A stretch of 64,000 nt of DNA from Methanohalophilus levihalophilus (GTDB lineage Archaea > Halobacteriota > Methanosarcinia > Methanosarcinales > Methanosarcinaceae), in the NCBI RefSeq assembly GCF_017874375.1, contig NZ_JAGGLK010000003.1:62001-126000 (forward strand). The letters run 5' to 3'. The notes below the pieces were generated by a model. The model saw only the letters and a list, made by a program, of their open reading frames with translations, searched no databases and was not told where the DNA came from. Positions 1-64,000 of the stretch are shown one piece after another. Made by a program: the position numbers and the translations under genes. How positions within the stretch are numbered: the stretch's first letter is position 1; the number at the start of each line of letters is the position of its first letter.

Positions 1-84
1 TCTCCAGTCTATATGGAACAGGTGGCAATCCTTGCCTCTGCATCCATTTGAGCTGTCAAGGGGGCAATTTTGTGGAAGGGGCAT
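1..84 (-). CDS. Cysteine-containing hypothetical protein, partial (runs off left edge)
   Basis: Twenty-eight codons are visible on the minus strand, beginning with ATG at 84 and open to the window edge. The peptide has three cysteines close together (CPLD...GCRGKDCHLF), suggesting a small metal or Fe-S site, but I do not recognise the family. AAGGAG directly follows the prs stop codon and lies 10 nt before this ATG, so the gene is probably the second gene of a prs operon. The plus strand of the same stretch also has a short open frame ending in TGA at 49-51, but no start can be seen for it. Confidence 0.5.
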   Translation of the reverse strand, partial: MPLPQNCPLDSSNGCRGKDCHLFHIDWR

Positions 85-100
85 TGAGGTCAGTCTCCTT

Positions 101-949
101 TTAGAGTTCTTTTATTGCATCTGCAATTAGCGGCGCAACAGTAATTTTGCTCTGTGCTTTTTCAAGGGTGTCGCTTGAAATAATCTCTGTAACTCCTGCG
201 TTATAAAGTCTTACGACGGCATTCCTTGCAAGGACCGGATGTACACATGCAACATATACTTCTGCAGCTCCCTGTTCCTTAAGCATGCGAATGGATTCTG
301 CCATTGTTCCGCCGGTTGCAATCATGTCATCAAGGATGATTACTTCCTTGCCTACAACATCGATTTCCTTGTCTTTTATGGTTACACTGTCCCCGCTATG
401 CCTTGTTTTCTCAAAGTAGTCGTAAGGGATTCCCACGTCTGAAGATGCGCTTTTTGCAAGTTCCAATGCTCCTGCATCGGGGGAGATAATAAGCGGGTCC
501 TTCAGGTTCAGCGAACGGATGTAATTTCCGAATAAATGTGATGCGTCCAGATCAAAGGAATCGGCATTAAAGTGTTCAAGAACAGTTTTCTCGTGGATGT
601 TTACAGTAAAAACCCTGTCCGCATTGATTGTGCGGGCAATTGCACGTGCACTGACCGGCTCACCGGCTTTGAAAACCTTGTCCTGTCGCGCATATCCCAT
701 ATAGGGAATCACTACATTGATTTTTGGCGCATTCTCGCATGCATCGATGAGCTGGAGAAGTGCTATCAGGTCGCTATCCTGTGGTGTGCTCTGGATAATC
801 GTTACATCATCGATCCCATCGTCAAGAATACGTGTATAGTATTCACCGTCAGGAAATTGTTTGTATTCGCAGATTGTAGGCTGGATTCCAAGTTGCTGGG
901 CAACTCTTGAAGCGAGTAATTGTGATGCTGGTCCGGCTATTATTTTCAC
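101..949 (-). CDS. prs: Ribose-phosphate pyrophosphokinase
   Basis: Makes PRPP from ribose 5-phosphate and ATP for purine, pyrimidine, histidine and tryptophan synthesis in the cytoplasm. The protein (282 aa) is of normal archaeal length. It has the N-terminal FPDGEYYTRI region, the catalytic loop KTRHSGDSV and the PRPP-binding motif VIILDDMIATGGTM near residues 205-218. The start is GTG at 949, preceded by GAGGG. The stop at 101-103 is followed at once by the Shine-Dalgarno sequence of a small cysteine-containing gene. The RuMP-type enzyme HxlB encoded at 10780-11391 probably takes part in making the ribose phosphate used here, as in other methanogens (inference). Confidence 0.95.
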   Translation of the reverse strand: MKIIAGPASQLLASRVAQQLGIQPTICEYKQFPDGEYYTRILDDGIDDVTIIQSTPQDSDLIALLQLIDACENAPKINVVIPYMGYARQDKVFKAGEPVSARAIARTINADRVFTVNIHEKTVLEHFNADSFDLDASHLFGNYIRSLNLKDPLIISPDAGALELAKSASSDVGIPYDYFEKTRHSGDSVTIKDKEIDVVGKEVIILDDMIATGGTMAESIRMLKEQGAAEVYVACVHPVLARNAVVRLYNAGVTEIISSDTLEKAQSKITVAPLIADAIKEL

Positions 950-1019
950 AACATTCCCTCTCTTAGGAGTTATGGTAAGATTTGGTTAGAAATGTGTTTG
1001 TGACTTATAAGGGATTGGG

Positions 1020-1496
1020 TTATTCAAGTTCTTCCTTCACTTTTTCAAGTACTTTGATATCACTAATGGAAGTCACAGGATAGTTCCCGGTTTCATCCTT
1101 TTCAATGGCTTTAACCATGTCCCATATTGTAAGAAGTGCACAGCTAACTCCGGTTATAGCTTCCATCTCAACCCCGGTTTTCCCGATGGATTTCACGGTA
1201 GCTTCCGCTGTAATCCCGTCGTCGTCAATTTTAAAATCCATTTCAATTCCGTCAATGGGAAGTGGATGGCACAGGGGAATTAATTCCGGTGTTTTCTTAA
1301 TTGCCATGATGCCAGCTACACGGGCGGTTGCCAGAACGTTACCCTTTTCCACTTCACCTTCCCGAATTCGGGTTAAACTGTCTTCAGATAAAAAGATTTT
1401 ACCGGAGGCAGTTGCCCTGCGGTAAGCTCTTCCCTTTTCGGCAATATCCACCATCTGGGCACGGCCGTTTTTGATATGGGTAAAATCTTTCAACAA
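1020..1496 (-). CDS. moaC: Cyclic pyranopterin monophosphate synthase
   Basis: Converts the MoaA product into cyclic pyranopterin monophosphate, an early step of molybdopterin cofactor synthesis; methanogens need this cofactor for formylmethanofuran dehydrogenase. The 158-aa length is typical. The motifs LIPLCHPLPIDG (near 76-87) and the signature GVEMEAITGVSCALLTIWDM (near 108-127) are intact. The start is one of two adjacent TTG codons behind AAGGTGA. The gene is 24 nt downstream of a small conserved ORF and nnr, probably in one operon. moeA and modABC lie elsewhere in the window. Confidence 0.95.
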   Translation of the reverse strand: MLKDFTHIKNGRAQMVDIAEKGRAYRRATASGKIFLSEDSLTRIREGEVEKGNVLATARVAGIMAIKKTPELIPLCHPLPIDGIEMDFKIDDDGITAEATVKSIGKTGVEMEAITGVSCALLTIWDMVKAIEKDETGNYPVTSISDIKVLEKVKEELE

Positions 1497-1519
1497 ATCA
1501 CCTTAAATAGTCAATATAC

Positions 1520-1702
1520 TCAGTCGATTCGAAGGTTCTGCCTTTGCTCGTAATCTTTTAGTGTCGCATCAAGTGCTTCAATCAAATCGCGTGCTTCGGT
1601 TACATTAAGCTTTATGATTTCCTCGCCTTCGGCATGGTTAATGATTACTCTAAGGCGATGCCTTTCGATATCCACTGATATTTTCCTGTCTTTTTCAGTC
1701 AT
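1520..1702 (-). CDS. Small conserved-looking hypothetical protein (60 aa)
   Basis: A charged 60-residue protein predicted from its composition to have one beta-rich half (SVDIERHRLRVIINH) and one helical half (EARDLIEALDATLKDYEQ). No motif was recognised. Its ATG at 1702 overlaps the end of nnr by 8 nt and moaC follows 23 nt after its stop, so it is very probably translated as part of an nnr-moaC transcript. Its codon use looks like that of its neighbours. Function unknown. Confidence 0.7.
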   Translation of the reverse strand: MTEKDRKISVDIERHRLRVIINHAEGEEIIKLNVTEARDLIEALDATLKDYEQRQNLRID

Positions 1703-3176
1703 GTTTTGTACCTCTCCCCATTATTGCTTTTGGGATTTTTTCAATTATGTCCGTAGCAACAAGGCCGTAGCCCTTTTCCACAAATGCAAGATCTCCGGCA
1801 GCACCGTTGATAAAAGCTCCGTTGCCTGCCGCGTCAATTGCATCGTAAAGTGCAAATAATGCTCCCACAATTCCTGCGAGGACGTCCCCCGTCCCACCGA
1901 CTGTCATGCCGGGATTGCCGGTCTTGTTTATCCTGTATTGTTTTCCATCTGAAATAATGTCTGAACTGCCCTTTAAGAGCGTTGTAACATTTTCCCGGAT
2001 GGAAAACTCGTTTACAAAATCTATCTTTTTCTCGAGGGTTTCAGGAATAGTACCTGCAAGTTTTCGGAATTCACCGGCATGCGGTGTGAGTATCATGTAG
2101 TCTAATGATGCTGGAAGTTCAAGGTCATACAACGCATCTGCATCAAGCACAAGTTTCCTGCATAGCGGGATAATCTGCTTTACGGCTTCAAGTGTTCGTT
2201 TTTCCCTGCCCAATCCCATTCCCATTACAGTAACATCATGTGCTGAAATCAGCTCTTCAAGTATAGGAATGTCTTCCGGGCACAGCCTGTCTGCGGTCAA
2301 TTCCCTCACGATTAGATTGGGGGAAAAAGAAGCAATTGTTTTTGCAACACTCGCTGGTGCTGCAACAGTAACAATGTCTGCTCCGGTTCGAAGAGCTGCC
2401 ATAGCTGCGAGTGCCGGAGCACCGGAATATGCACCTCCTCCAATTATCAGGATTCGTCCTGAATCGCCTTTGTGACTTGTTGATTTTCGATTAGCAATAA
2501 GTTTAAGGTCACCTCTTCCGACGTCGGATTCCGCATCCATGCAAACGCCTATCGGGATTACTTTAACTTCTCCTGTGAAGTCTTTTGCATCCGGATTTTC
2601 AAGTCCGGTTTTCATTCGATGGAATGTAAGTGTAGTATCGGCTTTTACAGCCTTGCCGGAAACGTTGCCACTGTCAGGATCAACTCCGGATGGAGTATCA
2701 ACTGCTATTACTTTTGCATTGCTGGAATTAATGAGATCTATAAGGGTTGATTCAGGTTCACGGATGTTTCCTTTTACGCCGGTGCCAAGAAGGGCATCAA
2801 TTATAACATCTGCGTCACCAAACCAATCAAATATTGCAGGTGAGTTATCAAAAACACGGATTTCTCCAATGTCACAGTGCTTAAGCAAATTGAAATTTGC
2901 TCTGGCATCTTCTGTGCGGATAGTATCGGGCTTTCCCGTCAGGATTATCTTGACTTTCAGATTTTGGTATGCGGAGAGGTGTCTTGCTGCCACAAACCCG
3001 TCACCCCCATTGTTTCCTCTTCCTGCGACAATAAGCACTTCTCCGTCGCTGACAACATCAGCAGCTTCCCTTGCAATGGCTGCACCTGCATTTTCCATTA
3101 GCTGGATGCCTTTTAATCCGAGGTATGAACAGTTAGCATCGATTGCGTTCATTCGGGAAGATGTTATAGAATCCAT
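1695..3176 (-). CDS. nnr: Bifunctional NAD(P)H-hydrate epimerase / ADP-dependent NAD(P)H-hydrate dehydratase
   Basis: Repairs hydrated NADH and NADPH: the N-terminal YjeF_N domain (about 1-210) epimerises and the C-terminal ribokinase-like YjeF_C domain (about 220-493) dehydrates using ADP. Visible motifs are GRGNNGGDGFVAARHL and DALLGTGVKGNIREP in the first domain, and TPHAGEFRKLAG and NPGMTVGGTGDVLAGIVGAL in the second. The length of 493 aa is normal for the fused form. It starts with ATG at 3176 and is divergent from the DHH protein gene at 3295. It heads the nnr-small ORF-moaC group. Confidence 0.95.
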   Translation of the reverse strand: MDSITSSRMNAIDANCSYLGLKGIQLMENAGAAIAREAADVVSDGEVLIVAGRGNNGGDGFVAARHLSAYQNLKVKIILTGKPDTIRTEDARANFNLLKHCDIGEIRVFDNSPAIFDWFGDADVIIDALLGTGVKGNIREPESTLIDLINSSNAKVIAVDTPSGVDPDSGNVSGKAVKADTTLTFHRMKTGLENPDAKDFTGEVKVIPIGVCMDAESDVGRGDLKLIANRKSTSHKGDSGRILIIGGGAYSGAPALAAMAALRTGADIVTVAAPASVAKTIASFSPNLIVRELTADRLCPEDIPILEELISAHDVTVMGMGLGREKRTLEAVKQIIPLCRKLVLDADALYDLELPASLDYMILTPHAGEFRKLAGTIPETLEKKIDFVNEFSIRENVTTLLKGSSDIISDGKQYRINKTGNPGMTVGGTGDVLAGIVGALFALYDAIDAAGNGAFINGAAGDLAFVEKGYGLVATDIIEKIPKAIMGRGTKHD

Positions 3177-3294
3177 GATATCCCTGTATTCATCTTCTGT
3201 TGCTATTATTATTTATTGTTTGATGTGGATCTCTTCAAATACTTTCTCCAAAATCTCTTAATATCAGATAGTATTTCTATTGTAACAGGGAGGT

Positions 3295-4770
3295 GTGGTT
3301 ATACCCACCGGATCAAAAGATTCAGAAGCTCCTGAAAAGACACGTTTTAAACCCGTTTATCTTATCCTTGGAAGCGGAAGCATAGGATTTGCAATTGCTA
3401 AAGAGCTCAGGGAAATGGGAAAAGATCTCATTATTGTTGATCGTGATTCCCAAAAGGTAGAGACCCTTCGTGAAGAAGCCTATGAAGCAACCGAAGGCGA
3501 TATTGCTGAACTAAAAACGCTGAAACAATTTGTTGGCAAGAAACTCAGTGGTGTCCTTGTAGTCAGTTCTGATAATGAAGCTAACAAAAAGGCAATAAAG
3601 AATGTCCGGGAACTTTTCGAGCCGGATACTTATTGTGTAGCTCGTTCATCAGATGTTATAAACAAGCAAGAAATGGAAGAGATGGGTGCAAATTTTGTAT
3701 TCATGCCTTCCAAGATTGTTGCAAAATCAATTTCAAGATCCCTTGGAAGAGCTGAATCAATGATGCTTGGAAACAAGCTTTCAGAGTGGTTCAAGAAACT
3801 TGCCAACAGGACTCTTGGAATTGTTATTCACGATAATCCGGATCCGGATGCGATGGCAAGTGCTCTTGCCCTGCAAAAAATTGCAGATCATCATGAAGTG
3901 AGATCCAAGATTTTATACCATGGTGAAATTGGTCATCAGGAAAACAAGGCATTTGTAAACCTGTTAGGTATTGATCTCAACAGGATGGAAGATCATGACG
4001 TCGAGAAATTCGATGAAATTGCCCTTGTGGATTGCGCTGTACCAGGTGCAAATAATATTCTTGAAGAAGGCCAGCATATTGGTCTGATATTCGATCATCA
4101 TCCCGTTAGTGAAGTTGAAGTTAATGCTGATTTTATTGATGTTCGTCCGAATGTGGGCGCCACGTCAACTATCATGACAAAGTACCTGCAGGAACTCAAT
4201 ATTGAAATAGATGATGTGCTTTCCACTGCTCTTCTTTATGGCATCAGGACTGACACCATGGATTTCAAGAGGAATACCGAATCAGCTGACTTATCGGCTG
4301 CGTCTTTCCTGTATCCTCTGGCAGATCACGAGGTGCTTGAGCAGCTTGAAAGACCATCAATGTCCATTGAAACCCTTGATGTTTTAGGGGAGGCAATTAA
4401 TAACCGCCAGGTTGTCGGAAGCTATCTCCTTTCAAATGTGGGAACTATAAGGGACAGGGATACCCTTCCCCAGGCAGCGGATTACCTGCTGAATCTGGAA
4501 GGTGTTTTTACGACCATTGTTTTTGGTGTCACAGAGGAGCGGATTTTTATATCCGGCAGAAGCAATGACATTCGCATAAACCTTGGTGAAATCCTGAAGA
4601 CGGCATTTGGTGAAGGTTCTGCAGGTGGTCACAATACAGCGGCAGCAGCCCAGATATCACTTGGTGTTTTCAGTGATATAAAAGACCGCCAGACTCTCCT
4701 GCGTCTTGTGGATGAAGCTGTGGTCAAAAAATTCCTGAATGCAGTTGGTGTAGAGGAAGTGGATGAGTAA
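3295..4770 (+). CDS. TrkA-N (RCK) / DHH-DHHA1 phosphoesterase fusion protein
   Basis: The N-terminus (about 20-145) is a Rossmann TrkA-N/RCK domain with YLILGSGSIGFAIA and the IVDRD ligand end. The middle (about 165-320) is a DHH phosphoesterase domain with DNPDPDAMASALAL, LVDCAVPG and IFDHHPVS as metal ligands. The C-terminus carries a DHHA1 domain with GRSNDIRINLG and GSAGGHNTAAAAQ. DHH enzymes cleave phosphodiesters such as short oligonucleotides or cyclic dinucleotides; the RCK part would sense a nucleotide. The substrate is unknown. The start is uncertain: GTG at 3295 is only 1 nt after GGGAGG, while ATA at 3301 would be 7 nt away. The next gene overlaps its 3' end. Confidence 0.85.
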   Translation: MVIPTGSKDSEAPEKTRFKPVYLILGSGSIGFAIAKELREMGKDLIIVDRDSQKVETLREEAYEATEGDIAELKTLKQFVGKKLSGVLVVSSDNEANKKAIKNVRELFEPDTYCVARSSDVINKQEMEEMGANFVFMPSKIVAKSISRSLGRAESMMLGNKLSEWFKKLANRTLGIVIHDNPDPDAMASALALQKIADHHEVRSKILYHGEIGHQENKAFVNLLGIDLNRMEDHDVEKFDEIALVDCAVPGANNILEEGQHIGLIFDHHPVSEVEVNADFIDVRPNVGATSTIMTKYLQELNIEIDDVLSTALLYGIRTDTMDFKRNTESADLSAASFLYPLADHEVLEQLERPSMSIETLDVLGEAINNRQVVGSYLLSNVGTIRDRDTLPQAADYLLNLEGVFTTIVFGVTEERIFISGRSNDIRINLGEILKTAFGEGSAGGHNTAAAAQISLGVFSDIKDRQTLLRLVDEAVVKKFLNAVGVEEVDE

Positions 4771-5428
4771 ATCCACGTCTTCGACTCTTTTTTCCCCGAT
4801 TTACAAAGAGCTGGAAATAGTTGAAAATCTCGATATTGATTCAATTGCCAGCCAAATCGAATCCATCGGGTTTAAATGCACACGTTGCGGGAAATGCTGC
4901 CGGGGAAGTTTCGGAGACAATTCAGTTCTCCTGAATTCCGAAGATCTGGATGTCCTTGAAAAGGATTCCTTGAAAGCTGATTTTGTAATCCCGATGATCG
5001 ATTTTTCTGATATGAATGGCTATCAACTAGTCGATGAAGATGGCTTTGTTCATACATTTGGATGGATGCTGAAAAGAAAGCAAAATATGGATTGTATTTT
5101 TCTTGAAAAGGATTACAGATGCCGAATATATGATTCCCGGCCGTATCTTTGCCGTACCTATCCTTTTTTCCTGAATGAAGGTACTCTGGAAGTATGTGAG
5201 TGCGAAGGTCTTGGAAAATCCATCTCCTCGGAAGCGGCAAAGGAACTGGCTACTCTTATTGTTCACAGGAAATCCGTGGAATTGAAGGATACAATCACAA
5301 TCTATGAGAAATTTCTTGAATCCGGTATTACTCTTGAAGAAAAAGATTCAGTTGCGTTATCTGAAATCTTCCGGATAATTGTACATGATACGAAAGGGAT
5401 TTCAGAGTTTATGAGTGACAGGTTATAG
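4763..5428 (+). CDS. YkgJ-family cysteine cluster protein (putative Fe-S protein)
   Basis: A 221-aa protein with the family cysteine pattern CTRCGKCCRGSFGD (about 39-52), CRIYDSRPYLCRTYPF (about 119-134) and VCEC (about 147). Proteins of this family are thought to bind a metal or Fe-S cluster; their reaction is not known. The ATG at 4763 overlaps the end of the DHH gene by 8 nt, so the two are translationally coupled. It ends in TAG at 5426-5428, one of only two TAG ends seen in the window; a TGA follows six codons later, so readthrough would add little. Confidence 0.85.
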   Translation: MSKSTSSTLFSPIYKELEIVENLDIDSIASQIESIGFKCTRCGKCCRGSFGDNSVLLNSEDLDVLEKDSLKADFVIPMIDFSDMNGYQLVDEDGFVHTFGWMLKRKQNMDCIFLEKDYRCRIYDSRPYLCRTYPFFLNEGTLEVCECEGLGKSISSEAAKELATLIVHRKSVELKDTITIYEKFLESGITLEEKDSVALSEIFRIIVHDTKGISEFMSDRL

Positions 5429-5487
5429 GCTCATTTTGTCAGCGATTGATTTATTTATGAAAGGTGCATTAAACCTCCCTGATTGCC

Positions 5488-6765
5488 ATGTCCGATAATC
5501 CAATGACTATTGCAGAAAAAATCTTTTCAAAAGCTTCCGGCAAAGATGTTAAGGCAGGTGAGTTTGTTCTTGCAGACATCGATCTTGCCATGACTCACGA
5601 TATCACAGGGCCTCTGGCTGTTGATGGCTTTTATGAAATCATGAGGGATAAGGAAGAGAAGAAAGTATGGGATCCTTCAAAAATTGTAATTATCTTTGAT
5701 CACCAGGTCCCTGCGGATTCCCTGAATGCAGCAGCAAACCATATCAAACTCAGGAAGTTTGCTTCCGAGCAGGGTATCAAAAACTATGATATTTACGAAG
5801 GCGTCTGCCATCAGGTTATTCCTGAAATGGGTCACGTAAAACCCGGTGACCTCGTGGTAGGTTCCGATTCACACACATGCGCTTACGGTTCACTTGGTGC
5901 ATTTTCAACAGGTGTCGGTTCAACTGATATGGCCGCAGTTCTGGCATCAGGAAAACTCTGGTTTAAGGTTCCTCAAACCATTCGCTTTGAAGTCAGCGGA
6001 AAACTGCAGGATCGTGTATATTCCAAGGATCTGATTCTCCATCTCATCGGTGATGTGGGTGCAGAAGGTGCCAGATATATGGCAGCCGAGTATGCAGGAC
6101 CAACAGTCCAAGCCCTTGGCATTTCCGAAAGGATGACCATGTCCAACATGGCTATTGAAATGGGTGGAAAGGCAGGTATCATTGAACAGGATGAAACTAC
6201 TGAAAAATATCTTCAGGAAAGGATTCCCGGATTTGAACTTGATCCTCAATGGAAGTCCGATGAAGGCGCATCTTACTATGATATTCGCCAGTATGATGTT
6301 TCCGATCTTGAACCACAGGTTGCATGCCCACACAATGTTGATAACGTGAAACCAATTTCTGAAGTGGAAGGCACAAAAGTTGATCAGGTATTTGTAGGTT
6401 CATGTACCAACGGTCGCTTTGAGGATATTGAGATTCTTGCACAGCTCATGGGTGACGAACCGGTTGCTCCGGGCGTAAGGCTGCTTGTAATTCCGGCTTC
6501 AAGGACTGAATACATGAAAGCTCTGGATGCAGGCTATGTAAAACAGCTTATGGATGCAGGTGCAATTGTGGAATCTGCATGCTGTGGTCCATGTATGGGT
6601 GGTTCTTTCGGCCTTCTGGGAGACGGTGAAGTAGGTCTTGCAACGTCCAACCGTAACTTCCGTGGAAGGGAAGGAAGCCCTGAGTCATTTGTATATCTCG
6701 GGTCACCTGCAACAGCGGCAGCAGCTGCCCTTTATGGTGAAATAACTGATCCAAGAAAAATATAA
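5488..6765 (+). CDS. Aconitase-family large subunit: homoaconitase or 3-isopropylmalate dehydratase
   Basis: Large subunit (425 aa) of a two-subunit hydro-lyase that isomerises 2-(hydroxyalkyl)malates. It serves either leucine synthesis (LeuC) or the 2-oxosuberate pathway to coenzyme B (AksD). The Fe-S cysteines are seen in VGSCTNGR and in CCGPCMGG, and [11 protein letters not shown] is the family core motif. In these archaea the substrate is set mainly by a loop in the small subunit, which is not in this window, so I do not choose between the two roles. A T/A-rich promoter-like stretch lies at about 5448-5460. The gene stands alone. Confidence 0.88.
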
Positions 6766-6870
6766 AGTGACCACAAAGCATATATTTAGCTTTGTTTATC
6801 TCATGATCAGACGTTGGCTAGAAAGCTAAGGGTCTACCGTCATATTGGTTTTCTGTCAACGTCAATATAG

Positions 6871-7275
6871 TTATTTTTCAAACAGGTGTCGGATTATATC
6901 TCTGGCACTGAGTATTCCGACCGGTCTGTAAGATGCTCCCACGCTTTCCTCAGACATGACTATGAGTCTATGAACATGCTTTTCAGCCATTATTGTTGCT
7001 GCTTCCTTAACGGTCATACTGGGTCTCAGAGTTTCTACACTTGGGGACATAATATCCTCAACTGAATCAATTTCCCAGTTTTTCTTTTGGATATGCTCCA
7101 GAATATCCATATCAGAGACGACCCCGAATGTTTCTCCGGATTCATCAACGGCAACTACAGCTGAGACATTGTTTTTTGCCATTGTTTCTGCCATTTCTGC
7201 GGCATTTATTTCGAATGGCACTGTGACTACTCCCCTGGTCATTATGTCTTTTACCTGTGTATCCTCACCTATCAT
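6871..7275 (-). CDS. CBS-domain pair protein
   Basis: A 134-aa protein made only of two CBS domains (about 5-62 and 72-130). It shows [36 protein letters not shown] and [13 protein letters not shown]. Such pairs bind adenosine nucleotides or S-adenosylmethionine derivatives and act as sensors. The target is unknown. The start is ATG at 7275 behind GGAGTGA. It is divergent from hisE and ends convergent with the dehydratase gene; the 105 bp between those two stops holds nothing I recognise. Confidence 0.85.
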
Positions 7276-7344
7276 GATTTTTCACTCCGCGAGAAAGCTA
7301 ACACTCTTGTGTCAATAGTTCCCGGAAAAACATTTGTCTCCGAT

Positions 7345-7356
7345 TCTATATATAAG
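7345..7356 (+). promoter_or_regulatory. TATA box of hisE
   Basis: TCTATATATAAG fits the archaeal TATA element. Transcription would start about 22-26 nt downstream, near 7380, giving a leader of about 45 nt before the ATG at 7426. Confidence 0.5.
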
Positions 7357-7425
7357 ACTTGTAAAAGGGAAAACAATAAGATGCATGGTGTCATTAGCCA
7401 CACTAAGTCTAAGGGAGAAATCTTT

Positions 7426-7722
7426 ATGGAAAACAAGTTATCTGTGCTGGAAGACGTTTATGCTGTAATAGAAGATAGAAAAGCAAATCCCATTGAAGGT
7501 TCTTATGTCTGCTCATTGTTCCAGCACCGTAAAGGCATGGATAAAATCCTGGAAAAGGTTGGTGAAGAAGCCTTTGAAACTGTCCTGGCTGTGAAAAATG
7601 GTGAAAAGGACAGGATCATTTCCGAAACAAGCGACCTTCTCTTCCATTTACTTGTAATGCTTTCAGCAAATGATATTCCCCTTGAGGAGATTGCTGAGGA
7701 ATTTAAGGGGCGTCGTCACTAA
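7426..7722 (+). CDS. hisE: Phosphoribosyl-ATP pyrophosphatase
   Basis: Hydrolyses phosphoribosyl-ATP to phosphoribosyl-AMP in histidine synthesis. The 98-aa length is typical of free-standing HisE. The MazG-like metal ligands are in EKVGEEAFE and ETSDLLFH. I chose ATG 7426, preceded by AAGGGAG 8 nt upstream; the open frame extends back to 7309, but that stretch contains the TATA box and no homology. It ends head-on with the CBS regulator, with no gap between the two stops. Confidence 0.93.
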
Positions 7723-8598
7723 TCAATAGACTACCAGCTCATGAAGTACATCTGTCCTTGAAAGCAGTCCCTTTGGAACTCCGTCAATTGTGACCACGAG
7801 CCTGCCAATCTCATGTTCATTGAACATTTTGACAGCATCAACAAGTGAAGCTTCCCCATCTATCATTATCAGATCTGCAGACATTATGTCTTTCACTTTG
7901 AGGCCCACTTCCCCGCCAGCAAGGGCTTCCCCGATATCTGTAAAGGTAACAATACCGACTATTTTCCCGCCGTCTTCCACAGTTGCACCGTGGATATTGT
8001 TATGAACAAGTACTTTTGCAGCTTCCTGTATTGATGAATTAAGGTTTACAGTAACTGGTTTGTGTGTAATGTACTGTTTGACGGATTTTTTTGGCAGGGA
8101 TACCATTTCCGTAATTGAGAATAAAAGTGAGTTTTCGGTGTCATCCCTTCCGACAATATCTCCCCTGACAATCAAACGGTTTACCGGTGTAGGGCCGACC
8201 TGCACCTGATCCCCGCTCTGGAAATCACGAATGTTTCCAATGACTCTGATTTTACCGCTGCACATTTCGGGATGTCTTACAGTTGTGAAACTGATTTCAG
8301 AGGCGGTTGTGCCTTTTACAATATCACCATTGAGGTAGAGGGGAACAACAGCTTCATGATCCATTGCAGTTACGCTGAGAGCTTCATATGCATCCCCGGT
8401 AGCCCTGTAACCACCCTTTGGTCCGGGCACCCCTTCCACCAATCCAAGCATTTTCAGGGATTGCATCTGGTTTCGGACGGTACCAGGATTCCTGTCAATG
8501 AGCTCTGCTATTTCTTCACCCTTCACTGCCCCGTCTTTTTGCCTCTGTATATTAATGACAGCAATCAGTATTTCCTTTTGGATTGGCGTAAGTTCCAT
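7723..8598 (-). CDS. Winged-helix regulator with C-terminal CBS pair
   Basis: A 291-aa protein. Residues 1-70 form a winged-helix DNA-binding domain (LTPIQKEILIAVINI, NPGTVRNQMQSLKMLGLVEG, PKGGYRATGDAYE). Residues about 80-165 form a beta-rich middle domain (RVIGNIRDFQSGDQVQVG). Residues about 170-291 are two CBS domains (ITHKPVTVNLNSSIQEAAK, VKDIMSADLIMIDGEAS, GLLSRTDVLHEL). This arrangement is known in archaeal transcription factors thought to respond to nucleotides. It is divergent from the NOG1-like GTPase gene; the 114 bp between them carries the promoters. Confidence 0.85.
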   Translation of the reverse strand: MELTPIQKEILIAVINIQRQKDGAVKGEEIAELIDRNPGTVRNQMQSLKMLGLVEGVPGPKGGYRATGDAYEALSVTAMDHEAVVPLYLNGDIVKGTTASEISFTTVRHPEMCSGKIRVIGNIRDFQSGDQVQVGPTPVNRLIVRGDIVGRDDTENSLLFSITEMVSLPKKSVKQYITHKPVTVNLNSSIQEAAKVLVHNNIHGATVEDGGKIVGIVTFTDIGEALAGGEVGLKVKDIMSADLIMIDGEASLVDAVKMFNEHEIGRLVVTIDGVPKGLLSRTDVLHELVVY

Positions 8599-8666
8599 TC
8601 AATCACCCTATTCTTATCTGGAAATGTTCAGTAGTACTGGTATAAGTAATTAGCTCTGGCAATAAT

Positions 8667-8676
8667 AATATATATC
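8667..8676 (+). promoter_or_regulatory. TATA box of the NOG1-like GTPase gene
   Basis: AATATATATC lies in an AT-rich tract 37 nt before the ATG at 8713, which would place the transcript start about 10-12 nt before the coding sequence. Confidence 0.45.
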
Positions 8677-8712
8677 TTATCATGTTTTGCATGTTCGGAA
8701 GGTTACAATATC

Positions 8713-9684
8713 ATGATCTTTGAGAAAATAAATACTGTTCCTACATCTGATGAATTAGTTGATAAGGCTTTCAGGAGGGGAACCCGTGCAATGGCAGGGA
8801 AAGATTTGCGTGGTCGTGAGGCACTCCTGAAGGCAAACGAGTCCATGATGCTGACCGCAGCAAACATTCTTTCCGATAATCTTGGAAATATCGTAAGACG
8901 TTTTCCAAGTTTTGAACACCTTCCACCTTTCTATTATGATATGGTAGATATCATAGCGGACGTTGACGATCTCAGGCAGGCGCTTTCCAGGATTGGGTGG
9001 GCTTCATCCAAAATCCATGAAATATCCCGCCAGTACGTGCAAAAGATCCGTAAAAGCGAATCCCCTCAGCAGGTTCGTAAACAGGCTTTTGGCAGAATGG
9101 CTTCAATCATGGCTTCAATTGAAGATGATCTCCTCTATCTAAATGTGGTTCGCAATAAATTACGTACACTTCCGGATGTGCGGGATGAGCCGACAATAGT
9201 AGTTGCCGGTTATCCAAATGTTGGAAAGTCAAGCTTCGTATCCTCCATCACGGGAGCAACTCCTGAAATCGCATCATATCCATTTACGACTAAAGGCGTA
9301 TCGATAGGTCATTTCATACGCGATGATGTAAGATACCAGGTAATCGATACTCCGGGTTTGCTTGACCGGCCCATGGCAGACAGGAATGAAGCGGAAATGC
9401 AGGCTATAGCAGCTCTGAAACATCTTGATGCTATTGTTTTCTTTATCCTTGATCCGAGCGAGTACTGCGGCTATGAAATGAAGGATCAGCTGCAACTGAT
9501 GAATGAAGTAAAAGAAAAATTCCCTCTTCCTATGTTGGTGGGCGCAAACAAAATAGATCTGAATAATGTTGAATCCGAAGCAACTGTCCAGATGTCCACA
9601 ATGACCGGTGAAGGAGTAGACGAGGCACTTGATGAGCTTGTCAAAATGTTAAATCAAGAGGTTATAAAAGAACCTCTTGCATGA
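8713..9684 (+). CDS. NOG1-family GTPase
   Basis: A 323-aa GTP-binding protein of the archaeal NOG1/Obg group, linked in eukaryotes to 60S ribosome assembly. The N-terminal helical domain (about 1-150) precedes a G domain with G1 GYPNVGKSS, G2 in YPFTTKGVSIGH, G3 DTPGLLDRP, G4 GANKIDL and a final TGEGVDEALDEL. The start is ATG at 8713 behind GGAAGG. Its 3' end overlaps that of the convergent aminotransferase gene by 23 nt. Confidence 0.92.
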   Translation: MIFEKINTVPTSDELVDKAFRRGTRAMAGKDLRGREALLKANESMMLTAANILSDNLGNIVRRFPSFEHLPPFYYDMVDIIADVDDLRQALSRIGWASSKIHEISRQYVQKIRKSESPQQVRKQAFGRMASIMASIEDDLLYLNVVRNKLRTLPDVRDEPTIVVAGYPNVGKSSFVSSITGATPEIASYPFTTKGVSIGHFIRDDVRYQVIDTPGLLDRPMADRNEAEMQAIAALKHLDAIVFFILDPSEYCGYEMKDQLQLMNEVKEKFPLPMLVGANKIDLNNVESEATVQMSTMTGEGVDEALDELVKMLNQEVIKEPLA

Positions 9685-10768
9685 TGGCTAATGCTTTTTT
9701 GATGTTTTCCCTTGAAGTTGCGTAGGAAATCCTGATATGGCCTGCACCGTTTTCTCCAAAGGCTTCTCCGGGAACAACAATAACTCCTTCTGAAATGAGT
9801 TTTTCTGCGGTGCCTGTTTCCGCTTCAGGCAATGCATAGAATGCTCCTTCTGGTTTTGTACATTTCATTCCGAGTTTACCCAGGCCCCAGAGGAGGAGAT
9901 CTCTGCGTTTCATGAACTCTTCTTTCATTTCCATAACCGGTTCAATCGGGCCATCAATAGCTGCAAGAGCAGCCTTCTGAGAAATAGAGGTTGCACATGC
10001 CTGTACATATTGATGAATCTTGAGCATCTGGTGCGTGGTCTCAGGGGAAGCTGTCACATATCCCAATCTCCAGCCTGTCATAGAATAGGTTTTGGATGCC
10101 GCATTGACAGTAATGACATTGTCTGAATACATGGCAGGGCTTATATGTTCACCCTCGTAAATGAAATGCTCATACACTTCGTCTGAAATAAGTTTCACAT
10201 TATTGTCATCAGCAATCTCTGCAAATGCTTTCATATCACTTTTTGTCTGCACTGCTCCGGTTGGATTCGAAGGCGAATTCACAATGAAAGCTTTGGTTTT
10301 TGGTGTAATCATCTCATTTACCGTTTCCGGGTCCATGCAGAGCTTTTCATTAAGAGGTACGCCGGTTGTATGTCCTCCCATGATTTCAGTCAAAGCTTTG
10401 TATGAAACAAATCCGGGATCTGCTATGAGAACTTCGTCGCCAGAGTTCACAAAAGCTCCAAGGGCAATTTCAAGAGCTTCGGATGCCCCTGCCGTGACGA
10501 TGATATTGTCAGGAGAGGTTTCGATTGAGTTTTCATTCTTGAATTTCCTGCTTAATGCCTCCCTTAATTCAGGCATTCCAGGTCCCTGGGTATATCCGGT
10601 AAATCCCTCTTCAATAGCCTGAATAGCAGCTTTCTTGATGTGCTGCGGAGTGTCAAAATCCGGCTGGCCAAGTCCGAGGTTGATGGCACCCGGCCCTGCA
10701 CCTTCAAACATTTTCCGGATTCCGGAGATGTCAATGCCCTGAACTCTTTCAGCAAAATTGCTCTCCAT
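9662..10768 (-). CDS. PLP-dependent class I/II aminotransferase (aspartate-type)
   Basis: A 368-aa fold-type I aminotransferase. Features are INLGLGQPDFDTP at the N-terminus, SPSNPTG near 165, SDEVYEHFIYEG near 193-204, the PLP-binding lysine in NAASKTYSMTGWRLGY near 227-242, and GEAFGENGAGHIRISYA near the C-terminus with the substrate carboxylate-binding arginine. The substrate cannot be fixed from sequence; aspartate, alanine or an aromatic amino acid are possible. hxlB lies just upstream on the same strand, with 11 nt between stop and start. Confidence 0.9.
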   Translation of the reverse strand: MESNFAERVQGIDISGIRKMFEGAGPGAINLGLGQPDFDTPQHIKKAAIQAIEEGFTGYTQGPGMPELREALSRKFKNENSIETSPDNIIVTAGASEALEIALGAFVNSGDEVLIADPGFVSYKALTEIMGGHTTGVPLNEKLCMDPETVNEMITPKTKAFIVNSPSNPTGAVQTKSDMKAFAEIADDNNVKLISDEVYEHFIYEGEHISPAMYSDNVITVNAASKTYSMTGWRLGYVTASPETTHQMLKIHQYVQACATSISQKAALAAIDGPIEPVMEMKEEFMKRRDLLLWGLGKLGMKCTKPEGAFYALPEAETGTAEKLISEGVIVVPGEAFGENGAGHIRISYATSRENIKKALAIMQEVLL

Positions 10769-10779
10769 TTTTCATCACC

Positions 10780-11391
10780 TTACTCAAGCTTTGCATGACG
10801 GGACTTAAGATCCGCTTCAGATGCCCCGGTAATGTAGATAAGTTCTGCAATCAAGGCATCAAGGAATACCAGTGACGTGATTTCAAAGGAAGTCCCCAGA
10901 GGTGTCAGGTGAGTATACTCTCCCTTCATATGCCTTTCAAGATATCCGCCGGCATCGTCCTTTGTACGGCCGGCAATTTCTGCAACGGTATCGGATATCC
11001 TGCCGAGTGTGGAATCCTTGTTAGATGTAATTGTCAAAAGGGTTGCGCCGATTTCTTTTGCTATGTGGCCGAGGTCGGATATGGAACGTGTTTCCCCGGA
11101 CCCGGATATTGCAACAACAAGATCTTCCTTGTGCACAGCAGGAGTAGTGGATTCTCCCACAACGTATGATGTAAATCCAAGGTGCATCAGCCTCATTGCA
11201 AACGCTTTCCCGACAAGGCCTGATCTTCCTGCACCCATTACAAAAATGGCTCGGGCGTCAAAAATATTATTAATTGCCTGTTTGATGCTATCCTGATCCA
11301 GTCCACCTGCTACATCAAGAAGGTGGTTAGCCATAAGTTCCATGGATGATATAAGATGGTCACATTCGTCGCAGGATGTTCTTTCTTTCAT
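10780..11391 (-). CDS. hxlB: 6-phospho-3-hexuloisomerase (SIS domain)
   Basis: A 203-aa single SIS-domain protein with GAGRSGLVGKAFAMRLMHLG (about 52-71), AISGSGETRSI and ITSNKDSTLG. In archaea this enzyme works with hexulose-6-phosphate synthase to make ribulose 5-phosphate from fructose 6-phosphate, since many lack a full pentose phosphate pathway. The N-terminus has CDECDHLI, a CxxC pair that is not usual in the family. It is followed closely by the aminotransferase gene and preceded by the 168-aa gene, all on the minus strand. Confidence 0.9.
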   Translation of the reverse strand: MKERTSCDECDHLISSMELMANHLLDVAGGLDQDSIKQAINNIFDARAIFVMGAGRSGLVGKAFAMRLMHLGFTSYVVGESTTPAVHKEDLVVAISGSGETRSISDLGHIAKEIGATLLTITSNKDSTLGRISDTVAEIAGRTKDDAGGYLERHMKGEYTHLTPLGTSFEITSLVFLDALIAELIYITGASEADLKSRHAKLE

Positions 11392-11408
11392 ATGATCTTC
11401 CTCTTATC

Positions 11409-11915
11409 TTAGTTTTCCTTGCTGCCAGCCTCTTTGTAGTGCACTTCTTTGACTTCCCATCCGTCAATTTCTTCCTGAAGGTGTTCTGATAATTTGATGA
11501 TGTCTGAATAGTCTCCGGTCCAGTATACATCAATGTTCATATCGCGGGTTTTGAGCTTTTGCAGAATGTGCTCAGCAAGGTGGAATAAAGCTTTGTTATT
11601 GTTAAATGAAATATGGAATGTAGATCTGTAACCTTTGCTACACTTTGCATAGGATACAAGAGTGTAGCCATGGCTTTCGTATTCAGTTATTCTTTCAAAA
11701 GGGCAGACAATCTCAACTTCGTGAACTGCCGATCGGTCCACAGTTGAAATTCCAATAAGGACTTTTCCGACTACAACTTCGGGTGTTTGCCTGCCAAACC
11801 AAACAGATATCTTCCCGTAGGTACAAACTACGTTAACGTCATCCCTGCCCATTTCAAAAGATGATAGCTGATGTGTGGGAGGGACAGTTTTTTCTAACGG
11901 TTCAATATCCTCCAT
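11409..11915 (-). CDS. Hypothetical protein in the Era-GTPase/DUF2073 cluster
   Basis: A 168-aa protein I do not recognise. It is soluble, with a beta-rich first half (VNVVCTYGKISVWFGRQTPEVVVGKVLIGI) and a helical end. Single cysteines in VCTYGK, IVCPFER and AKCSKG are not in a clear zinc pattern. Its ATG is 13 nt after the DUF2073 stop and hxlB follows 17 nt after its own stop, so it belongs to the GTPase-DUF2073 transcript. Confidence 0.65.
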   Translation of the reverse strand: MEDIEPLEKTVPPTHQLSSFEMGRDDVNVVCTYGKISVWFGRQTPEVVVGKVLIGISTVDRSAVHEVEIVCPFERITEYESHGYTLVSYAKCSKGYRSTFHISFNNNKALFHLAEHILQKLKTRDMNIDVYWTGDYSDIIKLSEHLQEEIDGWEVKEVHYKEAGSKEN

Positions 11916-11928
11916 AGGTATCCGTCAA

Positions 11929-12288
11929 TTACTTCGTTGCAGATACGAGTGCAGTGATCATATCCCTGTCTTTCCTGAGGGTCTTGATCTTGTTTGCAGG
12001 CCCAATTACTGTAAGACGTGTTTTTGGTTGTTTTTTGAAGAGTTTGCCCATGATAGATGTGTCTTCATGTGCAGGGTAGGTTTCCATTTCAATACCTGAG
12101 AAGTCATCAGGTTCTATAAGTGTCATGGTCATCTCTATGAGGCTTGCTTCTTCCTGTGGGGTGAGTCCTCTTTCGAGCACAAGGATTTTTCCACTTTTGA
12201 CTTCGTCAAGGATAAACCTGACTTTTTCTACGGTGGTCATTCTGGATAGCCTGTCTTCGGATAAAAGATCCATCTGGATGCCCTGCAT
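11929..12288 (-). CDS. DUF2073 family protein
   Basis: A 119-aa archaeal protein (QMDLLSEDRLSRMTTVEKVRFILDEV..., GKILVLERGLTPQEEASLIEMTM, RLTVIGPANKIKTLRKD). Family members are usually encoded beside an Era-like GTPase, as here: the GTPase stop is 4 nt upstream of this gene. Its function is unknown; a role as partner of the GTPase is inference from position. Confidence 0.8.
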   Translation of the reverse strand: MQGIQMDLLSEDRLSRMTTVEKVRFILDEVKSGKILVLERGLTPQEEASLIEMTMTLIEPDDFSGIEMETYPAHEDTSIMGKLFKKQPKTRLTVIGPANKIKTLRKDRDMITALVSATK

Positions 12289-12292
12289 GTTA

Positions 12293-12928
12293 TCACCCGA
12301 ACCTCTTTGCTATCTCTTCATAGAGTGTATCAATATTATTTCCTTCTAGTGCGGAAATCGCCACAAGTGGATGTTGTGGGAATGCATCTCTTATTGTAGA
12401 GGGCGCAGATTCCGGCAAATCTATCTTGTTGGCAACAATCAATAGGGGTAAGTTGCGTGCCTCCATATTTCCTATCACTGTAACGTTTACCTGTGTGAAA
12501 GGATCCTCTGTAGCATCCATTACAAGGATAACTCCATCGAGATTCTCCAGCCACTTGACGGCTTCAATTACGCCTTCAGTAGCTTCCTTGGCACGTCTTT
12601 TGGAGTCCGCTTCGTTCATGCCCTGTTCCATGAATTCGTGGAAATCGATTTTAGTAGCCAGGCCTGGAGTGTCGATTACGTCCAATGTGAGGGAATTACC
12701 GTTAGCCTGTATGGTTACTCCTTCCCTTCTTCTGGCACGACGGGTTTCGTGGGCAATATTTGATACTGAACCCATTGCATCTCCGGTCCAATCCCTGAGA
12801 ATACGGTTTGCAAGAGTTGTCTTGCCGGCATTTGGCGGACCGTATATTCCTATCCGTGCATTTTTCTTGTTGAAAAGCTTACGGAAAAATCCGGAAAAAT
12901 TCTTTTTTAATGACCTTATTACACCCAA
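12293..12928 (-). CDS. Era-like GTP-binding protein
   Basis: A 211-aa small GTPase: G1 GPPNAGKTT (about 31-39), G3 DTPGLATK, G4 VANKIDLP and SALEGNNIDTLYEEI. Between G1 and G3 is an Arg-rich insert (ETRRARRREGVTI). The N-terminus KNFSGFFRKLFNKK is basic and amphipathic and might touch membrane or RNA. It starts with TTG at 12928 behind GGAGGACAGAAA. A TATA-like TATTTATACA on the minus strand at about 12981-12990 precedes the operon. Confidence 0.88.
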   Translation of the reverse strand: MGVIRSLKKNFSGFFRKLFNKKNARIGIYGPPNAGKTTLANRILRDWTGDAMGSVSNIAHETRRARRREGVTIQANGNSLTLDVIDTPGLATKIDFHEFMEQGMNEADSKRRAKEATEGVIEAVKWLENLDGVILVMDATEDPFTQVNVTVIGNMEARNLPLLIVANKIDLPESAPSTIRDAFPQHPLVAISALEGNNIDTLYEEIAKRFG

Positions 12929-13005
12929 TTTCTGTCCTCCATTTAGATGTGGAGATAACCATTGATGAAGACACTATTATTGTATAAATAATCGTTTGTT
13001 TATAG

Positions 13006-14013
13006 TTAATTTTCTTCTGATTTCATGGCGATTGCCATGTTAATGGCAGTTTCGGCAATGTTTGTTCCATAGTCTGCAGTACGCTCTATACTATCAACAA
13101 CGCTACCTAGTCCAATTGCCATTTCCACGTTATCCATTTTGAGGAAACCAACATTCAAGCGGTCTGTTTTTGCTTTGAAGTCTTCCATTTCGTTGAGGAC
13201 TTTGTTTGCCAATTTGACGTCAGATCCATACAATGCATCAATGCTGTTTTCAACAACGATTCTTGCTTCACTGCTGGCCTCTTCCAGAGGTTTCATCAAA
13301 TCCTCCGGGACCGGTTCCTCCAATCTTTTAGCAACAGATGCAATCCTTTGCGCATGATCAGCAATGCGCTCAAGGGAAGCGGCAACCATCCTGAAATCGT
13401 GGTATTCATCAACCGTTGTTTCTCTCATGTCTGCAAGGCGTGTTCCTCTGAAAAGGGATCGGAATTGTTTCGAAATCAGCAGGAAAAGCCTGTCTACTTC
13501 ATCATCCCTTAACATGACGTCAAGCGCAAGATCTTTTTCGGCATGCTTCAGGGCAGAGATAGCGTCTTTCTGCATTGAGTTAGAGATCAGGAACATCCTG
13601 CGTATACTTTTCTTTATGGAAACTTCTTCCGGGTTCAACAAGTCCTGAATAAGGACGCTTTTTGATGTTTCCTCAATAATTTCAGGTCCTATCAGTTTGT
13701 GGCATATGTCCCTTATTACCTTCTTTTGTTCGGCTAGAATACGACTCGATTTTAATTCTATGATATCATATCCTGCAACATAAGCAGCAATCAGATTCCG
13801 GACAAGAGCAGCTCCCCTTTGATCACTAATGTCCATTTTCATCCTTTTTGGCTGGGATGATGTCTCGAGTGTTGCAATGCTGAGGCTGCCATCGGGCTGA
13901 TTGTTAACCGCAACTCTTGAACCTGCCTGTATTCCTGCGTTTACAGCCCATTGTTTAGGCAGTGAAATTATGTATGTAGAACCGCCTGTTTGCTGAACCT
14001 TTCTTGTTTCGAT
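13006..14013 (-). CDS. phoU: PhoU-family regulator with N-terminal AbrB-like domain, non-standard start
   Basis: The frame from ATG 13842 gives a 278-aa protein lacking its normal N-terminus. Reading upstream in the same frame adds an AbrB/SpoVT-like segment (ETRKVQQTGGSTYIISLPKQ, then WAVNAGIQAGSRVAVNNQ) back to a TGA at 14025-14023. Only ATT (14019) and ATC (14013) are available as starts near the conserved N-terminus; GAGG at 14024-14021 lies 7 nt before ATC. The rest has the two-fold PhoU helical repeat (about 140-330, counting from ATC). Family members regulate phosphate uptake or act as DNA-binding regulators. A 22-bp palindrome lies just upstream. The start codon call is uncertain; that coding continues to about 14010 is quite certain. 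Confidence 0.8.
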   Translation of the reverse strand: METRKVQQTGGSTYIISLPKQWAVNAGIQAGSRVAVNNQPDGSLSIATLETSSQPKRMKMDISDQRGAALVRNLIAAYVAGYDIIELKSSRILAEQKKVIRDICHKLIGPEIIEETSKSVLIQDLLNPEEVSIKKSIRRMFLISNSMQKDAISALKHAEKDLALDVMLRDDEVDRLFLLISKQFRSLFRGTRLADMRETTVDEYHDFRMVAASLERIADHAQRIASVAKRLEEPVPEDLMKPLEEASSEARIVVENSIDALYGSDVKLANKVLNEMEDFKAKTDRLNVGFLKMDNVEMAIGLGSVVDSIERTADYGTNIAETAINMAIAMKSEEN

Positions 14014-14035
14014 GTTAATCCCTCACGCAATCAAG

Positions 14036-14057
14036 TTCTATATATGGATATATAGAA
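14036..14057. promoter_or_regulatory. Perfect 22-bp palindrome upstream of phoU
   Basis: TTCTATATAT-GG-ATATATAGAA: two exact 10-bp arms around a 2-bp centre, 22 bp before the start of phoU, in the gap between pcm and phoU. A second A/T run (ATATATAT) at about 14066-14074 could be the TATA box. The site suits a dimeric regulator, possibly PhoU's own AbrB-like domain (inference). Confidence 0.55.
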
Positions 14058-14097
14058 TGCATGATGATATATATGTGCATCGAAAAGAATTGCTTTT

Positions 14098-14748
14098 TCA
14101 CTCACGTATATGGAATCCGTATTTTCCCACGAGTGGTACAAAAATAACTCCGCCCTGATCCGTTTCTTCAATGGAGCCTTCTGTGTTTTTCTTAACAAGT
14201 AGCAGACGTTGTGTGTATTGGCCTACCGGTATGACCATTATGCCTTCATTTTTGAGCTGGTCTATAAGTGGTTTTGGTATCGAGGGGGCAGCTGATGTTA
14301 CACAAATGCGATCGTATGGTGCATGCTTCTCGTATCCGGTGGAGCCATCGGCAATGACTACTGTAACGTTATTATATCCGGCCTTCTGGAGATTTTCTTT
14401 TGCAGATTCTGCCAGTTTCGGAATCCTCTCAATAGAGTACACGTGGCCTTCAGGCCCGGTTAATTCCGCAAGCACTGCGGCATTGTATCCGGATCCGGTT
14501 CCGAGTTCCAGAATAACATCTCCTCTTCGGATTCCAAGGAGATCGCACATGATGGCGACCATGTGGGGTGCAGAAATTGTTTGTTTGTCTCCGATGGGCA
14601 ATGGAGAATCATAATAAGCAGCACTTTGGAGTTTTTGAGGTATAAAAAAATGTCTGGGTACTTTACTCATAGCTTCAAGTACCTTCTCTCCAATACCCTG
14701 TTCCCTGAGTGAACTCAGTAGTCTCTGTCGTTCCTCCTCATGCTCCAT
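14098..14748 (-). CDS. pcm: Protein-L-isoaspartate O-methyltransferase
   Basis: Methylates isoaspartyl residues in aged proteins so they can revert to aspartate, using SAM. Motifs: [27 protein letters not shown], and SAM motif [20 protein letters not shown] (about 81-99). I start at ATG 14748, 11 nt after GGGGAGAGGG; the frame also has an ATG-like start at 14769. The start overlaps the end of the zinc-finger gene by 34 nt, so the two are coupled. Confidence 0.93.
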
Positions 14749-15365
14749 GCAGTTCTTCCCTCTCCCCATTTCTTATTGGCAGGCCTTGCATATATCCTCT
14801 TGATATATTTTGCTTCAACCTTTTTCCCCCTGCGATACAGGAACTGTCCATCCCGGATCTTTATGTGAGTCACACGGAAATTCTCGCCCCCCACTCTCAC
14901 ATCAAGTCCGATTTCAAATTCCTGTTCTCCCGGAACACTCAATGTTTGGGATACAGTACGACCCCCGCGCTGTATCGCAACTTTGATTATTACCTGATCG
15001 ATAGCCCTGGCCCACAGGGTATCGATTGAAGAAACCTTTGAAGCCTCAACCCTTTTCTCCAGAGCTTCAATGGATGTGATGACTACAGGACAGGCTTCAC
15101 CTGATTCCTCGTCTTCAAGCACAATTTCCTCGTCCACAAACATCATTTTCTCTTCTTCCAGAGAAACGTGCATGGTGAATGATTCATCCTCACGGCTGAC
15201 AATGGCCCTCAATAGTTTTGTTTTTGGCTTTTTTTCTTCAAAAGGGTGAATGTCGCCACAATTGCTGCATTTAGCCAGTGGATTCTGCCCGCCTTTAATA
15301 ATCTCGTGCCATGCCGGTTCATCCGGTGAGCATGCCGGACACTCTATTTCAATTTCCTGGTTCAT
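14715..15365 (-). CDS. HVO_0476-type zinc finger protein
   Basis: A 216-aa archaeal protein whose N-terminus has two CxxC pairs ([10 protein letters not shown] and KCSNCGDIH), a zinc ribbon. A beta-rich segment follows and a basic end ([22 protein letters not shown]). The start ATG at 15365 fits the zinc ribbon; the frame is open further back to 15428, within speB, without similarity. Its role is unknown; a translation or RNA-binding role is only a guess from the domain type. It lies between speB and pcm. Confidence 0.78.
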
Positions 15366-15396
15366 TATGATCGGAAATAGGTTGTAAGGCATATAT

Positions 15397-16266
15397 TTAC
15401 TTAGTGCCTCTGCCTGCGTGTGCTGCAATGAATTCTCTCAACAGTTTTGCCCCAAGGATTGCAGTCTGCCCACTATCAAAAACAGGCGAGATTTCCACAA
15501 CATCGAAGCCGATTGCGTAAGGTGCAAATCCTCTGACAAAATCCCGTGCATCCATGGATTGGAGGCCGAATGGTTCGGGTGTTCCGAGTCCCGGCGCATA
15601 TGCAGGATCAAGTGCATCCATATCAAGGGAAAGATAGATGTTTTCTGTTCCCAGATAATCCATTGTTTCCCGGATAATTTCTCTTGTTCCGAGTTCGAAG
15701 ACGTCTTCAGGTGTGTAATATTTGATTCCTGCTTCTTCTGCGAAATCCCATTCTTCCCTGGGGCCGCTGCGGACTCCGATGCTCACGTAATTGTCCGTGA
15801 CTTCTTCAATGATATGCCTTGAAACGCATGCATGGCTGTATTTCACACCTTCAAACTCGCTCCTGAGATCAAGGTGTGCATCAAGAACCACAATTCCCAG
15901 ATCTTCAACATCTTTTGCACATGCCTTTATACAGGAAAGGGATAGTGAGTGTTCCCCGCCCATCATAATGGGGATTTTCCCTTCCTTTACGATTTCCCGT
16001 ACGTCATAATAGAGATCGCTGAGAGTGTCGTCAACGTTTGAGTAGACTTCAAGATTTCCGGCATCATGAATAGCGAGTTCTGCCAGGTCAATATCAAAAA
16101 AAGGGTTATAGCTTTCAAAGTTTTCCGATGCCTTTCTCATGGCATCGGGCGCATGCCTGCTCCCAGCCCTGTAGGATGAAGTGCGGTCAAAGGGAACACC
16201 GAATATCACGTATTGGGCGTCCCTGTACTCCGCCAGAGCATCAGTCATTAAAGGCTGGTAAAACAT
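15397..16266 (-). CDS. speB: Agmatinase (ureohydrolase family)
   Basis: Hydrolyses agmatine to putrescine and urea. The 289-aa protein has the binuclear manganese ligands of the family: GGEHSLSLS (about 102-110), VLDAHLDLRSEF (about 125-136), SHACVSRHI and LSLDMDALDPAYAPGLGTPEP (about 218-238). The eIF5A gene ends 4 nt upstream on the same strand; as eIF5A carries the polyamine-derived (deoxy)hypusine modification, the pairing is functional as well as positional. Confidence 0.93.
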   Translation of the reverse strand: MFYQPLMTDALAEYRDAQYVIFGVPFDRTSSYRAGSRHAPDAMRKASENFESYNPFFDIDLAELAIHDAGNLEVYSNVDDTLSDLYYDVREIVKEGKIPIMMGGEHSLSLSCIKACAKDVEDLGIVVLDAHLDLRSEFEGVKYSHACVSRHIIEEVTDNYVSIGVRSGPREEWDFAEEAGIKYYTPEDVFELGTREIIRETMDYLGTENIYLSLDMDALDPAYAPGLGTPEPFGLQSMDARDFVRGFAPYAIGFDVVEISPVFDSGQTAILGAKLLREFIAAHAGRGTK

Positions 16267-16270
16267 ACGT

Positions 16271-16654
16271 TTATCTGAGATCGATTCTCATTTTGCCAAG
16301 GGAAGTAATGTAAGTAATGTCTTCTCCTTCCTTGACCCTGTCCTTGTATTCGTCAGGAATTTTTAATTCAAGAGTGGAATAGTCACCCATGTCCATTAAC
16401 TGGGCAACATCGCCTGAGATGGAAAGCACCTGTGCAGATTTTCTCTCTACAATTGGTACATATGTCTTGGAAGATACAGAACTGACGATAGAGCGTTTCT
16501 GGTTGTCAAAGAGTCCGATTGCATCGATACGTGCTTTTGCGGAACCGTGCTTTCCGGGCTTTGATTTTGAAATGCTTTTAATTACACAGGGTTCATCATC
16601 GATAATTACGTATTTGCCTTCCTTAAGTTCTTTCACTTCAACCTGCTGTTTCAT
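16271..16654 (-). CDS. eif5A: Translation initiation factor 5A
   Basis: A 127-aa protein with an N-terminal SH3-like domain and a C-terminal OB fold. The modified lysine lies in SKSKPGKHGSAKARI (about 28-42), the site of (deoxy)hypusine. eIF5A relieves ribosome stalling at poly-proline and similar stretches. The start is ATG at 16654 with GGAGGA upstream. The next gene, speB, follows within 5 nt. The 150 bp upstream to ogt contains the promoter. Confidence 0.96.
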   Translation of the reverse strand: MKQQVEVKELKEGKYVIIDDEPCVIKSISKSKPGKHGSAKARIDAIGLFDNQKRSIVSSVSSKTYVPIVERKSAQVLSISGDVAQLMDMGDYSTLELKIPDEYKDRVKEGEDITYITSLGKMRIDLR

Positions 16655-16804
16655 GTAACATCCTCCAGGGGATAATAATTTGTTAATTTGTCTTTGGGAA
16701 TAACCTGTCCCTATATCAAATTAACGAAATAACGGAAGCAATGATATATGTAGTTTATGAACTGGTTGTATCTTTTTTGACTGGTATTTTCATTATACAG
16801 CCTT

Positions 16805-17143
16805 TCATTTTTCCATATCAAGCAGTTTCTTTTTCACTTTTGTTCCGCCCCCGGTGTAATTTCCGATACCGTCCTTTCTAACAACTCTGTGGCAGGGGAT
16901 TATCAGGGGATATGGATTTTTCGAGAGTGCCGTGCCTACAGCTCTTGCAGCTCCGGGTTTTCCAATAGCTTCTGCAAGTTCGGAATAGGTAAGGGTTTTG
17001 CCATAGGGAATCAGGCGTGTACGTTCAAGGACAGCTCTTTCGAAGTCTGAAAGTTCCGAGAAATCAAGTTCATAGTCTGAAAAATCAATTTTTTCTCCTG
17101 AAAGATAGCGAAGAATGTCTTTGCAAATGCCTGATGTTTCCAT
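16805..17143 (-). CDS. ogt: Methylated-DNA-protein cysteine methyltransferase (short form)
   Basis: Transfers alkyl groups from O6-alkylguanine in DNA to its own cysteine. The active-site [12 protein letters not shown] (about 82-93) and the helix-turn-helix [13 protein letters not shown] are present. At 112 aa it keeps the catalytic C-terminal domain and only a stub of the N-terminal one. It starts 2 nt after the stop of the metalloprotease gene. Confidence 0.92.
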
Positions 17144-17145
17144 GT

Positions 17146-17829
17146 TTACCGTTTGAAAACCTCCTCTTCGATTTCTTCCCTTCGCTTTTTCATTACTCTC
17201 CAGCTAATTGTGTGATAAACAATTATTGAAATAATTACAACGCTGATTGCTGCAATGTAGGGCAGTGTCCTGCTGAGAAGAATGGGATTGAGGTTGTCCC
17301 GCTGTTCGTAGGTGGGAAACATTATGTCGCTCTGGTCCGAGCTGTGTCCGAGGCCAAGCGCATGTCCGAGTTCATGCTTGGCCAATTCCTGCATGTTCGC
17401 ATCACCATATTGGACCCAGGAAAATCCCTGATAGTTGCCAACCTCGAGCACGATATCCACATGAAGGAATTTATCTCCTACAAATGTGGGGGCAGCATAT
17501 CCGGCAACCCCTTCGTCCGCACCTTCCACTTCCTCGAGGTTTTCTATCCAGCGGATGTAAATGTCTGCGTCAGGATCATCCACAACTTCAAAAACAGGGG
17601 TGTAGAATAGTTTTCCGTTTCCTCCCCGCTCCCAGTATTCAAGGGCAATGTCTACCTGTTCTTTGTAGGTTGGGCTGTAGCGTTCAGGAACGTTGACTTC
17701 GTCTATGAAGACTGTGATGGGACTGTGGTCCCATGGCTGTGTGGATATATATTCGATATCCTGGGCTGTAGCTGGCTGCAAAAAAAGAATCAGGACGGCT
17801 ATAAGAATTACATATTTTGAAATGCGCAT
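17146..17829 (-). CDS. Membrane-anchored matrixin-like metalloprotease
   Basis: A 227-aa secreted zinc protease: an N-terminal signal sequence ([21 protein letters not shown]), the zinc motif [11 protein letters not shown] (about 152-162), and the Met-turn SDIMFP. A C-terminal membrane helix (about 190-212) with a basic tail would hold it outside the membrane. Its substrate is not known. It precedes ogt with 2 nt between them and is divergent from the nuclease gene. Confidence 0.85.
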
Positions 17830-17926
17830 TTTCTATCTAGTCGGCAATATCTCCGTACCTTTAGTAAATATTAACGGCTGGTGATTCAGAACAGCTTTAT
17901 AGAAAGGAGCAATTTTTGTTAACTGA

Positions 17927-18697
17927 ATGAAATACACGACGTTTTTGGTGTGTTTTCTCCTGCTATCGGGAGTTGCACTCTCCGGCTGTGCCTCTTATTC
18001 GGATTCCGGAATTCCAAACAGCACAGACACTGTGGTGAGAGTAGTGGATGGAGATACACTTGTTCTGACTTCAGGCGAGAAAGTCCGTCTTATAGGAATT
18101 AATACTCCTGAGGTCGGGGAATTGTATTACGATGAAGCAACTGCCTTCCTTTCAGAATTGGTTCTGGGAAAAGAAGTCCTGCTTGAAGGTGATACAAGTA
18201 ACCGTGATAAATACGGCAGGCTTCTGCGATACGTCCGGGTTAATGGTATATTTGTAAACGAGCAACTTGTCCGTGAAGGATTTGCTGAAGAGAAAGCCTA
18301 TGAGCCGGATACCCGATACCAGCCGCTTTTTGAGGAGGCGGAAGGATATGCACAGGCTCATGATCTCGGGATCTGGGGGATTGAGTTAGAAGCTTCAGGT
18401 GAAGTGATCAACTACCTTGATGCTGGGCGTTATATAGGTGAAGTAAAAACCGTGGAAGGGATAGTTGTAACAACTTCAAAAAGGGAAGATAAGGGGATTA
18501 TTTTCCTTAATTTCCATGATCCTTATGAAGGATATTTGTCGGTTCTGATATGGTCTGATGACTGGGATAACTTTGAGGAATCGCCAGAGGTTTATTACGA
18601 GGGTCGGAAAGTTCGTGTAAGTGGTTTGATTCAGGAATACTCCGGCAATCCTGAGATTATTGTGCGTGATCCGTCCCAGATTGAGATTGTGGATTGA
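17927..18697 (+). CDS. Secreted lipoprotein nuclease (staphylococcal nuclease-like)
   Basis: A 256-aa protein with a lipoprotein signal (LLLSGVALSGCAS, cysteine about 21). The SNase domain (about 35-150) has VVRVVDGDTLVL, VRLIGINTPE and DKYGRLLRYVRVNG, so the catalytic Arg, Asp and Glu positions look intact. A C-terminal OB-like part (about 165-256) follows. It probably degrades DNA or RNA outside the cell. The start is ATG at 17927. Confidence 0.87.
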   Translation: MKYTTFLVCFLLLSGVALSGCASYSDSGIPNSTDTVVRVVDGDTLVLTSGEKVRLIGINTPEVGELYYDEATAFLSELVLGKEVLLEGDTSNRDKYGRLLRYVRVNGIFVNEQLVREGFAEEKAYEPDTRYQPLFEEAEGYAQAHDLGIWGIELEASGEVINYLDAGRYIGEVKTVEGIVVTTSKREDKGIIFLNFHDPYEGYLSVLIWSDDWDNFEESPEVYYEGRKVRVSGLIQEYSGNPEIIVRDPSQIEIVD

Positions 18698-18741
18698 AGC
18701 CATACACAAACTATTAATCTCCCCTTCCCCGATTACCCAGC

Positions 18742-19548
18742 ATGGAAAAGAAAGTGGCTGTTGTGTTTGACAGTGCCGGGACTCTTCTGAACATGTACCG
18801 GATTGCAAAGTCAACAGCTGACGGCGAACTACTCGAGGATATCGAAACCACCATGCTGGTTGCAGGGTATCCCGGCCGTGCTCTTGTTGTAATGCATACG
18901 GATTCCGAGGAGATTTTCAATGGAAGCGGGGATGCCACAATCGCTGATTTCATATCCGGCAATGAAATTGAAATTGATATCGTATGTGGCAACGGGAACC
19001 TCACTATTGAGCAGACACGTGACCTCGTGGAAAACAGTAATGTTCCCCTTAGTGATCTCAGGGAAGTGATTTGCAGGATTCGCAAACGCTGCCCGAACAT
19101 CTTTTACCTGGCTGCAGGACTGATCGTGGATAAGGATCTGGGTGGTATAAGTCATGTATTAAGCACCGGGGGGAGGCTTTACCCCAAGAGCCGTGAAGTG
19201 CTGTCATGGCTCAAGGAAAACGGGGTTGACGCCTACATAGCTTCCGGCGACAGCATGCGCAATCTGAGGAGACTTGCAAAATGTTTAGAAATCCCTCTTG
19301 AAGGTGTCTTTGACATTGCAACTCCTGAAGATAAGGAGCGTATAGTAAAGGATCTTCAAAAACAATATGCCAACGTCGTAATGGTAGGGGATGGGTTGAA
19401 TGACATCCTGGCTTTACGTGCGGCAGATGTTGGAGTCGCCACGCGACAGCAGGGTGACAGGAGGCCAGATGTTCTGCTGGAAGCCGCTGACAGGGTTATA
19501 GATGACATTGCTGAAGTCATTGACATTGTATTGCCCCTGATGGCTTAA
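18742..19548 (+). CDS. HAD-superfamily hydrolase
   Basis: A 268-aa protein. Motif I is altered: VVFDSAGTLLN has FDSAGT in place of DxDGT, so the second Asp is missing. Motif II is AYIASGDSM, and motifs III/IV are VMVGDGLNDILALRAADVGVA, close to the P-type ATPase HAD fold. With Asp+2 replaced by Ala it may have a different reaction or be weak as a phosphatase. It precedes the MCR activation operon on the same strand, 221 bp away. Its substrate is unknown. Confidence 0.8.
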   Translation: MEKKVAVVFDSAGTLLNMYRIAKSTADGELLEDIETTMLVAGYPGRALVVMHTDSEEIFNGSGDATIADFISGNEIEIDIVCGNGNLTIEQTRDLVENSNVPLSDLREVICRIRKRCPNIFYLAAGLIVDKDLGGISHVLSTGGRLYPKSREVLSWLKENGVDAYIASGDSMRNLRRLAKCLEIPLEGVFDIATPEDKERIVKDLQKQYANVVMVGDGLNDILALRAADVGVATRQQGDRRPDVLLEAADRVIDDIAEVIDIVLPLMA

Positions 19549-19653
19549 TCGTTACCGAGAGCCTATTTTAAAATGTTAACAGTGATGCCCCGATGCGTTA
19601 TGTTTATGTATGGTTTCATTTAATGCAGATGTGCCTTTCAACGGCAAAATCTT

Positions 19654-19690
19654 GATAATGTTTATCACAGAAGATTGATAAACGTTTTAT
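19654..19690. promoter_or_regulatory. Inverted-repeat region in the atwA promoter
   Basis: GATAATGTTTATC (19654-19666) is a short palindrome with 5-bp arms, followed by TTGATAAACGTTTTAT, a second imperfect one. They lie about 80-115 bp before atwA in a 221-bp gap and might be operator sites for the MCR activation operon. Confidence 0.35.
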
Positions 19691-19769
19691 GCATGCCGAA
19701 CAATTTGGTAGGTAAATTAACATCTAACAAAAATGGTGCGATTCACATTCCGTGCCGGAGGAAACTTTG

Positions 19770-21383
19770 ATGCCACTGTTCATTGAGGTCAAAGATCTTA
19801 CAATATCCTATGAAGGGGTACAAGTCCTGAAAAATATTAATCTCGACATAAATGAAGGCGAGATAGTAGGTATACTGGGAAAAAGCGGTTCAGGAAAAAC
19901 CGTTCTTATGCATGCATTAAGGGGTACTGAAGACTACGAAGATATTTCCGGATCTATTCTGTATCACCTTGCACGTTGTGACAAATGTGGTTATATGGAG
20001 CCTCCAAGCATGGTGGGCACGGAATGCCCGTCCTGTGACAGCGGCACTCTCCAGCCTTTTGAAGCTGATTTTGTGCAACTGGCATTACATGATCACGAAA
20101 GGAAATCCGTTGTGAAAAGAATCGCAATCATGCTCCAGCGTACATTTGCACTCTATGGTGATGAAAGGGTAATTGCTAATGTCATGAATTCCCTCACGGA
20201 AATCGGATATGCCGGTCCTGATGCGATGGAAAAAGCTGTTGAGCTGCTGGAAGAAGTGCGTATGACTCATCGTATGATGCACGTCGCTCGTGACCTGAGC
20301 GGTGGAGAAAAACAGAGAGTTGTATTGGCCCGCCAACTTGTAAGGGATCCAATGTTGCTTCTGGCAGATGAGCCCACAGGAACCCTTGATCCACGTACCG
20401 CAGAAGTCGTTCACGACGTAATAGAAAATACTGTCAAATCTCACAATATGACCATGGTTATAACCTCCCACTGGTCAGAGGTTATCGAAGATCTGGCTGA
20501 CAAGGCCATTATTCTTGAAGACGGTGAAATTGTTTGTCAGGGAGATTCCTGTAAGGTTGCAGGAGACTTCATGAAAAGCGTTACTTCTCTTGACAGCAAG
20601 GGTGAAACAGTTCTCGGTGAACCAATCATAAGAGTAGATGATCTTGTCAAGAAATACATCTCTGTTTCAAGGGGTGTTGTCTATGCGGTTGGCGGTGTTA
20701 GCTTTGATGTGAGGGAAGGGGAAATTTTCGGTCTTGCAGGTACCAGTGGTGCAGGTAAAACCACTACATCCGAAATTCTTATGGGTAATGTCCAGCCGAC
20801 AAGTGGCTCCGTCAGTGTGAGAGTAGGTGATGAGTGGGTCGATATGACTGTGCCGGGTGCGGACAACAGGGGGCGCGCAGTCCGGTACATGGGCATCCTG
20901 CATCAGGAATATGGACTTTACACTCACCGAACCATTATTGATAATCTGACTGAGTCTATTGGTATTGATCTGCCCTATGAGCTTGCAGTGCGTAAAGCCA
21001 TCCAGACCCTTGTTACAACAGGTTTCTCCGAAAACAAGGCACGCTCGATTTTGCCAAAAATGGCTGATGAAATAAGTGAAGGTGAACGCCATAGGGTGGC
21101 ACTTGCACAGATCCTGATGAAAGAACCAACTATTATTGTCATGGATGAGCCTACGGGTACAATGGACCCAATAACCCGTGTTGAAGTTACAAAATCTATC
21201 CTTAAGGCACGGGATGAAATGGGTGACACTTTTGTGATTGTATCACATGACATGGATTTCCTTAAAGACATATGTGACAGGGTAGCGTTAATGCGTGACT
21301 CAAAAATAGTGGATGTGGGTGAGCCTGCAGCTGTCCTTTCCCAGCTAAGTGAAGAGGAACTCATCGAGGCTGCTAAGGAGTAA
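19770..21383 (+). CDS. atwA: MCR activation ATPase AtwA (component A2), twin ABC protein
   Basis: Component A2 delivers ATP for reductive activation of the Ni-F430 cofactor in methyl-coenzyme M reductase. The protein has two ABC ATPase domains. The first has GKSGSGKT, a zinc-finger-like insert with CDKC and CPSC in the expected place, LSGGEKQR and [11 protein letters not shown]. The second has [17 protein letters not shown] and [11 protein letters not shown]. No membrane segments. I start at ATG 19770, 8 nt after GGAGG; an upstream GTG is in frame at 19752. It leads the mmp gene run. Confidence 0.94.
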
Positions 21384-21427
21384 CTTTATCAGCCAGTTTT
21401 CCTTTATCATTCCTTGGAGGAGTTAAC

Positions 21428-22972
21428 ACGAGCGATGAAATCCACATCATAGTTAACGGCGAGAACTGCACAGTTTTGGCAGGATCCACGGTGCTGGATG
21501 CCATCGAATCGTCAGGTGCTCCGCATTCCCCCGGTGCTTCTGTTGGTATTATGAAACGCACGGAAAGCGTGCAGGCTTCAGAAGTCAGGGAATACCTTCT
21601 GGAAACCACTAAAGGTGAACTCAGGATAGAATTAATAAATTCTGAATCTCCTTCAGCAAAACAATGGCATTCCAATTACAGGAATTATGAAGGAATACCT
21701 TTTAGATGGGATACTAAAAATGCCATCTCTTTTGGACCTTTTAGTGAGGATCTGGTTCCCACGAGGGAAGAAATCCATGCCAACCGGGATGAGGTATTTT
21801 TTGGTGCAGGAGGATTTGATCCTTCCAATTATCACCTGATTTTTTCTTTAAATCCTCATAGCTCAACTTACGGAACTCCGGAAGAAGGAGCTTTTGGAAG
21901 AATCGTAGCTGGAAAGCAGCTTCTTTCTGAATTATCTGCGGGAGACAGCATTGTTTCCATTGAACCTGTTGTTGAATGGGCAGAGGAAGGCGATCATCTC
22001 CTGACTGCCGATATGAGTGTTGAACTTGAAGACGGTGATCAGCTATACACTTACGTCAGGATTGAAATGAACCCTGAAGCTCCGGAGGGAGTTGACCATT
22101 TCTTTACATTGATAGAAGATGGGACATTCAATATTGATTATGCTTCAAGTTCCTTTATTGCAGACAGCCGGCTACTTGGTGAAGCATGTACCTATGAAAA
22201 CTTCGAACCAAGGGATGCAGGCACAGTGTGGGTACGTACTGTAGGCTACGGTACAGGTAAGTTTTTCATATCCCGCGATTCCCGTGCAGCCAGTATCATG
22301 CATTCGGTCATAGGAAATGTAGCAAGTGGAATAGAACTTGTGAAAATGGCACAAGAAGGTCATCATCTTTTCGTCAGAACATCTCCTGAGCCTCTGGATA
22401 TACTTGGTCTGGGCTTTGAAGAAGCAAAACAGAAGCTTGAAACAAGAGGGGTTGAACTGCTCCCTGAAGGATATCAGGAAGATGACGCAATCATTGTCTC
22501 CCTTGAGCCACAGACAACAATTGAGATTCTTGCAAAGGCTTCTGTCAAAGCAACAGGAGTTCCAAAGAATGGTGTTGTGGAAGTGGAGTTGTACGATGAT
22601 CTTGCTCCGAAGACACTTGATTTCTTCAGGCATGCGACTTCCATGACTTTCAAACCTGTCGGCTCTTTGAGTGTGATGATGAAATACGAAAACACTTTCC
22701 TGTTTAAGGCTGGTAAGGAAGCTGAGAAATACAAGGAAATTCTTCCGGAAAACACCCCTGATAAAAAGGCCAATGCCATGGAAATTGGGGTAACAAACCA
22801 GGCGGCTAAAAGAGCGGGTTTGATTGGCGTTAGGATGGTTGATGATGATCTCTTCGGTCCTACAGGTGAAAAATTCACAAGCACTAATATTATAGGGAAA
22901 ATTCTCGAACCAGAAAAGCTTGAAAGCTTAAAAGAAGGGGAGACCATGTACATTCTGGAAAGGAGGGTGTAA
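21428..22972 (+). CDS. mmp3: Methanogenesis marker protein 3, apparent ACG start
   Basis: A protein of about 514 aa of the UPF0288/marker 3 family, reported in the MCR activation complex. The first in-frame standard codon, TTG 21476, would cut off SDEIHIIVNGENCTV, which matches the usual ubiquitin-like N-terminus of the family (beta strand, NG turn, then AGSTVLDAIESSG). GGAGG at 21416-21420 sits 7 nt before ACG 21428, so ACG AGC GAT GAA seems to be the start. Later parts show repeated peptidyl-prolyl-isomerase-like segments (VEVELYDDLAPKTLDFF). No ATG exists in frame. Confidence 0.88.
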   Translation, partial: TSDEIHIIVNGENCTVLAGSTVLDAIESSGAPHSPGASVGIMKRTESVQASEVREYLLETTKGELRIELINSESPSAKQWHSNYRNYEGIPFRWDTKNAISFGPFSEDLVPTREEIHANRDEVFFGAGGFDPSNYHLIFSLNPHSSTYGTPEEGAFGRIVAGKQLLSELSAGDSIVSIEPVVEWAEEGDHLLTADMSVELEDGDQLYTYVRIEMNPEAPEGVDHFFTLIEDGTFNIDYASSSFIADSRLLGEACTYENFEPRDAGTVWVRTVGYGTGKFFISRDSRAASIMHSVIGNVASGIELVKMAQEGHHLFVRTSPEPLDILGLGFEEAKQKLETRGVELLPEGYQEDDAIIVSLEPQTTIEILAKASVKATGVPKNGVVEVELYDDLAPKTLDFFRHATSMTFKPVGSLSVMMKYENTFLFKAGKEAEKYKEILPENTPDKKANAMEIGVTNQAAKRAGLIGVRMVDDDLFGPTGEKFTSTNIIGKILEPEKLESLKEGETMYILERRV

Positions 22973-22974
22973 TA

Positions 22975-23409
22975 ATGGCGGAAAATGCTGAGGACAACCT
23001 GACCAAGATTGTTGTTATCGATTCAGAAAGTGTTCTTCCTTCAGACGCTGCAATGCAAATCTATGCTTCTGAAACTGATATTACCATTAAAGAAACCTGT
23101 TTTGGTACTATGGTTACCGGTCCCCGGGAAGCTGTGGAGAGGGTAGTCGAAGAAGTACGTTCCCTCGATCGTAATCACATATTCGTAAAGGAAAGAGGTT
23201 TCAAACCCGGTGATGAAAGGCGGTGTCGTGCAAGCAGGGGCGGCGGTCCGCGACCGGGATTCCATTATTTGCGTCAGGAAGTGCAGATGCTGCCTACCAT
23301 AGGGCAGGCACTTGACGATTATGAGAAGGGCAAAGAAATAGAAAAACCGAAATCAATCGGGAAACTCTCCGTTTCAAAGCTAAAGGAGATATCCGAATCG
23401 GAACTATGA
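22975..23409 (+). CDS. mmp6: Methanogenesis marker protein 6
   Basis: A 144-aa methanogen-specific protein. The conserved ERGFKPGDERRCRASRGGG block (about 77-95) followed by PRPGFHYL marks the family. It starts 2 nt after the mmp3 stop. Its function is unsettled; it always travels with the MCR-associated genes, so a role in MCR maturation or activation is likely. Confidence 0.92.
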   Translation: MAENAEDNLTKIVVIDSESVLPSDAAMQIYASETDITIKETCFGTMVTGPREAVERVVEEVRSLDRNHIFVKERGFKPGDERRCRASRGGGPRPGFHYLRQEVQMLPTIGQALDDYEKGKEIEKPKSIGKLSVSKLKEISESEL

Positions 23410-23418
23410 GGTGTTATT

Positions 23419-23874
23419 TTGGCAAAAGTTTTCATTTATCCTACAAACAGCCTGATCCTTTCTGATCTCGTGGAAAGGTTTGGACATACTCCACTTGCGA
23501 TGATGGAGAAAATACATGAGAAGATTTCAACGGTTGGAGTTGACTCTCCCCCTATGAACATAACTCCCGAGGATCCCAAGCATGGTCTCAAATATGCAGC
23601 AGTTGAAGTTCCTGCGGGTGTAAGGGGTAGGATGGCGTTGGTAGGTCCAATGATTGATAATGCTGAAGCTGCAATCATTGTATCGGAGAGTGTGGCTGCA
23701 TTTGGTTGTATGGGTTGTGCCAGAACCAATGAGCTCACTAAATTCCTTATTAGAAAGCGGGATGTTCCGATTCTTGAGCTGACCTATCCACGGACTGAAG
23801 ATGAAGGTCATGATTTTGTTTACAAGATAGCAGAATTCCTGAAATCCCTTCCAAAAAAGGAGGCTGAAGCATGA
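23419..23874 (+). CDS. mmp5: Methanogenesis marker protein 5
   Basis: A 151-aa methanogen-specific protein: [20 protein letters not shown] at the N-terminus and [17 protein letters not shown] (about 93-109), whose CxxC could bind a metal or an Fe-S cluster. The start is TTG behind GAGGTG. It overlaps the next gene by 4 nt (ATGA). Confidence 0.92.
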
Positions 23875-25115
23875 AAGAAGAAGGGAAGGTAAAGATTGCC
23901 CTGGTGTCCTGTGGATCAGAATTTGCAGGTGTCCAGAAAGAGCTGGAATCTGCAGCGGAATCACTTAATGCAAAACTCGTTTATCCGGAAATGGAAATTA
24001 CCGCCCTTGATACAATCGGGAAGGATTTTGGTCTTGAGGTTGCAAGTCCCGACTTAAAACTCATGATGGCAAGGGCTAAAGCGGTTGTAGAAGGTATTGC
24101 AAACGTGGATGGTGTCTTTGTAGCAACCTGTTTCAGGTGTGCTGAAGCCGCGATTGTGCGCAATGAAGTGCGCAGGTACATTTTTGAGAATTCCGGACTT
24201 CCTGTTATAAGTTATTCATTTACTGAACGCACTGCTGCCGCGACCCTCCTGACAAGGATGGAAGCCCTTACTACAATTGCACGTCGCAAGCATCTGCTTG
24301 CCCGTGAAAAGCAGACCGGCATCACAGCAGGGTTGGATTCAGGTTCGACAACCACCAAAGCTGTCATTATGCGTGATAATGAAATAATTGGTGAGGGCTG
24401 GGTTCCTACGATTAAGGTTATAGAAAGTGCTGAGAAAGCTTTCCAGCAGGCTCTCGATCAGGCTGGACTTAAAAAGGAAGACATCCAGGCAATCGGAACA
24501 ACAGGTTACGGTCGTTTCCTGATCGGTGACCATTTTGATGCACAGCTTGCGCAGGAAGAAATCACTGTAAACTCCAAGGGAGCAGTTTATCTTGCCGATT
24601 CCCAGAGGGGAAGTGCAACAGTAATTGATATTGGGGGAATGGATAACAAAGCAATCTCCGTACAGGATGGTATTCCGGGCATGTTTACCATGGGTGGTAT
24701 TTGTGCGGGTGCATCCGGCCGTTTCCTTGAAATGACTGCAAAAAGGCTCGGCGTGGAAATAACCGAACTCGGGGATCTGGCAGTAAAGGGAATCGACAAG
24801 AATGTGGATATGAACAGTTACTGTATTGTGTTTGGTATCCAGTCCCTCGTAAACTCCCTTGCAAAAGGTGCTGCTCCAGAGGATGTGGCAGCCGCAGCCT
24901 GTCATAGCGTCGTCGAGCAGATATTCGAGCAGCAATTGCAGGAAGTCGAAGTCAAGGAACCCCTTATCCTTGTAGGCGGTTCATCCCTGATTGCGGGTGT
25001 ACCAAAGGCGCTTGAAGCTCTCCTGAAAGTAGAAGTGCTGGTACCTCCGCATTCACAGTTGATTGGGGCAGTAGGTGCTGCGCTCCTTGTATCCGGTTAC
25101 ATAGAACAGGAGTGA
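23871..25115 (+). CDS. mmp15: Methanogenesis marker protein 15 (BadF/HgdC-like ATPase)
   Basis: A 414-aa protein. The N-terminal part (1-145) is marker-specific with a CGSEFAG and [10 protein letters not shown] cysteine pair. The C-terminal part is an ASKHA ATPase of the type that activates 2-hydroxyacyl-CoA dehydratases: [14 protein letters not shown] (about 155-168), [10 protein letters not shown], the cluster-cysteine motif [14 protein letters not shown] (about 279-292) and [10 protein letters not shown]. Such ATPases drive low-potential electrons, which fits MCR activation. Its exact electron acceptor is inference. Confidence 0.93.
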
Positions 25116-25120
25116 TTCCT

Positions 25121-25729
25121 GTGGCAACAATCGAGAAGTTTGTGGTTGAAACAACCGTTGAAGCGGAAATAGGCCCCTACCGAAAGATCGTAGAGGACGT
25201 ACTGACGGATCTTGGAATGGTGGGAAGAATCTCTCGTATCCGTGTGGTTATAAGGCCTGAAGAGACTCTTTTTTTTATGGTGGCAACTCTCAGGACAGTT
25301 TTACCACTTGTCAGGGTGTCTGATATTGCCGAGGTTTCTGCTGGAAAAGCAGAAGGCACTGTTTTAATCGAGTTAAATGAGGAAAAACCCCTTCCAACGC
25401 TTCTTGGATTGTTGTGGGACAAATATGGCCGAAATAGTGTTGATCAGCCTGAAAGACGGACTCTTATAGTAAACACCGGAGATTCTGTCGAAATAGATAC
25501 AATCAAGGAAATGGTTGTTGATGACCCTCACAAGACGTTGAAGGCGAATCTTGCAGACATGGCAATACGCGCTTCTCCGGAAGGATTCAGGGTAAGGTAT
25601 CATTCGCTGAATGAAACGGATTTCATTTTTGTTGCGACAGAAGATCAGATGAAACCGGAATGGATAGAGGAAGCCAATCTGCTTCTTGAAGAACTAAAAA
25701 GGGATGATGTTGATGGTAGCAGTTCTTGA
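25121..25729 (+). CDS. mmp17: Methanogenesis marker protein 17
   Basis: A 202-aa methanogen-specific protein (IEKFVVETTVEAEIGPYRKI, then VVIRPEETLFFMVATLRTVLPLVRVSDIAEV). Marker 17 has been found with MCR activation components. I start at GTG 25121, 8 nt after GGAG; the frame also has GTG at 25112. It overlaps mmp7 by 17 nt. Confidence 0.92.
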   Translation: MATIEKFVVETTVEAEIGPYRKIVEDVLTDLGMVGRISRIRVVIRPEETLFFMVATLRTVLPLVRVSDIAEVSAGKAEGTVLIELNEEKPLPTLLGLLWDKYGRNSVDQPERRTLIVNTGDSVEIDTIKEMVVDDPHKTLKANLADMAIRASPEGFRVRYHSLNETDFIFVATEDQMKPEWIEEANLLLEELKRDDVDGSSS

Positions 25730-26648
25730 ACCTTATATTTACGAAGGCGGTGTGCATAAACATAGCCTGCTTGTCGAACTTCTGGAGGATCTTGGGGGGT
25801 ACCTTGTACAGAGGACTCCTGCAGCTACTGAAGTCACTCTCAATATGCTGATCCCGAAAAAAGATGTTCCCTTAATGGAGAAACTTGCATCCAAACTTCT
25901 TGGAAAGCTTACCAAGGCTCCTCTGACTGGAGTTGAAATCGCAGTTGTTTCTCCGACACTCGCTTATCACCATTTACCCCACTCTGCCTGTGACGTTGCG
26001 GAGCACTTCCGTCGGGATGGAGCCAATACAAATATGATTGGTCTGGCCAGAGGAATGGGTAGAAGGGTTGCACTTTCAGCTGATTTTGAACGCAGGCTTA
26101 TTAACGAGCATGATGTAGCTGTTTTCACTTTTGGTACTTTCAGTGACTGCATAATCAACAAGAAACCCAAGCTGTTTGAAGGCATAACTATTCCCATTGT
26201 TGTGACCGGAGGGCCTGATCTCAAAACAGAAGATGTCCCCGGTGCGGATGCATATGTTGGGAATATTGGAAGGATTGCCCATCGTATGCGCAGGGGGCAG
26301 GAAATCGACAGTCTCGGACAAATGAATAAGGTCGTCGGGGAGATCGTTGATCAAATGCGTGAAGATCTTTCAAGGGATCCTGTTGCAGTGCTTCCTGCAA
26401 GGGTTATGAAAGAGGTACAGGAGCAGATTCCGGATATCCATGATGTTCTGACACCGGCTCCTTTGACTTTGCAGCTTGATGGGATAAGAGTCAAGCTTCC
26501 TTTTGACAGGTATCACGAGGCAGTTGAAAATCTTGAACTGGATGAATCCACTGTTCTTTCAGATGTGGCTAACATAACACCTTCCAGGATGAAAGATTAT
26601 ATTCTTGTAAAGATAAAACGTAAATCTGAGACTGGTTTTGTTCTATAA
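25713..26648 (+). CDS. mmp7: Methanogenesis marker protein 7
   Basis: A 311-aa methanogen-specific protein starting VAVLEPYIYEGGVHKHSLL. It has SACDVAEHFRRDG, GLARGMGRRV and TFGTFSDCI, with conserved cysteines that might hold a cluster. Marker 7 is a reported part of the MCR activation complex. I take ATG 25713, with AAGGG 10 nt upstream; ATG 25704 and 25707 are also possible. It is the last gene of the run; mcrC is not in this window. Confidence 0.92.
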   Translation: MVAVLEPYIYEGGVHKHSLLVELLEDLGGYLVQRTPAATEVTLNMLIPKKDVPLMEKLASKLLGKLTKAPLTGVEIAVVSPTLAYHHLPHSACDVAEHFRRDGANTNMIGLARGMGRRVALSADFERRLINEHDVAVFTFGTFSDCIINKKPKLFEGITIPIVVTGGPDLKTEDVPGADAYVGNIGRIAHRMRRGQEIDSLGQMNKVVGEIVDQMREDLSRDPVAVLPARVMKEVQEQIPDIHDVLTPAPLTLQLDGIRVKLPFDRYHEAVENLELDESTVLSDVANITPSRMKDYILVKIKRKSETGFVL

Positions 26649-26672
26649 TTTCAATATACAGGGAATGTACAC

Positions 26673-27131
26673 ATGGATCTGGAAAACATCAAAAAGATAC
26701 TTGAAAAGGACGAGGATGAAGCAGTGTCCGAAGTGCTTTCAACGGTTGAAGAACGCTACGGTGAGATTCCCTACATTCTCGATTTCATGAAAGACATGCC
26801 TGAATTGCTGGTTCCGAAAGTGATGTATGATAATTCTATCATGAGGGAATTTGAGCGCCTGGAGCCCGAAACTATGGAACTAATCTGTATTGGTGTTGCT
26901 TCTGCTCTCAGGTGTGATCACTGCCTGAAAATGCATATCCGTGTGGCTCGTAGGCTTGGTTTGAGTAAGGAGCAGATATTTGATTCTATTTTAATTGGCG
27001 GTGCCCTTTCAAATGCTTCAGTGCTGGCAGAGGGAACCCGTGCTCTTGATTCGGAAATCCGTGGAGATAACTCTGGATCAGATGAAGATTGTGATATTTG
27101 TACTATCAGTGCCAGAAAAGATGTGGACTGA
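26673..27131 (+). CDS. AhpD-like carboxymuconolactone decarboxylase family protein
   Basis: A 152-aa protein with the family's redox motif CDHCLKMHI (CxxCxxxH, about 87-95), followed by IFDSILIGGALSNASVLAEG. Such proteins act as peroxidase partners or thiol-disulfide exchangers. A second pair, CDICTIS, lies at the C-terminus and is not usual. It follows mmp7 by 24 nt and may be co-transcribed, with a possible redox role near MCR activation (inference). Confidence 0.85.
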   Translation: MDLENIKKILEKDEDEAVSEVLSTVEERYGEIPYILDFMKDMPELLVPKVMYDNSIMREFERLEPETMELICIGVASALRCDHCLKMHIRVARRLGLSKEQIFDSILIGGALSNASVLAEGTRALDSEIRGDNSGSDEDCDICTISARKDVD

Positions 27132-27154
27132 TGGTGTCCGAATCTTTTTATCAT

Positions 27155-28054
27155 TTATCCTAAAAGAGGCATTCCTGTAGCCAAAGCACCTATGAAATAT
27201 CCTAAAATTGCACCGGTGTTAAGGAAAGGCAATCCTGCCTGTGGCTTTCCTCTCATAACAAGCACCATCAACGCAATGAATCCAATCAATGTTCCAACCA
27301 TTGCTCCGGCGGCAGATGGTGAAATGAGTCCGTTGTATTCGGTGAATATGTTTGCTGAAACTACAAGAATCGTTGGCATAATCGCATCTCCCAATCCCAT
27401 GAAATATGCTTCCCGCTCCCCTCCTGCGGTAGGGGTATCCTCAATGAATGAGTAACCTTTTTTTCTTGGGATTACAAACAGGATTGGAAGTTTCAAATCC
27501 ATGACGCCTTCTGCAAGATCAATCATGTGTTTGGTTTTGTAAACTGAAATTGCGTCATATATTGTCAGCAGTCCGAGCAAAATAAGGGCCGGTATAATAC
27601 CAAATGAGATCCCGAAAATGGAACTTGCTGCTGCGCCTATTACTATTCCGATAATGTCTATTACATACCATTCCGGATACTTGTAGAGCAATACAGTAAG
27701 GCCGATTGCAAGCACTACTGAGGGTATCATCGCGGTGGTTTCGCTAATTCCCCAAAGGTAAAGCAGAGGGAAAAATCCATAATAAAGGGTGGATGCAACT
27801 GCTCCAAGGATAACCAGCTGGATTATCCACTTTATGTTTTTCTTGATTGCTATCAGGATAAAAAGTGTAAACAGCAGAATAAACCCGATGTAATAAATCG
27901 AATTTGCAGCGGATTGTGGGTCTTCGACTGCCTGCATTCCCAGTGAATCCATCGGTTTTGCAAGAACGAGGGCCATAAACTGCACGACGAGAATAATTAT
28001 TCCCATTGCAATTATCGGTAAAAAAGCATTAGCGCCTTTCTCTGTTTCTGCCAA
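27155..28054 (-). CDS. Presenilin-like (family A22) intramembrane aspartyl protease
   Basis: A 299-aa protein with about nine membrane helices. The two catalytic aspartates are in LTIYDAISVYKT (about 165-176) and MGLGDAIMP (about 226-234), and a P-x-L loop LPFLNTGA lies in the last third. This is the archaeal presenilin/SPP type, which cleaves membrane helices. Its natural substrate is unknown. The gene is convergent with the AhpD-like gene and divergent from the small membrane protein at 28192. Confidence 0.92.
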   Translation of the reverse strand: MAETEKGANAFLPIIAMGIIILVVQFMALVLAKPMDSLGMQAVEDPQSAANSIYYIGFILLFTLFILIAIKKNIKWIIQLVILGAVASTLYYGFFPLLYLWGISETTAMIPSVVLAIGLTVLLYKYPEWYVIDIIGIVIGAAASSIFGISFGIIPALILLGLLTIYDAISVYKTKHMIDLAEGVMDLKLPILFVIPRKKGYSFIEDTPTAGGEREAYFMGLGDAIMPTILVVSANIFTEYNGLISPSAAGAMVGTLIGFIALMVLVMRGKPQAGLPFLNTGAILGYFIGALATGMPLLG

Positions 28055-28127
28055 GTATCCTTCACCTTTTTTTTTGGAAAATAAGTAAATATTTAATGCT
28101 CATATTCCCGGCACACTATTTAATATT

Positions 28128-28159
28128 ATGTAAGCCTTAAATAGTAACATCGCTTACAT
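28128..28159. promoter_or_regulatory. Inverted repeat between the protease gene and the small membrane protein gene
   Basis: ATGTAAGC (28128-28135) and GCTTACAT (28152-28159) are exact inverted copies 16 bp apart, in the 137-bp divergent gap. The spacing suits a dimeric regulator or a hairpin. A TATA-like TATTTAATATTA lies just before it. Confidence 0.45.
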
Positions 28160-28191
28160 TGAAACATATTGCAAGCGGATGAGGTCCTAAA

Positions 28192-28515
28192 ATGGAGACG
28201 AGGGATATAGTTTTTTCTGTTGTTATGGTGGTTTCGGCTTTTGTACTCACCTATGAATGGCTTGGAAGATTCAAGTATAGCCCTGCAAACTCCCTGATAG
28301 TTCTTTCTGCCATTGTGATGGTAGGGGCGTTGGCAGCCATGATTCTTTCTGTGGACATGAGACTTCGTCGTATTGAGGAATCGATTGATTCAAGGGATCG
28401 TTCCATGCGCATCAGCCTGCAAAGTGTAGAGGAAAATATTGACCACAGGATGAATGAAGTTACCGGCGTCGTCGAAGACGCTCTGGAAAGCTTCAATCGC
28501 CGGAACTACCGGTGA
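28192..28515 (+). CDS. Small membrane protein with coiled-coil tail
   Basis: A 107-aa protein with two membrane helices (about 5-22 and 31-53) followed by a charged helical tail with heptad spacing (RRIEESIDSRDRSMRISLQS, then VEENIDHRMNEVTGVVEDAL). The family is not recognised. The start is ATG at 28192 behind GAGG. It is divergent from the presenilin-like gene; whether it is a partner or substrate is unknown. Confidence 0.7.
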   Translation: METRDIVFSVVMVVSAFVLTYEWLGRFKYSPANSLIVLSAIVMVGALAAMILSVDMRLRRIEESIDSRDRSMRISLQSVEENIDHRMNEVTGVVEDALESFNRRNYR

Positions 28516-28647
28516 TTGTCTTATCTTTTTTTGTCGAATTATTAACGATTAATCACAGTATTTATCGACATCTGCCGAAACACATATTAATAGGTTCACC
28601 AGTATGAATGTGTTATACTAAGCGATTATCTTTTTGGAGTGCGTCCT

Positions 28648-28965
28648 ATGCGCATCGATCTTGAACCAATAGGTATTATCAAAAAATCAGGTAAAAACTC
28701 GGAAATCCTGATTTATTCAGAATTCGAACAAGTTGTCAAGAGCCTTGTTTCCAAATTAGGGAAAACATCTCTTAAAGGCAAGGATGTTCTTGTTGTTCAT
28801 AAAAGCAGGAATACTGATGATGTTCACCAGGTTGAAATTTCAAGAGCAAAAGTGATTGGAAGGGTTGGGAATATCCTCAAAATAGGAAAAATCAATGCCA
28901 ACGACGATTCAGTAATTGACATTCGCCCGGATGTTTCAGAATCTATTGCAATTGCTAACGAATAA
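28648..28965 (+). CDS. Conserved-looking hypothetical protein upstream of fen
   Basis: A 105-aa basic, beta-rich protein ([20 protein letters not shown], then [10 protein letters not shown]-like strands [19 protein letters not shown]). I do not recognise it. I start at ATG 28648, 8 nt after GGAG; the frame also has GTG at 28639. The stop is 17 nt before fen, so the two are probably co-transcribed. Confidence 0.65.
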
Positions 28966-28982
28966 TTTTTGCAGGTTTTTTT

Positions 28983-30002
28983 ATGGGCACGGATATCGGG
29001 GAATTACTGGAAAAAACCCCGGTGGAATTGTCAGATCTTTCTAACAAGATTGTTGCAGTTGATGCATACAATACGCTTTATCAGTTTCTGAGTATCATAC
29101 GCCAGCGCGATGGTACTCCTCTTAAGGACTCAAAAGGCAGGGTTACATCCCATCTTTCCGGTCTTCTCTACAGGTTTACAAATCTTCTGGAGGCGGGAAT
29201 TCGTCCAATTATGGTTTTTGATGGTAAGCCTCCATCATTCAAATCGGGAACACTGGATGAGCGCAGAAAAATCCGTGAGGAGGCTGCGGTTAAGCGGGAT
29301 GAAGCGAAAGCTGCAGGGCTCATGGAGGAAGCTTATAAGTATGCTCAGGCATCTTCCTCACTTGAACCGGGGATGGTGGATGACTCCAAACGTTTGCTGG
29401 AATATATGGGGATCCCCATTGTAAATGCACCATCAGAAGGTGAAGCCCAGGCTGCTTACATGGTCATCAAAGGGGACGCGGATTATAGTGCTTCACAGGA
29501 TTATGATTCTCTTTTATTTGGTGCCTCAAGGGTTGTACGAAATCTGACTATTACGGGTAAACGGAAACTTCCACGGAAGAATATTTACGTTGAGGTCAGG
29601 CCTGAAATTGTTAATCTGGAAGAAACCCTGGAGAAACTTGAAGTTGATCGCAAGCAGCTCATTGATGTTGCAATGTGTGTTGGCACAGATTATAATCCGG
29701 GTCTTGACAAAGTCGGTCCTAAGACTGCAATTAAACTGGTACATGAACACGGTAACATCGAGGATATTCTGAAGGCAAAGGATCAGTTTATTGAAGATCT
29801 TGATGAAAAGAAAGCATTTTTCCTCTCTCCTCCTGTAACTGACGAGTACCAGCTCATCTGGAATCCTCCGGATAAGGAAAAAATTGTTTCGTTCCTTTGC
29901 GGTGAACACAATTTTTCAGAAGAAAGGGTCTTGAAAGCAATTGAAAGGCTTGAGGCAGCCGCTAAAAAAAGTGGCCAGAAGACCCTTGATCAGTGGTTCT
30001 GA
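28983..30002 (+). CDS. fen: Flap endonuclease 1
   Basis: Cuts 5' flaps in Okazaki fragment maturation and repair. The 339-aa protein has the N domain ([21 protein letters not shown]), the I domain ([10 protein letters not shown] about 147-156, [11 protein letters not shown]) and a helix-hairpin-helix ([20 protein letters not shown]). The C-terminus QKTLDQWF is a PCNA-interacting PIP box. Its 3' end overlaps the convergent gpmI by 13 nt. Confidence 0.96.
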
Positions 30003-31546
30003 ATCTCAATCAGGGAATTGCCTGTCATCTCCGGGGGCTTTTTCAATCCAATCATTTCAAGGATTGTAGGTGAAACGTCCGCAAGAATTCCGTCATGAAT
30101 TTTGGAAATCCTTTTTGAAATACAGAGGCATCTCACAGGGTTGTTCGAATGGGCAGTATGCGGTTGATTGGTATTTGGATCTTCCATTTTTTCCGCATTT
30201 CCATGGTCGGCAATTATCAGTGCTTCCCCGCCCACTGATTGCAATGTTTCTATCACTTTTCCAATACAATCGTCAACGTCTTCCACTGCCTTCACGGCAG
30301 CATCGAAGAAGCCGGTATGACCTACCATATCCATATTTGCGTAGTTGAGGATAATCACATCATATTTTTCTGAACGGATGTGCTGGACAAGCTCTTCTGT
30401 TACTTCATATGCACTCATTTCCGGTTTAAGATCATAGGTGGCAACTTTTGGCGAAGGTACAAGACATCGTTCCTCTCCTTCGAATTTGTGTTCCACACCA
30501 CCGTTAAAAAAGAATGTAACATGGGCATACTTTTCGGTTTCAGCAATTCTCAGCTGCTTCTTTCCTTCCCTGCTCAAAACTTCTCCCAGCGTATTCTTGA
30601 TGTTTTCCGGAGGATAGGCTAGTGGAACATCAAGCTTTTCATCATATTGTGTCATGCACACGTAGTGAACATCAGGTCTGAAGTCTCTTTCAAAACCTTC
30701 GAAGTCGTCTTCCACAAAAGCATAGGTAAGCTGGCGGGCCCTATCGGGTCGGAAATTGAAAAAGATTACCGAATCACCGTCTTTGATTGTAGCCACAGGT
30801 TCTCCATTATCATCAACTACAACGGTTGGCTTGACAAACTCATCATTTTCTCCCCTGTCATAGGCATTTTGTACGGCTTCCACGCTGCTGTTGGCCGTTA
30901 ATCCTTCTCCTTTTGTGAGGGCATCATATGCAAGCTGTGTCCTATCCCATCGCCTGTCCCTGTCCATTGCATAATACCTTCCAGCAACAGAAGCGATTTT
31001 TGCAATACTGTTTGCATAATACTCTTCGTGTTCTTTCATATCCTCAAGGGCAGCCCTTGGAGGAACATCCCTCCCATCGAGGAATGTGTGGACAAAAACT
31101 TCTTCCAGTCCTTCCCTATTTGCCATTTCAATAAGCGCACGCAGATGGTTCATATGGCTATGAACACCTCCGTAGGAAAACAGCCCCATAAGGTGAAGGC
31201 TTGACTTGTTATCTTTAACATTCCGGATTGCCTTTAGAAGCTCTTTGTTACTGAAAAAGTCTTCATTGCGAATGGCGAGGTTAATGCGGGTAAAATCCTG
31301 GTAAACAATTCTTCCGGCACCGATATTTAGGTGGCCAACTTCCGAGTTTCCCATCTGCCCCTCAGGCAGGCCCACTGCTTCCCCTGCCGCCTTAAGAAGT
31401 GAGTTTGGGTATTCTGCTATAAGCCTGTCAAGATTTGGCGTATTGGCAGATGCTATTGCATTTCCTTCTTTCTCAGGTGAATATCCCCACCCGTCGAGTA
31501 TCATTAATAAAAGAGGCTTTCCGGTGTTTTCCATGTTGGCAGACAT
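29990..31546 (-). CDS. gpmI: 2,3-bisphosphoglycerate-independent phosphoglycerate mutase
   Basis: Interconverts 3- and 2-phosphoglycerate. The alkaline phosphatase-like fold shows [10 protein letters not shown] at the N-terminus, the catalytic serine in [26 protein letters not shown], and the metal sites in [12 protein letters not shown] and [11 protein letters not shown] take ATG 31546 ([14 protein letters not shown]), 518 aa; ATG 31534 is also possible, and the frame extends to ATG 31606 without similarity. This is the manganese-type, bacterial-like enzyme rather than the archaeal ApgM type. Confidence 0.93.
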
Positions 31547-31780
31547 GCCTTGATCATATATTAACGGTATCCTTAGGATTTGCGCGGGTTCTTGATTCCC
31601 ATGCATGTAACTTTTTTGCCCTCTGCTACTTGTTGTGGAACACTATGTAATTGGACAACACAATAAATTTATATTCAATGACGATATAGGTGGCAAAGAC
31701 TACTGGATGATTTCTACTCAGTAGGCTAATTGGAAAACGTGTTTGTTTTTGAACAATAGCTAATGAAAGGAGTATTAGCA

Positions 31781-32164
31781 ATGGGGAATGCCAGAATAAT
31801 GGTTGTTGAGGATGAAGAACAATTAGGGACAACTATTAAAGATATGCTTGAAAATCTTGGCTATAACGTTCCATGTATAGCTTCAAGTGGAGATGATGCG
31901 ATTTTGAAAGCAGATCTCCTTTATCCGGATCTTGTTTTAATGGATATGGATCTTAAGGGAAGTATGGATGGCATTGAAGCTGCTTCGATTCTTCGTGAGA
32001 AATTCAACCTGCCGGTAATATACTTATTCTCCCATATGGATAGAAACACAATTGAAAGGGCAAAATATACGCTTCCCGAGTGTTTCCTGCCAAAATCCCT
32101 TAGTGCCTCGAATCTTAGAAACAATGTAGAATTGGCCCTTTATAAGCATTCCGTGGGCAATTGA
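31781..32164 (+). CDS. Stand-alone response regulator receiver protein
   Basis: A 127-aa CheY-like receiver domain: acidic pocket VVEDEEQL, phosphorylatable Asp in LVLMDMDLKGSMDG (about 50), and Lys in CFLPKSLS. There is no output domain. I start at ATG 31781, 8 nt after GGAG. The 174 bp upstream is the divergent promoter region with gpmI. The PAS/PocR sensor at 33477 is the only signalling protein nearby and has no kinase domain, so the partner kinase lies elsewhere. Confidence 0.88.
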   Translation: MGNARIMVVEDEEQLGTTIKDMLENLGYNVPCIASSGDDAILKADLLYPDLVLMDMDLKGSMDGIEAASILREKFNLPVIYLFSHMDRNTIERAKYTLPECFLPKSLSASNLRNNVELALYKHSVGN

Positions 32165-32185
32165 AAATTTAGTTTATGATCCTGT

Positions 32186-32824
32186 ATGTTCAAAGCATTA
32201 ATCTTTGATATGGATGGTGTTCTTATAGATTCCATGCCATCCCATGTTTCCATCATTTCAGAACTGCTTGCAGAAGTTGGTGTATCAGTGGATGCCAGGA
32301 TCATATATGAGATGGAAGGGGCAAAGACAATTGATATCGTTAATAAGCTCATTGAAAAGGATGGGACAGATCCTTCCACACTCGATCTGGATGGAATACT
32401 GGCAGAATACCGGCTTGAGTTTGAAAAAAGGGCTTCTTTCACCCCATTTGAAAATCTTGCTTCCATTCTCCCTTTACTCAAGGAAAAGTTTCTGCTTGCA
32501 GTGGTTTCCGGCGCAGATGGGAGCATTGTTCACTCCGCCATAAATTCACTTTTCCCTTCTGTTTTTGACGTAGTTATAACAGGTGATGATGTCGAATATG
32601 CAAAGCCAAATCCGGATCCTTTCCTCAAAGCTGCGGAAATGCTGAATGTCGAAAACGAATCCTGTATTGTCATTGAAAACGCAATAATGGGAGTTGAAGC
32701 TGCAAAACGAGCCGGAATGTACTGTGTTGCAGTTCCTACTTATATTGAAGCATCCCTGTTATCATGTGCAGATGTTTTATTTGACACTCATTCGGAATTG
32801 GTTGAATTCCTGCATTCACTATGA
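32186..32824 (+). CDS. HAD-family phosphatase / phosphomutase-like hydrolase
   Basis: A 212-aa HAD subfamily IA protein: motif I IFDMDGVLIDSMPSH, motif II VVSGADGS, motif III/IV YAKPNPDPFLKAAEML and CIVIENAIMGVEAAKRAGM. It is closest in pattern to beta-phosphoglucomutase or phosphoglycolate phosphatase. The substrate is not determined. It starts 21 nt after the response regulator. Confidence 0.87.
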   Translation: MFKALIFDMDGVLIDSMPSHVSIISELLAEVGVSVDARIIYEMEGAKTIDIVNKLIEKDGTDPSTLDLDGILAEYRLEFEKRASFTPFENLASILPLLKEKFLLAVVSGADGSIVHSAINSLFPSVFDVVITGDDVEYAKPNPDPFLKAAEMLNVENESCIVIENAIMGVEAAKRAGMYCVAVPTYIEASLLSCADVLFDTHSELVEFLHSL

Positions 32825-32829
32825 TAGGC

Positions 32830-33249
32830 TCAGTCTGCAAACTCTTCTAGTTTTTGTTTCTTGCGGTACGCCATCCCTTCGAAAATGGAGATAATATCGC
32901 CGGAATCATCCGTTACAGTAATAGTGTAAGTTGAAATCTTTGGATTTCTGGTTGTCTCCTTTGCTTCGGCATAAAGGGTACCTTCCAGAGCTGCCTTTGT
33001 AAATGATATATTTACATTAATGGCAACTGCAACAGTTCCATGAGAATTTGAGGCCGCCGCAAAAGTGAGGTCTGCAAGTGTAAATATGGCTCCACCCTGC
33101 ACGGTTCTCACTCCATTATAGTGATTTTCCGTTATTTTCATGCTTGCCTTTGCATATCCTTCCGATACTTCCAGTAGCTCTATTCCGCACAAGGCCGCGA
33201 ATTTGTCACGTTCGAAGAATTTTTTTAGATCTTCCATCTGCTTCACCAT
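32830..33249 (-). CDS. PaaI-type hotdog thioesterase
   Basis: A 139-aa hotdog-fold protein with NGVRTVQGGAIFTLADLTFAA (about 45-65) and VNISFTKAALEG. The family's usual HGG is QGG here. It would hydrolyse an acyl-CoA; the substrate is unknown. It starts at ATG 33249; ATG 33237 is also possible. It is convergent with the HAD gene. Confidence 0.85.
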   Translation of the reverse strand: MVKQMEDLKKFFERDKFAALCGIELLEVSEGYAKASMKITENHYNGVRTVQGGAIFTLADLTFAAASNSHGTVAVAINVNISFTKAALEGTLYAEAKETTRNPKISTYTITVTDDSGDIISIFEGMAYRKKQKLEEFAD

Positions 33250-33476
33250 CGAAGTTTTGCTGCAATGCCAACTCCTTGAAAGGAGTGCATTATATTTGGA
33301 GCTGTGGCTTAAGTGTCCTTCCCTCGACTGTTATTATCATTTAGCGAATGACACCCCATGCAGCATATGGGCTATTATTCTCTTCTGGAGTCCCTGTATC
33401 TCAAAAATTTTTACAAAGATCTATTTATAGGAGTGCAACAGTAATTTACTATAGGGACTGCATCGGGGGAGTACAT

Positions 33477-35663
33477 ATGGGGGACGAAAATGAGACTGCT
33501 TTTCTGGAAGATGTTGTTGAACGATATCAGCAACTTTTTGAGACAATGGCTGAGGGTGTTTTCTGGCATCGCAAGGATGGTGCTCTGGTTGACGTAAATC
33601 CAGCAGCTCTCGAAATCTTTGGATTAACCTATGATGAGTTTCTCAGGAGAACTGTAAGAGATCCACTGTGGGATGTTATTGATGAAAAGGGGCGTGAACT
33701 TCGTACTGAAGATTATCCTTCTGAGATAGCATTGACAACAGGCCAGATTGTAAAAGATCGCATAATAGGCATCTACAATCCAAAAAAAGCGGATTACTCC
33801 TGGGTAGTCATAAACGCAATACCTCAGTTTAAGGAAGGTGAAACAGATCCCTATCAGGTTTTTGTGACTTTGCATGATATATCGGAGATCAGGGAATTGG
33901 AAAATGAAATCCAGGAGAAGGAAGAACATCTTCGGTTAAAACTTTCCAGTATTTTGTCTCCTGATTATGATCTTGGAGAACTTGAGCTTGAGCAAATTAT
34001 TGATGTTGATGAACTTCAGACACTAATGGATGATTTTTACTCCCTCACTCACATTGGTATTGGAATTATCGATCTGAAAGGGAAAGTTCTGGTTGGCGCA
34101 GGCTGGCAGGATGTCTGCACCCATTTTTACAGGGTTCATCCGGAAACCCATGAAAAATGCATTAAAAGTGATTTGATCCTGACCCGGGATTTGAAAGAAG
34201 GTGAAATCCGGGGCTATAAATGCATGAATGATATGTGGGATATTGCCACACCTATTTTCATTGGTGGTAAACATGTGGGTAATATTTTTCTGGGACAGTT
34301 TTTCTATGACGATGAAGTTCCGGACTATAGTCTGTTTTCAAGACAGGCAGAACAATATGGTTTCAACAAAAGCAATTTCTTTGAAGCCCTTTCAAGGGTT
34401 CCGCGCCGGAGCAGGAAACAAGTCGCTTCCACAATGCATTTTTACATTCATCTCGCAAAATTGTTCTCAAATCTCAGTTATAGCAACCTAAAACTTGCCC
34501 GGGAACTTATCGAAAGGAAAAAGCTGGAAAAAGAACTACGTGAAAGCAAAGAATTGTACCAGACTCTTGTGGATGAATCTCCTGTGGGAATTCTAACTAT
34601 TCGTGATGACAAGATTCTCTTTGCAAATCCGGAAGCATTCAAGGCTTTTGGCATTTCTTCCCGGGACGAAATTGTGGGCATAAATCCCCTGGATCTATTC
34701 GAGCCTGAATATCACGATCTGATAGTAGAACGTATGGAAAATGCTTTCAGTGGGAAGAAAAACGATCCACTTTCAATACAGGTTAAAAAGAAGGATGGCT
34801 CAAAAATTTATGTTGAGTATGTATCTGTTCCGGTTTTTATGGACGGAAAACCCACTATTCTTGTTGAAGGCAAAGATGTAACCGCCCGCGTCAAGGCAGA
34901 ATCAGCTCTCAAAGAAAGTGAAGAGTTTCATCGTGTCCTTCTTGATGAGGTTCCTGCGGGCATTTATGCCATTAGTGATACAAAGTTTATTTTTACAAAC
35001 CCTGAATTCTGCAGAATGGTGGGCTATTCTCCGGAAGAATTTGAGAAAATGTCTCCTTTTGAGCTGGTTTTCCCTGAGGACGTAGATTTAATTAAGGAAA
35101 GAATGAAGAACATCGCAATGGGTAAAAAGAATAAACACATTAACGTACGGTTCCGCAAAAAGGATGGTTCCCCAATATTTTTGGAAGCCGTCTCTGCTCC
35201 TGTTATTCTGGATGGAAAACGTGCTGCTCTTATTACATGCAAGGATGTAACTGCTCTTAAAAATGCACAAAAAGAACTGATTGAAAGCGAGATTAAGATT
35301 TGCTCCTTTGTGGAACGTACTTCTGATTTTGTTGCTCTCTATGACAGCGAATGCAGGTATATTTTTGCGAATCCTGCCTTGCTAAATACAATGGGTTTCA
35401 AAGAAAGTGAAGTTATAGGTAAAACGTGCGATGAGGTTGGCATTGAAATTGAGCAAAGAGCTCCCTGGAATGAAGCTATAAAAGGTGTGTTTAAAACAGG
35501 TGAGATATTCCATGGCCAGTTTGACTGGAAATGTGTGGGTGGGTCACTATTTTTGGACTGGAAGTTTATACCCGAGTATTCTGAAAATGGGAAGATTATC
35601 TCGGTTCTTGGGGTTGCTCGTGATATTACAGGAATCAGGAAAGATGCACTTGAAAGCGATTGA
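33477..35663 (+). CDS. Multi-PAS/PocR sensory protein without kinase domain
   Basis: A 728-aa soluble sensor. Order: PAS (about 12-130), a coiled-coil linker, a PocR ligand domain (about 170-320, with GVLVGAGWQDVC-like VLVGAGWQDVCTHF, CIKSD and YKCMNDMWDIATPI, four cysteines), then three PAS domains (about 365-480, 485-605, 610-725). PocR-type domains bind small organics or use their cysteines for metal or cluster sensing. There is no HisKA, HATPase or other output domain. I take ATG 33477 behind GGGGGAG; the frame is open from 33348. Possible role: sensing feeding into a separate kinase (inference). Confidence 0.85.
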   Translation: MGDENETAFLEDVVERYQQLFETMAEGVFWHRKDGALVDVNPAALEIFGLTYDEFLRRTVRDPLWDVIDEKGRELRTEDYPSEIALTTGQIVKDRIIGIYNPKKADYSWVVINAIPQFKEGETDPYQVFVTLHDISEIRELENEIQEKEEHLRLKLSSILSPDYDLGELELEQIIDVDELQTLMDDFYSLTHIGIGIIDLKGKVLVGAGWQDVCTHFYRVHPETHEKCIKSDLILTRDLKEGEIRGYKCMNDMWDIATPIFIGGKHVGNIFLGQFFYDDEVPDYSLFSRQAEQYGFNKSNFFEALSRVPRRSRKQVASTMHFYIHLAKLFSNLSYSNLKLARELIERKKLEKELRESKELYQTLVDESPVGILTIRDDKILFANPEAFKAFGISSRDEIVGINPLDLFEPEYHDLIVERMENAFSGKKNDPLSIQVKKKDGSKIYVEYVSVPVFMDGKPTILVEGKDVTARVKAESALKESEEFHRVLLDEVPAGIYAISDTKFIFTNPEFCRMVGYSPEEFEKMSPFELVFPEDVDLIKERMKNIAMGKKNKHINVRFRKKDGSPIFLEAVSAPVILDGKRAALITCKDVTALKNAQKELIESEIKICSFVERTSDFVALYDSECRYIFANPALLNTMGFKESEVIGKTCDEVGIEIEQRAPWNEAIKGVFKTGEIFHGQFDWKCVGGSLFLDWKFIPEYSENGKIISVLGVARDITGIRKDALESD

Positions 35664-35710
35664 TTTCCCTTCTTCGAAATAAGTGCGATTTTTATCTCAA
35701 AAATATTTAT

Positions 35711-35788
35711 GCGGACCCGGTGGGAGTTGAACCCACGACCCCCGGGTTAGAAGCCCGGTGCTATATCCTGGCTAAGCCACGGGCCCGC
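35711..35788 (-). tRNA. tRNA-Arg (anticodon TCT)
   Basis: Read on the minus strand, a 7-bp acceptor stem (GCGGGCC with GGTCCGC, one G-U pair), a D arm with GGCTTAGCC, an anticodon stem CCGGG/CCCGG closing the loop CTTCTAA, and a T arm GTGGG-TTCAACT-CCCAC. The anticodon TCT reads AGA and AGG. CCA is not encoded. Confidence 0.93.
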
Positions 35789-35870
35789 GATGCTTTTATT
35801 TAAAACGGGGGTGAAGTAGGACATTGCATTTTATGCATAAAAGCCTTTTGTTGAATAACTAATAACCCAT

Positions 35871-35880
35871 TTATATTATA
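35871..35880 (+). promoter_or_regulatory. TATA box of ilvE
   Basis: TTATATTATA lies about 53-62 nt before the ATG at 35933, giving a predicted leader of about 30 nt. Confidence 0.45.
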
Positions 35881-35932
35881 ATCACATCTTTTTTGCATCA
35901 ACTTATTAATTTAATTAAAACGAGGATTTGAT

Positions 35933-36808
35933 ATGACAGAGCCACTTATCTACAGCAACGGTAAATTTGTGCCAAAATCCGAGGCAACCACCTCAATATT
36001 TGATCATGGTTTCCTGTATGGAGACGGAGTTTTTGAAGGGATAAGGGCGTATAACGGAAGGGTGTTCAAGCTGGAAGAGCATCTTGACAGGTTATATGAT
36101 TCTGCAAAAGCAATTGCAATGGATATTCCTATGTCAAAGGAAGAAATGACAGAGGCAGTCCTTGAAACTCTCAGGAAAAATAACCTGAAGGATGCATACA
36201 TCAGGCTTATCGTTTCACGTGGAGTAGGCGATCTTGGTCTTGATCCACGCAAATGCCCAACACGCAATGTTTTCATCATTGGCCAGGAATGGGGTGCAAT
36301 GTATGGTGACCTCTATGAGAAAGGTTTGAAAGCAGTTACTGTTGCGGTTCGTCGCAATGCTCCAGATGCCCTTTCTCCAAACATCAAGTCATTGAATTAC
36401 CTCAACAACATCCTCGCAAAAATCGAGGCAAATGACAAAGGTGGAGACGAGGCAATCTTCCTTGACAACAGTGGACACATTGCTGAAGGTTCAGGTGACA
36501 ACATCTTTGTTATCAAGAATGGCAAGGTATACACGCCTCCTACAATTTCCAATCTCAAGGGTATCACCCGTGCCACAGCTATTGAGCTTCTCCACGAGAG
36601 GAATTACGAAGTATTCGAGCAGAACATTGGTATGTTTGATCTCTATACCGCTGACGAGATCTTTGTCACCGGCACTGCTGCCGAATCCGCTCCAATCACA
36701 AATGTAGATGGCAGGATAATTGGTGACGGACAGGTTGGTCCGGTAACCAAAGAAATGATAAAAGCATTTGAAGAAATTACCACCACAACCGGTACCCCGA
36801 TCTACTGA
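35933..36808 (+). CDS. ilvE: Branched-chain amino acid aminotransferase
   Basis: Last step of valine, leucine and isoleucine synthesis. The 291-aa fold-type IV enzyme has [15 protein letters not shown] (about 23-37), the PLP lysine in [16 protein letters not shown] (about 145-160) and [19 protein letters not shown]. The start is ATG at 35933 after an A-rich leader with GAGG. moeA follows on the same strand. Confidence 0.94.
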
Positions 36809-36846
36809 TATTCTTGCGCATTTGCAGGTGCAGGATGAGGGCCAGG

Positions 36847-38055
36847 ATGAGAAAGATACTAAGGGACTTGACACCGTTTGGCAGGGCCAGGCAAATAATG
36901 CTTGGCCTGTCTCCCGGCTTTGTTGTGGAGGCTTTGCCAATTATTGACATTGCTGGACTCGTGCTGGCAGAAGATATTATTTCAGATATCAATGTCCCTC
37001 CGTTTTCCAAATCCCTCAAAGATGGCTATGCAGTCCATGCCTCCGACACAAAAGATGCTTCTTCTAATCCTGTTAGTCTTGTTTTGAAAGATTACATTCC
37101 CGCAGGAAGAGGCGACAGTCTTTCTGTTAATTCCGGGGAAACATATGAGATATCCACCGGAGCACCCCTGCCTGATGGTGCCGATGCCGTTGTCATGGTT
37201 GAGGATACCGAATTGAAGGATGGGAATGTCGTTGTAAAAAAAGCTGTTAACAGAGAGCAAAATGTGCTTCTTGCCGGTGCTGACATTTCTTCCGGGAAGT
37301 GTGTTTTGAATGCAGGCGAGCGCTTATCTCCTGCAAAAATAGGTGTACTCGCTGCTATTGGCAAATCATCGGCTCCGATCAGGATTCTCAGGGTGGGCAT
37401 CATCGCAACAGGTGATGAGCTTACTGATCCCGGAACTTCTCTTGCAGAGGGAAGCATCTACAACACCAATACCTATACGCTTTCTGCAGCTGTAAGGCGT
37501 CTGGGTGCGACTCCAGTCTCCTATGGAATCGTGAAGGACAATCGCAGGGTTGCCGAAGATGTTTTTCTTCAGGCACTGGATGAGTGTGATATCGTTCTGA
37601 CTACAGGCAGCACTTCCGCCGGGCAGGATGATTTCATGTATGATGTTATCGGACAATACGGACGAATTCTGGTTCACGGAGTCAACTTCAAACCCGGGAA
37701 ACCGGTGATTATTGCGGAAGCAGATGATATTCCTGTTATGGGTTTGCCGGGGAATCCCACATCTGCGCTTATGATTTTTAATGAACTGGTTGCAGAGTTG
37801 ATTTGCAGTGGACTTGGTATCACTGTTCCTTTCCGAAAGAAGGTTAAAGGTGAATTAATGGCTGATATTTATTCTGATACCAGGCTCGATTTGTACACTG
37901 TGAGGTTGGAAGGGGGTAGTGTATACCCTGCTGACAAAACTTCCGCTGCCATTACAACTCTTGCAGATGCGGATGGTTTCATATCCATCGATCCTGAAGT
38001 TACATTTCTTCCGGCAGGTTCAAAGGTTGAAGTAACTCTTTTTGATGATTTCTGA
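36847..38055 (+). CDS. moeA: Molybdopterin molybdotransferase
   Basis: Inserts molybdenum (or tungsten) into molybdopterin. The 402-aa protein has PPFSKSLKDGYAVHASD (about 50-66), ISTGAPLPDGADAVVMVED and the MoCF-binding domain with TTGSTSAGQDDF and MGLPGNPTSALMIF, followed by domain IV. I chose ATG 36847, 6 nt after GAGG; ATG 36835 and TTG 36814 are in frame. It sits directly upstream of modABC, joining metal uptake with cofactor metallation. Confidence 0.92.
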   Translation: MRKILRDLTPFGRARQIMLGLSPGFVVEALPIIDIAGLVLAEDIISDINVPPFSKSLKDGYAVHASDTKDASSNPVSLVLKDYIPAGRGDSLSVNSGETYEISTGAPLPDGADAVVMVEDTELKDGNVVVKKAVNREQNVLLAGADISSGKCVLNAGERLSPAKIGVLAAIGKSSAPIRILRVGIIATGDELTDPGTSLAEGSIYNTNTYTLSAAVRRLGATPVSYGIVKDNRRVAEDVFLQALDECDIVLTTGSTSAGQDDFMYDVIGQYGRILVHGVNFKPGKPVIIAEADDIPVMGLPGNPTSALMIFNELVAELICSGLGITVPFRKKVKGELMADIYSDTRLDLYTVRLEGGSVYPADKTSAAITTLADADGFISIDPEVTFLPAGSKVEVTLFDDF

Positions 38056-38116
38056 TACTGGCTTTTGAATTGTTTTCTTGCATGCAATTCGGCACTCTTT
38101 TATACTAGAATCCGTA

Positions 38117-38154
38117 TCATTAGCGTTATGTACAGTGGTACATATCACTAATGA
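38117..38154. promoter_or_regulatory. Long palindromic operator upstream of modABC
   Basis: Two 17-bp arms, 38117-38133 and 38138-38154, mirror each other with two mismatches around AGTG (arms TCATTAGCGTTATGTAC and GTACATATCACTAATGA). TTTTATACTAG at 38098-38108 looks like the TATA box, so transcription would start inside the palindrome and a bound repressor would block it. The placement fits a molybdate-responsive regulator of the ModE kind; the regulator itself is not in this window. Confidence 0.65.
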
Positions 38155-38175
38155 GTTTGATTGGAGGTTATTTGT

Positions 38176-38964
38176 TTGTACAAACCTGTAGGTGGACTAA
38201 TTCTGGCCTTTCTTCTGCTTGCTGTTGTAATGTATACGGTTTATGATCCGCAGGAAGAGGATAGCAAAACAAAACTTACAGTTTCTGCAGCTGCCAGTTT
38301 GACTGAAAGTTTCCTTCAGATTGAAGAAGAATTTGAAGAAGCACATCCAGATATTGATGTTGTCCTGAATCTGGCAGGTTCGGGCACACTGAGGATGCAG
38401 ATTGAAGGTGGTGCCCCGATAGATGTCTTTGCATCAGCTTCCCAGAAGCACATGGACCTTCTCGCGGAATCAGGTCTAATCCTTAACAGTACAAGATCCA
38501 ATTTTGCAGGCAATTCCCTTGTTATGATTGTGCCTTCAGGAAGTGGAACCAATGGGGTGTCCATGGCAGATCTCACAAGCGAAGAAGTTGGGAAAGTTGC
38601 TATGGGGGATCCGGATACTGCTCCGGTTGGAAAATACACAAAAGAAGCACTTGAAGATGCTTTTCTCTGGGATGAAATTAGCGGGAAAATCGTTTACGCA
38701 GAAAACGTGAAGCAAGTAATTGTTTATGTTGAAAAAGCTGAAGTGGATGCGGGATTTGTGTATTCAAGTGATTATATGGCGGCAGACAAGAATCGGATTG
38801 AAATGGCTGCAGAAGTACCTGTAAATTCTTCGATAAGCTATCCAATTGCCGTAGTCTCCTCCTCACCTGAAAAGGAAGCTGCAGGCAAGTTCATTGATTT
38901 TGTTCTTTCTCAGGAAGGGCAAACCATACTGGAAGAACACGGATTCATAGTAGATGGTAATTGA
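38176..38964 (+). CDS. modA: Molybdate ABC transporter substrate-binding protein
   Basis: A 262-aa periplasmic-type binding protein anchored by an N-terminal helix (GGLILAFLLLAVVMYTVY). Domain motifs: LTVSAAASLTESF, VVLNLAGSGTLRMQIEGGAP and DVFASASQKHMD, then GDPDTAPVGKYTKEAL and ENVKQVIVYVEKAEVDAG. I start at TTG 38176, 8 nt after GGAGG. Its stop overlaps the modB ATG by one base. Confidence 0.92.
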   Translation: MYKPVGGLILAFLLLAVVMYTVYDPQEEDSKTKLTVSAAASLTESFLQIEEEFEEAHPDIDVVLNLAGSGTLRMQIEGGAPIDVFASASQKHMDLLAESGLILNSTRSNFAGNSLVMIVPSGSGTNGVSMADLTSEEVGKVAMGDPDTAPVGKYTKEALEDAFLWDEISGKIVYAENVKQVIVYVEKAEVDAGFVYSSDYMAADKNRIEMAAEVPVNSSISYPIAVVSSSPEKEAAGKFIDFVLSQEGQTILEEHGFIVDGN

Positions 38965-39632
38965 TGATTGAAGATGCATGGATTCCCCTGTTAATTACTT
39001 TAAAAGTAGCTGGATTGTCTACTATTTTTGTAGCTATACTTGGAATTGTCATCTCATATCTTCTGGCACGAAGGGAATTTCGGGGAAAATGGGCTGCTGA
39101 TACTCTGGTAACCCTTCCTCTTGTACTGCCTCCGACTGTTACTGGTTACCTGCTGGTTGTATTGCTGGGGAAAAACGGAATAATAGGTCAACCTCTTTTT
39201 GATCTTACCGGCTGGGCAATCCTTTTCACATGGCAGGCTGCGGTAATTGCGGCTTTTGTCGTATCCCTCCCGCTCATGGTTAAGACAACAGCAGCTGCAA
39301 TCAGTGGTGTTGACCGGGAACTTGAGTACGCTGCCTACACCCTGGGTCATAGTGAACTGGAAACGATGCTTTTTGTCACACTTCCTCTGGCAAAGAAAGG
39401 AATTCTGGCAGGACTCGTTTTGAGTTTTGCAAGGGCTGTAGGTGAATTCGGGGCTACATTAATGGTTGCGGGCAATCTTCCCGGGCAGACTAATACGATG
39501 TCCCTATCCATCTATACGGCATTCCAGTCAGGTAATGATACACTTGCGAACATCCTTGTGGTGACTCTTGTTCTGGTTTCATTGATTGCTATGGGTTTGA
39601 CTGCAAAACTAATTGATCGCTGGAGTGTGTAA
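38964..39632 (+). CDS. modB: Molybdate ABC transporter permease
   Basis: A 222-aa membrane protein with about five helices and the permease loop EYAAYTLGHSELETMLFVTLPLAKKGILAG (EAA motif, about 122-151). It starts at ATG 38964, sharing its A with the modA stop TGA, so translation is coupled. modC begins 4 nt after its stop. Confidence 0.92.
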   Translation: MIEDAWIPLLITLKVAGLSTIFVAILGIVISYLLARREFRGKWAADTLVTLPLVLPPTVTGYLLVVLLGKNGIIGQPLFDLTGWAILFTWQAAVIAAFVVSLPLMVKTTAAAISGVDRELEYAAYTLGHSELETMLFVTLPLAKKGILAGLVLSFARAVGEFGATLMVAGNLPGQTNTMSLSIYTAFQSGNDTLANILVVTLVLVSLIAMGLTAKLIDRWSV

Positions 39633-39635
39633 TCT

Positions 39636-40739
39636 ATGGGTATTGCAGTAAATGTTTCAAAGGAGTACAATTCCAGAAGCAGGAAGGGTAAAGATCAAGA
39701 CAGTTTCCTGCTGGACATTGATTTTGAAGCAGGGGATGAAATGGTGGTACTTTTTGGTCGCTCCGGCTCGGGGAAAACCACCACTTTACGCTGTATTGCC
39801 GGACTTGAAACTCCTGACAGCGGCTACATAGATGTAAACGGGCAGACCTATTACGAGAGCAAATCCGGAATAAACCTGCAGCCTCAATACCGCAGACCTG
39901 GTTACGTGTTCCAGAATTATGCCCTTTTTCCGCATATGGATGTGAAGCAGAATATTGTTTACGGACTCAAGGGCTGGGGCAAAAGCGAGAAGGATGAAAG
40001 GTTGCGTGAAATGCTTGAGCTTCTGCACATAGAGGGGCTTGAAGACCGGTATCCTTCACAGTTGTCAGGCGGCCAGAAACAGAGGGTTGCACTGGCACGT
40101 GCCCTTGCACCCAAACCCGGAATACTGCTGTTGGATGAACCATTTTCAGCTCTGGATATGGTTGTCAGGATGCGCCTGAGGGAGCGAATAAAGATCATCC
40201 AGAAGGAGCTCGGGATTCCTGTGGTATTCATAACCCATAGCCAGGATGAGGCTTTTTCCCTTGCAGACAGGGTTGTTGTTCTTCATAATGGGAAAGTTCA
40301 TCAAACAGGGAGTTCGAGGGATGTGTTTTATTCTCCGGCTGACAGGGAAGTGGCGGAACTTGTGGGTGTCAGCAACATTTTTGACAATGCAAAAGTGGCT
40401 GGTTGTGCACCTGAGGGTACAGTTCTTGAGGGCAGAGGTTTACAGGTTGTTACAGGCAGTAAGATTGCAGATTCAGGCGACCTATCCTGGGGGGTTCGGC
40501 CGGAAAATGTACACTTGAAACCTTATGGAGAAAAATCCAGTTTAGGTAGTCTCAATACTTTTGCAGGTAACACAATTGAAATTACCGATAAAGGAAGCAG
40601 TAAACTTGTGGCTGTTGAACTTGATGGCAGTGATTTCATATTGCTTTGTGAAATCCCGACCCGACTCTCTGTGGATATGCCATCTTCGCGCTGTATTGTT
40701 GAAATTGCTCCCGAAGATATACTTGTTTTTACCCGGTGA
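39636..40739 (+). CDS. modC: Molybdate ABC transporter ATP-binding protein
   Basis: A 367-aa ATPase: Walker A FGRSGSGKTT, Q-loop YVFQNYALFPHM, signature LSGGQKQRVALARAL, Walker B ILLLDEPFSALD and the switch His in FITHSQDEA. The C-terminal 120 residues form a TOBE-like oxyanion-binding domain, which can regulate transport. Last gene of the modABC operon. Confidence 0.93.
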   Translation: MGIAVNVSKEYNSRSRKGKDQDSFLLDIDFEAGDEMVVLFGRSGSGKTTTLRCIAGLETPDSGYIDVNGQTYYESKSGINLQPQYRRPGYVFQNYALFPHMDVKQNIVYGLKGWGKSEKDERLREMLELLHIEGLEDRYPSQLSGGQKQRVALARALAPKPGILLLDEPFSALDMVVRMRLRERIKIIQKELGIPVVFITHSQDEAFSLADRVVVLHNGKVHQTGSSRDVFYSPADREVAELVGVSNIFDNAKVAGCAPEGTVLEGRGLQVVTGSKIADSGDLSWGVRPENVHLKPYGEKSSLGSLNTFAGNTIEITDKGSSKLVAVELDGSDFILLCEIPTRLSVDMPSSRCIVEIAPEDILVFTR

Positions 40740-40798
40740 TTTCCCGACTCCCCTTTCCGGGAAAAATCTTTTTAACATTGAAGTGGTGATTGGTGCCA

Positions 40799-41890
40799 AT
40801 GAGCGTTGAGGATGAGATAGCAACTATCGAAAAGGAAATCCGGGATACTCCATATAATAAGGCTACTTCCCACCATATTGGCAAGCTGAAAGCCAAGATT
40901 GCCAAGCTTCGGGAGGAGTTGCAGAAACGAGCTTCAGCGAAAGGTGGAGGTGAGGGCTATTCTGTCAAGAAATCCGGGCATGCTACAGTGACGTTAGTTG
41001 GATTTCCATCAGTGGGTAAATCCACATTACTCAACAAGCTCACAGGTGCCAAATCCGAAATTGGTGCATACGAATTCACAACCCTTGATGTTATTCCCGG
41101 TGTGCTGGAGCACAATGGAGCCACCATACAGATCCTTGATGTACCGGGACTTGTGAGGGGTGCAGCAAGTGGTAGGGGTCGCGGTAAGGAAGTAATCGCA
41201 GTTGTGCGAAACAGTGATCTGGTTGTTTTTGTTCTTGATGTTTTCCAGACCCAGCACTATGAAGTCCTCAAGCAGGAATTGTATGATGCCGGTGTAAGGC
41301 TTGATACAACCCCGCCGGATGTTGTTATCAAAAGACAGGATCGGGGTGGCATTCCTATCAGCACAACGCTTGATCTCGAACTGCCAGATGATCTCATAAA
41401 AGCGGTACTTGGTGAGTACAAAATTCACAATGCCCATGTGCTTATCAGGGATCACATTAACCTTGACGAGCTCATCGATGTTATCATGCTTAACCGTGTC
41501 TACATTCCGTCTGTTGTTGTAATCAACAAGGTTGATCTGGCGGATGAGGCAACCATCCAGAAATGCAGGGAAAACTTCCCCGATGCTCTCCTTATCTCTG
41601 CCAATGAAGGGGAAAATGTTGAAAAGGTCAAGGATCTCATTTACGATTCACTTGATTTTATTCGTGTGTACCTGAAACCTCAGGGAGAAGCTGCGGATAT
41701 GGATGAGCCGTTGATTATCACTTACGGCAGTACGATTGGAGATGTTTGTGATCACCTGCATCGTGATTTCAGAAACAAGTTCAGGTACGCCCAGATTTGG
41801 GGCGATTCCGCCAAACATCCCGGACAGCGTGCAGGACTCGAACATACGCTGGAAGACGGTGACATCCTGACTGTTATTATCCAGAAGTAA
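40799..41890 (+). CDS. DRG-family GTPase with TGS domain
   Basis: A 363-aa GTPase of the DRG/Obg group found across archaea and eukaryotes and linked to translation. It has a basic helical start, G1 VGFPSVGKSTLL, G2 EFTTLDVIPG, G3 DVPGLVRGAASGRGRG, G4 VINKVDLAD and a C-terminal TGS domain ending GLEHTLEDGDILTVI. I start at ATG 40799; GTG 40793 and TTG 40790 are in frame. It is the last host gene before the tRNA-Gln integration site. Confidence 0.94.
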   Translation: MSVEDEIATIEKEIRDTPYNKATSHHIGKLKAKIAKLREELQKRASAKGGGEGYSVKKSGHATVTLVGFPSVGKSTLLNKLTGAKSEIGAYEFTTLDVIPGVLEHNGATIQILDVPGLVRGAASGRGRGKEVIAVVRNSDLVVFVLDVFQTQHYEVLKQELYDAGVRLDTTPPDVVIKRQDRGGIPISTTLDLELPDDLIKAVLGEYKIHNAHVLIRDHINLDELIDVIMLNRVYIPSVVVINKVDLADEATIQKCRENFPDALLISANEGENVEKVKDLIYDSLDFIRVYLKPQGEAADMDEPLIITYGSTIGDVCDHLHRDFRNKFRYAQIWGDSAKHPGQRAGLEHTLEDGDILTVIIQK

Positions 41891-41927
41891 GACCTAATCC
41901 TCAAAAATGACATAAATATAAGTAGGA

Positions 41928-42302
41928 TTATGCAGTTTCAATTTTAAGCAGTCCCGTAGGGTAGTGGTCAATCCTTTCGGCCTTTGGAGCCGAAGACGGT
42001 GGTTCGAATCCGCCCGGGACTATCTTATCTTTATCGTCTGTTGAGAGCGATTTTTCTAGATTTGAGAGTCTTTTTTCGATGTTATTCAGAACTTGCTCTA
42101 GTTGGGTTTCAGGAGAATAGTTTACACTTTTTTGATCAATAATTACCAGAAATGCCTGTTTTCCTTCATGCTCAGTAGGGTGAATTTCTGCTTTCTCACC
42201 AACGAGATGCAGGTATTCTTTCGGCAAGCGTAGAGTTGGATACGCCCTTGTTTTGCTTGCACTTAATTTTGTAATTTTAGTTGTAAATGGTTGTTCTGAC
42301 AT
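41928..42302 (-). CDS. int(N): N-terminal part of the partitioned integrase
   Basis: Residues 1-93 come from the element and the frame then runs through the att core as IVPGGFEPPSSAPKA into host tRNA sequence, ending by chance at 41928. The same frame in the same phase enters the catalytic half at the other end, so joining the ends of the element rebuilds one integrase of 381 aa. Residues about 5-58 look like an AbrB/MazE-type beta domain (TLRLPKEYLHLVGEKAEIHP), followed by a coiled-coil stretch (QLEQVLNNIEKRLSNLEKSL). In the integrated state this fragment cannot recombine, but might still bind DNA and regulate. Confidence 0.8.
   Translation of the reverse strand: MSEQPFTTKITKLSASKTRAYPTLRLPKEYLHLVGEKAEIHPTEHEGKQAFLVIIDQKSVNYSPETQLEQVLNNIEKRLSNLEKSLSTDDKDKIVPGGFEPPSSAPKAERIDHYPTGLLKIETA
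41950..42022 (+). tRNA. tRNA-Gln (anticodon TTG), integration site
   Basis: Acceptor AGTCCCG pairs with CGGGACT; D arm with GGGTAGTGGTCAATCC; anticodon stem TTCGGC/GCCGAA around CTTTGGA, so the anticodon is TTG; T arm CGGTGG-TTCGAAT-CCGCCC region. Its 3' part from 41980 on is identical to the repeat at 54276-54319, so the integrated element restores a whole tRNA gene at this end. Confidence 0.93.
41980..42023 (+). repeat. attL (44-bp direct repeat)
   Basis: Begins with GCCTTTGGAGCC and ends with CCGGGACTAT. It covers the anticodon loop to the 3' end of tRNA-Gln plus one base, and is identical to 54276-54319. The first differing bases are 41979 and 42024. Confidence 0.93.
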
Positions 42303-42315
42303 AGTTTAAACTATG
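42300..42315. promoter_or_regulatory. 16-bp palindrome over the int(N) start codon
   Basis: CATAGTTTAAACTATG is a perfect palindrome whose CAT on the plus strand is the int(N) ATG. A related TAGTTTAAACTGTTTAC occurs at 48921-48937, upstream of the 95-aa membrane protein gene. The position suggests a site for autoregulation by the AbrB-like domain (inference). Confidence 0.45.
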
Positions 42316-42522
42316 TGTTTACACGTTAAATACATTGCGTACTAGCCAATAAAGTAGAAACTCGCATTCCACCCTTACTGTATTAAGCAAAAAAGCTCTG
42401 TAATGACTAGGGTGACGGTATATAGGAATCGCAATTTTTATTTCTTAGGGGGGTAACACCATCACATCACGTTTAGAAAATTCACTTTCGAGCCCCTTCC
42501 TAAATTTCTAAGGCAATACAAA

Positions 42523-43104
42523 TTAATCAGAATCTTCTTGCGACATAGAATCAAAGTAAAGCTTTTCTACAAAAACTAGATCAACAAGCATGTTTTCGGA
42601 ATCCTCTGCAATCCATTCATAGAATTCTTCAGCGTTACATATGAATTCATATCCTGGAACCTGACCTGACCGAAGTAGTTCATCTATTTTTTTTAAGAAA
42701 TCTATAGTATCAGGATCTTTTTCGAAAATATATTGTATTTTGTCGTAAACGACATATATTGAAGTTATATGCTTTCTATAATTTTTTTCGAACACGTCTT
42801 TGACAAGCTCTGAGACCTTTTCATGAGATGAATCAATATCATTTTTCCTTACTCCATCTTTCATAGTTTTCATTGCAATTGCTATGATTATGTATTCATA
42901 TCGAGTATTTGTTCCAAAGAGAGTTTGTCGGTCTTTCCATACTTTTCTAGCAAGGATAAAGATATAATCAAGTTGACTTTTGTGTATCTCTAGTGCAGAT
43001 AAAAGAGATTCTGTAAACTCACGCACCTCTCTCTCAGTAGCAGTTTCATCTGCTGTGATGTAGCCATACTGTTTATCCAATCTCCGAATATTGTTCGCAC
43101 TCAT
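42523..43104 (-). CDS. Hypothetical protein of the element (193 aa)
   Basis: An acidic, mostly helical soluble protein (EREVREFTESLLSALEIHKS, VWKDRQTLFGTNTRYEYIII, then a tail rich in D and E). It is not recognised. It is divergent from the DUF927 gene. The 220 bp between it and int(N) holds TTAGGGGGGTAACACC but no gene I can support. Its place beside the replication gene might suit a regulator or partner; no DNA-binding motif is plain. Confidence 0.65.
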   Translation of the reverse strand: MSANNIRRLDKQYGYITADETATEREVREFTESLLSALEIHKSQLDYIFILARKVWKDRQTLFGTNTRYEYIIIAIAMKTMKDGVRKNDIDSSHEKVSELVKDVFEKNYRKHITSIYVVYDKIQYIFEKDPDTIDFLKKIDELLRSGQVPGYEFICNAEEFYEWIAEDSENMLVDLVFVEKLYFDSMSQEDSD

Positions 43105-43178
43105 ATCAAACCAAACTCATAATTTTTGATATCTAATATCTAGCAAATAACTACCCGCTGTTTCTATAACATCCAATA

Positions 43179-43189
43179 AATTTATATAT
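43179..43189 (+). promoter_or_regulatory. TATA box of the DUF927 gene
   Basis: AATTTATATATG-type stretch about 140 nt before the ATG at 43329. The predicted leader of about 115 nt contains only an 11-codon open frame (ATG AAC TTC ... ATA TAA, at about 43228). Confidence 0.4.
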
Positions 43190-43328
43190 GTTGGTTAAAA
43201 CCGACGATTATTATGGTGTAGGGAATAATGAACTTCCTAAAAAAGTATCCGATATGGATATAAATCAAAAAGTGTAGTTGAACGATCACGATTTCAACGA
43301 AGCTTTTTGAAAAAACGGAGACATAAAA

Positions 43329-45074
43329 ATGCCTACAGAAATTGACTTTCAAAATAGTCTCTTATATGAGACAGGAACAGTAAATGGAATAGAGTTTGAC
43401 ACAACCCCAGATGAGTTAAAAATCCGTAATGCCATTGAGCATGTAACATCTGCAAATTGCTGGCAGGGGATTGAACTTCCACCTGGGTATGAGATTACTA
43501 ATAACAAACTGTGCAAAATGAATGGAAAATATCCAATTTGCCGAAAGCCTATAGTATTATCTGCAATCGGAGAAAACATTGACAGCGGTGAGTTTTGGTA
43601 TAAAATTACTTTCATGGATCCTCTTGAAAGAATTCAGGAGATTTATGCAAAGCATGAGCAGATAATAAAGAAAAATGAATTGATGAAGATAACAAACCAG
43701 GGCATCCTTGTTGATGAAAAAAAGGGTGCAGAGTTGTGTGAATATTTAGCAGATTCAATTGATTATAATGCAACAAATTTGAAACACAACATGTTTGTCT
43801 CGAAAAATGGTTGGAAGAATAATAATGAAATTTTTGTGCTTGGAAATCAGTATTACTCCTCTGAACATATAGGTCCAGTTAGACATGTTAATGAAGAGTC
43901 AGTAAAAGGACTAACCAAGAAGGGTACCTTGAAAGATTGGGTGGCAGGTACTAGAGACATCATTGCCGAACCTATCATTCGGTTTAAGTGCTATTGTGCT
44001 GTGTCTTCAAATATTTTGAGACTATTGGACATGCCACCTTACATAGTGGATCACAATGGAAACACAAGTACTGGCAAGACTCTGAGTACTAAATTTGCTT
44101 TCAGCATGTATGGAAATCCAGAAGAACTCATGCTTTCCGGACAATCTACACCGACTTACTTAGAAGAGATGGCAAGTAACTATGATGATTTTGCTTTGTG
44201 CATTGATGAAACCAGTCTACAATCATCTGAAATCCTTACAACTATAATATACATGTTCGGCAACGGTTCTGGAAAAGGGCGTGGAAAAAAGGATGGCGGA
44301 GTGAGAAAAATGAAACGCTGGAAAAGTGTTGCATTCACGACTGGTGAAAAACCAATTGCTGACGCCGATGGTTTTGGTGGTCAACAGGTAAGAGTAGTTG
44401 AGATCCAGAGGGAGTTGCCAAAGTTGCCTGAAATTGTCAAAACTACCGAAGATACTCTTGCAGGAAACTATGGGCACGTAGGTGAGTTGTTTATCAGGAA
44501 AGTATTCGAGCACAAAGATGAACTTCGTTCAAGATTTGCATACTACAGAGACATGTTTACAAATAACGAATCATCTACAATGAATCGGGCTGGAACCTAC
44601 TTTGCAGCTATTGCAGTTGCAGGCGAGTTGCTGGAGGAAGTCTTTGATGAAATTGGAATTGAAGTTATAGATCATCTTGAGTTAGTGAAAGATTTCTTCA
44701 ACGAAACTGTGAAGGAGAAACCGATTGTACCATATCCAGTTAAAGCCCTCCGTGCCGTAAACGGTTGGTTTGAAGAGAATAGAGGCTATTTCGTTGTAAA
44801 TGATGATATGGACTCATACAAGCACGCTGTGAAGTATGGTTGGATTACACGAAATGGATATCTGGACATCATTACTTCCACTTTGAAAGATGCAATGAAA
44901 ATGCAAAACATAAATCTTGGAAGTGTTCTGGATTCTTGGGAAAAAGATGGCATCATTACTCTTAGTGCTGGAAGAAAGGATTTTCAGGCAAGGCATTCTG
45001 ATGGCAATGGTGGAAGCCCACGAATTGGTGTATATAGGTTTAACTTGGAGAAAATGAGGGAGTATCTGGAATAA
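43329..45074 (+). CDS. DUF927-type replication ATPase / helicase-like protein
   Basis: A 581-aa P-loop protein. Walker A is DHNGNTSTGKTLSTKF (about 239-254), Walker B is DFALCIDETSL (about 291-301), and a sensor-like KSVAFTTGEKPI follows. The C-terminus (about 480-581) looks like a winged-helix region. DUF927 proteins in plasmids, phages and archaeal elements are thought to act in replication. The iteron-like array right after its stop supports this. It is the largest gene of the element and the best candidate for its replication initiator or helicase. Confidence 0.82.
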   Translation: MPTEIDFQNSLLYETGTVNGIEFDTTPDELKIRNAIEHVTSANCWQGIELPPGYEITNNKLCKMNGKYPICRKPIVLSAIGENIDSGEFWYKITFMDPLERIQEIYAKHEQIIKKNELMKITNQGILVDEKKGAELCEYLADSIDYNATNLKHNMFVSKNGWKNNNEIFVLGNQYYSSEHIGPVRHVNEESVKGLTKKGTLKDWVAGTRDIIAEPIIRFKCYCAVSSNILRLLDMPPYIVDHNGNTSTGKTLSTKFAFSMYGNPEELMLSGQSTPTYLEEMASNYDDFALCIDETSLQSSEILTTIIYMFGNGSGKGRGKKDGGVRKMKRWKSVAFTTGEKPIADADGFGGQQVRVVEIQRELPKLPEIVKTTEDTLAGNYGHVGELFIRKVFEHKDELRSRFAYYRDMFTNNESSTMNRAGTYFAAIAVAGELLEEVFDEIGIEVIDHLELVKDFFNETVKEKPIVPYPVKALRAVNGWFEENRGYFVVNDDMDSYKHAVKYGWITRNGYLDIITSTLKDAMKMQNINLGSVLDSWEKDGIITLSAGRKDFQARHSDGNGGSPRIGVYRFNLEKMREYLE

Positions 45075-45081
45075 GCGGGTA

Positions 45082-45193
45082 TGTCACATTGTCACAACTG
45101 TCACAGGCTTTAGATATATAATAATAAATATGGACAATTATAATAAAATTAATTATATATATTAAATATGTGACACTTGTGACATTTGTGACA
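45082..45193. other. Putative replication origin: opposed iterons around an AT-rich core
   Basis: Three TGTCACA copies begin at 45082, 45090 and 45099, and three TGTGACA copies (the reverse complement) at 45169, 45178 and 45187. Between them lies a 63-bp stretch almost all A and T. It follows the DUF927 ATPase stop by 7 bp. Opposed short repeats around an AT-rich unwinding region are typical of plasmid and archaeal origins. They could instead be operator sites for the gene at 45300. Confidence 0.6.
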
Positions 45194-45299
45194 GAAGTGC
45201 TATGTAGACTTGTATTTGTCGCTGCTAAACACTTTTTCTTGTCTTAAACAATAGACAGAGTCGCAGACACGCGATTTTTTATGATAATTGGTGATTAAA

Positions 45300-45647
45300 A
45301 TGATAAATCAAAACGTTAAAAAGTGTATCGATAATTGGACAAAAGAGGGCAAATGCCCTGTATACGAAGGCTGGCCAAAGAACCTTTTTAGGCAAGCTGG
45401 TAAAGAAGGAACTGCAAAAATCACTCAATTCATTAAAAAGCGATTTTATGCAACTGCAGATTTCATTGAATATTATTTCTGCATGCCCTATCTGAAATGC
45501 GAAATTGAACCAGACTTGCTATATGTTCATTGGAATGATTCGCCGAACAAGAAGGGAAGGATGGAAAAAAGAGATTCAAATAATCAACTGGATTTCTTTT
45601 TTCAAAATGGCCTGATATCAAGTTCTTTAGTAGCCAGTTCGATTTGA
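45300..45647 (+). CDS. Hypothetical protein of the element (115 aa)
   Basis: A basic protein (VKKCIDNWTKEGKCPVYEGW, AGKEGTAKITQFIKKRF). No motif was recognised. I start at ATG 45300, 6 nt after GGTG; TTG 45288 and GTG 45291 are also in frame. A strong terminator hairpin follows 13 nt after its stop. It lies just after the origin-like array, so a replication accessory role is possible but unproven. Confidence 0.6.
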   Translation: MINQNVKKCIDNWTKEGKCPVYEGWPKNLFRQAGKEGTAKITQFIKKRFYATADFIEYYFCMPYLKCEIEPDLLYVHWNDSPNKKGRMEKRDSNNQLDFFFQNGLISSSLVASSI

Positions 45648-45660
45648 GAATATATGGGAT

Positions 45661-45694
45661 ACAAGAGGTTTTGCATCAATCCTCTTGTTTTTTT
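45661..45694 (+). terminator. Hairpin terminator with T tract
   Basis: ACAAGAGG (45661-45668) pairs with CCTCTTGT (45681-45688) over a 12-nt loop, followed by a run of seven T. It ends the plus-strand transcript of the DUF927 gene and the 115-aa gene. Confidence 0.65.
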
Positions 45695-45706
45695 ATTCAT
45701 ACTTAT

Positions 45707-45763
45707 GTGGTACAGGTGATGCCTAAGACTCTTTGAAGATCCTTGTGAAACTTCCTGTACCAC
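45707..45763. repeat. 57-nt inverted-repeat element, copy 1
   Basis: Exact 10-bp ends GTGGTACAGG and CCTGTACCAC. The 57-nt unit matches 49043-49099 at 45 of 57 positions with no gap. It lies 114 nt past the stop of the HEPN gene on the minus strand. See copy 2 and the matching finding. Confidence 0.7.
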
Positions 45764-45876
45764 CTAAAGCAACTGCATCAATTATGCGCGAAACTACCTG
45801 GATGACATCATTTTAAAGAGTTAACTTTTCTTTTTTAGGGGGGTACAGAGGCAATTAAATAAGGAATTCAAAAGGT

Positions 45877-46773
45877 TCAGCCTTCATCGATAGAAGTGTC
45901 AGAATATAATTTGTCACCCGTATTGTTCCACAACTCATGGAACTCTCTAAGTTCATGTATTACCTGCAAATGAACTTCAAATAAACTAGGTAGCTTTCTA
46001 ACCAGAGGAGATTTCCAAGTAAAAATTTCCAGAGGACTTTTTCCTTTTTCCGGATATCTTGCAATATTAGCAAGAGGCAGAGTTATTACTGCTAAATAAA
46101 AAAGAGGTATGGTTAAGAGTGCATTTTTATAATTAATTATGTAGTAATTTTTTAGTGCATCCCATGCATCATCAAAGTTTATATTTTCAGCTTCTTCCTT
46201 GAACTTAAGAACAGCCTCTTGAGGGAAGTTATTTTTCTCCACCCACTCCACAATTTGATTGACATTTTGTGACCATTCGTTTTTATCAATATTCAATTTA
46301 AGAAATGTGTCCATTTCTTCAGTAATCTGATTTTTTTCATCTTGTATTTCCTTTAATAACTGATTGATGGCTGTTGCTTTTATGAAAATCAGATCATCGC
46401 TTTGCTCTTTTATTTCGTCAATAGTCTGAATAGCAAGATTAGATTGCTGAACAATGTTTTTAATCTCTTCTTTTTGAAAAAATGGTAGATCTTTATATAT
46501 TGGATGCTTTTCAGATTGCTTTAGAAACTTGCCGAATTTTTGTTGAGCTCTACGACTGCTTTTCTGATGAATAATGATTGCTTCATGCCCGATTTTATCA
46601 GAAAGGTATTTTTCATTGTGATTGTTAAGTAACGTAGCAAGTGATTTATTCGCTTTTTCCACACTCTGAGCAAAATAAAAAGCCGCTTGAGGATATAATT
46701 TGTTTTTGTGAAGAATTCTGGAAGCTTCTAGATCCCGTTCTGCAATTTCCAACAACTCTTCGGCTAAGTTCAT
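45877..46773 (-). CDS. HEPN-domain protein next to restriction remnant
   Basis: A 298-aa protein. The N-terminus (about 1-130) resembles HEPN helical bundles (AEELLEIAERDLEASRILH, LYPQAAFYFAQSVEKANKSL). A classic RxxxxH RNase motif is not plain. The C-terminus has one hydrophobic segment (NALLTIPLFYLAVITLPLAN, about 218-237) and may be membrane-associated. It begins 20 nt after the truncated hsdS. HEPN proteins are often toxins or defence RNases; whether this one is active is unknown. Confidence 0.65.
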   Translation of the reverse strand: MNLAEELLEIAERDLEASRILHKNKLYPQAAFYFAQSVEKANKSLATLLNNHNEKYLSDKIGHEAIIIHQKSSRRAQQKFGKFLKQSEKHPIYKDLPFFQKEEIKNIVQQSNLAIQTIDEIKEQSDDLIFIKATAINQLLKEIQDEKNQITEEMDTFLKLNIDKNEWSQNVNQIVEWVEKNNFPQEAVLKFKEEAENINFDDAWDALKNYYIINYKNALLTIPLFYLAVITLPLANIARYPEKGKSPLEIFTWKSPLVRKLPSLFEVHLQVIHELREFHELWNNTGDKLYSDTSIDEG

Positions 46774-46793
46774 CGTAGTTCATCCCTAAAACA

Positions 46794-48176
46794 TTAAGCT
46801 GTAAGAAGGTGATTCACAGCCGCTTCCATCAGTGTTTCATTGTCTGACTGTGCTTGCTTAATCTTTGCTTCAAGCTGGTCGCATAGTATCATAAGTTGAT
46901 CGACTTTAGCTACGATGCGTTTTTGTTCTTCTAGAGGTGGAAGTGGAATAATTGCATTTTTTATAATCCCTACATTGAGATTTGGTTGAGCTCCTCCAGC
47001 AGCTAAACTTCGTAACTCAGCATATTGTTTTGTTAAAACAAGCTTTACGTAGCTTTTGCTGATCTCAAGAGAATCGATAAAAACTAACGCAGCACATGCT
47101 TGATTAATAGTAGCTTCTATTTGAATTTCTGCAACCTGTCCTCGCGTTTTTCCTTGTCCATATAGTGCAATTATTAAGGTTCCAGGAGGATAAAGTCTTA
47201 AACGACATTCTTCTACTGCTTTTTGTGTTATATGTGTTTCAGCATTATCAACAAACTCAAGTGAAGTAGCCGAACTAGTTATCCATGGAATTGTGCCATT
47301 TTCATAATATTCTGCCTGAGTCTTCAAGGGGGTGCTTCCCGTTCCGACATCGCACAAATCTATTAGTCGAACCCATTTCCACTTATCAGAAATTTCATAA
47401 GGAGTTTTGGACTCGTCTATTTCAAGAGATTTGCTGGTTTTCTTAATCTTCCCTCCTTTCATCAACCTATCCTTTTCAGCCTTAATTCTCTCCAAGAGAA
47501 CTTCCGCTGGCTCATCACTAGCATCCTGCTCCACAAGCTTCCCTTGCACTGCAAGCTGCAATATTGTTTGTCTGAGCTTCTTTAAATTATCCAGATCTTC
47601 ATAGAGCAAATCGAAGTTCCCATAAACAAACTGCCAGTGCTCTGCGAATTCTTCTGGACTGGCGGCAGCGAGCATCTTGCTAAGTGCTGAATTGTTCAAA
47701 TGGTTGCGGTTTTCGTTCTTCTTTTGTTGGAGTGATTCAAGCTGATCACATACTGCCATAAGTTGATCAACTTTAGCTACGATGCGTTTTTGCTCTTCAA
47801 AGGGAGGAAGAGGAAAAGCGATATTTTTTACGATACCGGTGTTTAAATTTAATTGTGCACCACCAAAGGCTCTTTTTTTGAGCTCTCCTTGGAAATATAA
47901 AAAGAAATAATACAAATACTTAATAGAGATTTGATTTTTATTTAAATAAGGAAAAGCTAAATAGCCATCATGGATACAACCATTTATTCCTAATATAGTT
48001 GGAACCCCTATGGTTGCGCTATTAGAAAGAACAAAAGTTCCTTTTTCAAGGTAAACACTCTTTTTTGCCCCTTCTTTAGTTAGAAATTCATCGGTGTCTT
48101 TCAATACCCACCCATCAGCATATTTCCTTATATCCGAAATTTTAATCCAATGAAAAGGTGTTCTTCTTTGCTTCAA
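46794..48176 (-). pseudogene. Truncated type I restriction specificity subunit (hsdS remnant)
   Basis: The open frame (460 aa) shows two conserved regions PLPPFEEQKRIVAKVDQLM and PLPPLEEQKRIVAKVDQLM, each after a target-recognition domain. The first recognition domain lacks about its first 60 residues: the frame starts at TTG in TPFHWIKISDIRKYADG. This start overlaps the hsdR fragment, so a deletion has joined the 5' part of hsdR to the inside of hsdS, and hsdM is gone. The second domain (about 265-440) is whole. A protein may still be made, but no complete enzyme can form from this locus. Confidence 0.8.
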
Positions 48177-48438
48177 TTACAGCAATTGGAATATTTGGTT
48201 TGTAGTACAGGATATAATCAGCACGCTTATTTTTACCACGAGAGACTGTTTGGCCGCTAACAATTACTCTTCCATCGGTAAGTTGAACCTCTTCACGTAC
48301 TTGCGTTTGAAGATTCCATCCTGCTTTATCGATAGCTGGGGTAATGAATTTAGTACAAACGTCCCTTTCACTAAGATCATATTTGTTTATTTCATCCATA
48401 TTCCAGCTTTCCATTAATTGTGTCAGAATAATACTCAA
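48142..48438 (-). pseudogene. N-terminal fragment of type I restriction subunit R (hsdR remnant)
   Basis: Of 98 residues, about 80 match the HsdR N-terminal nuclease domain: SERDVCTKFITPAIDKAGWN, VIVSGQTVSRGKNKRADYIL and IAVIEAKK, the last with the catalytic Glu and Lys. It stops right after this motif; the motor domains are missing. The last codons overlap the start of the hsdS remnant, marking the deletion joint at about 48145-48180. Confidence 0.82.
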
Positions 48439-48583
48439 TAGCTAACTTTATAACTTAAAATATAAATTTTGATATAAGTAATTAATTCAAGTAAATCTTC
48501 AAAAAAGAAATTAGCTAATCTTCGTCTTACTCCTAAGTAGAACCATCGCATCAATTAAATTGCGTAGAGTCATCTGTTAATCA

Positions 48584-48871
48584 TCATATTTTTACTTCAC
48601 CAATCCATTTCAAGAACAAAAAGAAAAGAATGATTGCAACACCTGCAATTGAAAATCCTGCAATTTCTCCAGGCAGTCCTGCTAACCATTCAAGTGGACC
48701 TAACCACCAAGGAATTGCACTTTCTGCCACTAACTCTACACCAGTTGCAATATCTGCTTGTTCTGGTTGTATTGCAGATTTAAGCGCAAAAATAGCTACT
48801 TTGATTAGAAACGGTAGTGCAAAAAATACAAAAACAATGAGAAGTGCAATATCTTTTGCGTTTGAAGCCAT
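48584..48871 (-). CDS. Two-helix membrane protein of the element (95 aa)
   Basis: Two hydrophobic helices (about 8-31 and 71-91) flank a soluble stretch with WWLGPLEWLAGLPGE. Not recognised. ATG at 48871. The 145 bp between its stop and the hsdR remnant has no gene. Small two-helix proteins beside defence genes can be effectors; this is only a possibility. Confidence 0.55.
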   Translation of the reverse strand: MASNAKDIALLIVFVFFALPFLIKVAIFALKSAIQPEQADIATGVELVAESAIPWWLGPLEWLAGLPGEIAGFSIAGVAIILFFLFLKWIGEVKI

Positions 48872-49211
48872 ATTTGATTAGATGTGTCTCCCCTTAGATT
48901 TAAACAAATTGGAGAAACACTAGTTTAAACTGTTTACTTTGTTTTCCATAAAGAGAACGCTATTTGAATAATGCTATGTATTATGTGAAGACTTCTTATT
49001 TGTAGCCCTTGAATACTTTTCATGAAGTCGTTATAGCTCTAAGTGATACAGGTGATAACTAGGAATTCTTGAAGTCCACTATGAAAATTCCTGTACCACT
49101 TAAGCACTCCGCTTTTTTAATACCTCTGCCATAACGAGTGAGAAAATATGAACAAAGAGCAACTCACAGAAATAAGCTAGATTTAGAAAAAATGAAATAT
49201 AAGAAACTTGT
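48872..49211. other. 340-bp gene-free stretch between the 95-aa gene and rloB
   Basis: No ORF on either strand that I can support. It holds TAGTTTAAACTGTTTAC (48921-48937), related to the palindrome at int(N) and probably in the promoter of the 95-aa gene, and copy 2 of the 57-nt repeat. Confidence 0.5.
49043..49099. repeat. 57-nt inverted-repeat element, copy 2
   Basis: Ends GTGATACAGG and CCTGTACCAC; one more base pair on each side (A and T, then A and T) lengthens the stem to 12. It is in the same orientation as copy 1 and lies 112 nt past the rloB stop. The single stem change (G to A) keeps pairing as G-U if the RNA is read from the minus strand. Confidence 0.7.
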
Positions 49212-49811
49212 TCATGGGTTGAAAGTTTGAAGGGTTTCCACTAATTCGAAAACTAATGTAGAAGGGTTACTATTCCTGCTAATTATTTCCATACCATTCG
49301 AGTAATGCATATCATTAATTTGCTTTGAATTCTTTACTGCAATACCGATTTTTTGCTTTGTTTTCGTATAAAGTTCAGGATCCGTTTTCTTGTATCCTCC
49401 AAGATGGGTATCTAATTTACTTTTAAGAGCACCATGCTCAATTTGCTTCATGTAACATTCAAAATGTGAAAGTATCCAAAATTCAAAACAAGGATTTGAA
49501 AATATTAAGTTTATATCATTCAATTCTGACATTTTTTTCGCGTCTAAAAGTGATTGATCTGAATTTGCATCTCGATCAAATACACAGAAAATTAAATCGC
49601 CTTCTAGAAAGTCTCGGGTATGCTTTTTAAAATTTAGAATATGCTTTATAATGCCTACAGGATCTTTGTTATTGGAAGAATTTACTTTGATTTTCAATGA
49701 TCTCAATCTTAGATCTACCTTCAATTTATCGAAATAGTATTTTTCTGTTTTTGCTCCTTCGCAGAATATCCAAACTGTTTTTATGGATTTTTTCCCTTCA
49801 CCCCTGACCAT
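49212..49811 (-). CDS. RloB-like protein (AbiLii type)
   Basis: A 199-aa protein of the RloB family: VWIFCEGAKTEKYYFDKL at the N-terminus (a Toprim-like start with Glu), LIFCVFDRDAN in the middle (Asp pair) and SNPCFEFWILSHFE (about 102-115). RloB is seen as a Toprim-like nuclease partner of an RloA ATPase in phage-defence loci. It starts 22 nt after the ATPase stop, with GAGGGGG upstream. Confidence 0.8.
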   Translation of the reverse strand: MVRGEGKKSIKTVWIFCEGAKTEKYYFDKLKVDLRLRSLKIKVNSSNNKDPVGIIKHILNFKKHTRDFLEGDLIFCVFDRDANSDQSLLDAKKMSELNDINLIFSNPCFEFWILSHFECYMKQIEHGALKSKLDTHLGGYKKTDPELYTKTKQKIGIAVKNSKQINDMHYSNGMEIISRNSNPSTLVFELVETLQTFNP

Positions 49812-49833
49812 TTATGGTACCCCCTCAAAATAT

Positions 49834-51081
49834 TTAATCAAACAAAGTCTCATCAATAAGAGGGACTCCACCAAACCTTCCATTGAGATATGCTCTTTCA
49901 AAGTCTATCTCTTGCCGAATGTCATAATCCAAAAGTGAACTTAATTCTGTGGAACTATTTTGCTCTTTTGAGAAGAGATACACTTGATCCCTTCTGAAAA
50001 CCTCATTGTCAAGAAGCGTCGTATCATGTGTTGTAAAGATAACTTGTGCATCTTTGTTCTTTTTACTGTTAAACATCCTTACAAGTAGTCTTGTAATTTC
50101 AGGATGGAGACTTTGCTCAAGCTCGTCTATGAATGCAATGTTGCCTTTCTCAATTATATCAAACAATGGGCCCAAAATTAAAAAAGTTTTCTTTGTACCC
50201 ATGGATTCATCGTTCAAATCAAAATAAACAATTTTTCCATCCTCATTTTTGTGCATTGTCTGTACACTAAACACATCATCAGTACCATCTTTACTTTCAA
50301 ATGAAGAGTTCTCGTGTGAAAAATTAAAAGTAAATTCTTTTACTGGAATCTTTTTCTTCTTGATCCGAATATTTTCAATGCCCCCAAAATCGGCTTTTTT
50401 CAGCACATCGAGTATCTTCTTCTTAAAGTCACTATTTTCATAGGCTTTATTAATTGTATATCCTTCCCAACTCGGATTAATATTTACAAGATCAATATTT
50501 ACAATTATTTTTTTAGAGAAAAAATCGTATGCATCCTTTGTTTTATCATAGCCCAACTGCGTTGCTCGTGAAAGGTAGAGAGTATTATCAATAGTCTGCG
50601 ATTTCAACAAGTTCTGTTGTTCTTCATCAATTGGAAAAACGAATTTTTTCGTTTTTTCTCTTGTAAAGATTGGTTTTGGGTTTTGCTTTGAAATGTCATA
50701 CAAATACTCACTAACAATCTTCTTTGATGTGCATGAAAAACCATATTTGTAGGTTTTATTATTTTGGATGAATTTGATCTCAAAGTTACTAGGCTTTTTT
50801 TTGCATTCTTCGCTCAACTTAAATGGAGATACGGGAATATTTGAGTTTATATTAAAATTGTGAGAGTTTAGCACTAGGCCCTGCATGAAATACATTGCTT
50901 TTATAAAATTAGATTTTCCAGAAGAGTTCGCTCCATAAATGACAGCTGATTTGAGAAGTTTTTCTTTTTTATTTAATTCAATAAGATTCTGTGGTATTTT
51001 TTTACTTGAGCTTGAATCCATACTCAAGGTAACTTTTTCTTTGAATGAAAGAAAATTCTCAACAGAAAATTCTATTAACAT
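49834..51081 (-). CDS. RloA-like AAA ATPase (AbiLi type)
   Basis: A 415-aa SMC/OLD-like ATPase: FSVENFLSFKEKVTLSMD at the start, Walker A YGANSSGKSNFIKAM (about 49-63), and ABC-type Walker B IAFIDELEQSLHPEI (about 322-336) followed by QVIFTTHDTTLLD. With rloB it forms the two-gene arrangement of abortive-infection AbiL systems. The start is ATG at 51081. Confidence 0.83.
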   Translation of the reverse strand: MLIEFSVENFLSFKEKVTLSMDSSSSKKIPQNLIELNKKEKLLKSAVIYGANSSGKSNFIKAMYFMQGLVLNSHNFNINSNIPVSPFKLSEECKKKPSNFEIKFIQNNKTYKYGFSCTSKKIVSEYLYDISKQNPKPIFTREKTKKFVFPIDEEQQNLLKSQTIDNTLYLSRATQLGYDKTKDAYDFFSKKIIVNIDLVNINPSWEGYTINKAYENSDFKKKILDVLKKADFGGIENIRIKKKKIPVKEFTFNFSHENSSFESKDGTDDVFSVQTMHKNEDGKIVYFDLNDESMGTKKTFLILGPLFDIIEKGNIAFIDELEQSLHPEITRLLVRMFNSKKNKDAQVIFTTHDTTLLDNEVFRRDQVYLFSKEQNSSTELSSLLDYDIRQEIDFERAYLNGRFGGVPLIDETLFD

Positions 51082-51252
51082 ACTTTGGACTATGAACTTC
51101 TAGTTGATAAGTATATCCTAGATTTGCTGTAATAATGCATAAAACCTCTATAATTCAGTCTATTTGGAAGCAATATTCGCTATTTTTGCTTATTTTCTGC
51201 AAAACACTTGCGAAAATTCATGTTTAAACCATTTCTAAAGATATACGTAAAC

Positions 51253-51732
51253 TTAGGCTTTTTTGTCAAAACAAACTGTGTAAACCTCTATCCCTGCCCC
51301 TTTGCAAGCAGTAATTCTGCTATCTGAGATCTTTGCACAAACAATTCCAAGCCTTATTTTTTCCAAAGGAATTCCGAATTTTTCCGAATAAGGGATTTTG
51401 AATCTTTGAACTTGTCCGATAGCATTATCTCGCGCTTCAATTTCTATCTCAATCAAGAGTGTTTCGTCATTCTGAGTCTTGAAAACGACATCAATTCTTC
51501 CACCCTCAACTTCAACTTCAGTATCCTCAAAAGTCAACTTCTCTTCCAGAAATTCAGGAAAAGTAGAAATTATCCTTGAAATATCGCCTTCCGAAATACT
51601 CTCGGAAACAACGATATCTTTAATGTCTTCTGATTCAATTGCTTTGTTAAGGTGAGGTATAATATCATATCTCTTTTGATTCTTTACATGAGGATATACG
51701 GCTTTGAGTTTATTTTCCTCGTATTGTAACAA
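51253..51732 (-). CDS. Putative PD-(D/E)XK nuclease, NucS-like
   Basis: A 159-aa protein whose C-terminal half resembles the NucS-type nuclease fold: VEGGRIDVVFKTQ (catalytic Asp), LLIEIEIEARDNAIGQVQRFKIPYSE (Glu, then the GQ helix). The usual E-x-K appears as EIEIE, so the lysine is missing or shifted. The start would be TTG at 51732; no ATG is in frame, and upstream the frame reaches a TGA. It may be shortened at the N-terminus. Possible role: DNA cleavage in defence. Confidence 0.6.
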   Translation of the reverse strand: MLQYEENKLKAVYPHVKNQKRYDIIPHLNKAIESEDIKDIVVSESISEGDISRIISTFPEFLEEKLTFEDTEVEVEGGRIDVVFKTQNDETLLIEIEIEARDNAIGQVQRFKIPYSEKFGIPLEKIRLGIVCAKISDSRITACKGAGIEVYTVCFDKKA

Positions 51733-51863
51733 GATTCCAACCTTTCCAAGTTTGTTCTTGTTACGTGAAATTGGAAGAGGGCCATTTCCTTGGCTTTTTC
51801 AAATTGTTTATAGAATTCGTGCCTTTCAATAGGGATTATTCCATCTACCACATCAATGACCAT
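51684..51863 (-). pseudogene. Possible coding remnant upstream of the NucS-like gene
   Basis: In another minus-strand frame, ATG 51863 begins a 59-codon open frame (VIDVVDGIIPIERHEFYKQF, EKAKEMALFQFHVTRTNLER) that overlaps the start of the nuclease gene. The residues look protein-like and the frame continues upstream without stops to 51920, where a TGA lies. It may be the end of a decayed gene or a short real one. I do not recognise it. Confidence 0.3.
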
Positions 51864-52198
51864 AATCGATTTTGTGAAATGCTTGTTACTGAAGATCGAA
51901 TTCTCAGCATCTTTAAATTCTCAGTAGAAACATGTTTTCATGTAATTAAAGACGCATTTTTATAGATTTTTCATAACTAGGTTTGCAATTTTAATAGACT
52001 ATACCCCATCATGGCTGAGTATTTTCACATGAGATGGATGCCAATACAGTACCATCAAAAGAGTTTATGGAATCTTAATTTTTCTCACCCATTTCTAAAT
52101 ATAATATGCAATTCAACCTGTAAATCGGACACTAAGTTTAAATATTTAGAAATGGATTAAAGAGCGACATTTACATTAATTTAATGAAGGGGATGGAA
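51864..52198. other. 335-bp stretch without a clear gene
   Basis: AT-rich. Apart from the uncertain remnant frame up to 51920 and promoter-like A/T runs before the lipoprotein gene (about 52135-52150), I see nothing in it. A plus-strand frame at 51765-51965 is judged a shadow. Confidence 0.4.
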
Positions 52199-52867
52199 AT
52201 GAGTACAAAGTATGTATTAGTAACTTTGATGTTATTGATCGTGACTATAGCGGCACTTGGATGTACAGAGAGCAAAGATACAATAGTAGGAACTTGGTAT
52301 TATTCAGATGAAAATGCTCCAGAATTAAACACTTTCTTATCATTCTATGAAGATGGTATGGTTGTCTATAGTGATGAATCCGGAATGCCATATTCAGCTT
52401 CAGCCTACAGATCATCTGATTCTGAAGAGAATACAATAATTAAATATCACGGATCTGATATTTCTAGACTCACATATGAATTTACTAATGATGGTCTTGA
52501 ACTTGAATCAATGTTGCTTGAGAAAGTAGAGACTAAGCCAGTGCTAAATTCTGAAAAAATAATCGGGGATTGGACAATCTCATTTCTTACAGAAGATGAA
52601 TATGACATCGACTTTTACCTGACTTTCTATGACAATGGCATATAGGTAATCAAAGCATTTGATGAATCTATATACAATTATGGCACTTTTAAGTATGAAT
52701 TATCAGATAACAATTTAAAGATAATCTCTGATGCTGGATACTATTCCGATGGTGAAAGACAATTAAGTGAAGATGATTTTGAAATAATTGAACTAACTGA
52801 AGATAAAATAACTTTAAGCATAGATGGAGAGGGGGTACTGCTTGAAAGATACGCTTCAAATAGTTGA
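52199..52867 (+). CDS. Two-repeat lipoprotein with in-frame UAG (candidate pyrrolysine codon)
   Basis: Signal and lipobox VTIAALGCTES (Cys about 22). The frame has TAG at 52643-52645 (codon 149) and then runs open for 73 more codons to TGA at 52865-52867. The two halves are repeats: IVGTWYYSDEN...FLSFYEDGMVVYS against IIGDWTISFLTED...LTFYDNGI-UAG-VIKAF, so the UAG lies inside a conserved strand of repeat 2. Without it the second repeat is cut in the middle. A terminator-like hairpin starts at the TGA. Either UAG is read as pyrrolysine, as in Methanosarcinaceae, or this is a nonsense mutation. Start ATG 52199; ATG 52184 and 52193 are in frame. Confidence 0.65.
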
Positions 52868-52884
52868 GCTACTAAGGCTCAACT
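52862..52884 (+). terminator. Hairpin at the end of the long lipoprotein frame
   Basis: AGTTGAGC (52862-52869) pairs with GCTCAACT (52877-52884) over a 7-nt loop, followed by AATTTT. It overlaps the TGA of the UAG-readthrough frame and not the earlier TAG. Confidence 0.55.
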
Positions 52885-53039
52885 AATTTTAAAGAATATG
52901 TAGTAGTGAATTAATGAGTAAATCTGCTCAACAAGAATTGTACATTTGAAGCGCGTTACAACTTTTGCTTTTGTCAAATGTTAAAGGCTACCATACAAAC
53001 AGTGAAGTAATGGTTTACACCAAGTACTTCACAATTTTT

Positions 53040-53342
53040 TTACTTTGTTGAAGAAACATCATTGTCCACTTGAATTGCTTTGAATTTTTTATCTATTAGG
53101 ATGAAACCGTATCCAATTGCCCCAGTAATTAGAGATGTGAGAATACTCATGAAGTATAAATTATTTGCTTCAGATTCCATCATATCAATCCAACTACTAT
53201 CATAATTTGCCAATCCAATTTGATTATTAAGTTCCATAATCTTGATTTGTCTTTGAGCTTCGGAGTGTTGAGAATCGGACATCAAAAGACCAAACAATGC
53301 GAATAATATCAATATAATTCCAACTGTTTTAATAAAACTCAT
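53040..53342 (-). CDS. Small two-helix membrane protein (100 aa)
   Basis: Two hydrophobic helices (about 4-21 and 63-84) around a helical linker (SEAQRQIKIMELNNQIGLAN). Not recognised. ATG at 53342. It lies between the lipoprotein and the integrase, with about 110 bp of plain sequence before the integrase stop. Confidence 0.5.
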   Translation of the reverse strand: MSFIKTVGIILILFALFGLLMSDSQHSEAQRQIKIMELNNQIGLANYDSSWIDMMESEANNLYFMSILTSLITGAIGYGFILIDKKFKAIQVDNDVSSTK

Positions 53343-53452
53343 ATGATCACATCAGACAAATACAAGCAATGTATATAAAAATGATTCACAATAATTGAAG
53401 AAGTATGCAGTATTGTCTCCAAACCATAATGAAATCCATATTTTTGATTATT

Positions 53453-54319
53453 TTAATCTCCAAAAGCGGAATCAATATATGGCACCACTTTACCATAATT
53501 GAGAATGCAGTTATTGAGCTTGTCTAAATAGTTAGTCATCAAAACTGAACCATTAGAATGTCCAACCATGTATTTTATGAAAGATTCTTGAATTCCAGCT
53601 TTAACACACTTGTCTATGAAAAAGTTGCGACCATATTTCAATCCCAGTCCACGCCTTCTGAAGTAAATTCGTGATGCTTCAATGTCAATATACATTTTGT
53701 AGAGTTGCCTGGCAAAAGCTTCAGGCATGAATGCTTTAAACGCTTTTTTCTGACCACGTTCCCAATCGATGTCATAATACGCTATGCCATTTTCATAATG
53801 CATCTTCTTAGGATCAAACTCGGTAAGAACTTTAACCGCTTCTACAATGCGTATTCCGCTGTAATAGACAAGTTGTATCAGGTATTGCATCTCCTCATCT
53901 GTAGTTCTCTGAAAAACATTACAAACGAGTTCATCACTGGGAACATAAGTATCAGTGCCACATTTTCTGATCTTTAATGTATTTTTTAACTCTGCTGCAA
54001 AGTAGGCTGATATCATACGCTTTTCAACGTAATAATTGATCAAGTTGCGGACTGCTTTGGCATACCAATTCCAACCTTTATCAACACCCATTGAAACATC
54101 GAGTAGTGAATCAATATCCGATATCTCTGTACCTCTCAAATGCTGATCTAAGTACTTGACATAGCACTTTGCGGTACCTTCACTCACCCTCCCATGAATC
54201 CATCGTGTAAACTTTTCTCTCTCAAAAGTGTAATTTAGTACATTTAAAGTGGCTTCTGCACTTGAAAATGCTCTTGCCTTTGGAGCCGAAGACGGTGGTT
54301 CGAATCCGCCCGGGACTAT
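53453..54319 (-). CDS. int(C): catalytic part of the partitioned tyrosine integrase
   Basis: From the att core inward this frame encodes 288 residues: a SAM-like core-binding part (about FTRWIHGRVSEGTAKCYVKY) and the tyrosine recombinase domain with YYSGIRIVEAVKVL (first Arg), KYGRNFFIDKC (second Arg box), VGHSNGSVLMTNYLDK (His and the nucleophile Tyr). There is no ATG between the core and the conserved region; the open frame reaches ATG 54391 only by reading 24 codons into host DNA. Joined to int(N) the protein has 381 aa. In the integrated state it lacks its own start, which is the normal SSV-type outcome. Confidence 0.85.
   Translation of the reverse strand: MVPGGFEPPSSAPKARAFSSAEATLNVLNYTFEREKFTRWIHGRVSEGTAKCYVKYLDQHLRGTEISDIDSLLDVSMGVDKGWNWYAKAVRNLINYYVEKRMISAYFAAELKNTLKIRKCGTDTYVPSDELVCNVFQRTTDEEMQYLIQLVYYSGIRIVEAVKVLTEFDPKKMHYENGIAYYDIDWERGQKKAFKAFMPEAFARQLYKMYIDIEASRIYFRRRGLGLKYGRNFFIDKCVKAGIQESFIKYMVGHSNGSVLMTNYLDKLNNCILNYGKVVPYIDSAFGD
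54276..54319 (+). repeat. attR (44-bp direct repeat)
   Basis: Identical to 41980-42023. To its right the host sequence resumes with TTGCTTTTTTGC, a T-rich run that was probably the original tRNA-Gln terminator. Confidence 0.93.
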
Positions 54320-54383
54320 TTGCTTTTTTGCACATTTCTGCCAATGATATTTTAGCAAGAGATTCTTTTTTAAGACAAGAATT

Positions 54384-54899
54384 TCACTCACTGCTATCGC
54401 TTACACTACAGCTATCATGTGGTGGATATTTCGTAGCCATAATCCTGATTGCGCCTAATACCATCAACAAGACGGACAGGCTCAGGATGAACTCATATTC
54501 TATCTTCTGGGCGTAAATACCAGCCGCAATCTCACGCATTACGATCAAAATTGTAGCATCGGTTAGGAATGTGAGTCTGATTCTTTCATGTTCGCGGTAA
54601 TCAACAAAGGTCTTTATCAAATCAATAAGAACAAAGACCGTCAGGACGCTAAAGACCACCGTGCTGAAATTAATCAGGGCTATACTGCTGTCGATTGCTC
54701 CTATAATAATTATGGCTGTGCTGGCTAAAATCTTCAGGACGGCTAAAAGCAGGGCTACCAACAATATGTAAAGAACAACTATGGTGACATAGTCTATGAC
54801 AGAATTAAATACTTTTGTATGATTCATTTTATCACACACCGCTTCAACGAACTCCCCATATTGCGGCTGTTTTCTTAGAGAATTATTTAATTTCTCCAA
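54384..54899 (-). CDS. PsiE-like membrane protein
   Basis: A 171-aa protein with four membrane helices (about 32-55, 62-85, 88-108, 140-160), matching the phosphate-starvation-inducible PsiE pattern with KTFVDYREHERIRLTFLTDA and a helix start TILIVMREI. Its function is not known. Its stop lies 65 bp from attR, so it is the first host gene to the right of the element. Confidence 0.75.
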   Translation of the reverse strand: MEKLNNSLRKQPQYGEFVEAVCDKMNHTKVFNSVIDYVTIVVLYILLVALLLAVLKILASTAIIIIGAIDSSIALINFSTVVFSVLTVFVLIDLIKTFVDYREHERIRLTFLTDATILIVMREIAAGIYAQKIEYEFILSLSVLLMVLGAIRIMATKYPPHDSCSVSDSSE

Positions 54900-54979
54900 A
54901 TATCACCATATCTACTTTCATGTATATTAACTAAACCAGATATTGGTAGACAAAACAGAAAATGCCGGGAACGGCTTTT

Positions 54980-56074
54980 TCATGAAGGTATATTGAGAGT
55001 AAACAACAAGATAAGGAATATCACATAAAGAAAAATTAGTGCAATTCCCTCAATTTTCCTTATTTCCCAGTGCGTGTTGATAAACCAGAGAAGAACAGCA
55101 GTAATGAAAATCATAAAGGGAATAGTAAGCGACAAACTGATTCGTGTAATCTCAAGGGGAAATATCAGGGCAGAAATACCCAGAATCAGGAAAATATTTG
55201 TTATATTTGACCCAATCACATTTCCGATTGCAATATTTCCATAGCCTTTACGTGCAGCGGATATCGTGACCATTAGTTCAGGAAGGGACGTCCCGACTGC
55301 TACAAGTGTTATTCCTATAAAAGTATCCGGAACCTGAAATAGTTCTGCAAAAAAGATTGCCTCTTCAATAAAATACCTGGCTCCGATTATTACTGCAATT
55401 CCGCTAAATACGAGAATCAGGACATCTCTGCTGATTCCATTTGCAGCAATTTCATTACTTTGTTTTTTTCCGGAAGATCTGTTATTAATTCCGTTTTTAA
55501 CACGCTGGTTGATTGACTTCACGTATTTGAACCTGAAAAAATAGTCAATATATTCCTTGAAGTAGAACTTGCCCTCGTATTTTGATTTATCCTCAAACAA
55601 AAAGAGAACATATGCAACATAAAACAGAATCAAGATAACCGCTTCTATTTTTGATAACTGCAAATCAAAAGCGAGAACTAAAAAAAGAATCGCAGCAAAC
55701 ATCATTATGTACCCGTCTCTTTTCAGCATTTCAGTATCTGTTTTTACTACTGACAAAATGGCGGCACATCCAACGATAAGTGCAATGTTTGCGATGTTTG
55801 AACCAACGATATTTCCTATTACGATACCGCTTGACTGGGCAAGAGAAGCAGCTACACAAGAGGCAAGCTCAGGTATCGATGTCCCCACTGCCACCAGCGT
55901 CAATCCTATTACAAATTCGGAAACCCCAAGGCTTTTTGCAATGGACGACGCGGACTTTACAAAATAATCTGAGCCCTTTACAAGAAGAATAAGTCCTGTT
56001 ACGAGGACGAGTATGTTTATGAGCAACAAAAGCACATTGAAATAACTTATATTTATTATTTTTGAGATAAGCAA
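54980..56074 (-). CDS. CaCA-family cation exchanger (Na+/Ca2+ type)
   Basis: A 364-aa membrane protein with two inverted alpha-repeats: GLTLVAVGTSIPELASC with GNIVGSNIANI, and GITLVAVGTSLPELMVT with GNVIGSNITNI. A cytoplasmic loop (about 165-215) separates them. It exports Ca2+ or a like ion in exchange for Na+ or H+. The start is uncertain: TTG 56074 or GTG 56035. It is divergent from the DUF432 gene, with almost no gap. Confidence 0.9.
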   Translation of the reverse strand: MLISKIINISYFNVLLLLINILVLVTGLILLVKGSDYFVKSASSIAKSLGVSEFVIGLTLVAVGTSIPELASCVAASLAQSSGIVIGNIVGSNIANIALIVGCAAILSVVKTDTEMLKRDGYIMMFAAILFLVLAFDLQLSKIEAVILILFYVAYVLFLFEDKSKYEGKFYFKEYIDYFFRFKYVKSINQRVKNGINNRSSGKKQSNEIAANGISRDVLILVFSGIAVIIGARYFIEEAIFFAELFQVPDTFIGITLVAVGTSLPELMVTISAARKGYGNIAIGNVIGSNITNIFLILGISALIFPLEITRISLSLTIPFMIFITAVLLWFINTHWEIRKIEGIALIFLYVIFLILLFTLNIPS

Positions 56075-56080
56075 TCATCG

Positions 56081-56860
56081 ATGATAATGCTTTATTATAC
56101 CAACGATGTATTTACTTTGGAGAGCGATATGACGGGGGACATCCAGAAAAATAATTATGGTTCATTCGGTTCTTCGAAAGACCTGACATTGGGTGATTTG
56201 GAAATATCAGTTTTTGAAGAGAATGGAATTTCCTATTATAAGCGGATACAAGAGGATGTGGAAGTCAAAAAGGTCCTTTCATCGGTTGATGCGGATATTG
56301 TAATCAATCCAATTGAACCTGTCAACCTCCCGAAAGATATTTCTTCATACCTGCTGGTCGAATTTGAATCTCCTTTGCTTGTCCCTTCGCTATCAAACAA
56401 GACAATATACGTTACTTTCCCGATAGAAATCGGAATTTTTCTTCAGACAAAAAAGAGCCTTGAAGTAATTGACATTGTTTCAATCGTTCGACCGAAGTTT
56501 ACCTTATACGGGACTTCCAGTGATGGAATTATATGCAGATATCATAAATCGGCTATATATTCTGAAATTCCGGTTCTGTCTTCCTTTGAAATGGGCGTAA
56601 TTGAGTTGACTATCGACAACAAAAGTGAACAGATTGCCGAGGTAAACAAAATTGTTCTGAGTGCTTATGGTATGAAAATATATTATGATGAAGCTCTTGT
56701 TTCAATGAAGGCAAATATGGAAATCAATAGCAAGAAAATAGCCGAAACAAAGTTTATTGATCATCCTATTCTTGGAGATATGTTAAGATCAAGGGAATTA
56801 TATTCCCTGAGTAAAATTCATCTTAATTCAACAAAATATGTTATGGAAAAAGGAATATGA
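56081..56860 (+). CDS. DUF432 protein
   Basis: A 259-aa archaeal protein, mostly beta (IVINPIEPVNLPKDISSYLL, VTFPIEIGIFLQTKKSLEVI, RPKFTLYGTSSDGIICRYHK). DUF432 genes often sit before an MscS channel gene, as here, where the ATG of the channel overlaps its end (ATGA). The function is unknown; a regulator or partner of the channel is likely from this coupling. Confidence 0.82.
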   Translation: MIMLYYTNDVFTLESDMTGDIQKNNYGSFGSSKDLTLGDLEISVFEENGISYYKRIQEDVEVKKVLSSVDADIVINPIEPVNLPKDISSYLLVEFESPLLVPSLSNKTIYVTFPIEIGIFLQTKKSLEVIDIVSIVRPKFTLYGTSSDGIICRYHKSAIYSEIPVLSSFEMGVIELTIDNKSEQIAEVNKIVLSAYGMKIYYDEALVSMKANMEINSKKIAETKFIDHPILGDMLRSRELYSLSKIHLNSTKYVMEKGI

Positions 56861-57714
56861 ATAGTAGCACTTCACTTGTTTCTCTTGTTGGTCATCCTTC
56901 AATTCTGCCTATTTTGCTATCGGTTATAATAGTAATTGCAGCTGTGATCATTGGAAAGGCTCTTGGTTTCTATTTGAAAAGGACTTTTTCTGACAGGATT
57001 AGTGAAGGCAATGCCGAGATTATCAGCAAGGCAGTCTACTATTCCGTAATCATATTCACTATTGTTTTCGTGCTTTTGCCAGCCTTGGGGATAGAAGCCT
57101 CAAGTTTCCTGGTAGCCGGTGGAATCCTCGGTATAATTATCGGATTTGCTAGTCAGAGTATTGTAGGAAACCTGATTTCAGGACTTTTCCTGATTATTGA
57201 AAGACCCATTGAAATAGGGCAGCAGGTTGATATTGGCGGGAATGTTGGCATAGTTGAGGATATCAGTATCATTTCTACGATAATCAGGACTTATGACGGG
57301 CTTTACGTTAGAATCCCCAATGAGAAAGTTTTCACAAGTGATATCACAAATTACGTTGCAAACGTTGCACGAAGATTTGAATATAAAGTAGGGGTGCGTT
57401 ATAGCGATGACGCCGATCGGGCTATTGGCATTGTCAAAAAAATGATTGACGATCATCCCCTGGCTCTGAAAAATCCTGCTCCCCAGCTTTTTGTAAGTGA
57501 GCTGGCGGATAATGCGGTGACAATAGTTGTAAGGATATGGAGTCCTGCAACAGAGTGGTATTCCCTTAAAACCGAAATGCTCTGGAAAATAAAGAAAACA
57601 CTGGAAGAAAACGGAATAGAAATAGCATTTCCACAGAGAACGGTTTGGTTTGCAAATGAACTTTCTCTCAAAGAAAAAAGCTATGATTCAAAAGACAATA
57701 CAATCGGGAAATAA
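56857..57714 (+). CDS. MscS-family mechanosensitive ion channel
   Basis: A 285-aa protein with three membrane helices (about 14-36, 62-80, 86-110). The pore-lining TM3 is SFLVAGGILGIIIGFASQSIVGNLISGLF (about 87-115), followed by the beta domain ERPIEIGQQVDIGGNVGIVEDIS. It releases solutes under osmotic downshock. Its start overlaps DUF432. Confidence 0.93.
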   Translation: MNSSTSLVSLVGHPSILPILLSVIIVIAAVIIGKALGFYLKRTFSDRISEGNAEIISKAVYYSVIIFTIVFVLLPALGIEASSFLVAGGILGIIIGFASQSIVGNLISGLFLIIERPIEIGQQVDIGGNVGIVEDISIISTIIRTYDGLYVRIPNEKVFTSDITNYVANVARRFEYKVGVRYSDDADRAIGIVKKMIDDHPLALKNPAPQLFVSELADNAVTIVVRIWSPATEWYSLKTEMLWKIKKTLEENGIEIAFPQRTVWFANELSLKEKSYDSKDNTIGK

Positions 57715-57866
57715 TTTCCCGAATTGGGTTTTTGCAGCTACTTTTCACACCACCTGTTAATATCAATGCAAGTCAAACCAAGGATTTAGTTTTTATAGCT
57801 AGTTTCACATATCGCTATTGGGGAATAATAAACTGATCTTTATGATCAAGGGGGAAACTTACTGAA

Positions 57867-59672
57867 ATGCTTAAGCGGAAGTGCATTATTATTGCCGGCG
57901 AGGAAGCCGGTCCGAAATCCAACAAGATGGGCGGAATATGGAACGTTATTGACGCAGAGGTAAATACTCTTGCCTCGATGCTTGCAGACGGAACCCTAAA
58001 GGAAGAAAACGTCCCCCGTATTTTTGTAGCTGGTCCTTACTTCGGCCATAGCGGATCCGATTGGAACAAAGGCTTAAACAGGATTACAGATCTCAGCGAG
58101 TTTGATGAGTATGAACCAGATGAGGAACTGAGTTCGATATTTGAGAAACTCAATGCAGAAGGCATAGAAATAGTCATCGGATCCAGAAACTTGCATGGCA
58201 TAGAAGTAGTACACCTGATGTTCAAAACCAACAACTTTTGCAGGGAGTCCGTTGAGTATAAAGGGCAAACTATATGTCTGGAAAATAAAATAAAGGCCGA
58301 AGCTTACGATCTTGTAGGTCTTGATTCCTTAACCTATGAAGAATTGCCCAACCGGAATGAATATTCCCATTACCTGAACCTTTCATATGCAATATCCGAA
58401 TTTGTCAATGCGCTCGTAGATATTCGGACAGATAAGTCCAAACAATATGAAGACAAGGCAATGTCGGAATTTGTGGCTTCCCTGATGCCTACACTATATG
58501 TTTCATTACACTGCCATGAGTTCGGTGTTTTCTACTCAATTGCCCGGCTCAAGAAACTTGGTGTAACAATTAATTCCGTGGCCACTCATCATGCCACAAT
58601 TCCAGGCAGGGCTGCAGGGCACCGTTCCATTCAAAAAATCCGCGATAACGACAGTTCATGGGGAGAAAATGTTTCTCTCAACATGGGGGCGCTTGAATCT
58701 TTGTCTTCATACGCTGATGTTGTAACGGCGGTAGGCGATTCTACAAAAAAGGAAATAAAATTGTTCTACGGTATTGATTCTATCATTGTAAGAAATGGAA
58801 TCGATCTCGAGTCTGTTGAATTTGACAAACTGTGGGAAAAGAAAAAGCAGTGCCGTGAAAGAATGCAAAAAATCGCAGTTGAGAAACTGTACAATGCATA
58901 TGATGGATTAGCTCTTTCCCCGGAAAAAATCATTCCAATATTTTCCATATCCCGTATTGAAATTGAGAACAAAGGTTATCCTGACTTGCTTGATTCTCTT
59001 GTTCTTTTAGACAGGATGGTGAAAATTGAAATAGAAGGTGGCAGGCTTGATGAAGACTACAGGGTTATTTGTTTCATAATCACTGCGCACGGTCCCAAAA
59101 CAAATTTGCCTGGAAATTTCCCTCTGCAATTCCCGGAGGAAACATTGATGGGTGAAGAGATAAGGCTTCAAAAAATGATCGTTGACAGGGGTCTTGAATG
59201 TTCCAAGCTATCAACAGGCAAAAGATATGTTTCTGCTGTTCTTTACCCCCAATGGCTTTCAAAAAATGATGGGGGGTTCGATATGTCAGTTGATGAGTTT
59301 ATGGCAGGCTGCATTGCAGGTATTTTCCCGTCAAGATATGAGCCATTCCTTCTGACCGGGCTGGAAGCCGGGAAAGAGGCAACTCCCAGTGTTGTAAGCA
59401 AAGTATGCGGATTCAGTGACGCTCTCCAGACACTCAAGCGTCTTGTAATGGGTATGGGGGGTGTTGTAGTCGTGGACAACATTGATTTGTCGTATCTTGA
59501 AACAGTTGCTGATTACGCTCTTGCAATGGATTATTTCATAGACACTTACACGTATGACAAGGTAAAATACAATCTCCTGTGTCAGGAAGCCAACCTTCTT
59601 GCCAGGGATATGAACTGGAGGGAACCTGTCAAGCAATACTATGAGATGCTTACGGGTAAAAAAGCCATTTGA
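57867..59672 (+). CDS. Glycogen synthase-like glycosyltransferase (GT3/GT5-like)
   Basis: A 601-aa GT-B protein with EEAGPKSNKMGGIWNVID at the N-terminus (substrate loop KxGG-like), SLHCHEFGVFYSIARLKKLG (about 213-232), THHATIPGRAAGH, and a C-terminal GCIAGIFPSRYEPFLLTGLEAG (about 480-501) whose E...E pattern matches retaining glycogen synthases. It heads a storage-polysaccharide cluster and is preceded by AAGGGGGAAA. The acceptor is probably an alpha-1,4-glucan (inference). Confidence 0.85.
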   Translation: MLKRKCIIIAGEEAGPKSNKMGGIWNVIDAEVNTLASMLADGTLKEENVPRIFVAGPYFGHSGSDWNKGLNRITDLSEFDEYEPDEELSSIFEKLNAEGIEIVIGSRNLHGIEVVHLMFKTNNFCRESVEYKGQTICLENKIKAEAYDLVGLDSLTYEELPNRNEYSHYLNLSYAISEFVNALVDIRTDKSKQYEDKAMSEFVASLMPTLYVSLHCHEFGVFYSIARLKKLGVTINSVATHHATIPGRAAGHRSIQKIRDNDSSWGENVSLNMGALESLSSYADVVTAVGDSTKKEIKLFYGIDSIIVRNGIDLESVEFDKLWEKKKQCRERMQKIAVEKLYNAYDGLALSPEKIIPIFSISRIEIENKGYPDLLDSLVLLDRMVKIEIEGGRLDEDYRVICFIITAHGPKTNLPGNFPLQFPEETLMGEEIRLQKMIVDRGLECSKLSTGKRYVSAVLYPQWLSKNDGGFDMSVDEFMAGCIAGIFPSRYEPFLLTGLEAGKEATPSVVSKVCGFSDALQTLKRLVMGMGGVVVVDNIDLSYLETVADYALAMDYFIDTYTYDKVKYNLLCQEANLLARDMNWREPVKQYYEMLTGKKAI

Positions 59673-59729
59673 TAGGAAAAGGTTGCTGATACTAAAAAAA
59701 GCATCTGGTTTAGGGGCGGTGGGGTAAAA

Positions 59730-60707
59730 ATGTCAGAAATACGCAAACATTATTTCTTAGATGAATATTGTATAATCGCATCCGCAAGGAAGCGCCGCCC
59801 TTCTGATTTTTCAGCGGAATTGCCTGAAAAGAATGATTCAAAATGTGTATTTTGCGCAGGCAATGAGGACAAAACACCTGCAGCAACAGCTGTTTATAAG
59901 GATAACAAAATCCTGATGGATTCGGAGAAGTCCAGAATAAAGGATTGGAATGTGCGATGTATTCCTAACCTGTATCCTGCACTTTCTCCAAACCCTGTGG
60001 AAACAGGTGAAAATATCGACGTTATTCCGGGTTATGGTTTCCATGAGGTAATTGTGGAAACACCATTCCACGAAAAAGAAATTCAGGATTTTTCGGATGA
60101 AGAGATAAATCTTCTTATGCAGGTCTATCAGGATAGGATCACTCGCTATGGTTCAATGGACGGTATTGAATACGTATCCCTTTTCAAAAACCAGGGGAAA
60201 AAAGCAGGAGCTTCCCTTGCCCACACACATACCCAGTTAATAGCACTACCCATAAAACCTCCTCTTTTTGTAAGGGAACTGGACAGGATACATGCACTGG
60301 ACGGATGTCCATATTGTGCCATCTTGGAAAAAGAGATTTCCGGGGAACGGCTGCTTTATGAGAATGATCACTTTATTGCTATAGCTCCTTACTTTTCCAG
60401 AGTACCATATGAACTATGGATCTTGCCAAAAAAGCACATTAACCATATAGCAGGTTTCGATGAGAAGCTTCTGAATTCTTTAGGTGATGTGATTCGATTT
60501 TCAATCTCAAGTCTTCATGACTGTCTCGGGGGAGTTGCTTACAATTACATGTTCTACCAGCTTCAGGATGATCCGGAATACCATTTCAATCTGAAATTGC
60601 ATCCAAGAACTTCGATTGCGGCGGGTTTTGAAAAGAATACAGATATTTACATAAACACACTTCCTCCCGAAGAGGCGGTGAAGCATCTCAAAGGAGAAGG
60701 GAATTGA
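59730..60707 (+). CDS. galT: Galactose-1-phosphate uridylyltransferase-like protein
   Basis: A 325-aa HIT-superfamily nucleotidyltransferase: zinc cysteines CVFCAGNE (about 40-47), catalytic GASLAHTHTQLIALP (about 154-168, HxHxQ), a second CPYCAILEKE and WILPKKHINHI. In this setting it may interconvert sugar 1-phosphates and nucleotide sugars, including glucose 1-phosphate release or activation. It lies between two glycosyltransferases. Confidence 0.88.
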   Translation: MSEIRKHYFLDEYCIIASARKRRPSDFSAELPEKNDSKCVFCAGNEDKTPAATAVYKDNKILMDSEKSRIKDWNVRCIPNLYPALSPNPVETGENIDVIPGYGFHEVIVETPFHEKEIQDFSDEEINLLMQVYQDRITRYGSMDGIEYVSLFKNQGKKAGASLAHTHTQLIALPIKPPLFVRELDRIHALDGCPYCAILEKEISGERLLYENDHFIAIAPYFSRVPYELWILPKKHINHIAGFDEKLLNSLGDVIRFSISSLHDCLGGVAYNYMFYQLQDDPEYHFNLKLHPRTSIAAGFEKNTDIYINTLPPEEAVKHLKGEGN

Positions 60708-60748
60708 TTAACTGAAATCATTATAACGAATTATTAGCGGGGGTAAAT

Positions 60749-61918
60749 TTGAAAATTGCAATGTTTTCGTGGGAGAGTCTTTATTCCGTAAAAGTGGGGG
60801 GGTTGGCACCACATGTTTCCGAGCTTTCTGAAGCTCTTGTATCCATGGGTCATTCCATACACATATTTACACGTAATAATGGGCTTTCTCCCAATGAAAA
60901 AATAAACGGAGTATACTATCATAGGGTTGATCACGACCTTTCCGGCGGTATCGTGCATCAAATGGACGGCATGTGTGATGCCATGTATTCCAGCTTCATG
61001 GAAATATCAGCTGAATACGGTTCTTTTGACATGCTTCACGTGCATGACTGGCATCCGATAAATGTTGTTTCAAGGCTGAAATCTGAGCTGGGAATTCCTT
61101 TTATCATTACATATCATAGTACGGAATGGGGACGAAACGGCAATATTCACGGGAACTGGTGGGAAGCCGAAGAAATATCACACAGGGAATGGAAAGGTGG
61201 ATATGAATCATCCAGAGTAATTGTCACATCTAAAAATTTCAAGGATGAAATCCAATATCTCTATCAGATTCCTGACTATAAGATTTCTACTATCCCAAAT
61301 GGTATTTTTCGCGGTAAAATGAAAAGGGACGTTGATGCGGGAGAAGTGAAAAAACGCTTTGGAATTCATCCTTTTGCACCAGTAATATTGTTTATTGGAA
61401 GGATGAACTTCCAGAAAGGACCGGATATCCTCGTGGAGTCGGTTCCGAAAGTCCTTGATCACCGATGGGATGCAAAATTTGTGTTTATCGGTGAGGGTGA
61501 ACTCCGGCCTCATTGTGAATATCTTGCAGACAGGGCACAGGTTTCAGGCAGTTGTCACTTTTTGGGTTATGTAAATGATAAAACGCTCAAAGACTGGATT
61601 AATGCATGTGATATCCTTTGCGTCCCAAGCAGAAATGAGCCCTTTGGGATAGTGGTTCTTGAAGGATGGGATGCAGAAAAGAACATTGTTGCAACGGACG
61701 CCGTTACGATAATTGATAACTTTTTCGATGGTGTACTGGTGTTCCAAAACCCTGATTCAATTGCAGGAGGTATCAATTATGTGCTGGACAATCTTCATGA
61801 TGACAAATTCGGGAAGGCCGGAAGAGAACTTATAAAAAACAAATATAATTGGTACAAGATAGCAGAGAAAACAGCCGAAGTATATGCAAGTGCCCTTTCG
61901 GCTCAATCAGGAACATAA
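60749..61918 (+). CDS. GT4-family glycosyltransferase (glycogen synthase type)
   Basis: A 389-aa GT-B enzyme: FSWESLYSVKVGGLAPHVSEL at the N-terminus, HVHDWHPINV (about 91-100), ILFIGRMNFQKGPDILVE (about 210-227) and CVPSRNEPFGIVVLEGWDAEK (about 291-311, the EPFG-x5-E donor site). The start is TTG at 60749 behind GGGGGT. A second synthase beside the GT3-like one suggests separate steps or substrates. Confidence 0.88.
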   Translation: MKIAMFSWESLYSVKVGGLAPHVSELSEALVSMGHSIHIFTRNNGLSPNEKINGVYYHRVDHDLSGGIVHQMDGMCDAMYSSFMEISAEYGSFDMLHVHDWHPINVVSRLKSELGIPFIITYHSTEWGRNGNIHGNWWEAEEISHREWKGGYESSRVIVTSKNFKDEIQYLYQIPDYKISTIPNGIFRGKMKRDVDAGEVKKRFGIHPFAPVILFIGRMNFQKGPDILVESVPKVLDHRWDAKFVFIGEGELRPHCEYLADRAQVSGSCHFLGYVNDKTLKDWINACDILCVPSRNEPFGIVVLEGWDAEKNIVATDAVTIIDNFFDGVLVFQNPDSIAGGINYVLDNLHDDKFGKAGRELIKNKYNWYKIAEKTAEVYASALSAQSGT

Positions 61919-61995
61919 ATACGGCTTGCAATGTACAGTTCCAGAGAACAGAGTAAATTGAAAACCTGAAAATTAAAAAGCGGAGAATTTCCGGG

Positions 61996-63126
61996 ATGCA
62001 GTCGGTTTGTGTATGTTGTGAAGTTCATCTTCCATGGGTTGTAAAATGGTATTATCCCCGAGAGGGCTACAGGTCACCTGAGTTTGAAACATATTTTGAT
62101 CAGCAAAAAATATATTCAGCGTTTGAACAATTCGCTTCAGATATCCTTCTTGCAAACGAGGCTTTACTGGATTCGATTGATAACGGCGGAAAGTACACTT
62201 TTGACATTTCCGGAATTTTCCTGGAACAATGTAAATGGGATCCATCAATAATAGAATCATTCCGAACACTAAGGGATAGGGGAAGTGTTTTTGCCAGCTC
62301 TCCTTATTTTCATTCCGTCTCTTCCCTGTTTCCCGATGACACTGAGTTCAGGGAACAGGTGAATATGCATCGGAACAGGATAAAAGAGCTTTTTGATTAT
62401 ACGCCTGATACTTTCATAAACACGGAATTGATTCTTTCAAAAGGGCTTGGAGAATCCATTAAAGATATGGGATTCAAAGGTTTTGTGTCAGAGGGTTCAG
62501 AAAATCTTTTACATGGCAGTGAACCGGCGTATGTTTATGGCGATCATGTCCCGACTTTACTTCGCCACATTTCATTAAGTGAAGATATCGAGCACCGCTT
62601 TTCAAATAAAGACTGGGTGGCTTATCCTCTGATTGCTGACAAGTTTGCTTCCTGGATAGCAAGTATGGAGGGCGATGTTACAACATTATACTTCAAATAC
62701 GGTTCGATTGGAACACATCACAGGAACGATGGTGGGATTCTGCAATTTCTCGCAGATTTGCCGGAAAGTCTTGAAAAACATGGTATAGACATGATAACTC
62801 CTGAGCAGGCCAGGAAGAAATTTGAACCAAAATATCTGCCTTCCATCTGGAACAAATCAACTGCGCGTTATGGAATGCATAATATCCTGGGTAATCATTC
62901 ACAGCATCTCTATATTCATGAACTGGTAGGGATTGGGAAAGCCCTTCAGGAGATACAAGGCGGGAAAGAATACGAACATCTGAAGCACATATATCGCTGT
63001 CTCCAGCAAAGCGAGATATTACTTGAGATGAATGATGAAAACAAACATTTCGGGCCCGAAAGGGCGGTTAATGTATTTTCTATCATTTCAGATCTTAAGC
63101 GTGCAATACTGGAGAATGGAACATGA
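61996..63126 (+). CDS. GH57-family protein, apparently lacking the acid/base motif
   Basis: A 376-aa protein clearly paralogous to the next gene. Motif 1 is EVHLPWVVKWYYP (the partner has QLHQPYRLKWFWP), and the nucleophile region FINTELILSKG keeps its Glu. Where the partner has the GH57 acid/base block MDFETFGEHQW, this protein has YFKYGSIGTHHRN, without Asp or Glu. It is therefore likely to be a degenerate or non-hydrolytic partner. ATG at 61996; its end overlaps the next gene by 4 nt. Confidence 0.82.
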   Translation: MQSVCVCCEVHLPWVVKWYYPREGYRSPEFETYFDQQKIYSAFEQFASDILLANEALLDSIDNGGKYTFDISGIFLEQCKWDPSIIESFRTLRDRGSVFASSPYFHSVSSLFPDDTEFREQVNMHRNRIKELFDYTPDTFINTELILSKGLGESIKDMGFKGFVSEGSENLLHGSEPAYVYGDHVPTLLRHISLSEDIEHRFSNKDWVAYPLIADKFASWIASMEGDVTTLYFKYGSIGTHHRNDGGILQFLADLPESLEKHGIDMITPEQARKKFEPKYLPSIWNKSTARYGMHNILGNHSQHLYIHELVGIGKALQEIQGGKEYEHLKHIYRCLQQSEILLEMNDENKHFGPERAVNVFSIISDLKRAILENGT

Positions 63127-64000
63127 CGTCAGTTTGCATGTATTTCCAGTTACATCAGCCATATCGGCTGAAGTGGTTCTGGCCGGATGAATCAAAAGGC
63201 TTTGAAAGGTATTTTGATGTTGCAATAAACAGTTCCATTTTTGAAAAAGTAGCTGAAAAATGCTATCTTCCGGCTACAAATACCTTATTGCAGCTTATTG
63301 ATCAAAATGGTGGGGACTTCAAATTCAGTGTTTCGGTAACCGGAACGCTATTGAGCCAGTGTGAACAATGGGGATCTGAGGTGCTTGAGTGTTTCAGGGA
63401 TCTGGCGGATTCGGGGTATGTGGAATTCCTTGATGAAACAAATTATCATTCTCTTGCAGGCCTTTTCGATGATAAGGAAGAGTTCATTGAAGAAGTTAAG
63501 GCTCACAATGAAACAATTACTGGCCTTTTGGGTATGAAACCGCAGGTTTTCCGCAACACTGAGCTTCTTTACAATAACAGTATTGCCAAAACAGTATCTG
63601 AGATGGGATACAAGGCAATACTTACCGAAGGGGTTGACAGCTTATTGGAATCACGGTCATCAAACTACGTTTATGAGGCTAATAACTGCGATATTGCCGT
63701 ACTTCTCAGGAACTACAAACTAAGCGATGACATAGGTTATCGCTTCTCTGCAAAATGGTGGGAAGAATATCCTCTTACTGCTGATAAATGGGCTAAGTGG
63801 GCATCCTTTGAAAAAGGGGATTCAATAAATATTTTCATGGATTTCGAGACTTTCGGAGAACACCAATGGGCGGATACAGGCATTTTTGATTTTCTTCGGG
63901 CGTTACCTTCAGAAGTCCTGGACAGGGATATGGATTTTAAAACACCCTCTGAAGTGGTTGATGATTACAAACCAGCAGGAAAAATAGATGTGGGGGATTT
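63123..64000 (+). CDS. GH57-family alpha-amylase, partial (runs off right edge)
   Basis: Open from ATG 63123 (ATGA overlap) to the window edge, 292 codons. It has QLHQPYRLKWFWPDE (motif 1), FRNTELLYNNS (nucleophile Glu), and FMDFETFGEHQWADTGIFDF (acid/base Asp). These are the intact GH57 catalytic motifs, so this is probably the active alpha-glucan hydrolase or transferase of the cluster. Confidence 0.88.
   Translation, partial: MTSVCMYFQLHQPYRLKWFWPDESKGFERYFDVAINSSIFEKVAEKCYLPATNTLLQLIDQNGGDFKFSVSVTGTLLSQCEQWGSEVLECFRDLADSGYVEFLDETNYHSLAGLFDDKEEFIEEVKAHNETITGLLGMKPQVFRNTELLYNNSIAKTVSEMGYKAILTEGVDSLLESRSSNYVYEANNCDIAVLLRNYKLSDDIGYRFSAKWWEEYPLTADKWAKWASFEKGDSINIFMDFETFGEHQWADTGIFDFLRALPSEVLDRDMDFKTPSEVVDDYKPAGKIDVGD

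Follow-up and report, generated by a model that had tools for sequence, protein, structure and literature searches.

Opposed iterons behind a DUF927 helicase gene are a candidate replication origin of an archaeal integrative element

Positions 45082-45193 of the window (the whole stretch of 64,000 nucleotides analysed, part of the 2.1-Mb genome of Methanohalophilus levihalophilus) very probably form the origin from which a 12.3-kb archaeal integrative element replicates, with the DUF927 protein encoded next to them as initiator and helicase. The original prediction took the repeat array at this place for a good origin, and this is the best-supported reading, as arrays recur behind DUF927 genes and the protein is homologous to a Rep helicase that binds its origin. 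The features concerned are the following.

41950-42022, plus strand: tRNA-Gln (TTG), the integration target
41980-42023, no strand: attL, a 44-bp repeat made up of the tRNA-Gln 3' end and one further base
42000-42302, minus strand: N-terminal part of the split integrase (the ORF continues to 41928)
42523-43104, minus strand: 193-aa ORF 5' of the DUF927 gene, without a match in Pfam or PADLOC and without relatives in the loci compared
43329-45074, plus strand: DUF927 protein (581 aa; PF06048, E 4.1e-52), predicted to be a Rep-type initiator and self-loading helicase
44826-45071, plus strand: C-terminal winged-helix region, residues ~500-581, predicted iteron-binding domain (helix and strand order in the AlphaFold2 model, Pfam matches in relatives)
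45082-45105, plus strand: left iteron triplet, TGTCACA three times (starts 45082, 45090 and 45099; steps of 8 and 9 bp)
45106-45168, no strand: AT-rich core of 63 bp, 89% A+T, predicted unwinding element
45169-45193, minus strand: right iteron triplet, inverted, TGTGACA three times (starts 45169, 45178 and 45187; steps of 9 and 9 bp)
45300-45647, plus strand: 115-aa ORF 3' of the array, with no relative in the compared loci
53453-54319, minus strand: the other fragment of the split integrase, C-terminal and catalytic, matching PF16795 (archaeal phage integrase, E 2.2e-31)
54276-54319, no strand: attR, identical to the 44-bp repeat of attL

The array had been described as opposed triplets with steps of 8-9 bp around a 63-bp AT-rich core, beginning 7 bp past the DUF927 stop. 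All of this is exact: the gene ends with TAA at 45072-45074, and the array lies where it had been placed. The word TGTCACA by itself is not rare, with 14 matches in the window against 8.7 expected, and 7 of 100 shuffled windows reach 14. An opposed array of three plus three exact 7-mers occurs once in the real window and in none of 60 dinucleotide-shuffled windows. When searching 184 genomes of the order for a TGTCACA triplet with spacers of 1-3 bp, we found it only in this genome, once per strand. The core has a nearest-neighbour stability of -58.2 kcal/mol over its 63 bp; a lower stability is shown by only 0.04% of the element's 63-mers and 0.008% of those in the window, and the core overlaps the element's least stable 63-mer, which starts at 45108. 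GC skew gave no usable origin signal (cumulative minimum at 54223, maximum at 46157).

The element measures 12,296 bp with a GC content of 34.8%, compared with 43.3% in its surroundings, and is bounded by the perfect 44-bp repeat. Joining its ends in silico across attP yielded an in-frame integrase of 381 aa. We classify it as an SSV-type integrative element, with an integrase gene split at the tRNA and predicted to be restored on the circle. With intact att sites and a restorable integrase, a circular stage is to be expected. Genomes of the same genus offered no clean empty site; the left flank and the tRNA match there, and the right flank is not at the same place.

A replication-type ATPase had been proposed to lie beside the array, and both sequence and predicted fold bear this out by relating the 581-aa protein to SaPIbov1 Rep. 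Its only strong sequence relatives in the PDB are 8tch_A (SaPIbov1 Rep, E 1.5e-37, residues 81-551), which the PDB entry text calls an initiation-of-replication protein with helicase activity, and 5dgk_A (SCCmec Cch, E 1.9e-18); a 26-sequence profile reached E-values of 1.8e-66 to 8tch and 8e-53 to 5dgk. The AlphaFold2 model (mean pLDDT 86) has the same two entries as best PDB folds (E 8e-29 to 1e-25), followed far behind by MCM helicases. In the model, the helices and beta wing of residues ~469-581 follow one another as in a winged helix. This region of the window protein has no Pfam match (E 0.01), and the C-termini of four of eight relatives scanned match PF18662, the 'Cch helix turn helix domain'. 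The iteron binder is likely the 581-aa protein and not the 193-aa protein, because the latter has neither a Pfam or PADLOC family nor a relative in the compared loci. The window protein lacks the N-terminal NrS-1-like polymerase-associated domain or DnaG-like part found in several of its relatives. Named relatives come from Methanococcoides, Methanolobus, Methanosarcina and Methanosalsum, which places the host in the Methanosarcinaceae; a scan of genome contigs with the single protein returned none, nor did scans of viral contigs with the protein or its alignment.

The search for the same array in related DUF927 elements had been set beforehand as the test on which the origin reading could fail. 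The reading passed this test: the architecture recurs directly downstream of the gene in archaea and bacteria, and the word changes. An exact-repeat detector, applied to 26 DUF927 loci of the order plus the window, found 17 arrays in 14 of the 27 loci, all downstream of DUF927 and none upstream, while 270 shuffled loci gave three. Words in these loci include TGTCACA, TTACCA, TACCAC, ATAACC, GGTAT, GCCGGA, TTACGG, GTGGA and GTACCA. We then scored at least five opposed copies within 600 bp, allowing one mismatch, in a set of 36 loci comprising 27 from Methanosarcinales (the window and L055-L080), 8 bacterial records of 30 found and the hydrothermarchaeal locus L098. This set did not include L081, whose gene is split at a contig end, the weak matches L082-L084, or L099. 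Such arrays lie downstream in 20 loci (13 with at least six copies), upstream in one, and in 0.58% of shuffles. As a control, the 600 bp behind other ORFs of at least 200 aa in the archaeal loci and the window reached five copies in 2 of 185 cases and six in none. Shuffles and control genes together rule out a chance origin of the array.

The same score applied to Pseudomonadota (28 loci, L115-L142, from 41 places; places without a locus, L143 and L113 were excluded) gave arrays downstream in 12 of 28, upstream in 1 of the 23 with enough upstream DNA (5 of the 28 had too little), and in 10 of 1400 shuffles; these arrays often have three copies per side, ~9 bp apart. The score stayed below five copies in the other 16 of the 36 loci and in 16 of the 28 from Pseudomonadota. 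These misses include L056 and L061, where arrays are visible by eye and the automatic test counts none. Nothing or weak scores were obtained for L063, L068, L074, L076, L078, L080, L089, L091, L092 and L098, and in L064, L067, L073 and L079 the arrays lie 0.7-2.2 kb downstream. At L064 and L073, both from Methanosarcina, the DUF927 gene is followed by one that by eye begins like a 3'-5' exonuclease/polymerase, and the array lies ~1.8-2.2 kb downstream; the origin may there follow the whole operon and not the helicase gene itself. At L077 the DUF927 frame is open only as a C-terminal stretch of 208 aa and the triplet arrays behind it are intact, possibly a broken initiator with a preserved origin. 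Downstream of DUF927, locus L098 has GTCCCCATTTC direct repeats and CACAGCTGTG palindromes, not an opposed array.

The nearest relative, from M. vulcani (57-59% identity), shares word and layout with the window, close behind its stop; by eye there are three opposed copies on each side, those on the left with altered letters, and the detector scored two plus three. Methanolobus vulcani has TGTCAC variants three plus three, genome G013 carries TTCACAA three plus three, and Methanosarcina sp. KYL-1, with a helicase core 56% identical, has by eye a two plus two GTACCA array instead. Among bacteria, TGTCACA occurs five times on a circular 13-kb Geobacillus plasmid with DUF927, from the second base past the stop, with inverted copies beyond. 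The record of this plasmid (L085, CP128451.1, 13,067 bp) contains DUF927 twice, at a distance of 6.4 kb and with equal scores, and may be an assembly dimer. Behind rep in the S. aureus record PT1028, which we take to be SaPI-like, lie AGTTCCC/GGGAACT arrays, and the phages THSA-485A, Jekyll and phiRg507T2_3 have arrays of the GTAAC type. The other genes of the window element are not generally common to the DUF927 elements compared, which leaves array and DUF927 as the common module.

Comparing iteron and Rep similarity across 16 archaeal loci, with iteron words partly called by hand and the gene fragment L077 excluded, gave rho 0.41 for the helicase core (p 0.005) and 0.36 for the winged helix (p 0.007); the correlation was not significant once six bacterial loci were added. 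Covariation specific to the winged helix was looked for and not found.

The arrangement resembles that of the staphylococcal SaPIs. Their origins have iterons directly downstream of rep that are recognised by the C-terminal domain of Rep (PMC7581432), and the repeats in opposite orientations direct two head-to-head hexamers (PMC9894130). Like SaPIbov1, the window has a Rep helicase of the self-loading type, with homology to the SaPIbov1 protein along most of its sequence, and directly downstream of its gene an origin candidate with two opposed iteron sets; recognition by the C-terminal domain, known for SaPI Rep (PMC7581432), is predicted for the window protein. Unlike SaPIbov1, the window element has an archaeal host, another word, a compact three plus three array with a 63-bp core, and an SSV-type integrase. 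As far as sequence tells, array and DUF927 gene together are an archaeal member of the SaPI Rep/ori kind. We do not file the element itself as a staphylococcal pathogenicity island (SaPI/PICI); no genes for helper-phage induction or packaging interference were named among the element proteins scanned.

SCCmec Cch (5dgk) is, like the window protein, a DUF927 helicase. DUF927 is part of Cch, which is a relative of SaPIbov1 Rep (PMC7581432), DUF927 has been predicted to be a helicase of mobile elements (PMC5862659), and DUF927 helicases similar to Cch and SaPIbov1 Rep have been described (PMC10061031). SCCmec is a different mobile element from that in the window. Cch2 belongs to another ATPase family, and its origin is a single set of three direct repeats, AAGTG iterons that it binds in the intergenic region behind its gene (PMC7581432). 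A Cch homologue is also encoded in the thaumarchaeal integrated element NitAR2-E2 (PMC6563490), likewise an archaeal integrated element with a Cch-like helicase; that element belongs to a different archaeal phylum, and the accessible part of its description contains no origin. The original prediction considered the origin and initiator of such elements to be poorly described. For archaea this agrees with searches of open-licence literature on DUF927/Cch and on archaeal integrative elements, which turned up, by title or opening, no description of an archaeal origin of this type; it does not stand for the design, which is known from SaPI origins (PMC7581432, PMC9894130).

A mechanism can be proposed from these parts. 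Excision would rejoin the integrase gene on the circle, and the C-terminal winged helix of Rep would bind the iterons. One hexamer could be seeded per triplet, so that the opposed sets would orient two rings towards each other across the core. Movement driven by ATP would then melt the AT-rich core, after which the helicases would unwind outward in both directions. Lacking the N-terminal primase-polymerase part of its close relatives, this short Rep would recruit primase and polymerase from the host. As a speculation, the mean step of 8.75 bp would turn each site by ~60 degrees relative to the previous one, the angle between neighbours in a hexamer; the ~11-bp step of other elements misfits this angle. 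Archaeal chromosomal origins also have opposed initiator (ORB) sites around AT-rich DNA, an arrangement that the array resembles. ORB sites are longer than these iterons and are bound by Orc1/Cdc6, whereas the predicted initiator in the window is the helicase itself, and a family scan of the element proteins named no Orc1/Cdc6 gene.

We considered whether the array could instead be an operator, with Rep or another regulator on the triplets controlling DUF927 or the downstream 115-aa gene. Iteron autoregulation is common in plasmids, the array occupies the gap ahead of the 115-aa ORF, and it is AT-rich, as archaeal promoters are. However, arrays stay behind DUF927 whatever the next ORF is and whether it lies on the same or the opposite strand, the neighbouring genes are not common to the loci, and upstream of DUF927 only one of the 36 loci has such an array. 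We therefore regard an operator as unlikely.

Still less probable are two other roles. The inverted arms might act as RNA, folding into a long hairpin where the DUF927 transcript ends (a terminator, a stability element or an antisense target); the single strand folds as RNA with -39.1 kcal/mol (z -5.9), and no shuffle folded as well. Yet any opposed array tends to fold well, and a hairpin needs neither direct repeats within its arms nor one step length. In relatives the copy numbers of the two sides are often unequal (4+2, 5+4, 2+4), in the window the spacers are unmatched between the arms (T/AC versus AA/AG), and no T run follows the array as in an intrinsic terminator, all of which makes this role very improbable. 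An equally small chance is given to a partition (parS-like), excisionase or recombination site. Such sites on mobile elements are also short opposed repeat arrays, and one TGTCACA triplet in a viral contig (L146) lies near a ParB-like gene; family scans of the window element, however, named no ParA/ParB-like gene, the att sites and integrase are 3-9 kb off, and the recurring neighbour of the arrays is a replicative helicase gene.

We also asked which genes accompany TGTCACA triplets in viral contigs. A search of IMG/VR returned at least 120 stretches with the triplet, 12 with the reversed pattern and 6 with the third copy inverted. Eighty of the loci (L146-L225) were listed in detail and contain 88 triplets, 37 of them with a convergent ORF of at least 200 aa nearby. 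Among these listed loci there are 31 distinct nearest convergent ORFs (30 inspected singly, that of L218 through the totals), of which 21 match VapE, DUF5906/D5, DUF3987 or AAA_25 ATPases and none matches DUF927. A control of 31 random ORFs from these loci gave 25 listed Pfam families, and VapE, DUF5906/D5, DUF3987 and AAA_25 are not among them; 20 further one-member families lie beyond that list. Hence, TGTCACA is not confined to DUF927, and the triplet format may be a general trait of replicons with a helicase. We tentatively propose, as a possibility somewhat short of even, that mobile elements of bacteria and archaea share a general origin format, opposed iterons behind a helicase gene, which is driven by several ATPase engines (DUF927, VapE, D5/DUF5906, DUF3987, AAA_25), while the C-terminal winged-helix reading head and its word evolve or are exchanged apart from the engine. 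If so, TGTCACA would serve unrelated helicases, close DUF927 relatives would differ in word, and the origins would follow a recognition code readable from sequence.

For the archaeal element, a candidate initiator and a candidate origin can now both be named, and together they make up a candidate replicon of ~1.9 kb for methanosarcinal archaea, where vectors are few. The 'domain of unknown function 927' acquires a prediction that can be checked for each member, namely opposed iterons just behind the gene. With it, origins, incompatibility groups and host ranges could be predicted for many mobile elements. The natural pairs of Rep and word offer material for studying DNA reading by winged helices and origin opening by two self-loaded hexamers.

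The element also carries genes of other kinds. RloB-like and AAA_21 genes at 49212-51081 match AbiLii and AbiLi in PADLOC, an abortive-infection pair. At 46794-48438, an orphan type I HsdS of 460 aa lies beside a 98-aa ORF whose match is limited to the N-terminus of a type I restriction enzyme (HsdR), likely the remnant of a restriction system. A 298-aa HEPN-domain protein, present in no PADLOC model, is encoded at 45877-46773.

Follow-up and report, generated by a model that had tools for sequence, protein, structure and literature searches.

An in-frame UAG, probably read as pyrrolysine, in a lipocalin-like lipoprotein gene of Methanohalophilus levihalophilus

Does the in-frame UAG of a lipoprotein gene in Methanohalophilus levihalophilus end the protein, or is it read as pyrrolysine, the 22nd amino acid? 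The gene lies in a 64,000-nt stretch of the forward strand of contig NZ_JAGGLK010000003.1, hereafter the window, and coordinates without a prefix are positions in it. The initial annotation proposed pyrrolysine and a new class of carrier. Here, the reading frame, the mobile element around it, the pyrrolysine machinery of the host and the use of TAG across the genome and its relatives are examined together.

Results

The frame remains open behind the TAG

The lipoprotein gene and its parts are as follows.

52199..52867, + strand: lipoprotein gene; its product has 222 residues when UAG is decoded and 148 when translation ends there
52643..52645, + strand: in-frame TAG, codon 149, probable pyrrolysine (sequence and genome-wide context)
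52199..52264, + strand: signal peptide and lipobox (..AALGC, Cys22; from translation and the known lipobox pattern)
52277..52528, + strand: first repeat, residues 27-110 (self-alignment)
52553..52852, + strand: second repeat, Lipocalin_4-like, residues 119-218 (Pfam 121-206), spanning the TAG (self-alignment, Pfam)
52137..52144, + strand: candidate archaeal promoter, TATA-box-like TTTAAATA (by inspection)
52189..52192, + strand: candidate ribosome-binding GGGG, 6 nt 5' of ATG 52199 (by inspection)
52861..52885, + strand: 10-bp stem-loop over the final TGA, without a T-run behind it (folding, sequence)

From ATG 52199 to TGA 52865-52867 the sole interruption of the frame is TAG 52643-52645. The 73 sense codons initially counted behind it are indeed uninterrupted, with no in-frame stop, whereas the two alternative frames contain 9 and 15. 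When the bases of this stretch were shuffled, 0.5% of trials were free of TAA and TGA. Codon usage is alike on the two sides of the TAG (score 0.086 before, 0.100 after).

Self-alignment identified the second half of the lipoprotein as a divergent copy of the first: residues 23-117 against 118-222 scored 69, whereas 2000 shuffles averaged 31.7 and never exceeded 62. The post-TAG part alone was not significant (p 0.27); thus the earlier proposal that a second repeat copy is completed past the TAG holds for the second half as a whole and not for its post-TAG part by itself. Pfam Lipocalin_4 (PF13648) matched residues 121-206 over profile positions 1-89 of 89, passing narrowly at 23.2 bits against a cut-off of 22.4, and did so only with the TAG read through. 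The 148-residue front gave no Pfam match, and the 73-residue back alone gave a partial match below the cut-off. Single-sequence structure prediction gave an unusable model (pLDDT 42). No true relative of the lipoprotein was found in a set of 60 relatives, in 112 genomes of the family, in contigs from GTDB and from viruses, in plasmids or in the PDB; weak matches were rejected because they covered the signal peptide or short pieces only, and Lipocalin_4 members in related genomes, whose matches were weak and mostly partial, were not taken as orthologues. The protein resembles Lipocalin_4 proteins in a full-length profile match over its second half, and differs from them in a score barely above the cut-off and in a duplicated domain.

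The hairpin described earlier as terminator-like is real insofar as a 10-bp stem overlaps the later TGA (z -3.3); the T-run of a terminator was not found 3' of it. A PYLIS-like hairpin behind the UAG was considered and rejected, as the next 100 nt fold no better than shuffled sequence (z 0.0 to 0.14).

The gene lies on an integrative element

A 53-nt repeat common to a tRNA-Gln gene and the 5' end of an integrase ORF bounds a 12.3-kb integrative element that contains the lipoprotein gene.

41980..42032: left-hand copy of the att-like direct repeat, within the tRNA-Gln gene 41950-42022 and extending slightly past it
54276..54328: right-hand copy of the att-like direct repeat (92% identity across 53 nt), 5' end of the integrase ORF
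53453..54391, - strand: archaeal phage-type integrase of the element (PF16795; Pfam)

These repeats and the integrase bear out the suggestion of a lipoprotein on a mobile element, with a single TAG in an otherwise intact frame. Further cargo comprises a DUF927/Cch1-like helicase, an AbiL-like pair and type I restriction fragments. The AbiLi/AbiLii-like pair (an AAA ATPase and a RloB-like protein; 49212-51081, - strand) is a probable anti-virus defence system. At 46794-48438 (- strand) a type I restriction specificity gene stands beside a 98-residue N-terminal HsdR fragment, an arrangement that looks like a deletion remnant. In a PD-(D/E)XK/NucS-like nuclease gene (51253-51866, - strand) a frameshift splits MVIDVVDGII..KEMA from LPISRNKN...

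The host carries a complete pyl gene set

The genome (2.1 Mb in 5 contigs) holds tRNA-Pyl (anticodon CTA), pylS, pylB, pylC and pylD in a row, adjoined by mtbA. As pylTSBCD is thus complete, the main objection to pyrrolysine decoding, a genome with no pyl genes, falls away. PylS, PylB, PylC and PylD each exceeded the curated NCBIfam cut-off; an apparent absence of pylC, suggested by a Pfam N-terminal model without a match, was dropped as a limit of that model once the NCBIfam model found PylC. Two of the three MtmB-family genes have one internal TAG each, and there is one full-length aRF1.

In this genome pylB itself ends in TAG, directly 5' of the pylC ATG (L013:3243-3245, - strand). The same arrangement occurs in six other pylS+ relatives (L001-L004, L006-L008), most of which belong to the genus that otherwise avoids TAG, and a pylB TAG at this position is known from M. 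mazei, M. acetivorans and M. burtonii (PMC2933860). In all five same-genus loci examined, the extension behind the pylB TAG runs for 39 codons; it overlaps pylC, and the overlap may explain its length. In this genome the extension is not coding-like, so that UAG is probably not purely a sense codon here. That this TAG is kept where TAG has otherwise been emptied could reflect feedback on pyrrolysine supply.

TAG is rare as a stop codon

We counted stop codons of genes with coding-like composition in a 440-kb sample of genome stretches. TAG ended 4 of 352 genes (1.1%), compared with 8 of 57 (14%) in G015, a relative without pylS, and its share of stop trinucleotides was 17-20% in both genomes. 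The avoidance of TAG expected of a pyrrolysine-decoding methanogen is thus observed. Low amber use has been noted for pyl+ archaea (PMC3941956). Elsewhere, TAG-ended genes numbered 1 of 62 in a sampled congener, 0 of 73 in a second pylS+ family member and 8 of 57 in a third. When the cut was altered slightly, the TAG-ended genes of M. levihalophilus were four: pylB, window gene 4763-5428, and the genes of a SAM methyltransferase and of a TSP3-repeat protein. In the last two the frame runs on past the TAG. Gene 4763-5428 is the one other TAG-ended gene noticed at the outset, with a TGA six codons on.

Other genes are crossed by TAG

A strict codon-score screen for frames joined across a stop gave one TAG case only, whose sequence is that of a known methylamine methyltransferase; AT-rich accessory genes have low scores and so were missed. 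We therefore used a looser screen with domain checks on the TAG-joined frames and discarded chance frames by eye. The looser screen joined 23 frames across TAA, 13 across TGA and 13 across TAG; counts for TAA and TGA being no lower than for TAG, the raw count is no evidence, and only the domain-spanning cases are.

L024:18903-19565, - strand: SAM methyltransferase, one TAG (Pfam across the TAG)
L024:16632-17768, - strand: candidate case in a FemAB-like transferase, one TAG (looser screen and domain check)
L029:777-1973, + strand: TSP3-repeat membrane protein, one TAG (Pfam across the TAG)
L025:11510-12784, - strand: candidate GH114-domain lipoprotein, one TAG (looser screen and domain check)
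L018:14615-15490, + strand: candidate membrane protein, one TAG (looser screen)
L036:1883-2974, + strand: DinB-family polymerase of congener G003, TAG at codon 236 (orthologue comparison)

In the SAM methyltransferase, Methyltransf_25 matches residues 44-138 (profile 1-97 of 97) and spans the TAG at residue 120. A TSP3 repeat at 154-176 spans the TAG at residue 169 of the L029 protein, the Acetyltransf_6 match of the FemAB-like transferase begins at 185, before its TAG at residue 198, and the GH114 domain of the candidate second lipoprotein lies behind the TAG. The FemAB-like transferase and SAM methyltransferase genes, each with a single TAG, are about 1 kb apart. The strongest single test is the DinB gene of G003: the TAG stands where four orthologues from congeners, 90-93% identical, have CAG, and an IMS_C match shows the C-terminal domain past it to be intact. 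The M. levihalophilus copy, at 65% identity, also has CAG at this position. In this conserved gene a sense codon has turned into TAG, as general decoding would allow.

Discussion

Collectively, these data indicate that UAG is probably a near-general sense codon, for pyrrolysine, in this lineage. We have good confidence that the element carries a lipocalin-like lipoprotein whose host decodes UAG as pyrrolysine almost everywhere, and that the protein is made full length, mostly or in part, with pyrrolysine at residue 149. The gene would encode a two-domain lipocalin-like surface lipoprotein on an integrative element of a methylotrophic methanogen. PylB, PylC and PylD would synthesize pyrrolysine, PylS would charge tRNA-Pyl(CUA), and ordinary elongation would place the residue at UAG without a dedicated downstream signal. 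A PYLIS element would be an enhancer at most. It is not essential, and Methanosarcina suppresses the UAG of a reporter gene (PMC2933860). As TAG has almost lost its role as a stop in this lineage, a sense codon that mutated to TAG would be tolerated as a lysine-like or pyrrolysine substitution.

We infer that pyrrolysine is inserted at codon 149, with an efficiency sufficient for some or most of the protein to be full length, and that it serves no special function there. Most likely it is a tolerated substitution and not a selected cofactor. Position 149 lies in a domain without known catalysis, which makes a special role for pyrrolysine unlikely, and since several unrelated genes of the genome have an in-frame TAG, the lipoprotein would be one more example of a general habit. 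We accordingly give very little credence to selection for Pyl149, whether because its reactive imine ring, on a surface lipocalin-like domain, serves to bind or sense extracellular amines, methylamines or others, or because the UAG switches between one- and two-domain forms with pyrrolysine supply.

The main rival, plausible in itself and on balance unlikely, is that the TAG arose lately by nonsense mutation, in a gene that the decaying element can do without, leaving a 148-residue main product and a young pseudogene tail. Its best argument is the decay of neighbouring element genes, seen in the frameshift of nuclease 51253-51866 and the 98-residue HsdR piece, and it gains from the lack of any homologue, in the searches above, that shows constraint behind the TAG. 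Against this, the lipoprotein gene has a single break, of the one kind that the genome can read, and its frame and codon usage are otherwise intact. Moreover, a cell with tRNA-Pyl would suppress even a fresh TAG. The host probably does so here even if the mutation is young, so that this explanation merges with pyrrolysine insertion unless suppression is weak. Still less probable is an error of sequencing or assembly at a codon that is truly a sense codon. There is one assembly only, and the neighbouring frameshift could likewise be an error; nonetheless, several genes have one in-frame TAG each with Pfam domains across it, and were all of these errors, they would need to be of the same codon type.

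Partial reading of the UAG, with the ratio of one- to two-domain lipoprotein set by pyrrolysine supply, is a quantitative variant that overlaps with the favoured explanation; we regard it as possible, with the balance tilting against it. Suppression of a reporter UAG in M. acetivorans reaches 20-30% (PMC2933860), aRF1 is present as one full-length copy, and the TAG has no PYLIS-like structure behind it (z about 0), all of which fit such dual output. Conversely, TAG stops are at 1.1% here versus 14% in the sample of pylS+ G011, which suggests more efficient decoding, and nothing indicates that the short form is selected for.

The lipoprotein can be set beside known pyrrolysine carriers. In the methylamine methyltransferases MtmB, MtbB and MttB, pyrrolysine is thought to be catalytic. 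As is probable for the lipoprotein, a single in-frame UAG is read through to a full domain, and such genes are found in this genome too; their UAG is conserved, whereas that of the lipoprotein falls in a lipocalin-like domain without known catalysis. The proposal of a new class of carrier was not supported. The genome has other TAG-containing genes outside methylamine metabolism, including the candidate second lipoprotein, DinB of the congener adds another, and earlier publications describe non-methylamine carriers of in-frame UAG, namely Thg1 and transposases (PMC2933860, PMC8211752). The Thg1 protein of Methanosarcina acetivorans and the transposases share with the lipoprotein a pyl+ host of the Methanosarcinales, a non-methylamine function, one UAG and no evident need for pyrrolysine. 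Thg1 differs in having homologues with a sense codon and in that its pyrrolysine has been observed physically, whereas the lipoprotein is known from sequence and no homologue was found. A further parallel lies in archaea that read all TAG as pyrrolysine, a 'Pyl code' that Kivenson et al. reportedly described in Science in 2025. TAG is likewise nearly absent as a stop in M. levihalophilus and found inside unrelated genes; a difference is that pylB is still TAG-ended here.

Any gene caller that takes TAG for a stop will truncate such genes in this genus. With about six candidates in 440 kb, our rough guess is that perhaps a few dozen genes per genome are wrongly annotated. The change from CAG to TAG in DinB of one species shows that, within the genus, a formerly sense position of a conserved gene can become TAG, and offers a clean system for the cost of pyrrolysine to a protein in which the residue has no job. 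A UAG-containing gene on a mobile element would be fully expressed only in hosts that read UAG.
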